Source: a virus
Virus record (IMG/VR): IMGVR_UViG_3300031141_000039
Span: 1 to 24,882 of that record
Direction: 5' to 3' (one strand)
DNA: 24,882 nucleotides
The notes under the pieces: model-generated
Databases searched by the model: none
The model's input: only the letters and a program-made list of their open reading frames with translations
What the model was told of the DNA's origin: nothing
Program-made: the position numbers and the translations under genes
Shown: positions 1-24,882 of the stretch, in pieces
Layout: each line of letters starts with the position of its first letter
Numbering within the stretch: position 1 is the stretch's first letter

Positions 1-5
1 GTGCC

Positions 6-458
6 ATGAAACGGCGCACACTCGGCCAGTGTTTTCATGCCGAGGCGTCAAGCGCCGATATTTACGAAATCTTCATATCACCCACCCTGGCCGACAATGT
101 CGACGTTGCCGCCGTGCTGGCGCATGAGTTATGCCACGTTGCGGATAAATGTGAAAACGGCCACAGGGCACCATTCACCAAATTGGCGCGCATGTGCGAG
201 TTGGAGGGTAAACCTACCGCCACGGTGGCGGGTGAGGCGTTTAAACAGTGGATTGACGAGCAATGGCACATTTTAGGCAACTACCCGCACGCCGAGATTG
301 CGGCAAACCCCCAACACAAAAAACAAACAACACGAATGCATAAGGTCACTTGCGCGAATGATGATTGCGGCATGGTGTTTAGGACTAGCGCCAAGTGGAT
401 TGACGCCAACCCAGAATTATCATGCCCGGCATGTGCGGCACCGTGCCGCATAGCCTAA
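6..458 (+). CDS. SprT-like zinc metalloprotease (5' end probably cut by window edge)
   Basis: The visible part is 150 residues from the first ATG. An HELCH motif (HExxH, H40-E41-H44) is followed by a GH at residues 52-53, as in SprT/Spartan-type metalloproteases. A C-terminal zinc ribbon is formed by C116, C121, C140 and C143. Family members cleave proteins, including DNA-protein crosslinks, and phage versions are common in early or replication regions; the substrate here is unknown. The frame stays open to the window edge and the text before HELCH is shorter than a full SprT domain, so the real start is probably outside the window and the ATG at 6 internal. The stop lies inside a repeat shared with the next gene. 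The family call is firm and the start is not. Confidence 0.8.
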   Translation: MKRRTLGQCFHAEASSADIYEIFISPTLADNVDVAAVLAHELCHVADKCENGHRAPFTKLARMCELEGKPTATVAGEAFKQWIDEQWHILGNYPHAEIAANPQHKKQTTRMHKVTCANDDCGMVFRTSAKWIDANPELSCPACAAPCRIA

Positions 459-476
459 TAGCTGAGCGTTTAAACA
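453..476 (+). repeat. Intergenic linker repeat A, copy 1
   Basis: A 24-base segment that starts in the last codons of the SprT-like gene, includes its TAA stop, and ends with the palindrome GTTTAAAC (468-475). It matches 764-787 at 23 of 24 positions, with the single difference at 461/772. Confidence 0.85.
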
Positions 477-496
477 ACCAGACAGGAGCTGAGAAT

Positions 497-769
497 ATGA
501 AAGTCATAACCATCGAATGGACTGCAATCGAGCGCTTTAAAGCGTGGTGGCCGTGCCACAATCTCCCAGAAAACGCGGATTTAATCGTCGCGGCTTTCGC
601 TGATGATGGCGATCTAATAAACTATGAGATGTGCAACCACGCCGACATTGTGGTTGTCGAGAACGCCGACGCTGGTGAAGCACTCTCTGCGCTATTCGAA
701 GACGCGAAAGAGCGCGCCATCAATAAATCCCCGCAATCCAACATTCTCAATAATTGGGTGTATGCCTAA
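497..769 (+). CDS. Small phage protein of unknown function
   Basis: Ninety residues. The ATG at 497 is chosen because an AGGAG ribosome site lies at 484-488. A longer reading from 422 overlaps the SprT-like gene and has no such site. The protein is acidic and starts MKVITIEW, with an Asp/Glu-rich middle (ADDGDL, ENADAGEALSALFEDAKE). There is no signal peptide, membrane segment or known motif. It ends with the same repeat that ends the gene before it, so the two look like exchangeable cassettes in one early operon. I do not recognise a family. Confidence 0.7.
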   Translation: MKVITIEWTAIERFKAWWPCHNLPENADLIVAAFADDGDLINYEMCNHADIVVVENADAGEALSALFEDAKERAINKSPQSNILNNWVYA

Positions 770-787
770 TAACTGAGCGTTTAAACA
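764..787 (+). repeat. Intergenic linker repeat A, copy 2
   Basis: Second copy of the 24-base element at 453-476. It again spans the last codons and stop of a gene and ends with GTTTAAAC (779-786). Confidence 0.85.
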
Positions 788-806
788 GCGAGATGGGAAT
801 AGTGAA

Positions 807-965
807 ATGACCACATTAGACAATTGGCCTACACAAACCAAACTTCGCGGCACACACGAAGATGAATTTGAAGGTTACCTGACTTTTGCCGACGATGGTA
901 AGGGTGGTGACGTTACCCGCAATGGCGCGCCACTTAAAACATTTGAGGAATGGATGAATAGCTGA
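807..965 (+). CDS. 52-residue phage protein of unknown function
   Basis: A short frame from ATG 807 to TGA 965. It starts MTTLDNWPTQTKLRGTH and ends KTFEEWMNS. It is acidic and soluble, with no recognisable motif. The upstream ribosome site is weak (GATGGGA near 792-798). Support comes from its fit between repeat A at 764-787 and the hairpin element beginning at 964, with neighbours in the same direction on both sides and no competing frame. It may be a small early host-modifying protein, but nothing in the sequence says so. Confidence 0.55.
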   Translation: MTTLDNWPTQTKLRGTHEDEFEGYLTFADDGKGGDVTRNGAPLKTFEEWMNS

Positions 966-1024
966 GTTTCTCGCGGCATACCCGCCCACAATGGGCGGGT
1001 ATAGCGCGGCAAATTCTACCGCAA
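964..1024 (+). ncRNA. Structured RNA element B, copy 1
   Basis: A perfect 10-bp stem pairs 979-988 with 992-1001 around loop CAA. An outer CGCG (972-975) can pair with CGCG (1005-1008) across a symmetric 3x3 internal loop. Conserved flanks are GAGTTT on the left and GCGCGGCAAATT then TACCGCAA on the right. GCGG (1006-1009) can instead pair with CCGC (1019-1022), giving a possible alternative fold. It sits in the gap before the exported-protein gene. There is no T-run after the stem, so it is not a classical terminator. A cis-acting RNA signal, processing site or protein-binding hairpin is inferred. Confidence 0.7.
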
Positions 1025-1044
1025 AACAGAGAAAGTAAACCAAA

Positions 1045-1386
1045 ATGAAGAAAATTTATGTGGCTTTAGGCGGTCTGGTAGCAGTTTTATCGGCTGGCGG
1101 TATCGCGGCAAATGCCAGCTACTCAAACGACTGTAACTATAATTCAGACGGCACGTATACCGCAAACGGCCAAACGTCGGCCCACGGCACCATGAACGAC
1201 GCTATGCATTGCGCCGCCCAGGGCGTCTTGCCTGAGATAGTGGCGCAACGCCTCGGCGTGTGGGGTGATGATGAAGCGCAAGAATGGGCGCAGCAAATCA
1301 GGACGTTAAATAACGAAATCCGCCTGAAAAATGAGGAGGCGGCAAAAACGGCGGAGTCGGAAACCGCAGCACCTATTGTAGAATAA
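1045..1386 (+). CDS. Small exported early protein of unknown function
   Basis: One hundred and thirteen residues. The N-terminus, MKKIYVALGGLVAVLSAGGIAANAS, is a clear Sec signal with a likely signal peptidase I site after ANA near residue 24. The mature part has two cysteines (in NDCNY and MHCAA) that could form a disulfide in the periplasm. A charged helical C-terminus (about residues 75-113, LNNEIRLKNEEAAKT) may form a coiled coil. It is an early-region gene flanked on both sides by copies of hairpin element B. Exported early phage proteins often alter the envelope, for example by blocking superinfection; that role is only a guess here. No family is recognised. Confidence 0.75.
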   Translation: MKKIYVALGGLVAVLSAGGIAANASYSNDCNYNSDGTYTANGQTSAHGTMNDAMHCAAQGVLPEIVAQRLGVWGDDEAQEWAQQIRTLNNEIRLKNEEAAKTAESETAAPIVE

Positions 1387-1389
1387 TAG

Positions 1390-1451
1390 GAGTTTTTCGC
1401 GGCGTGCCCACCGCGCGAGCGGTGGGTATAGCGCGGCAAATTTTACCGCAA
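1390..1451 (+). ncRNA. Structured RNA element B, copy 2 (covarying stem)
   Basis: A 10-bp stem pairs 1405-1414 with 1419-1428 around a GCGA (GNRA-type) loop. The flanks are nearly identical to the copy at 964-1024, including outer CGCG at 1398-1401 and 1432-1435 and the later TACCGCAA. Compared with copy 1, three stem pairs are changed on both strands so that pairing is kept, and one A-T became G-T. This pattern supports selection on an RNA fold. It lies between the exported-protein gene and the next gene. Confidence 0.75.
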
Positions 1452-1471
1452 CAAAATTGAAAGGGGAAACC

Positions 1472-2212
1472 ATGAAAATACAATTCTCAAAATTCTTTTC
1501 CACCGATAGCCCGAAAGCTATCAAGGCCGACAAATTCGGATATTTGAATGCCATCAATTACATGGCGCAAGATGACACCGCCAGCACGGCTGATAAATAT
1601 TTTACACTATGCCCGCACTCAACGGCGGGCTGTCGCGCGCTATGCCTTGGCAAGTATAGCGGCCAAGCGGCCATTGTTTCCGATCTAGAAAACGGAACCA
1701 ACCGCACGCGGGAAAGCCGGATTCGCAAAGCGCAATATTTCATGAATGACCGGAAGGCGTTCCTTGCTGAAATGACTTGGCACATTCAAAAGTTAGCCAA
1801 ACAAGCAAAGCTTGCAAATAAAACGCTGGCAATTCGCCCCAACGGCTCAACGGATATCAACTTCGCAAACATTGCGCGGAGTTTCCCTGAAACGCAATTT
1901 ATCGACTATACGAAAAGCTTGCGGCGGATTTTGGATAAAACACGGCCCACCAATTACAATTTGACCTTCAGCTTGAGCGAAACAAACAAAGCTGAAGCAT
2001 TGCAAGCGCTAGCGGCAGGCTTCAACGTCGCTGTGGTGTTTGGCCACGGCCAGCCAAAACGGTTCCTCGGCCATGACGTGATCGACGGCACGATTCATGA
2101 CTTGCGGCACCTAGATCCGTCACCCGTGATTGTCGGGCTGGATCCGAAAGGGGCAAAGGCGAAAGCCGATCAAAGCGGGTTTGTAATGCGTGATTATGAG
2201 GTGGCGGCATGA
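1472..2212 (+). CDS. Conserved phage protein with N-terminal cysteine cluster (DUF7227-like)
   Basis: Two hundred and forty-six residues from ATG 1472. AAAGGGG at 1460-1466 is the ribosome site, which argues against the in-frame TTG at 1457. Near the N-terminus is C47-x6-C54-x3-C58 (CPHSTAGCRALCLG), followed by a conserved core with IRPNGSTDINF, FIDYTKS, LTFSLSE, VAVVFG and VIDGTIHDLRHLD. I recognise this as a conserved phage protein type with no established function; the DUF7227 name is from memory. The C-x6-C-x3-C pattern is not the radical SAM C-x3-C-x2-C pattern. Its last bases overlap the next start (ATGA), so translation is coupled to the zinc-finger gene. Confidence 0.75.
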   Translation: MKIQFSKFFSTDSPKAIKADKFGYLNAINYMAQDDTASTADKYFTLCPHSTAGCRALCLGKYSGQAAIVSDLENGTNRTRESRIRKAQYFMNDRKAFLAEMTWHIQKLAKQAKLANKTLAIRPNGSTDINFANIARSFPETQFIDYTKSLRRILDKTRPTNYNLTFSLSETNKAEALQALAAGFNVAVVFGHGQPKRFLGHDVIDGTIHDLRHLDPSPVIVGLDPKGAKAKADQSGFVMRDYEVAA

Positions 2213-2427
2213 CATTTGAACCCTACGCCGCGAAGCCGCCCGCCTCACCTAAACTCAACACGGCCAGCAGGTCGTGCTTGCGATGTAATAAAAAATTCAA
2301 AAGCTCGTGGATTGGCAATCGCATGTGCTGGCGTTGCGTCGACGCAAACGGCAGTGAATATATGGGCCCAGTCAGCGAGCGCATAAACGCAAAATCTCGT
2401 AACGTCAACAGAAAGCGAAACGAATAA
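2209..2427 (+). CDS. Zinc-finger miniprotein (paralogue of the gene at 5648-5833)
   Basis: Seventy-two residues. C-x2-C ... C-x2-C (SCLRCNKK ... MCWRC) forms a likely single zinc knuckle, followed by a basic tail (NAKSRNVNRKRNE). The segment PKL-TA-R-C-C-F-S-WIGNR-C-C is shared with the minus-strand miniprotein ending at 5648, so the two are paralogues. The start ATG overlaps the preceding stop by four bases and the stop overlaps the next start (TAATG). Basic charge and a zinc knuckle suggest nucleic-acid or protein binding; no function is established. Confidence 0.75.
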   Translation: MTFEPYAAKPPASPKLNTASRSCLRCNKKFKSSWIGNRMCWRCVDANGSEYMGPVSERINAKSRNVNRKRNE

Positions 2428-2615
2428 TGATAAAAGAATACACGGTGGTCGTGACGCGCGACATAACCGAGTCAACCACAATTTACATCAACGCCAACTC
2501 GATTGATGAGGCGGAGAAAGCGGCGTTGTTGACTGCCAAAATGAAAGAGCACAATTGGGTCAAGGGGTCCGACTATGAATCCCCTTATGTGACCGATATC
2601 TCAGGTGGCATATGA
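2427..2615 (+). CDS. Small phage protein of unknown function
   Basis: Sixty-two residues, starting MIKEYTVVVTRDITEST and ending TDISGGI. A predicted beta-strand run (EYTVVVTRDI, TTIYINANS) is followed by a helix (SIDEAEKAALLTAKM), a small alpha/beta arrangement seen in many unassigned phage proteins. It overlaps the zinc-finger stop by one base (TAATG) and the next gene's start by four bases (ATGA), so it is co-translated with the zinc-finger and XRE-type genes. No family is recognised. Confidence 0.7.
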   Translation: MIKEYTVVVTRDITESTTIYINANSIDEAEKAALLTAKMKEHNWVKGSDYESPYVTDISGGI

Positions 2616-2848
2616 ACGCTAAACAGTTCAGGGACGCGCGCCACGAGCTGGCGCACACCCAGCACAGCTTGGGGCAGTTCATCGGCGTCACAGCGCGCCA
2701 TATATCCCGCTATGAGTCAGGCAAGCAGAAGGTGCCACAATCAAAAGCGATTTTAATGGGGATGATGCTTATTAAAAAATCACAACAAGACCGACGCCAC
2801 GGGCGTCATATGCGCAAAAAGAAGCTAGAACACGCCGCCAAACATTAG
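2612..2848 (+). CDS. XRE-type helix-turn-helix regulator
   Basis: Seventy-eight residues. Residues about 3-55 fit a Cro/C1-type HTH, with helix 2 and recognition helix in LGQFIGVTARHISRYESGKQKVP; the sequence RYESGK is typical of this fold. A very basic C-terminal tail follows (DRRHGRHMRKKKLEHAAKH) instead of a dimerisation or cleavage domain. It is the last gene of the plus-strand early block, and its stop lies next to an inverted TTAGAGG repeat and a strong terminator. Likely role: a small repressor or transcription switch of phage genes. The TTAGAG repeats just downstream are candidate operators, an inference. Confidence 0.8.
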   Translation: MNAKQFRDARHELAHTQHSLGQFIGVTARHISRYESGKQKVPQSKAILMGMMLIKKSQQDRRHGRHMRKKKLEHAAKH

Positions 2849-2865
2849 AGGAAACTCTCCTCTAA
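2845..2865 (+). repeat. TTAGAGG inverted repeat
   Basis: TTAGAGG (2845-2851) and CCTCTAA (2859-2865) form a 7-bp inverted repeat with a 7-base loop, overlapping the XRE stop codon. TTAGAG recurs at 2932, 2955 and 3072 in the same gap. Confidence 0.6.
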
Positions 2866-2870
2866 AATCT

Positions 2871-2904
2871 AAGGGCAGAAATCGGCTGATTTCTGCCCTT
2901 TTTT
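2871..2904 (+). terminator. Rho-independent terminator of the left plus-strand operon
   Basis: A perfect 13-bp stem pairs 2871-2883 with 2888-2900 around loop GGCT, followed by six T residues (2899-2904). It lies 22 bases after the XRE gene stop. On the minus strand the same stem is followed only by a weak T-rich stretch, so it is mainly a plus-strand terminator. Confidence 0.92.
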
Positions 2905-3099
2905 ACGCCAAATCCGCCGCCAAAAGGGAAGTTAGAGCAAATACGCGGTTTTCCTTAGAGTCTCTGTATTTATATATATAATATTATTATTATTATTCTA
3001 TATTACTATACTCTACTACTCTATCTCCCCTTCTTAAAACAAAAAACATAGGCGGGCGGCGGCGTTCAGCGTTAGAGGAAACCTAGAGGAGTTTTTATT
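2905..3099. other. AT-rich convergent gap with TTAGAG repeats; candidate origin or operator region
   Basis: This is the rest of the gap between convergent operons. TTAGAG starts at 2932, 2955 and 3072, and the 11-base TTAGAGGAAAC at 2845 recurs exactly at 3072. From 2967 to about 3010 the sequence is almost pure A/T, with TA and ATT runs, followed by a pyrimidine-rich stretch (3011-3033). No credible gene is present. Melting-prone DNA with short direct repeats beside the primase-helicase gene fits a replication origin. Repressor binding by the adjacent XRE product is an alternative. Confidence 0.45.
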
Positions 3100-5397
3100 T
3101 TATCCCAAGTCTGCGCTAATTTCGACCACATTTGACGCCAATTCTGTTTTGCTCATCTCCTCTATGAACATATTTGCTTGGCGCAAGTCATCTTGTGCCA
3201 CCCATTTCTGTCTCTGGCGGATGGCGCGCAGCTCAGTTTGTTTTCCATTTATCAAATATCGCGCACCATTTTTGGTGTCGTCGGCGCGTAATGTTTTAAT
3301 TTTACGCCAAATCAACCGGCCAGTTGCGCCAGGTTCACGCATGATTTTCTCCAAATCCAGGTCTCGCGCAGCCCAGCCAATAGCAGTTTTTAAGGTCTTC
3401 GCAGATACCAAATCCGGGGCGTGATGCTCCAGAATATGATCAAAGATAATATCAGACGGGGCCCGGCTGCTCTCTGTCATCATCGCTTTGGTGGCTGTCA
3501 TCGGCGGGTAGATGTGGTCATACTCACTAACATCGCGCCTCATGAGCCACCAATACGCGCGCTGTGCTTCGTCGCCCGACAGAGCGGCGTTCAGTTTATC
3601 ATAATACGCGTACCCTCGTCGCGTGGTCGGGTTTTCGATGCAGAATGTGCGCCGGCATTCCTCCTCCAATGCAATAGCATCAATATGATTCGAGAATATC
3701 AGTGCATTAAAATAGATGTTAGTGGTGCGGGTGCGCCCGTACTTTGGGTTAATGCGCTGATTCTCACCCACGCTGGTGTCGACACGCTGTTTAAACGTGT
3801 CGTAGGCGTGATAAAAATCATCGCGAGTAAGCGACGAGTCTTTCGACTCCTCAACCACGAGATATTGGCAGTCGGCCATCCAGTCATTATAGGTCTGCTC
3901 GGCGGATGTGCCTTTTCCAATAAGCTGGCCCATTGAGGCTGTATTGATGTTGCCTTGCAACACACGTTCGAGGAACTTTTTTATCCACGAGCGCCCGGTG
4001 CCGAATGCGTTCTCGGCCACCATGATCACAGCGTAGGAGCGTGAGTCGGGGTATTGCAGTTTATAGGCTAGCCAGTTGAGGAACACCTCCCGCTCGGTTT
4101 TCTTCGGTATAAGGAACTCGATGTGTTCTAAAAACACACCCGGCACAAGCGTCGTCTCCGCGTGATTGGGCGGCACGTATGTGTTGAGATAGGCTTGGCC
4201 GTGCGCCTGCACCACGCCCACGTCTTGCCAGCGCTTGACCGGCTTATAGATGGTGTCGACGGCGCGGCGTGTGCGTGAGCTGGTGAGAAAAGCAGTCGAG
4301 ACCGGCACGGGGGTGTCGGCGCCGGGCATACTGACCTTGCCCATGTGCTTCAGTTTCCAGTCGGCCAGCGGCCACATCCACTTCCCGCCATGCGGGCGCT
4401 GGAGTACATCGGCGACACGCTGTTCCGACTCAACATAAACATACTGCGCTTGCAGCCACGGCAGCGGGTCATACCCTGCAACATGCGGCGCGCCCCGCCC
4501 CTTGCCCCACTTGACGAGGTCAGCCAAGCGCTTGTCCGTACAATGATCATGTTGGCATTTAAAGGCTCGCGTCGGGACATAATCGCCATCACCTCGCCCT
4601 AGTGGGCTGTAACCGGCGACGTTCTCACCAGTGGTGTGCTGGTCGGCCCACGGACAGATAATATCCACCCAGGCGTGGCCGCCATCTTTAATAATCATGC
4701 CTTGCGTCGCCAACCAATCCAACATAGGGTCGATGTTGGCTCTTGCCTCAAAACTTCCCGTTTTGATGTTGATGACCTCGGCGCTTTGAGTCTCCTCCCG
4801 CAGAGCGTCGAGGTCTGCTCCCATATCCCCGACTAACTCTTCGGCAGACCACATGGGCATGTCCCAGTGTCCAACCAAACTATGAAACATGTCACGGCCC
4901 GGTTTGAGATTGGCTGATCCAGGGACGCGCACCACCCGGTATGCGCCACCGGCACCGCCGTCTCCCCATCCTTTATCGGCACACCATGTGAAGAGCGCTT
5001 CGAGTAAGCTGAACTCAGTGGACGGTTCAAGGAAGTATCCATATTGGAAATTGTCTTTCGACGTTTCGATCTTCCAGGATGGCTCGACAGGAGGCGGTGT
5101 TGCTTTAGTGCCGATGTCATCGAGAACAAAACAGTGCTGGCGTACCAAGTTAGCCCGCCCGCGCCCCACCATCGAACCTTTCGCATTCATCTCTCCATCT
5201 ACTGTGGACACGCAGAAGTACCATGCGTGATCCTGTTTATCCGAGTCCCACTTGCGCCATGCCCTATCGGCCGTCAGGTGGTTGCTGAAGAACGAACCGT
5301 TGCCGTCCTCCTTCATTATCTGCCGGCAGACCATGACATTCTCACCATCCTCCAGCTCGGCGAAGATAGTGTCTAAGAACTCATTCGCTTTGATCAT
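3100..5397 (-). CDS. Primase-helicase fusion (RepB/AEP-like primase plus DUF5906/SF3-type ATPase)
   Basis: Seven hundred and sixty-five residues. The N-terminal third resembles RepB-type or archaeo-eukaryotic-type primases: a HCFVLDDIGTK strand with acidic D93-D94, and YRVVRVPGSANLKPG (about 153-167), a basic nucleotide-binding motif. The second half is an SF3/DUF5906-type ATPase with P-loop AFGTGRS (464-470), a Walker B-like strand YLVVEES near 510-518, and a sensor-like IYFNALIFSNH. A basic C-terminal region, probably winged-helix, completes it. Such proteins prime and unwind phage DNA. The P-loop lysine is replaced by Arg469. The start overlaps the upstream stop (ATGA), and this is the last gene of the minus-strand replication operon. 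Confidence 0.85.
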   Translation of the reverse strand: MIKANEFLDTIFAELEDGENVMVCRQIMKEDGNGSFFSNHLTADRAWRKWDSDKQDHAWYFCVSTVDGEMNAKGSMVGRGRANLVRQHCFVLDDIGTKATPPPVEPSWKIETSKDNFQYGYFLEPSTEFSLLEALFTWCADKGWGDGGAGGAYRVVRVPGSANLKPGRDMFHSLVGHWDMPMWSAEELVGDMGADLDALREETQSAEVINIKTGSFEARANIDPMLDWLATQGMIIKDGGHAWVDIICPWADQHTTGENVAGYSPLGRGDGDYVPTRAFKCQHDHCTDKRLADLVKWGKGRGAPHVAGYDPLPWLQAQYVYVESEQRVADVLQRPHGGKWMWPLADWKLKHMGKVSMPGADTPVPVSTAFLTSSRTRRAVDTIYKPVKRWQDVGVVQAHGQAYLNTYVPPNHAETTLVPGVFLEHIEFLIPKKTEREVFLNWLAYKLQYPDSRSYAVIMVAENAFGTGRSWIKKFLERVLQGNINTASMGQLIGKGTSAEQTYNDWMADCQYLVVEESKDSSLTRDDFYHAYDTFKQRVDTSVGENQRINPKYGRTRTTNIYFNALIFSNHIDAIALEEECRRTFCIENPTTRRGYAYYDKLNAALSGDEAQRAYWWLMRRDVSEYDHIYPPMTATKAMMTESSRAPSDIIFDHILEHHAPDLVSAKTLKTAIGWAARDLDLEKIMREPGATGRLIWRKIKTLRADDTKNGARYLINGKQTELRAIRQRQKWVAQDDLRQANMFIEEMSKTELASNVVEISADLG

Positions 5398-5648
5398 AGT
5401 ACCGGTCCTTCCATCACGCCGTTGTCCTTGTCGAAAAACTTGGGCATGGCGGGGTTCTTGGGAAAACCGCCCGCCCAGGCTTCATACAACATGAGCCGGT
5501 CGTCGGGGCTGTAGGTGAGGCGTCCCTTATAACCCTTACCCTCTGCGCGTAGCCGCTTTTCAAGTCGGGACAACCACTCTTTACTGCTTACGGTGTCGTC
5601 GTTGGTCGTCTGGATGGCGTAGTCTGGTTTTGTCACTATGCGGGGCAT
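5394..5648 (-). CDS. Small phage protein of unknown function
   Basis: Eighty-four residues from ATG 5648, starting MPRIVTKPDYAIQTTNDD. This start overlaps the preceding stop by one base (TAATG), which is why it is preferred to the upstream in-frame ATGs. A basic helical middle (KEWLSRLEKRLRAEGKGYKG) is followed by YSPDDRLMLYEAWAGGFP. No known motif is present. The stop overlaps the primase-helicase start by four bases, so it is probably made in step with that enzyme and could be a replication accessory protein; this is positional inference. Confidence 0.7.
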   Translation of the reverse strand: MPRIVTKPDYAIQTTNDDTVSSKEWLSRLEKRLRAEGKGYKGRLTYSPDDRLMLYEAWAGGFPKNPAMPKFFDKDNGVMEGPVL

Positions 5649-5833
5649 TATGCTAATCCTTCTGCTATGCTGAGACATGAACTGCACCGGCGGTTGCCGA
5701 TCCAGGTGCTTTCAAAAATTCTCTGACAGCTTATACATTTACGTTCTGCTGTCTTTAATTTAGGTGAGGGAGATGGCATCCGCGAGTATTGATCACGTCG
5801 CCGCTTCCAATACTCTTTGCCGGCGTATGTCAT
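5648..5833 (-). CDS. Zinc-finger miniprotein (paralogue of 2209-2427)
   Basis: Sixty-one residues from ATG 5833, starting MTYAGKEYWKRRRDQYSRM. An AAAGG ribosome site stands about 7 bases upstream. An alternative ATG at 5848 overlaps the helicase stop (ATGA) and would add five residues. C-x2-C ... C-x2-C (KCISCQRIF ... RRCSSC) makes a zinc knuckle, and the segment around WIGNR matches the plus-strand protein at 2209-2427. It lies between the SNF2-type helicase and the primase-helicase. DNA binding or a replication-adaptor role is inferred only. Confidence 0.75.
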   Translation of the reverse strand: MTYAGKEYWKRRRDQYSRMPSPSPKLKTAERKCISCQRIFESTWIGNRRCSSCLSIAEGLA

Positions 5834-5844
5834 GCCACTACCTT

Positions 5845-7173
5845 TCATTTCATATGGGATTTCAAAAGCTCCATCCACTCTGCGTTCCCTTTGACGCGCT
5901 GAGTGACGATGTGATCGACGGAGGCGTCGCACATTAGGGTCGTGACGTTCACCTGCTTCGTTTGCCCGGTGCGCCACAACCTGCCGTAGCCCTGGATGAA
6001 AGCATCTCGGCTCCAGACAGGCTGGAAGAATAATAGGTCGGCGTATTGGTGTTGCAGCCCCTCAACCCCGTGGCTCATGGAGTTGATCTGAGCGATCTCG
6101 ACCGTTTCCGGCGCCCACGCCTTGAGTAGCTTCTCTTGCTCAACGAACTCGTAGAACACGAGGCCGGGTCGGCCCTCAAGCTCTGTCCACCACCCACAGG
6201 CGGCGAGTAGGCGCTCTTGATCGAGCCGCACGATGCGTGTGCGCTCCCGGTCTTGGTACATGAAGCCCGAAGCGATCTGGCGCAGCTTGCCGACGTTGAC
6301 GGCTGCGTTGGCGGCGTCGATGATTGTGTCCTGATCCTCGAAGTTGGGCGGCTCGGGGTTGTCAATGGCGTCGATCAAGTCGGCCTCGACCTCGACCACC
6401 ATATCGCTTTTCATGGTCTCGTACAGCGCGAGCGTGTCCTTTGGCATCGAGAACTTGATCTCATGGAACACCAGCGGCGGCAGCTTCTCTTCTTTATTAA
6501 AAGGCATCATGTGGACTAGCGGTGCCACAGCATCAAGTATCTGCTCGGCCGCGCCCTCGCGCAGTGTCAGCTCATGGCCGTTATAGTCTTCAGTGAAGTA
6601 CTTAGCCTCGAACTTACTCTGGTTGGTGCCGAGTGACGCGCCGCCGTCGATTATGCGCGCCATCTTGAACAACTTCTCCAGGTTCTGGCTCACCGGTGAC
6701 GCCGTCAGGCCGCAGCGCCACGTAAAGCGCGCACCGTACTTCTTTGAACGCAGTGAGCGCGTCTGCTTGCCGGCTGCTTTTGACAGCTCGTCGATCACGA
6801 TGCCGGTGGCGGCGTGGGCTTGGGTTGTCAACAACCAATCGAGGTTGTTGAGGGATACCACTATAACCTGGGGGTTATCGCAGTTTAATTCATGCGCGCG
6901 CGCAGCGGGCGCACCTTTTAGTTGGCGTATAACTAAACCGTCAAGGTGCCGCCATTTGTCCGCCTCACGTAACCACACATCCTTAGCCAACACCTTCGCC
7001 GGCACCGCCACGATGAAGCGCTTGTGCGCGCCGCTGTCGAGCAGCTCCTTCATGGCGGTCAGGCACATCACGGTCTTGCCTTCGCCGGTGTCAGCGACGA
7101 TGATGGACTCATCACCGTTGTACATGAACGAGATGGTGTCTTGCTGGTCTTTGGTTAGTGTGAGGTCAGTCAT
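5845..7173 (-). CDS. SNF2/SF2-type DNA helicase
   Basis: Four hundred and forty-two residues from ATG 7173, which overlaps the nuclease stop by four bases; an in-frame ATG at 7191 lies inside that gene. Motif I is ADTGEGKT (27-34, K33), motif II is DELS (128-131) after a hydrophobic strand, motif III is GLTASP (155-160), and motif VI is QGYGRLWRTGQ (394-404). The latter is characteristic of the SNF2-like helicases of phage replication modules. Predicted role: ATP-driven DNA translocation or unwinding in replication or recombination. It sits directly after the VRR-NUC gene, a pairing frequent in phages. The protein is compact, without extra domains. Confidence 0.9.
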   Translation of the reverse strand: MTDLTLTKDQQDTISFMYNGDESIIVADTGEGKTVMCLTAMKELLDSGAHKRFIVAVPAKVLAKDVWLREADKWRHLDGLVIRQLKGAPAARAHELNCDNPQVIVVSLNNLDWLLTTQAHAATGIVIDELSKAAGKQTRSLRSKKYGARFTWRCGLTASPVSQNLEKLFKMARIIDGGASLGTNQSKFEAKYFTEDYNGHELTLREGAAEQILDAVAPLVHMMPFNKEEKLPPLVFHEIKFSMPKDTLALYETMKSDMVVEVEADLIDAIDNPEPPNFEDQDTIIDAANAAVNVGKLRQIASGFMYQDRERTRIVRLDQERLLAACGWWTELEGRPGLVFYEFVEQEKLLKAWAPETVEIAQINSMSHGVEGLQHQYADLLFFQPVWSRDAFIQGYGRLWRTGQTKQVNVTTLMCDASVDHIVTQRVKGNAEWMELLKSHMK

Positions 7174-7451
7174 GTTAAGTGTTCCACCCATTCATCTACA
7201 GCGGCCACGCTGTCTATCACCACCACCGTAGCGCCAGCAGCTTTAAGCCTATTGATCTCTAGTGTTTGTTTCGCGCTGAGTTTTCCCTGTCCATCAGGTC
7301 GCTTCAACTCCATCAAAACGACTTGACCATCTGCCGCCAGGAACCTGTCAGGGAATCCTGTCTGACCCACCGCCACCAGCTTGCGGCAGTAGATGTCATG
7401 CTTGCGGCACTGTTTGACAAGGTACTGGTCGAGTTGCTTTTCAGTTTTCAT
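7170..7451 (-). CDS. VRR-NUC domain nuclease
   Basis: Ninety-three residues from ATG 7451, with GGAAAG upstream on the coding strand. It has the complete small VRR-NUC fold signature: an early Lys-rich helix (MKTEKQLDQYLVKQC), then GFPDR with the metal-binding Asp, then VVLMELKRPDGQGKLSAKQ (the E-x-K catalytic pair and following Gln). VRR-NUC proteins are PD-(D/E)XK endonucleases; stand-alone phage versions cut branched DNA and are probably recombination or resolution enzymes. It is first in the minus-strand replication operon, directly behind the divergent promoter. Confidence 0.9.
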   Translation of the reverse strand: MKTEKQLDQYLVKQCRKHDIYCRKLVAVGQTGFPDRFLAADGQVVLMELKRPDGQGKLSAKQTLEINRLKAAGATVVVIDSVAAVDEWVEHLT

Positions 7452-7463
7452 AAACTTTCCCGA

Positions 7464-7492
7464 TTGACGTAGGGTGTGAAGTATCATACATT
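7464..7492 (+). promoter_or_regulatory. Predicted sigma70-type promoter, plus strand
   Basis: TTGACG (7464-7469, five of six consensus) and TACATT (7487-7492, four of six) are separated by exactly 17 bases, about 33 bases before the start of the plus-strand gene at 7525. Expected transcription start is close to 7499. Confidence 0.6.
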
Positions 7493-7510
7493 CACTTTTG
7501 AAAATTGCAA
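7483..7510 (-). promoter_or_regulatory. Predicted sigma70-type promoter, minus strand
   Basis: On the minus strand, a TTGCAA -35-like box (7510-7505) and a TATGAT -10 box (7488-7483, five of six consensus) are separated by 16 bases, upstream of the VRR-NUC gene. The -10 overlaps the -10 of the plus-strand promoter. Confidence 0.5.
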
Positions 7511-7524
7511 ACGGAGAATTTCAG

Positions 7525-7734
7525 ATGGGTTCCAAAGAGAAAGCGTTGGCCGAACTTGAAGAGGTCATAAAGAAATATGATCTGGCGGACTCAACGGTGG
7601 GCCGCGCAATAGCGGGCGACCCGCACTTCATGGAGCGTATGCGTGACGAGCGGCGCGCGGTTACAACAAAGACGCTTGACAATGTGGGTAGGTACATACT
7701 AAAACAGCGTGGTCAGTTGGATTTTGAATTTTAA
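7525..7734 (+). CDS. Small HTH-like DNA-binding protein, candidate regulator
   Basis: Sixty-nine residues from ATG 7525. ACGGAG at 7511-7516 is the ribosome site; the in-frame TTG at 7498 coincides with the expected transcription start and is rejected. The central pattern LADSTVGRAIAGDPHFMERMRDERRAV (in parts: STVGRAIAGDPHF, then MRDERR and TTKTLDNVGRYI) matches small phage and proteobacterial proteins in which a short HTH is followed by a basic arm. As the first gene behind the divergent promoter, it is well placed to regulate both replication operons; that is inference. Confidence 0.7.
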   Translation: MGSKEKALAELEEVIKKYDLADSTVGRAIAGDPHFMERMRDERRAVTTKTLDNVGRYILKQRGQLDFEF

Positions 7735-7757
7735 ATTTTGGAGAAGGAACGGCAAAC

Positions 7758-8909
7758 ATGACAATTCACCTACCATTTGGCGGCTCGACCGCTGCCCGCA
7801 CACTCGGATGCCCTGCGTGGCATCGTAAGTCAGAGAACCTCCCCCGTAAGCCTGCCGGTGCCGCTGCCATTGAGGGCAGTATGCACCATGAGGTGCAAGA
7901 GAAGTGCCAGCGCCAGGTTATCACGCCAGAGGCGTGCCTCGGGCTGGTCTACACTGAAGATGATGTGTCGCGCGGCTTCGGTGAAGACGACCTCGAACTC
8001 TCTAACATCGCGTACAACGCCACCAACGCGCTGCTTGATAATCTTGACATCGATCAGATCGAGGTCGAGCCGTTTGTCCAACTGGTTGAAGGTACGGCAG
8101 GCGGCTCTATCGATCTGCTGGGGTTGTCGGCTGACGGTAAAACAGCGTTGGTGTTGGACTACAAGTTCGGCAGCGTGCCGGTCAGCGTGGAGAACAACGC
8201 ACAACTCCTTTCATACGCGGCGAGCGCCTGTGCTGACCCAAGCACATCTGATATGTTTGATGGTGTTGATAATGTTGTGATCGCGATCATTCAACCACGC
8301 AAGAAAGGCGTCACTTTCACACAGACACTATCTGTCGAAGAGGTGGCTTCGTTCAGGACGAAATATTACAAGGCGGTAGTCCTCGCGGATGAACCCAACG
8401 CGCCGGTAATCCCCGGCCCACATTGTAGGTTTTGCCCTGCTGCACCCTACTGCTCGGAGCGGCGTTTAAACGTGGTGGCGACCAACCTGTTGGGTAAGGA
8501 AGAGTTGAGTCAGTTGCAGGCCGCTGCCGACGTGGTGACCGAGACCGAGGCGTGGCTGAAGGAGATCAAGGAAGAGATGTACCTTCAGATTTCTCGCGGC
8601 GTGCCGCTCAACGGCTGGAAGCTGGTCAACAAGCGCGCTACACGTAAGTGGATTCACGCGCCCACTGCGTGCAAAGCGATTAGCGCTACTAAAAAATTCA
8701 AGAAGGCCGACCTCCACACGAGAGCGTTAATGTCGCCAGCTCAGATGGAGAAATTTATCAAGAAAGCCAAGGTCGATATCGACCTCACCTCATTCATTGA
8801 GTCGGTGAGTTCTGGCACCACAATCGCACCCTCATCCGATGACGCAGAAGCCGTCATCGTATCAGATGTGCAGGGCCACCTCGCTGACATAATGGGTAAA
8901 GCGGAATAA
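7758..8909 (+). CDS. DUF2800 nuclease, Cas4/AddB-like PD-(D/E)XK with Fe-S cysteines
   Basis: Three hundred and eighty-three residues. H43 or H44, D119 (in GGSIDLLGL) and D134-Y135-K136 (LVLDYKFG) give a PD-(D/E)XK core, followed by the QLLSYA helix (149-154) of RecB-type nucleases. C18, C223, C226 and C232 (early GCPAW and late CRFCPAAPYC) are spaced as in Cas4 and AddB, which use them to hold a 4Fe-4S cluster. Predicted role: single-strand exonuclease in phage recombination or replication. It is transcribed together with the following putative ssDNA-binding protein, the usual pairing for DUF2800 genes. The C-terminal 130 residues are less conserved. Confidence 0.88.
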   Translation: MTIHLPFGGSTAARTLGCPAWHRKSENLPRKPAGAAAIEGSMHHEVQEKCQRQVITPEACLGLVYTEDDVSRGFGEDDLELSNIAYNATNALLDNLDIDQIEVEPFVQLVEGTAGGSIDLLGLSADGKTALVLDYKFGSVPVSVENNAQLLSYAASACADPSTSDMFDGVDNVVIAIIQPRKKGVTFTQTLSVEEVASFRTKYYKAVVLADEPNAPVIPGPHCRFCPAAPYCSERRLNVVATNLLGKEELSQLQAAADVVTETEAWLKEIKEEMYLQISRGVPLNGWKLVNKRATRKWIHAPTACKAISATKKFKKADLHTRALMSPAQMEKFIKKAKVDIDLTSFIESVSSGTTIAPSSDDAEAVIVSDVQGHLADIMGKAE

Positions 8910-8944
8910 TCTGCATTAAACTTTAAACATTGGAGAATAAAATT

Positions 8945-9658
8945 ATGGCTACCAGTTTCCCCGTAGTACAGAACGTCGACGACCTTTCGCTCGCTCTTTC
9001 GCAGTCGAAGGTTCAAGAGCAGGGAGGTGCCAGCGGCGTCTCTTTCCTCAAGATGGACTACCGCACCGGGGAATTTACCCTCGGCGTACACAGCGATATC
9101 GTCACCGGCGATGAAGTATTAATCCATACACCGTCAATTCAGCATGGTTGGATTATGTGGTCGGGTAACCGCCCGCAGAAGAAGATGGTCAGCTTTACCG
9201 CTGATCTGCCGATGCCGATGGACGCCAATGGCAAGGACACGCCGTCAGAGGGGCGTACCTTCCTCGGCGCTATGTATGATGGCGGCGATATGTTGTCTTA
9301 TGAGGGTAACTCCTATGGCATTAGAAAAGGGGTTGATACCCTGCTTGGTCAAATCCGCGCGCACTCAGCGGCGGGGTCGAAGCACCTATACCCGTTGGTC
9401 ACGCTCGGCAGCGAGCGATACCACAGCGCCAAGGTGATGAAAGACCCGAAAGGTGAGCAGTGGGTCCACAACCCCGTGTTCACTATCATCGCCTGGTGTG
9501 ATGCGGAGGGTAATAAGGAAGGTGAACCGGCGAAAGCGATTGAAGCTGAAGCCGCACCTGTGGATCAGGAAGCTGCGCCAGAGGTCACCCCAGCAGAAAC
9601 GCAGCCGGAGCCGCCAAAACGTCGGCAGCGTCGGCAGCGTACACAACCAGCAGCCTGA
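8945..9658 (+). CDS. Putative ssDNA-binding-type replication protein
   Basis: Two hundred and thirty-seven residues from ATG 8945; TTGGAG at 8930-8935 is its ribosome site. The first 180 residues look like a compact beta-rich domain (FLKMDYRTGEFTLG, HGWIMWSGNRPQKKMVSF, NPVFTIIAWCD). After it comes a low-complexity Ala/Glu/Pro linker and a strongly basic end (KRRQRRQR). Its position between a DUF2800 nuclease and a family A polymerase is where phages of this type keep an ssDNA-binding protein. A canonical SSB would carry an acidic, not basic, tail, so the assignment rests mainly on context. Confidence 0.5.
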   Translation: MATSFPVVQNVDDLSLALSQSKVQEQGGASGVSFLKMDYRTGEFTLGVHSDIVTGDEVLIHTPSIQHGWIMWSGNRPQKKMVSFTADLPMPMDANGKDTPSEGRTFLGAMYDGGDMLSYEGNSYGIRKGVDTLLGQIRAHSAAGSKHLYPLVTLGSERYHSAKVMKDPKGEQWVHNPVFTIIAWCDAEGNKEGEPAKAIEAEAAPVDQEAAPEVTPAETQPEPPKRRQRRQRTQPAA

Positions 9659-9672
9659 CTTGCCGCAGGCTG
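9651..9672 (+). other. Hairpin over the stop codon of the ssDNA-binding-type gene
   Basis: CAGCCTG (9651-9657) pairs with CAGGCTG (9666-9672) across an 8-base loop. The stem spans the last codons, with the stop codon at the start of the loop. No T-run follows. It could protect the 3' end of the mRNA or pause ribosomes. Confidence 0.45.
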
Positions 9673-9698
9673 CGAGCGCGGGCATTAGCTCGTGAGCG

Positions 9699-9746
9699 CG
9701 GCGCGCCAAGGTTAATCCCTTTTCCTTGGCGCGCCGTTTGGTTTTT
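9699..9746 (+). terminator. Probable terminator after the nuclease/ssDNA-binding genes
   Basis: A 13-bp perfect GC-rich stem pairs 9699-9711 with 9724-9736 around a 12-base loop. It is followed by TTTGGTTTTT (9737-9746), a broken T-tract. It would end or attenuate transcription from the 7464 promoter before the polymerase gene. Confidence 0.7.
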
Positions 9747-9753
9747 CAATTAT

Positions 9754-9780
9754 GTTCAGGGACTTGATACATCGCTGAAC
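9754..9780 (+). promoter_or_regulatory. Inverted repeat, possible operator
   Basis: GTTCAG (9754-9759) and CTGAAC (9775-9780) are inverted across 15 bases, lying after the terminator and before the next hairpin. The spacing fits a dimeric repressor site. No convincing -35/-10 pair was found beside it. Confidence 0.3.
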
Positions 9781-9806
9781 GGGGGTGCTACTGCCGTGGC
9801 ACCCCC
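9781..9806 (+). ncRNA. 5'-leader hairpin before the coiled-coil/polymerase genes
   Basis: An 11-bp stem pairs 9781-9791 with 9796-9806 around TGCC, with one G-T wobble. It ends 11 bases before the GGGAGAA ribosome site at 9817-9823. It is not followed by T residues, so a role in mRNA stability or translation is more likely than termination. Confidence 0.5.
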
Positions 9807-9829
9807 ACCTTAAATCGGGAGAATTTGAG

Positions 9830-10024
9830 ATGAGTATTAATTCATACGTAGGTAAATTAGTGTTCGATAATAATATTAGTTCTGATCTGGAGGATCAGGT
9901 AAAAACTCTTAATGAAGTCACCGACCTTCACCACGCGCGCATGGATATGATGATTGCGACTATCACCCGGCTGACGGATCGGGTTCAGTTTTTGGAGCGT
10001 CTAGTTACCGACGATGGTAAGTGA
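9830..10024 (+). CDS. Small coiled-coil protein of unknown function
   Basis: Sixty-four residues from ATG 9830, with a strong GGGAGAA site at 9817-9823; the in-frame start at 9785 lies inside a hairpin and is rejected. Residues about 18-60 are a continuous amphipathic helix with heptad-like spacing (LEDQVKTLNEV, MIATITRLTDRVQFLERLV), suggesting an oligomer. No catalytic motif or membrane segment is present. The stop overlaps the polymerase GTG start, so translation is coupled, and a role as polymerase partner or assembly factor is possible but unproven. Confidence 0.7.
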   Translation: MSINSYVGKLVFDNNISSDLEDQVKTLNEVTDLHHARMDMMIATITRLTDRVQFLERLVTDDGK

Positions 10025-12030
10025 CGCAGATGTCTAAAATGTGCTGGATTGACCTTGAGACGAGGAGCAACGTCGACCTCATATTCCACGGCCTAATGCG
10101 CTACGCGCAAGACCCGTCGACGCAGGTTATATGTATGGCGTGGGCGTTCGACGATGAGCCGGTGGAGTTCTGTTGGTTGAACGGGGGCTTTCCGGCGGCG
10201 GTTGAGAAGCACATTAGTCAGGGCGGTGCGATCACAGCCCATAACGCCGAGTTTGAGCGCGCTATTTTCGAGTTCGTGATTAACCAGGACTACGACCTGA
10301 CGCCCGCTTTACTCTCACAGTGGCGCTGTTCAATGGCGATGGGGCTGGCGAACGGCTACGGTGCCGCGCTAGATACCCTCGCCACGGGTCTCGCGCTGCC
10401 GTTCCAGAAGAACCCGGAAGGCACACGGCTGATACGTGAGTATTGTGCCGCCGGCCATAAGGATATCTTCGCGCCTGAGTACGAGAAAGACCGTGAGATA
10501 ATGAAGGCGTATAACATCTCCGACGTGGAGGTGATGCGCGCCGCAACTAAATGCCTGCGCCCGCTCACCGACGATGAGTGGGAAGAGTATCAAGTCAACA
10601 GCATCATCAACCAGCGCGGCATCCCTATTGATGTGGAGTTCTGCACAGCGGCGCTGGGCTACACCTACGAGGTGTCCGACGACGCCAACCGCATGATCTG
10701 TGAGTTGACAGGTGGGGTGATGACCAAGGCCACTGAACGCAAGAGCCGTGACGCGTGGCTATTCCCGAAGCTCACACCATATCAGATGAAGTTGTTGGAG
10801 GTTTATAAAAAAGGTGAGAAGAAATTCAGTCTCGATCAGGACCACCGGAGGTATTTACTCGAATGTGACGATCTCAGCCACGAGGCAAGACGACTGCTTG
10901 AGTATATCGATAACGCCGGATCATCCGCGCTTAAAAAGTACGCCGTTGCGGCGCAGACTCATGTCGAAGGCCGAGTTCATCAGACATTTCTCTGGAATGG
11001 TGCAGGAAGGACTGGTCGCTTTTCTGGAAAAGGATTACAACCCCACAACATCAGACGAGATGTCTATTCGGATAACGATGCTGCGGCGTTCATCGCCGAT
11101 ATCCGAGAAGGATTTAAATTAAAGAAGCCGGCCGAGACGATGGCCCGCCTATTACGTGCCATGATATACCACCCTGACGGCCTCTACTGGGTTGACTGGA
11201 GCAGCATTGAGGGCCGTGTAGCGCCGTGGCTGGCTAATGACTCGGATGGTGAGCGCAAGCTCGACATCTTCAAGCGGAACCTTGATGTGTATAAGGTGAC
11301 AGCCGGGAGGATGTTTCACCCTCAGGGCTACTACGGGTCGACCGGTGACACCGACGCTGTCGACAAAGACCAACGGCAAGCCGGTAAGATCGCGGAGTTG
11401 AGCCTCCAGTTTGGTGGATCACACAACGCGCTGATCAGCATGGGTAAGAATTTTGGAGTGCAGTTCACGGAGGAAGAGGGCCGTGAACACGTCATCAACT
11501 GGCGCCGCACAAACCCTTGGGCCGAAAGAATCTGGTTCGCCTACGACGACGCCATCAATCGCGCTGTGCGTACAGCAGGTGTGTCGATTGAAGTGGGGCG
11601 TGTCACGTTCCAGAGTGACGGACAGAACTTCCTCTGGTGCCGCCTCCCGTCTGGCCGGCTGCTGTCCTATCCAAAGCCCTACTTAGACCACTACGACACG
11701 CCGTGGGGTGAGGAGCGTTATGGCCCCACTTTCCAGACCCACTTCAAGCCGGCAGCGCATGAGCCGCCGATACGCCGGCATCTGCGCGGCGCGCTGGTGT
11801 TTCAGAATACGGTGCAAGCTGTCGCGGCTGACTTGTTACGTGAGGCGCTGGTCTATGCGCACGACGCCGAACTTAACATCATCGGCCACGTCCATGATGA
11901 GATCATCGGCATCGGCACGCCAGACGATGGCGCGGTGTTGAATGGGATCATGTTGGAGGAGCCTGAGTGGGCGCCCGGTCTGCCAATTGCGACAGGCGGC
12001 GTGTCACATGGAACGAGGTATGGAAAATGA
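10021..12030 (+). CDS. polA-like: Family A DNA polymerase with 3'-5' exonuclease
   Basis: Six hundred and sixty-nine residues from GTG 10021, which overlaps the preceding stop; ATG 10030 is an alternative. The exonuclease domain has D11-x-E13 (WIDLETRS) and HNAEFE (74-79). Polymerase motif A is D392 in WVDWSSIEGR, motif B is R452-x3-K456-x3-L460-x3-F464-G465, and motif C is HVHDE with D626-E627. No 5'-3' exonuclease domain is present, as in many phages. L460 aligns with E. coli Phe762, placing it in the Leu762 group common in viral metagenomes. F464 replaces the usual Tyr766. This is the replicative polymerase of the phage, downstream of the nuclease and ssDNA-binding-type genes. Confidence 0.95.
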   Translation: MTQMSKMCWIDLETRSNVDLIFHGLMRYAQDPSTQVICMAWAFDDEPVEFCWLNGGFPAAVEKHISQGGAITAHNAEFERAIFEFVINQDYDLTPALLSQWRCSMAMGLANGYGAALDTLATGLALPFQKNPEGTRLIREYCAAGHKDIFAPEYEKDREIMKAYNISDVEVMRAATKCLRPLTDDEWEEYQVNSIINQRGIPIDVEFCTAALGYTYEVSDDANRMICELTGGVMTKATERKSRDAWLFPKLTPYQMKLLEVYKKGEKKFSLDQDHRRYLLECDDLSHEARRLLEYIDNAGSSALKKYAVAAQTHVEGRVHQTFLWNGAGRTGRFSGKGLQPHNIRRDVYSDNDAAAFIADIREGFKLKKPAETMARLLRAMIYHPDGLYWVDWSSIEGRVAPWLANDSDGERKLDIFKRNLDVYKVTAGRMFHPQGYYGSTGDTDAVDKDQRQAGKIAELSLQFGGSHNALISMGKNFGVQFTEEEGREHVINWRRTNPWAERIWFAYDDAINRAVRTAGVSIEVGRVTFQSDGQNFLWCRLPSGRLLSYPKPYLDHYDTPWGEERYGPTFQTHFKPAAHEPPIRRHLRGALVFQNTVQAVAADLLREALVYAHDAELNIIGHVHDEIIGIGTPDDGAVLNGIMLEEPEWAPGLPIATGGVSHGTRYGK

Positions 12031-12113
12031 TTGAGTTTATAGGGGGTGTAGCCGTGGGTATGTTCGCAGCTTACGTTTTGGTCTTAATGTTTCAGGCGTG
12101 GAGCGGGAAATGA
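12027..12113 (+). CDS. 28-residue membrane micropeptide
   Basis: A very short frame, starting MIEFIGGVAVGMFAAYVLV and ending MFQAWSGK. Its ATG overlaps the polymerase stop by four bases and its stop overlaps the next gene's ATG by four bases, filling exactly what would otherwise be an 80-base gap. Residues about 3-23 form one hydrophobic segment, followed by a short polar end. Double start/stop coupling argues for real translation. Function is unknown; small single-span phage proteins may act on the host membrane. Confidence 0.6.
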   Translation: MIEFIGGVAVGMFAAYVLVLMFQAWSGK

Positions 12114-12427
12114 AACCAGCTTTCATAAAAAATGACGGTGACAAGCTGCCGCTCGATCTGATCACACCTGAGATGATCAACGCGCTCGGTGGCGCGCTCA
12201 AGTTTGGTGCGGATAAGTACGCGCCGCGCAACTGGGAGCAGGGGGCTGAGTGGGGTCGCTACTACGCAGCCCTACAGCGTCACCTGTGGGCGTTCTGGAG
12301 CGGCAAGGAGGTCGACGAGGAGTCGGGCCTGCCGACGCTCCACCACGCCGCCTGCTGCCTTATGTTCTTAATTACCTACGTCGAGCGCGGTATCGGTGAG
12401 GACAACCGGAAGCCTGGGAAGGGTTAA
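12110..12427 (+). CDS. dATP/dGTP diphosphohydrolase-like protein (DUF5664)
   Basis: One hundred and five residues from ATG 12110, with GGAG at 12100-12103; a GTG at 12098 is less likely. The sequence shows the full domain pattern: KLPLDLITPEMINALGGALKFG, then KYAPRNWEQG, RHLWAFWSGKEVDEESGLPTLHHAACCLMFL. The EVDEESG-x5-HHA segment resembles the metal-binding acidic helix of MazG-like pyrophosphohydrolases. Family members are annotated as dATP/dGTP diphosphohydrolases and sit in phage replication modules, where they would adjust nucleotide pools. It overlaps the minus-strand o-spanin gene tail-to-tail by four bases, with no visible terminator between them. Confidence 0.85.
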   Translation: MKPAFIKNDGDKLPLDLITPEMINALGGALKFGADKYAPRNWEQGAEWGRYYAALQRHLWAFWSGKEVDEESGLPTLHHAACCLMFLITYVERGIGEDNRKPGKG

Positions 12428-12624
12428 CTACACAACTCATCCCATTGCTCGTTGTGGGTCAACAGCGCTAACGCCGTATCGTCGGTGAGCGTGTCACCCT
12501 CACTGATGTGGATGGGTTCTACCCACGCGCACTCACTTACGGCTCCACTTGTCGCGCAACTTGATAAGAGCGCCACCAGACCGCCGCACACGACGGCGAA
12601 CGCCGCGAGCCGCATCGGCTTCAT
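12424..12624 (-). CDS. o-spanin lipoprotein (Rz1-like)
   Basis: Sixty-six residues from ATG 12624 (ATG 12615 is also possible). A hydrophobic signal ends in the lipobox LLSSC with C23, so the protein should be lipid-anchored in the outer membrane. The remainder, CAWVEPIHISEGDTLTDDTA then HNEQWDELC, matches the C-terminal pattern of many Rz1-type proteins. It overlaps the i-spanin gene by 92 bases in another frame, the classic overlapping spanin layout. The pair fuses inner and outer membranes in the last step of lysis of Gram-negative hosts. Confidence 0.8.
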   Translation of the reverse strand: MKPMRLAAFAVVCGGLVALLSSCATSGAVSECAWVEPIHISEGDTLTDDTALALLTHNEQWDELCS

Positions 12625-12745
12625 CAAGCGCGCGCTCTGCCGCAGCCAGTTTGGCCGAACGGGAGCCAAATACGTATGCTCCGACGAGTGGCACCAGACC
12701 AAGGACAGCTTTAAGTAGAGACGCGACAGCGGTGAAAGCATTCAC
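12533..12745 (-). CDS. i-spanin-like membrane protein (Rz-like)
   Basis: Seventy residues from GTG 12745, the base right after the holin stop. Residues about 4-26 are one membrane span (ASLLKAVLGLVPLVGAYVF). After it comes a charged helix (RSAKLAAAERALDEADAARGVRRRVRR) able to form a coiled coil in the periplasm. This is the expected design of an i-spanin, and the o-spanin gene overlaps its 3' half. It is shorter than lambda Rz but not unusual for small phage spanins. The call depends on architecture more than sequence similarity. Confidence 0.7.
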   Translation of the reverse strand: MNAFTAVASLLKAVLGLVPLVGAYVFGSRSAKLAAAERALDEADAARGVRRRVRRSGGALIKLRDKWSRK

Positions 12746-12928
12746 CTACTCCGCCGCTTTCTCTTTCACACCAACCGCGACAGCACCCAGGGCTGCGGCA
12801 ATGCCGATGAGGATTTCACCGAGGGCGCCCTCGTCAATGTTGAAGCCAACTAAACCCAAACCAGCAGCAACTACGCCAATAGTTGATGGCTCTTTTAGGC
12901 GAGCCAATACCCATTTTATCATATTCAT
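12746..12928 (-). CDS. Putative holin
   Basis: Sixty residues from ATG 12928, which overlaps the metallophosphoesterase stop by one base (TGATG). It starts MNMIKWVLARLKEPSTIG. Two hydrophobic stretches (about 18-29 and 36-53, VVAAGLGLVGFN and EILIGIAAALGAVAVGV) are separated by an acidic turn (IDEGALG), and the C-terminus is charged (KEKAAE). This fits a small holin with two short membrane segments, directly ahead of the spanins. Holins time lysis by opening the inner membrane. No family motif is decisive at this size. Confidence 0.7.
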   Translation of the reverse strand: MNMIKWVLARLKEPSTIGVVAAGLGLVGFNIDEGALGEILIGIAAALGAVAVGVKEKAAE

Positions 12929-13992
12929 CACTTCTTCTTTCTTAAAAATGTGAGAAAATCCGCCGCCAACTCCATGTCTTGAAAGCACTGCACCATTTGT
13001 GAGTCCGGTTTTGCCGGGTCGATGATCGCGGTGATCGAATGGCCTGATTTCTGGGTGTCATGTCCCAATTGAACCCCATAGCTGTCTATATCCTTGTAAC
13101 CTTTAGCACGTACCAGCCAATAAGTAAAATCACGCTCCGCGTTCTCCTCATTGAACATGGCCGCGTTATGTTTATGCCCACAGGCGTAGATGTGCGCCTG
13201 GTCTTTCATCTTCGCGGCTTTCATCGCGCCGTGTAGGCTGTTCCATTGAGAGTGGCCGGGGAAGTCGTGGCTCATCCACACCCTACAGCGGCGCTTATTG
13301 GGGAACACCAACCCGAACCGCGCCTGCCACGCCGCCATCTCCATGCCGGGGAATTTCTCTTTACGCTCGGTGACGACCTCACCGTTCATGGCGCGGAGGA
13401 TGGCCTCGCCGTCATTCCAGAGATCATGGTTGCCGAGTATCCACGCTAACCAAGTGACACCGCTGTTGGAGAGCAGCCAGTTGGCGAGGAGGCGCGCCGT
13501 CTCTTGAGAACTGTCCTGATCTGCAAACAACCGCCCAAGCCGGCCGACCCAATTGTTAGTTGTGTCGCCGCAATTGACTCCGAACAACGCCTCCGTCCGT
13601 GCATGGATTTCGCAATGGTGCATCAACATCGGGGTATTGCAGCCGTTGTCATCAATGTGGGGGTCGCCAAAAAACGACACCCCTATTGGCCCGTCGACGT
13701 TGATTTTAATATCGTACCACTTACGGGCGGAGTAGCCGTGCTCCAGCTTCTCATATCTTTTACACTGCCACGCCAATATCTCTTCGGCGGACGGGTTGGT
13801 GTTGGGGAATTGAGGGAACTCTACATCCGATGTAGGAGGCGAATCCTCCGTTAAAGAACGCGCGTGTTTTAAGTTGTAGTTAAATGTCTGGCGCGGCACA
13901 CCCATAGCACGCGCCGCTTGCGCGGCATTGCCGTCTGAGGCGGATAAGGCGTCAAGGTAGTTTGTGAGGTCTGCATCAGTCTTTCGAGCCAC
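12928..13992 (-). CDS. Metallophosphoesterase with N-terminal HTH
   Basis: Three hundred and fifty-four residues from GTG 13992 (TAGTG overlap with the gene before). Residues about 20-45 (GNAAQAARAMGVPRQTFNYNLKHA) form a helix-turn-helix. The calcineurin-like motifs then follow in order: D110-x-H112 (GDPHID), G142-D143 (CGDTTNNW), G187-N188-H189-D190, H242 (SHDFPGH) and G272-H273-x-H275 (CGHKHN). All metal ligands are present, so it should be an active phosphoesterase or nuclease. The HTH suggests it acts on DNA. Its place between exported proteins and the holin is not explained by this function. Confidence 0.88.
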   Translation of the reverse strand: MARKTDADLTNYLDALSASDGNAAQAARAMGVPRQTFNYNLKHARSLTEDSPPTSDVEFPQFPNTNPSAEEILAWQCKRYEKLEHGYSARKWYDIKINVDGPIGVSFFGDPHIDDNGCNTPMLMHHCEIHARTEALFGVNCGDTTNNWVGRLGRLFADQDSSQETARLLANWLLSNSGVTWLAWILGNHDLWNDGEAILRAMNGEVVTERKEKFPGMEMAAWQARFGLVFPNKRRCRVWMSHDFPGHSQWNSLHGAMKAAKMKDQAHIYACGHKHNAAMFNEENAERDFTYWLVRAKGYKDIDSYGVQLGHDTQKSGHSITAIIDPAKPDSQMVQCFQDMELAADFLTFLRKKK

Positions 13993-14423
13993 TACAAACC
14001 CATCTCAGAAGGTGAAGGAAAATAGGGCGAAGCGCCATTTTTATGAAGTTCAAAAAACCCATCGTAGCGAAGGATTCCAAATTGATAGAAGATTGGGGCG
14101 AGGAACTTGTAAGGCACGACAGCGCCAACCACAACGCAGCGGTCGGCGTCGAGAAAATACACCCCGTAGCTTTGGCGGTCAGGAGCTGTCGCTATCTGGA
14201 CGTAGCGCGCTGCGAGAATATAAAGCGGAGGCGCGCCCGACTGCGCGGCCAACCATTGGGCTTCTCTTTGTAGAGTGATCTCCAACTCCGAGTCCAACAC
14301 TAATTGATTGGCCGCTGGGCGGTAGAGGTTGTGATGCTCAGACAACGCGCGCTCGCCACTAATACACTGCTGGCCGGGGGAGGCGGCTGAGATGAGTGTG
14401 GCGAAGGTGAGTTCAAGTAACAC
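13992..14423 (-). CDS. Exported protein of unknown function in lysis region
   Basis: One hundred and forty-three residues from GTG 14423, with GAGG about six bases upstream. The start MLLELTFATLISAASPGQQC is a short hydrophobic signal, with likely cleavage near residues 15-18. The mature part has two cysteines (C20 in QQCIS and one in DADRCVVV), a helical Gln/Glu-rich portion (LDSELEITLQREAQWLAAQSG) and a beta-rich second half. It lacks the Glu or Cys-His signatures of common endolysins. It lies two bases after the previous exported-protein gene. Function is not recognised; a lysis or periplasmic role is suggested by position only. Confidence 0.65.
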   Translation of the reverse strand: MLLELTFATLISAASPGQQCISGERALSEHHNLYRPAANQLVLDSELEITLQREAQWLAAQSGAPPLYILAARYVQIATAPDRQSYGVYFLDADRCVVVGAVVPYKFLAPIFYQFGILRYDGFFELHKNGASPYFPSPSEMGL

Positions 14424-14425
14424 GT

Positions 14426-14713
14426 CTACCTCACTGCCCTTTTACTTTCCGTGCCGAAAGAATATTTGCACTCAGGCTCTTGGTATTTCTGAGCAGTTGT
14501 CCACCACTTCCCTGTTGTGCTGTTTTCGTACACCCGCAACGTCACACCCTGGATAAGCCCTTGCCACAGAAACTCAAGCTGATGGTGATCACGCATATGC
14601 ATAATCATCTCAGCGTTGGAGCCACACATAGGATGGCTAGTTGACACTCGGTCTTCACCAGCGAGAGCCGCTGCTGGTAATAAATAGACTAAAAGTGCTA
14701 CGGTAAGTTTCAC
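14426..14713 (-). CDS. Small exported protein of unknown function
   Basis: Ninety-five residues from GTG 14713, with GAGGG and AGG upstream. The N-terminus MKLTVALLVYLLPAAALAGE has a textbook signal peptidase I site (ALA-GE, near residue 19). The mature part (about 76 residues) has two cysteines (PMCGSN and PECKYSF) and a segment LRVYENSTTGKWWTTAQK that resembles small periplasmic proteins of marine phages, where a TG-W strand is followed by a final Cys. Function is unknown. It is followed by the next exported-protein gene after a 2-base gap. Confidence 0.7.
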   Translation of the reverse strand: MKLTVALLVYLLPAAALAGEDRVSTSHPMCGSNAEMIMHMRDHHQLEFLWQGLIQGVTLRVYENSTTGKWWTTAQKYQEPECKYSFGTESKRAVR

Positions 14714-14723
14714 AACCTAACCC

Positions 14724-15059
14724 TCACTTTTTCGTGTGGCCGTTTAAACGGTCTCGAAGGGCGATAAAACGCTCGTCCAACCTATCTCTAGCCGTATCGT
14801 GCTTAGAAAGTAAACTCTCGTTTGCTTCCCACAGCTTGGTAATATTTTTCTCGGCTTGGTCTAACTGCGCCACGAGTTTGACCGTGGTTCTACTCCAACC
14901 AGCGGCCTCTTTTTCGAGGCGATCCAAGTCTTTACGCGCGCCCACCATGTCCTGATAGGTCTGGTCTGATCGACCCTTCACCTTGACAATGGCGATCAAC
15001 CCAGTCACCCCCAGCGCCACCACAGGGAGTGCGGTCGATATCAGTAGGTCTAAGTCCAT
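14724..15059 (-). CDS. Membrane-anchored coiled-coil protein
   Basis: One hundred and eleven residues from ATG 15059 (a TTG at 15080 is an unlikely alternative). Residues about 4-26 (DLLISTALPVVALGVTGLIAIV) are one membrane span, then a long charged helix (about 40-108, with ARKDLDRLEKEAAGW, LVAQLDQAEKNITKLWEANESL) predicts a coiled coil. The layout resembles an i-spanin or a small membrane lysis factor, but a clearer spanin pair lies at 12424-12745. The gene contains a GTTTAAAC octamer near its 3' end (14742-14749). Confidence 0.65.
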   Translation of the reverse strand: MDLDLLISTALPVVALGVTGLIAIVKVKGRSDQTYQDMVGARKDLDRLEKEAAGWSRTTVKLVAQLDQAEKNITKLWEANESLLSKHDTARDRLDERFIALRDRLNGHTKK

Positions 15060-15133
15060 CTTAGCGCCATGAAAGCCCAAAGTTCAGGCGATACGTGTGA
15101 CGCGCCAATCGCTATGTAAAAATGGAGAAGCAT
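15050..15133 (-). CDS. Possible 27-residue hydrophobic micropeptide
   Basis: A frame starting at the ATG that directly follows the sulfotransferase stop, so ribosomes could restart there. The product starts MLLHFYIAIGASHVSPEL and ends FMALRWT, and it overlaps the next gene's start by ten bases. There is no separate ribosome site. It fills the 74-base gap between the two genes. It could equally be chance. Confidence 0.25.
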   Translation of the reverse strand: MLLHFYIAIGASHVSPELWAFMALRWT

Positions 15134-15955
15134 CTATCGTTGCCCCGCAGCTAAAATGTTTAGCATGGGAGACAGGTGCCCCGAAAATCTCCGCCACGCT
15201 TCGGACGATCCCCTATACATAGGTCGCTTTACTTGACTAGCCGAGGCGCTGGCCACTGTTAATCCGTTCTTGTGGAAGTCCAGGCACCGAGAGCGCCAGG
15301 GGAGGCCGACATATTCAAGCATACGTCGGGTTTCACTCTCTTGGTTCTCTGTTAGAAATTCATAATCGATTTGATATATAGGGAACCGCTCTGCCCAGAA
15401 CCGCATAAGGTCTTTATGAAGGTTGTAAAAATGGGCGATGCTTTCCTGGTCAAAACTATACTCATGCCCGCGCTCAAAATTCGCCGTGTAGTTAGAAAAA
15501 CAAGTCGCCCTTGCGTCCCTGTTCAGATAAATAATCTTTGCCTCTGGCATCGCGCTGAGAATAAACCCTATCCACCTGAAGTTCAGCGGCATCTTGTCGA
15601 GAACGTACCTCTTTCCGTTGGACGGGAGTGCCTTGAGATAAGCGCACCTCAATTCTTTTAATTCACTTAGGCCAAAACCCTTTCCCATGTCGGAGATACA
15701 ATCCCACAACAAAGTCAATTCCCCTGCGGTATGAACTTCGGGATGACTTGCTAGGATCTGCTCGACCAAAGTTGTACCTGATCGTGGCATACCTAAAACA
15801 AAAATAGGGGCAACATCCATCTCTTCGTCAACAACTGGGAAACCATCTTTGAAAGCGTGTTTTATCCGCCCAAATGCAGCTTCGTCGTCGCCTATATCAA
15901 AGGGGAGGTGCGCCCTTCGATCCCTGTTCGCTGTTTCTATTTCAAGAATATTCAT
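15134..15955 (-). CDS. PAPS-dependent sulfotransferase-family protein
   Basis: Two hundred and seventy-three residues. The P-loop-like 5'-phosphosulfate loop PRSGTTLVEQ (57-66) follows IFVLGM, and AGEL (77-80), LDKMPLNF (119-126) and NRDARATCFSNY (145-156) complete the Sulfotransfer_3-type pattern. The sequence resembles bacterial proteins in which TPR repeats precede this domain; the TPR part is absent. Enzymes of this family move sulfate from PAPS to a hydroxyl or amine of a glycan, lipid, peptide or small molecule. The start overlaps the upstream gene's stop (ATGA), so the two are co-translated. The pair looks more AT-rich than nearby tail genes and is probably acquired cargo. Confidence 0.85.
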   Translation of the reverse strand: MNILEIETANRDRRAHLPFDIGDDEAAFGRIKHAFKDGFPVVDEEMDVAPIFVLGMPRSGTTLVEQILASHPEVHTAGELTLLWDCISDMGKGFGLSELKELRCAYLKALPSNGKRYVLDKMPLNFRWIGFILSAMPEAKIIYLNRDARATCFSNYTANFERGHEYSFDQESIAHFYNLHKDLMRFWAERFPIYQIDYEFLTENQESETRRMLEYVGLPWRSRCLDFHKNGLTVASASASQVKRPMYRGSSEAWRRFSGHLSPMLNILAAGQR

Positions 15956-17148
15956 AGCGACAACACCGAATTAAATTCTTCGACGCCGAATACTTTTTCG
16001 CAAGCGTGACAGTCCCAACAACGGTTTTTACACTTAGACAAAACCTTGCTGAGACCCTGCCCCTTCTTTGTGTTCCAGATCGATGATATATCTTCGGCGC
16101 TGTGTTGCTGGGCCTGTGCTAAATTTGTCCAGCCTTGCGGTGCCCATCGATCCACTAAATATGGTGAAAGACTTTTCTCATATATCTCTTGAAATGAATC
16201 TGCATACTCAAAAGCGTCAAGTAATTTGCCACTTTCCAAGTCGATTTTTCTGTTTCCCTTTTCGATGCCGGACCAGCACATTCGGCCATCGGGATCGATC
16301 CCTTGTGATTGCCCCAACCGTCCGCTGAATTTAAAAACATCTACATTTTCAGAAAATTCATCGACAATTTCTTTGGTAGCCATCGAGATATTAACGCCCA
16401 GCCTGGGCAGTTGCTCGGTATATGGGGTTCGCCAGCGCACGCAGGTCGTCGGAAAAGTCTGCCAATAATTTGATTCTGATTGCTGCAATGGTGCTTGCCA
16501 CATATCATGCTCTTGCTTGAAAGGGCAGCTCGGCATACAGGACTCAGACGCTAATAGCGATGTTTCAACCTGTAGCTTTTTCGTCTCTTGGCGGATTTCT
16601 TTCAATAAATCGATATCTCTATTCAAAGAGCGATCCAATAATATTGTCGTGTACCCCAGAGCTGCGTAGTCGTACACCTCTTGAGTAGATTTAACCAAAT
16701 GATTGACGGTGTTTTTCCAATTCATATCTGGGAATGCTTCTTGCAAAGCCCCAGTCCTCATCAGATGAGTCGAGCTAATTGTGCAAACCCTCAGACCCCG
16801 CTCATAATATCCCCGTATAAATTCTAGCATCTCATTTATGACGTTCGCGTCAGACGCCAATTCCTTGCCCATATCCAGGGTATTTAGGGTGAGAGAAATT
16901 TCTGTCCCGAACTCATCTTGGATTTTGAAGAGGTTATCTAATTGGGCTGGAGAAGGCATCACGCCCATTACGTCTCCATACTTTTTCTTCTCCCCCTCAT
17001 ACTCATAATGAAATTCCCCGCCGAAAAATATGTCGCGAATCTCGTCCTTGTATTCTTTGGCTGAGTTTTTAAACAAGCGATAGAAAATGTCGTCGTCGGA
17101 ATAGTTGTCCCAATGTGGTATCGAAAATTTTCGGGTAAAATCCGGCAC
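15952..17148 (-). CDS. U32-like (beta/alpha)8 protein with Fe-S-type cysteines, function unknown
   Basis: Three hundred and ninety-eight residues from GTG 17148, two bases after the previous stop. The layout resembles peptidase U32/UbiU-UbiV-type proteins: successive strand-helix units (EISLTLNTLD, YYERGLRVCTISSTHLM, VYDYAALGYTTILLDRSLNRDIDLLKEI in parts) lead to a Cys pair in SESCMPSCPFKQEH (C204, C208) and a further C236. At the C-terminus is an extra cluster C373-x3-C377-x2-C380-x2-C383. Known relatives bind 4Fe-4S clusters and act in hydroxylation or peptide processing. The assignment is from pattern alone. It is coupled to the sulfotransferase by ATGA, so the two may modify a common target. 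Confidence 0.5.
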   Translation of the reverse strand: MPDFTRKFSIPHWDNYSDDDIFYRLFKNSAKEYKDEIRDIFFGGEFHYEYEGEKKKYGDVMGVMPSPAQLDNLFKIQDEFGTEISLTLNTLDMGKELASDANVINEMLEFIRGYYERGLRVCTISSTHLMRTGALQEAFPDMNWKNTVNHLVKSTQEVYDYAALGYTTILLDRSLNRDIDLLKEIRQETKKLQVETSLLASESCMPSCPFKQEHDMWQAPLQQSESNYWQTFPTTCVRWRTPYTEQLPRLGVNISMATKEIVDEFSENVDVFKFSGRLGQSQGIDPDGRMCWSGIEKGNRKIDLESGKLLDAFEYADSFQEIYEKSLSPYLVDRWAPQGWTNLAQAQQHSAEDISSIWNTKKGQGLSKVLSKCKNRCWDCHACEKVFGVEEFNSVLSL

Positions 17149-17150
17149 GA

Positions 17151-17531
17151 CTATTCTGAGGTAAGTATTCTGTCGCGATCACCAGGGTCAACAATATCCA
17201 CGCGAGGAGTCTCAGCCTTCACCGCCGTTATGTGATCAACATACACTGTCGTCCCATCTCGCATGTCTCGATAAATGGCATCGAGCTGATCGCCGATTGG
17301 ACCGTAACCCAAGACTCTACTGTTAGCCATTGTGGCACGCTGCCCGCCGGGCGATGCCAACCAAGCGATTGCAGGATTGGTCACCGTGTTGTCATCTGGA
17401 TTGTATTGCCACCCCTGCTTCACAGCATCGTTTTCGACAGAATGCCATGCCAGTGCCGAGTGTACTTCAAAGGTAGAGGCGGCTACCTGCTCCACTGTAT
17501 TCGTTGCAACCGTTACTAAAATCTGAGGCAT
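17151..17531 (-). CDS. Small tail-fibre-associated protein (XkdW-like C-terminus)
   Basis: One hundred and twenty-six residues from ATG 17531, with AGGAG 7 bases upstream. The C-terminal segment YGPIGDQLDAIYRDMRDGT then DHITAVKAETP follows the pattern GDQLDA-(I/L)-DG-(T)-(W/Y)-I-AVK-P, found in short proteins beside phage tail-fibre genes. The N-terminal 70 residues (about ILVTVATNTVEQVAAST, DDNTVTNPAIAWLAS) form a separate region. The probable role is fibre attachment or assembly. It directly follows the glycine-rich fibre gene and is the last recognisable tail gene before the sulfotransferase cassette. Confidence 0.6.
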   Translation of the reverse strand: MPQILVTVATNTVEQVAASTFEVHSALAWHSVENDAVKQGWQYNPDDNTVTNPAIAWLASPGGQRATMANSRVLGYGPIGDQLDAIYRDMRDGTTVYVDHITAVKAETPRVDIVDPGDRDRILTSE

Positions 17532-17540
17532 TATAAACTC

Positions 17541-18374
17541 CTATTCGTATTCCCAAACGATGACGACCCCGGTCGTCACGTTAGTACCTTGAGTGTAGCC
17601 GTTGTAAACGCCCATACCGCCAGCGCCATAAGCTACATGGCTGTGCAAGAAGGCGGTTGTAGTAGTCGCCGATCCCGGCGAACCTCCACCAAAATAGCTG
17701 CTACCCCCCGAAGCACTCATACTGGTTGTCGCCCTGGCTCCGCCGCCGCCGATGATATTTAAATCACCACCAGAACCCACGCCCCCATAGCCACCATGAT
17801 CAGCGCTGGACCCACTTTTGTTGCTGCCGCTGTGATAGCCACCAGTTGCTGAAAGGTGGGTGCCAAAGGAAGATGTTGACCCGCTAGTTCCAGCCGGACC
17901 GACGGTTACAGTCACACTACTAATGGCAGATACATCAATAAACTTCTCAGAGTACCCACCAGCACCACCACCAAATTGTGTGTTGTTTCCATGCGCCCCA
18001 CTACCAACCAACTGGACTCGGACGCTACCGATATCGGTAGGTTTCGTCCAAGTCCCACTACTAGTAAAGACTTGGACTGATGCCAGCCCACCCCCGCCAG
18101 CAGCGGCTTGAAATGTAGGCGCAACACCAGCGCCGTTCGACGTTAGTACGTGAGTAGCTGTTCCAACAGCCACTGTCGTTGCAGATGCATCAGCGGCCCA
18201 GGTAATCAGCTCGCCATCGGTCCCTGCACGCAGAGCAGAGACAGGGACGCCGGCGGTTCCGCCGACTTTGAATCCTGTTTCGAGCGAAGGGACGCCGGTT
18301 CCAGCCCCCTGAATTGTCAGATCGCCGTCCGTCGTTTTCGATTCTATTACGTCAGTTTTTAATGTTGAAGTCAT
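17541..18374 (-). CDS. Glycine-rich tail fibre or fibre-tip protein
   Basis: Two hundred and seventy-seven residues from ATG 18374, overlapping the preceding stop (ATGA). The N-terminal segment TDVIESKTTDGDLTIQGAGTG is a repeat-like stem segment seen at starts of phage appendage proteins. A stretch like VQVFTSSGTWTKPTDI introduces a beta-strand domain with many Gly-rich loops (GGGAGGYSEKF, GGYGGVGSGGD, GGGGARATTS), as in receptor-binding fibre tips built from polyglycine loops. It probably contacts the host surface. The N-terminal half (VLTSNGAGVAPTFQAAAGGGG) resembles part of the gene at 18845-19624, which points to shared stem modules. Confidence 0.75.
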   Translation of the reverse strand: MTSTLKTDVIESKTTDGDLTIQGAGTGVPSLETGFKVGGTAGVPVSALRAGTDGELITWAADASATTVAVGTATHVLTSNGAGVAPTFQAAAGGGGLASVQVFTSSGTWTKPTDIGSVRVQLVGSGAHGNNTQFGGGAGGYSEKFIDVSAISSVTVTVGPAGTSGSTSSFGTHLSATGGYHSGSNKSGSSADHGGYGGVGSGGDLNIIGGGGARATTSMSASGGSSYFGGGSPGSATTTTAFLHSHVAYGAGGMGVYNGYTQGTNVTTGVVIVWEYE

Positions 18375-18832
18375 TGTACCGGCTCCTCTGGCCACGTTGG
18401 ATTTGCGGGATCAGCAGTTTTCGCTGGTAGGTCGCGGAGTGCTTGGCGGTGACTAGTCCAAGCGGTTTTTGTGTCCGCTGCCATAGCATCCCAGCGGTCA
18501 GGGAGAACCATTATGTCACTCGCCTGCAACCGATTATTTCTCTCGATGCGCAGCAATTCCATATCGTCATTATGCTTATCTCTGTCAAAGGCGACTTGAT
18601 CGAAACTGATTGTCTTATTAGCTACATCCACGGGCCAGTGGTGCGTAATTTGAAAACACATCTCCCCGTTAACCGCCGTCGCAGCATTATCGACTACAAA
18701 AGCGTCTTCATATCCAGGCATCTGATGTAACTCTACAATCCTCGCGTCTGCCGCGTCACGGGTCTCAAACACATCACATTTACAAATGAAACCATTTTCA
18801 TCGACTTTATTAACTGTTGTAAAACCTGTCAT
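18371..18832 (-). CDS. Tail fibre assembly protein / tail assembly chaperone-like (Phage_TAC type)
   Basis: One hundred and fifty-three residues. The C-terminus RIERNNRLQASDIMVLPDRWDAM then WTSHRQALRDLPAK, DPANPTWPEEPV matches the common RN-L-SD-W-R-ALRDLP-NP-WP-P pattern of phage tail assembly chaperone-like proteins (Pfam Phage_TAC family, from memory). The N-terminal part (MTGFTTVNKVDENGFI) is variable, as is usual. These genes lie next to fibre genes and help fold or attach the fibre; here one fibre gene is directly downstream with a 4-base overlap. Confidence 0.8.
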   Translation of the reverse strand: MTGFTTVNKVDENGFICKCDVFETRDAADARIVELHQMPGYEDAFVVDNAATAVNGEMCFQITHHWPVDVANKTISFDQVAFDRDKHNDDMELLRIERNNRLQASDIMVLPDRWDAMAADTKTAWTSHRQALRDLPAKTADPANPTWPEEPVQ

Positions 18833-18844
18833 TAGTATAGTCCC

Positions 18845-19624
18845 TTATGTATGTTTGAGTCCCCATACTGTAAAACGTCCTGTGACGATGTTGCCTGTTT
18901 CCATTAATATTTGAACTCTGTCTACGGTGATAACTCCGTTTCGTGCGCCGTGCCAATGACCACCAGTGAAATCAGCGCTGGTGGCATCCAACACAGACGA
19001 CCCGTGCGCGTAAAACATACCGACGCCATCCATCCCCCCGGCGAAATACCCATTCACTACAGCATGATCGCCGGTGGTTGTATTAATCGAAAGGGCCATG
19101 TGAATGTGCGCCCGAGCCGCGTGAGTCTGGGCACCATAGGATGTACTTGCGTCAGTTACTTTACTACAGTGGTAGCCGTAATCCGAAGCGCCGGAATCGA
19201 AACCTGAACTATCACCACATCTTAGCACCACGGGCGCACCGGCAGACGACACCGTTAAGTTTGTACAGGAAAACGCATATACGTCATAGGTCGTGTCGAT
19301 CCCTGTTATGTCCAGAGATGCGCTGGTTGAGGCGGTTTGTGATCCAATTAGTGTCCAAGCACCGCCGCTAGGAATTGCCGCCGCCGCACTTGTCCATGCC
19401 GATCCATTCGAGGTCAGGACGTTACCAGATGTGCCGGGAGTTGCTGCAAAGGTCAGGTTGGCGCTGCCGTCTGTGGTAGCAATCTGTCCCGCCGCTCCAT
19501 CTACGTCAGGCACCAGAAGCGCGGCATCGCCCAGCGCAACCTTGCCGGTGCCCTTGCCCTGGAGCTGGAGTGCCGTATTTGTACCCGTGGTGGCAATGAT
19601 GGCATCAGCTTCAACTCTACTCAT
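18845..19624 (-). CDS. Tail fibre / appendage protein
   Basis: Two hundred and fifty-nine residues with GAGGAAT before ATG 19624. The first 45 residues (MSRVEADAIIATTGTNTALQ then GKGTGKVALGDAALL) are a stem motif also typical of phage appendage starts, followed by a linker with SGNVLTSNGSAWTSAAA. The distal 160 residues are beta-rich with several aromatic and His residues (HIHMALSINTTTGDH, GGHWHGARNGVITVDRVQI) and likely form the tip domain. It lies 13 bases after the main fibre gene and probably forms a separate fibre or extension. No enzyme motif is seen. Confidence 0.7.
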   Translation of the reverse strand: MSRVEADAIIATTGTNTALQLQGKGTGKVALGDAALLVPDVDGAAGQIATTDGSANLTFAATPGTSGNVLTSNGSAWTSAAAAIPSGGAWTLIGSQTASTSASLDITGIDTTYDVYAFSCTNLTVSSAGAPVVLRCGDSSGFDSGASDYGYHCSKVTDASTSYGAQTHAARAHIHMALSINTTTGDHAVVNGYFAGGMDGVGMFYAHGSSVLDATSADFTGGHWHGARNGVITVDRVQILMETGNIVTGRFTVWGLKHT

Positions 19625-19637
19625 AATTTTCTATTCC

Positions 19638-21449
19638 TCATATGATCGTCACGTTACCGGCCACGGTAAGCGTGACCCCGCTGGCTATGGTTAACGGGCC
19701 AGTAGCACTCGCATTTTCTGCGGCTAAAATTTCTGTCGAAGTGTTTAATTCAGCTTCATTGATGCGGAAAATGTCACCAGCACTTGATCCAACTGTTCCG
19801 TTGTCGCCCTTAAAATATCCAGCACCGCCTCCTATTGATCCCCAGGCGGGGCTTGCACCGGAGTAGCCCTCAAACTCATTGGTGGTGCTGTTGTACCTAA
19901 ACATCCCCACGGCGGCGGAGCCGTCGCGTTGTGCAGTTGTGCCTGTTGGTACATTCGCACTACCGGTCGCGCTTGTGCGCGGCGTGAGGCCAGTGCCGGA
20001 AAGAGCAATCGTACCGCTGGTTGTGATCGGTGAGCCAGATAGAATGCTCACGCCATCAGCACCAGTGACAGCCACAGATGTCACCTGTGAGGTGGCAACC
20101 GTATCCGCCCAACTCGATCCGTTATAAAATCGCAGCACGTTGGATGTCGTGTTGTAGTGTAAATCGCCCTCATCGAGGCTACTTACGGGATCACTCGATG
20201 CTACTCGATAGCGCTCGGCAAACGAGTTAACGCCAGCGATGTTGGTTGCTACGGTCGCCATCGCGGTCACATTTGCGCCGGTGCCGAGCACGTTCATATC
20301 GGTCACGACATCGGCGGTGCCGAGCACGTTCATATCAGTTACGACATCTGCCGTGGCCAGGGTGTTCATGTCCGTTACGATATCGGCGGTGCCGAGGGTG
20401 TTCATATCAGTGATGACGCCGGATACGCCGAGCAAACCCATCGCGGTTACATTTGCACTTGTGCCCAGAAGGTCCATGTCTGTGACAATAGCGGCAGTAC
20501 CAAGAGTGTTCATGTCCGCTACAACATCGGAGGTAGCTAGGACGTTCATATCAGTTACGACATCAGCCGTACCTAAAATATTCATGTCGTTCACGACATC
20601 GGCGGTGCCCAGGATGCTCATGTCCGTAAGGACGGCGGCCGCAGAAAGCGCGCTCATGGCAGTTACATTTGCACTGGTTCCTAACAGCCCCATGGCCGTT
20701 ACGTTTGCGCTTGTGCCCAGCAAATCCATGTCGGTCACGATTGCAGACGTGCCAAGCGTGTTCATGTCAGCGACGGCGTCCGACGTGCCTAGCCTACCAA
20801 TTTCGGTCGCCTTGGCAGCAACCGCGCCAATGTCAGTTGCGTCGGCAGCGACCGCCGTCACATCTGAAGATATACCAGCGACGGTGGTGACGTTAGCAGA
20901 AATACCGGCAACGGTGGATATATCACCTGGAATTGTACCGAGAGTAGCAAGGCCAGATGTAGCAATGGTTGTTTCAGGGTTGCCGGCAGAGTCGAACGCC
21001 AACACCTTAGAGGCCCGTGTTATTTTCGCGGGAATCACGGCAATGTCAACGGTATCGCCGTCTGGCTGGCGCAGACTGCGATCAACCTGTGAATTGGTTT
21101 GTTGCGCCAACATGGTCAGGATATCGAACTGTTTCTCGACCAACTCGGATGGCATATTATCGTTCTCGACAAGGTCAAGTCCTTGCGTGAACTGCTCTAC
21201 GCGAGAGATCAGCAGTGTCTGACCGGACGCAGGCGCTGAACTCATCGTGACAGTGCCACCAGCAGCCACACCCGCGCCCACTATAGTATAATGGGTCGTG
21301 ATGGTCTGCACCGTCTCCACGCCGGTGCTGTCCACTGTCAGCGTAACCACGAGATCAGCGTTATCAAAGAACAAATAAGGAAAGCTGAACGCCGTGGCAG
21401 AGCCGTCACCGGCAGTGCTGACTCGTGTGGTAGTCGTACTAAAAGTCAT
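19638..21449 (-). CDS. Tail fibre protein with T7 gp17-type N-terminus and 12-residue repeats
   Basis: Six hundred and three residues; AGAGGAT lies 9 bases before ATG 21449. The N-terminal 150 residues (TTTTRVSTAGDGSATAFSF, FDNADLVVTL, PASGQTLLISRVEQFTQGLDL) match the virion-binding domain of T7-like fibres. A stem with VAGIS-NVTTVAGIS-type repeats leads into fifteen tandem 12-residue units (consensus LGTADVVTDMNV) coded by 20253-20792. The distal part (LHYNTTSNVLRFYNGSSW, MFRYNSTTNEFEGYSG) has the paired Y-N-T-F-Y-G strands common near fibre tips. The protein anchors the fibre to the tail and extends it toward the receptor. Confidence 0.88.
   Translation of the reverse strand: MTFSTTTTRVSTAGDGSATAFSFPYLFFDNADLVVTLTVDSTGVETVQTITTHYTIVGAGVAAGGTVTMSSAPASGQTLLISRVEQFTQGLDLVENDNMPSELVEKQFDILTMLAQQTNSQVDRSLRQPDGDTVDIAVIPAKITRASKVLAFDSAGNPETTIATSGLATLGTIPGDISTVAGISANVTTVAGISSDVTAVAADATDIGAVAAKATEIGRLGTSDAVADMNTLGTSAIVTDMDLLGTSANVTAMGLLGTSANVTAMSALSAAAVLTDMSILGTADVVNDMNILGTADVVTDMNVLATSDVVADMNTLGTAAIVTDMDLLGTSANVTAMGLLGVSGVITDMNTLGTADIVTDMNTLATADVVTDMNVLGTADVVTDMNVLGTGANVTAMATVATNIAGVNSFAERYRVASSDPVSSLDEGDLHYNTTSNVLRFYNGSSWADTVATSQVTSVAVTGADGVSILSGSPITTSGTIALSGTGLTPRTSATGSANVPTGTTAQRDGSAAVGMFRYNSTTNEFEGYSGASPAWGSIGGGAGYFKGDNGTVGSSAGDIFRINEAELNTSTEILAAENASATGPLTIASGVTLTVAGNVTII
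20253..20792 (-). repeat. Fifteen tandem 36-bp repeats inside the tail-fibre gene
   Basis: Fifteen consecutive 36-bp units, each coding for a 12-residue segment of the form L-G-T-x-x-V-x-D-M-x-x. Units differ at a few codons; some carry NVTAM in place of VVTDM. No spacers are present and the frame is kept throughout. Confidence 0.92.
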
Positions 21450-21489
21450 AATATTACATCCTCTGTGCTATTATTAACACAAATACCGG

Positions 21490-24400
21490 CTAATTATCCA
21501 GTGCGTTGTCGATTGCGAAGCCAGAGTAACCACCCGACATCATCAACGCCTCTCGTAAATCCTCGAAGTCGTTGGCCTCGGTGAGCTTGGCGAGTCCACG
21601 TATCTCGTTGACGATAGTCTTCACCGGAACACCTGACGCGGCACTGAGACCTGACAGAGCCAGGTCCATCGCGCGGCCACCTTCGAGGATGTCCTCGAAC
21701 ATGATGCCATCCTCTTCGATCTCGGCGATGGCGCGCAGCAGGTCTTCTGTGAACTCGAGTGGGTGCCGACCTTCCATATTAACGAGGTCGTCTTCGCCGC
21801 CCGACAGCAGCCGCACCATACCATCAATCACATCACCGAACACGAAAATACCGTTGGCGGTGCCTAAGAGTGAGGCGCGCAGTTGGTCTTCCTCATCAAA
21901 TGTGAAACCGTTGGCGATGATCTGAATCAGGTTGGGTATAACTAGATGGAGAATAATTATACGCTTCGCGAATTGTTTGCGCGTTATTCGCCCAGCTTTA
22001 CGGTCAAGTATCGCGTTATACTCAGCGCGGGTCAGCGCGTTGGCTGACGACATGAACTGACCCAGCACGCGGATCAGACCACTTGAGCGTTGCAGCGCTG
22101 AGAACTGATCGATGTCGGTTGACTGCTGTGTGGCAGCAGTCATCTCGCCGAACTCTTGCAGTGCCTGCGCCTCGGAAATACCTGCCTTCATCCGTGCATG
22201 AACGAAGGCATAGCCACCCACCGCGATGGCGCCCTTATCACCCAACCGAATCGGCAGCATGAGGATGCGCGCCAGCGTCGGGCGCTTACCTACCACGTTC
22301 AGCCAACTCTTATCGGCGAACACCGCCTGATAGTCTTGATCGATGTTATCACCACGGTTGCGGAATAGTTCACTTCTGTTAAGCACCGTAAGGGCCGCTC
22401 GGGGATGCGTTGCGAAATACGCTATCCCGGCGATAAAATCCTTGGTCGGTACGTTCTGCGCGAACGCTGCAAACGAGGCGAGCTGCTTCAACCCGATCTG
22501 GGGTTTGGCGCCGAGCTGTGCGAACGAGAAGTTCCGCATCAAGGTAACGAACATCTTCTCAATGGCGAGTGAAGTGTCAGTGCTACGCTTGGCAAAATAG
22601 TCGAGGTCTTTCTGTAACTCGCTCACCATACTCGCTGATGAGGTTTCACGTATCAGCTTCTGCATTGACGGGTCACTAAACACCGCGTCGAGCATCTGTA
22701 TCTTCTCGGCGAAGGCGATGAAGTATTCCATCTCCGCGATGTGCGTGTGCAGCACCTGGAAATCACTCTGAACCTTGATCTCACGGATACTTGGCGTGCG
22801 GCTCTTTAGGCTACCGGGCGCTATGCTACCGCGATACTGGATGCTCTGCAAAAACTCGTCCATCGCACCGTCAGCGATCTCACGCCGAATCGGGCTGTAG
22901 TTCTCGATCTTAGGCAGCGGAATGCCATAGACGCGCTCATACACTGCTGCAATGCGGTCATAATACTCGTTGTAGAACTCCACCTGCGCGTCGATCAGCC
23001 GGTGATCTTCTTCCAAGAGCGTCTGCTCGATGGCGTGGATGATCTCGTCGGTGTACATGTTACCACCGTCCTCGTTCATCATACTCTTCTTGAGCGCGGG
23101 GTCGCGCAGCTCCATGATGCGCTTGCGCGCCTGGGCGCGGGTCTTTACGTCCACGAGTTTCCACTCACGGTTGGCGTGTTTCATCCTGGGGAGGTTGAGC
23201 ATATCCCCCTCACTGCGTTGTAGGTAGCGGATCAGCGTGCGCTCTGACGCTGTGTTGATTGCGGCCATCGCTAACTCGGTGAAGCGCTTCATCGACTGGC
23301 GGCGCCCACGGTCATGCACTCGGCTCTCATTAAACAGACCCAGCTTACTGATCATACCGTCTACGGCCTTGAGATCAGACGACGCCATGATGAAACGGAG
23401 TTTCGTACCCCACGCGCCACTCAATCCGATGAATCCTTTTATCTGTAAATACTGCTTGAACTCGCGCCAACGCCGTTGACGATCTGTCTTATCTTTGACC
23501 GGTCCGATCAACTTTCGCAGCGCTTCTCGAGTGCGGTCGGCCTCTTCAGCTTTCCGCATCAGCCCGCGCTTCTTGATGGCCTTACCCAGCTCGACGCCGC
23601 CGGCGAGAGACGCCACCAGAGACTCCAGTTGATCGATGTCCATCACCTTCTCGTCGGCCTTGCGGCCCTCGTCCAGCTTTGCCAACAGGACGTTACTTTC
23701 CAGCGCTTCAAGCGCTGTTGGCATGTCACGAGAACCTCGGCCGGCGAGCTGTTCGAGCCGCACCAGCGCCTGCTCTTCGGTCATACGAATAGCTTTGCGC
23801 GCCACGTTCATAATCTTCTGGACGCCGACGCCAACCTTACCGACTGTGCCTTTAACCTGGGTCTTCTTACCCAAGATGTCGTGCAACTTCTTCGTAGCCG
23901 TATCACGCCGCTGCTTGGTCTCCAGCTTATTGATCCGGTTCATAATCTTGGGGATGGCGCGTGTGAGCTGTTCGGCCGTCTGGATGTTCTTGATGGTCTT
24001 GATGAACTTCGCCTTGTTCTCGGTCGACAAGTTCGATGCATCGAGCGCTGCAATCACAACCTCCTGTGCTGCCTTCACGTTGCGCTTGGCTATCGTCACA
24101 CCTTTACGGAACCCTTGCTCCAGGGCGCGTGTCTGCGCCTTACGCTGGCGCGCCTGTTCCTTGAGCAGCTCCGTGCCTTTCAGCGTGATGTTCTCTTCCG
24201 CCGCAAGGCGCGCCTCGTTACGCGTCTGCGCCTCACCTTCAGGTGTAAGTAGACCACCGCGTTCCTCATCGAGCTTCTCACGCTTCTTGAGTAAGGTGGC
24301 GAGACGGTTACTGAGACGCTTGAACGGTTTACCCGCTTTCTCGTTGGTGTTGATGGAGTCGAGCAACTGATCCGCGAGGGCGTCCATGTCACCGATCTCT

Positions 24401-24882
24401 TTGTCGATGGCCTTGATGCGCCCGCGCCTGATCTTCTTGAGCGTGGCGTCTTCCTCTTTGCGCGCTTTCTTCTGTGCTTTCGCCTGCTGCTCTTGAAAGA
24501 ACTCCGACCGGCGGAAGCTCTCAGCCACCAGCAGTTCTGCTGTGGCGGCGCTCATGCGCCCCTCTGGTGACACGTCGACACCGATGTCCTCCAGCACGGA
24601 GAACTCTTCAGGTGACAAGTCGTATACGTCGTATGTCTTCAGGTCTTGGGATATCTGTGCCGCCTTGACCTTACCCGCGATGGAGTCGATCTGCTCGCGC
24701 GGTTGCTCGGTGGCGCGTTGTTGTTTCGTGTCAGCGACCTTCTTCTTCTCTGAGCGTTGCTCGACCACATCACCCACGAAGCTGGGGGTGGACATCAACG
24801 GCGATAACGGCGCCATAGCGAGCATAGATTGGCGCATCGCTTCAGCAGTGTCATTCAGGCGCTGCTCAACAGGTGTAGTGAC
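21490..24882 (-). CDS. Very large internal virion (ejection-type) protein, 5' end outside window
   Basis: The frame is open to the right edge: fifteen more codons without a stop precede the Met at 24837, so at least 1130 residues are coded. The N-terminal half is very charged and helical (KKARKEEDATLKKIRRGRI, LKEQARQRKAQTRALEQGF), suggesting long coiled coils. The C-terminal half is more globular (NFSFAQLGAKPQIGLKQLAS, HPRAALTVLNRS), with a probable membrane segment (RIIILHLVIPNLIQIIANGF) and a helical acidic end. Size, composition and place directly before the T7-type fibre gene fit an internal virion or ejection protein of podovirus-like phages. No lytic transglycosylase motif was seen in the visible part. 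Confidence 0.65.
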   Translation of the reverse strand, partial: VTTPVEQRLNDTAEAMRQSMLAMAPLSPLMSTPSFVGDVVEQRSEKKKVADTKQQRATEQPREQIDSIAGKVKAAQISQDLKTYDVYDLSPEEFSVLEDIGVDVSPEGRMSAATAELLVAESFRRSEFFQEQQAKAQKKARKEEDATLKKIRRGRIKAIDKEIGDMDALADQLLDSINTNEKAGKPFKRLSNRLATLLKKREKLDEERGGLLTPEGEAQTRNEARLAAEENITLKGTELLKEQARQRKAQTRALEQGFRKGVTIAKRNVKAAQEVVIAALDASNLSTENKAKFIKTIKNIQTAEQLTRAIPKIMNRINKLETKQRRDTATKKLHDILGKKTQVKGTVGKVGVGVQKIMNVARKAIRMTEEQALVRLEQLAGRGSRDMPTALEALESNVLLAKLDEGRKADEKVMDIDQLESLVASLAGGVELGKAIKKRGLMRKAEEADRTREALRKLIGPVKDKTDRQRRWREFKQYLQIKGFIGLSGAWGTKLRFIMASSDLKAVDGMISKLGLFNESRVHDRGRRQSMKRFTELAMAAINTASERTLIRYLQRSEGDMLNLPRMKHANREWKLVDVKTRAQARKRIMELRDPALKKSMMNEDGGNMYTDEIIHAIEQTLLEEDHRLIDAQVEFYNEYYDRIAAVYERVYGIPLPKIENYSPIRREIADGAMDEFLQSIQYRGSIAPGSLKSRTPSIREIKVQSDFQVLHTHIAEMEYFIAFAEKIQMLDAVFSDPSMQKLIRETSSASMVSELQKDLDYFAKRSTDTSLAIEKMFVTLMRNFSFAQLGAKPQIGLKQLASFAAFAQNVPTKDFIAGIAYFATHPRAALTVLNRSELFRNRGDNIDQDYQAVFADKSWLNVVGKRPTLARILMLPIRLGDKGAIAVGGYAFVHARMKAGISEAQALQEFGEMTAATQQSTDIDQFSALQRSSGLIRVLGQFMSSANALTRAEYNAILDRKAGRITRKQFAKRIIILHLVIPNLIQIIANGFTFDEEDQLRASLLGTANGIFVFGDVIDGMVRLLSGGEDDLVNMEGRHPLEFTEDLLRAIAEIEEDGIMFEDILEGGRAMDLALSGLSAASGVPVKTIVNEIRGLAKLTEANDFEDLREALMMSGGYSGFAIDNALDN

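Follow-up and report, generated by a model that had tools for sequence, protein, structure and literature searches.

Paired RNA rods between early genes of a tailed phage, tentatively read as RNase III-type processing or stabilising punctuation

The DNA analysed here (the window) comprises 24,882 nucleotides (nt) of IMG/VR virus record IMGVR_UViG_3300031141_000039. Near its left end, a gene for a small exported-looking protein is flanked by two intergenic stretches, inspected directly in the sequence (966–1044 and 1387–1471), each of which holds a long imperfect hairpin. These hairpins, rods A and B, lie in the following setting.

963–965, + strand: stop codon TGA of an upstream open reading frame (ORF) of 52 amino acids (807–965), overlapping the base of rod A
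964–1016, + strand: element A, an RNA rod of 53 nt and 22 base pairs (bp), read in the sequence and by folding; basal helix 964–969/1011–1016, middle helix 971–975/1005–1009 and upper stem 978–988/992–1002 (11 bp), with terminal loop CAA above and a 2×2 internal loop below the upper stem
1017–1044, + strand: A-rich leader of 28 nt from rod A to the next ATG, predicted to be unstructured, with a purine-rich ribosome-binding region, GAGAAAG, at 1029–1035
1045–1386, + strand: gene for the exported-looking protein (113 amino acids), between A and B
1390–1443, + strand: element B, an RNA rod of 54 nt and 22 bp laid out as in A; upper stem 1404–1414/1419–1429 and terminal loop GCGA, of the GNRA type
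1444–1471, + strand: A-rich leader of 28 nt from rod B to the next ATG, nearly unstructured, with ribosome-binding region GAAAGGGG at 1459–1466
1472–2212, + strand: GP88-family gene (PF17338), following rod B
2612–2848: HTH gene in the operon of A and B
2871–2912, + strand: hairpin (13-bp stem) with a T-run after it, which closes the early operon in the manner of an ordinary terminator

The 113-amino-acid protein has no match in Pfam or PHROG. Two shorter junctions of the same operon (459–496 and 770–806, 37–38 nt) are without a rod; between small early genes here are weakly structured linkers, 453–487 and 764–798, that are 86% alike (GCCTAATA.CTGAGCGTTTAAACA) and possibly mark points of gene gain and loss. 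Elsewhere in the window, a sulfotransferase-family gene (PF13469) in the late-gene region adjoins a 398-amino-acid protein with a cysteine-rich end and no Pfam match (15134–17148), and a 603-amino-acid gene (19638–21449), which probably encodes a tail-fibre-like protein, contains an array of 36-base units (20258–20761; 12-amino-acid repeats, for example VTDMNVLGTAD).

A sequence-only reading of the window had proposed the hairpin pair; both hairpins are present, with the loops it named. The stems that it placed at 979–988/992–1001 and 1405–1414/1419–1428 are correctly located, and each is 1 bp longer (11 pairs). Its suggestion that conserved CGCG flanks add an outer helix also holds, as two outer helices in A extend the stem to a rod of 22 bp. 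By folding, the basal helix of A pairs GAGUUU with AAAUUC, the middle helix of both rods is UCGCG/CGCGG and the 2×2 internal loop is GC/AG. Predicted energies are −34.5 kcal/mol for A (z = −6.0) and −36.3 kcal/mol for B (z = −3.6), and no shuffled sequence reached either. Shuffling yields 0.35 hairpins of such strength (at least 11 bp, score of 17 or more) per window; the real window has four, all of them intergenic: A, B, the terminator stem (2871–2900) and a hairpin at 9781–9807. This last has an 11-bp stem without a T-run and ends about 23 nt 5′ of an ATG (9830), ahead of the DNA polymerase gene; it is placed like the rods, but has no internal loop and does not directly follow a stop codon.

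The two rods differ most in their upper stems. Three base pairs changed on both sides between A and B, as had been claimed (984G–996C to 1410A–1423T, 987C–993G to 1413G–1420C and 988A–992T to 1414C–1419G); the single A–T to G–T wobble of that account proved to be two, at 980 and 978. Across the upper stems 8 of 22 bases differ and all 11 pairs are kept, versus 2 differences among 36 flanking bases (Fisher p = 0.004). When 8 random substitutions were placed in the 22 stem bases, all 11 pairs survived with p of about 2.3–2.5 × 10⁻⁴, in a test that assumes A and B to be homologous copies, an assumption backed by their shared flanks; this and the substitution tests below are simple simulations on few copies with stems picked for their pairing. 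Template-switch repair appears unlikely as a source of the paired changes: B retains G–U pairs, and perfect copying of one arm would leave none.

Further copies were sought with three DNA patterns and five proteins against viral contigs, and with one pattern against genomes. Among these, close sequence copies of A and B occur only in one record, L002 (IMGVR 3300031625_000053), where the exported-protein gene (93% identity at the protein level) again sits between two rods, A′ and B′. B′ is identical to B over 85 bases and is therefore not independent evidence. In A′ a TG to GT swap opens two loop-proximal pairs, which leaves 9 of 11 and alters the best fold. Similarity between the window and L002 spans the base of A (about 967) to the leader of B (about 1465); beyond it, the window ORFs at 497–769 and 807–965 are absent from L002, and an unrelated ORF of 111 amino acids takes the place of the GP88-family gene. 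The linker type seen at 453–487 and 764–798 also precedes A′. Near the end of its HTH gene, L002 carries an ORF of 169 amino acids that is absent from the window (13165–13674); it is HNH-endonuclease-like by eye and without a Pfam match.

Pattern-scan matches beyond L002 were read as chance, the rod being absent (by folding, for the matches of one scan also by checking open frames, and for those of another by reading their surroundings). Left-arm matches of 12–13 bases in records L022, L025 and L023 were rejected, as they fall within coding sequence (the terminase gene or a different ORF), and GP88-family relatives (L008–L020) are other phages in which the stretches before the GP88 gene hold neither a copy nor a model match. 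No relative of the region was found among annotated phages and plasmids. Much of the window's genome layout recurs in DSL-LC05 and two Manatee Spring podoviruses, along with the terminase (44–45%), but stop-codon rods of the A/B kind are missing from their gaps, where strong folding is confined to a T-run terminator and a short AT-rich palindrome.

A covariance model built from A, B and the L002 copies returned a weak third match, C, in L002 (20 bits, E = 0.13). The rod C (11001–11052) forms 20 pairs capped by GAAA, has a 3×3 internal loop, versus 2×2 in A and B, and lies between the first ORF and an SprT-like gene. A counterpart lies on contig L070, the end of which overlaps window positions 1–127 at 100% identity, and the two versions of C differ by two compensated pairs (p = 0.007, simulation). 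We accept C as a rod despite the weak model match because of its own fold, its location and the compensated change in L070. In the L070 copy we probably see the third rod of the phage itself, some 0.3 kb beyond the window's left end. From 2275 on, the window has an identical counterpart, over the stretch compared, in a 37,594-base record, L021, and L070 overlaps 1–127; assemblies end within the early operon, a hint at strain variation in that region.

In a distant relative with a primase 53% identical (L023), four related rods, R1–R4, occur in the early operon. Compensated pairs are found in the inner stem between R1 and R2 (p = 0.0023) and in the outer stem between R1 and R3 (p = 0.015; both by simulation). 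Pairing there is imperfect: R2 has a C–C mismatch, R1 an A–C mismatch, and R4 keeps 9 of 10 outer and 9 of 11 inner pairs. A different hairpin in the R5 gap (about 3863–3942) was left out of the rod counts. Another relative, L022, carries a shorter rod, D, of 41 nt and 14 pairs. No sequence relation of the L023 and L022 rods to A–C is detectable, so the class rests on architecture; common descent is possible. The check proposed by the sequence-only reading, a search for many further copies, came out largely negative: in these scans close sequence copies were confined to L002, and the broader support lies in rods of like architecture in L002, L070, L023 and L022.

Ten rods in five related phage records share a regular layout. 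Nine are 51–57 nt long with 17–23 bp, D being the exception. Eight of ten begin no more than 6 nt from the stop codon of the gene before them; A′ begins 19 nt past it, and upstream of R4 the gene's stop codon falls within the rod itself. Nine rods end 27–35 nt ahead of the next start codon, and R4 44 nt ahead. The leaders in between are rich in A and lack structure (own minimum free energy of 0 to −2.4 kcal/mol). Within the operon flanked by terminase and primase, A, B, C, R1–R3 and D each occupy a gap between two genes of one strand. Fold z-scores of the ten rods range from −4.0 to −8.1 in a biased sample, the rods having partly been found via a hairpin search; firmer evidence comes from the spacing rule and from the compensated changes. 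In seven of ten rods the sense strand folds more stably than the antisense, a preference that arises from G–U pairs. The rod structure is well supported computationally, and the earlier suggestion of a cis-acting RNA element is borne out in that pairing is mostly held while sequence changes, both in the A/B simulation and in the relatives. Paired changes that include G–U, the greater stability of the sense strand and the placement between a stop and a start codon together speak for a function in mRNA; the rod thus probably acts there, its sequence shifting with pairing mostly kept.

Rfam covariance models gave no match in the window at E values up to 1, and in L023 and L070 only two matches far below gathering scores, none at the rods, in agreement with the earlier statement that no named RNA family fits. 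Among known systems, the R1.1 signal of phage T7 is an RNase III signal formed by a rod with an internal loop (PMC6121014, PMC8708148). R1.1 and other early-region T7 signals resemble A and B as imperfect rods of about 50–60 nt with an internal loop between early-operon genes. R1.1 has an asymmetric 4/5 internal loop, whereas the loops here are small and symmetric (2×2 in A and B, 3×3 in C); the asymmetry is R1.1's own detail, and other RNase III substrates may do without it. The T7 signals have no sequence relation to the rods, the regular stop and start spacing is a feature of the rods, and RNase III cleavage of the rods is putative. A helix of 12 bp is enough for RNase III (PMC8708148), and against a requirement of at least about 12 bp with an internal loop the rods offer 14–23 bp with mismatch loops, in gaps of an early operon for which a polycistronic transcript is predicted.

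PeSLs (promoter-early stem-loops) of T4-like phages are stem-loop cassettes between early genes in a gene-shuffling region (PMC4503421). They are like the rods in being stem-loops between early genes where genes shuffle, and differ in belonging to an unrelated phage group. PeSLs are coupled to an early promoter; none associated with the rods was recognised by a sigma-70-type scan, which has no match in A's gap and one by B's leader. They also differ in shape from the rods, which are long and have an internal loop. REP/BIME elements of enterobacteria are repeated intercistronic mRNA hairpins with compensated stem changes. The rods share these properties but are phage-borne, match no library model, occur as a few copies in one operon and keep a set distance to the next start.

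Our leading, still tentative, interpretation makes A and B copies of one RNA punctuation element, of RNase III-type processing or stabilising function, between the cistrons of a tailed phage's early operon. Once transcribed, each rod (about 53 nt, 22 bp) would run from a gene's stop codon to about 28 nt before the next start. By analogy with the T7 signals, host RNase III may recognise and cut the rod, which would split a polycistronic early mRNA into separately lived cistrons with a stable hairpin at each boundary, and the A-rich, unstructured leader would keep the next ribosome-binding site open. We infer transcription through the rods, cutting and stabilisation alike. Against processing stand the symmetric 2×2 and 3×3 internal loops, the broken pairs in A′, R1, R2 and R4, the position of R4, within which the preceding gene ends, and the two rod-free junctions.

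It is somewhat unlikely, yet the next reading in rank after RNase III-type processing, that the rod stays uncut and serves as a passive stabiliser and translation insulator, blocking exonucleases as REP-type hairpins do and shielding the next ribosome-binding site from terminating ribosomes and upstream structure. The stop-codon position and the constant unstructured leader suit such a role, all rods are highly stable and cleavage is not required; however, a length of 51–57 nt in nine of ten and a recurring internal mismatch exceed the needs of a simple block. A bolder and rather improbable extension is a modular punctuation of fixed spacing (stop, rod of about 53 nt, open leader of 27–35 nt, start) at long early-operon junctions, with genes exchangeable as self-contained expression cassettes and the rods possibly read by a phage-encoded RNA-binding or RNA-cutting protein, not host RNase III.

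The earlier account also raised a two-state fold, in which GCGG pairs with a downstream CCGC. In A, GCGG (1006–1009) can pair with CCGC (1019–1022), and UUUCUC (967–972) with GAGAAA (1029–1034). This would make a translational switch, improbable in our assessment, in which UUUCUC in the 5′ strand of the rod binds the next gene's ribosome-binding region whenever the long rod is not formed. In A the alternative costs 1.3 kcal/mol relative to the best fold, and in A′ it is itself the best fold; A and B differ at a single left-flank position (970 C, 1396 T), for which a G to A change in the ribosome-binding region can compensate; and pairing between arm and leader exceeds that of shuffles in A and A′ (p of about 0.03), with a borderline result in C. 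In B, however, the alternative is 2.2–5.1 kcal/mol above the best fold, and arm–leader pairing is no better than chance in B (p = 0.18), C of L070 (0.61), R1–R4 (0.38–0.96) and D (0.16). Any purine-rich ribosome-binding site would pair with a pyrimidine strand. The near-isoenergetic state thus stands for A, and its conservation across the class does not.

A packaged mobile linker had been suggested as well, and is partly supported: the A–gene–B block is common to L002, with neighbours on both sides exchanged. That the hairpins are DNA-level landing points for early-gene exchange, PeSL-like and without a strong RNA role, is nevertheless quite improbable. In its favour, the genes around the block (two ORFs upstream, one gene downstream) are exchanged relative to L002, and similarity breaks off at A's base and in B's leader; yet homologous exchange favours identity, and the stems diverge fastest with pairing kept. 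A's gap also lacks a promoter-like site, and B's leader has a single sigma-70-like match (10 of 12 at 1457–1484, overlapping the leader and the start of the next gene) in a sigma-70-type scan that gave seven matches in the window versus 3.2 in shuffles. Least probable is a role in terminating or attenuating transcription, or as a palindromic DNA site bound by a repressor: these are strong intergenic hairpins in an operon with an HTH gene, but a T-run is absent directly after either stem and on both strands (as the earlier reading had noted, and a terminator scan reports neither rod), which makes a terminator unlikely, while the hairpin at 2871–2912 with its T-run ends the operon, and G–U pairs and divergent stems are ill-suited to an operator read as DNA sequence.

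We favour RNase III-type processing, followed by passive stabilisation and insulation. The rods are real RNA elements with structural support, absent from Rfam, probably of an ordinary functional class and in an unusually regular layout. They add an undescribed, covariation-supported structured RNA to uncultured tailed phages and suggest a simple rule by which early genes are separated as expression units within one transcript. If cutting occurs, T7-style mRNA processing would extend to an unrelated phage group, and the rods would offer compact insulating parts for synthetic operons.
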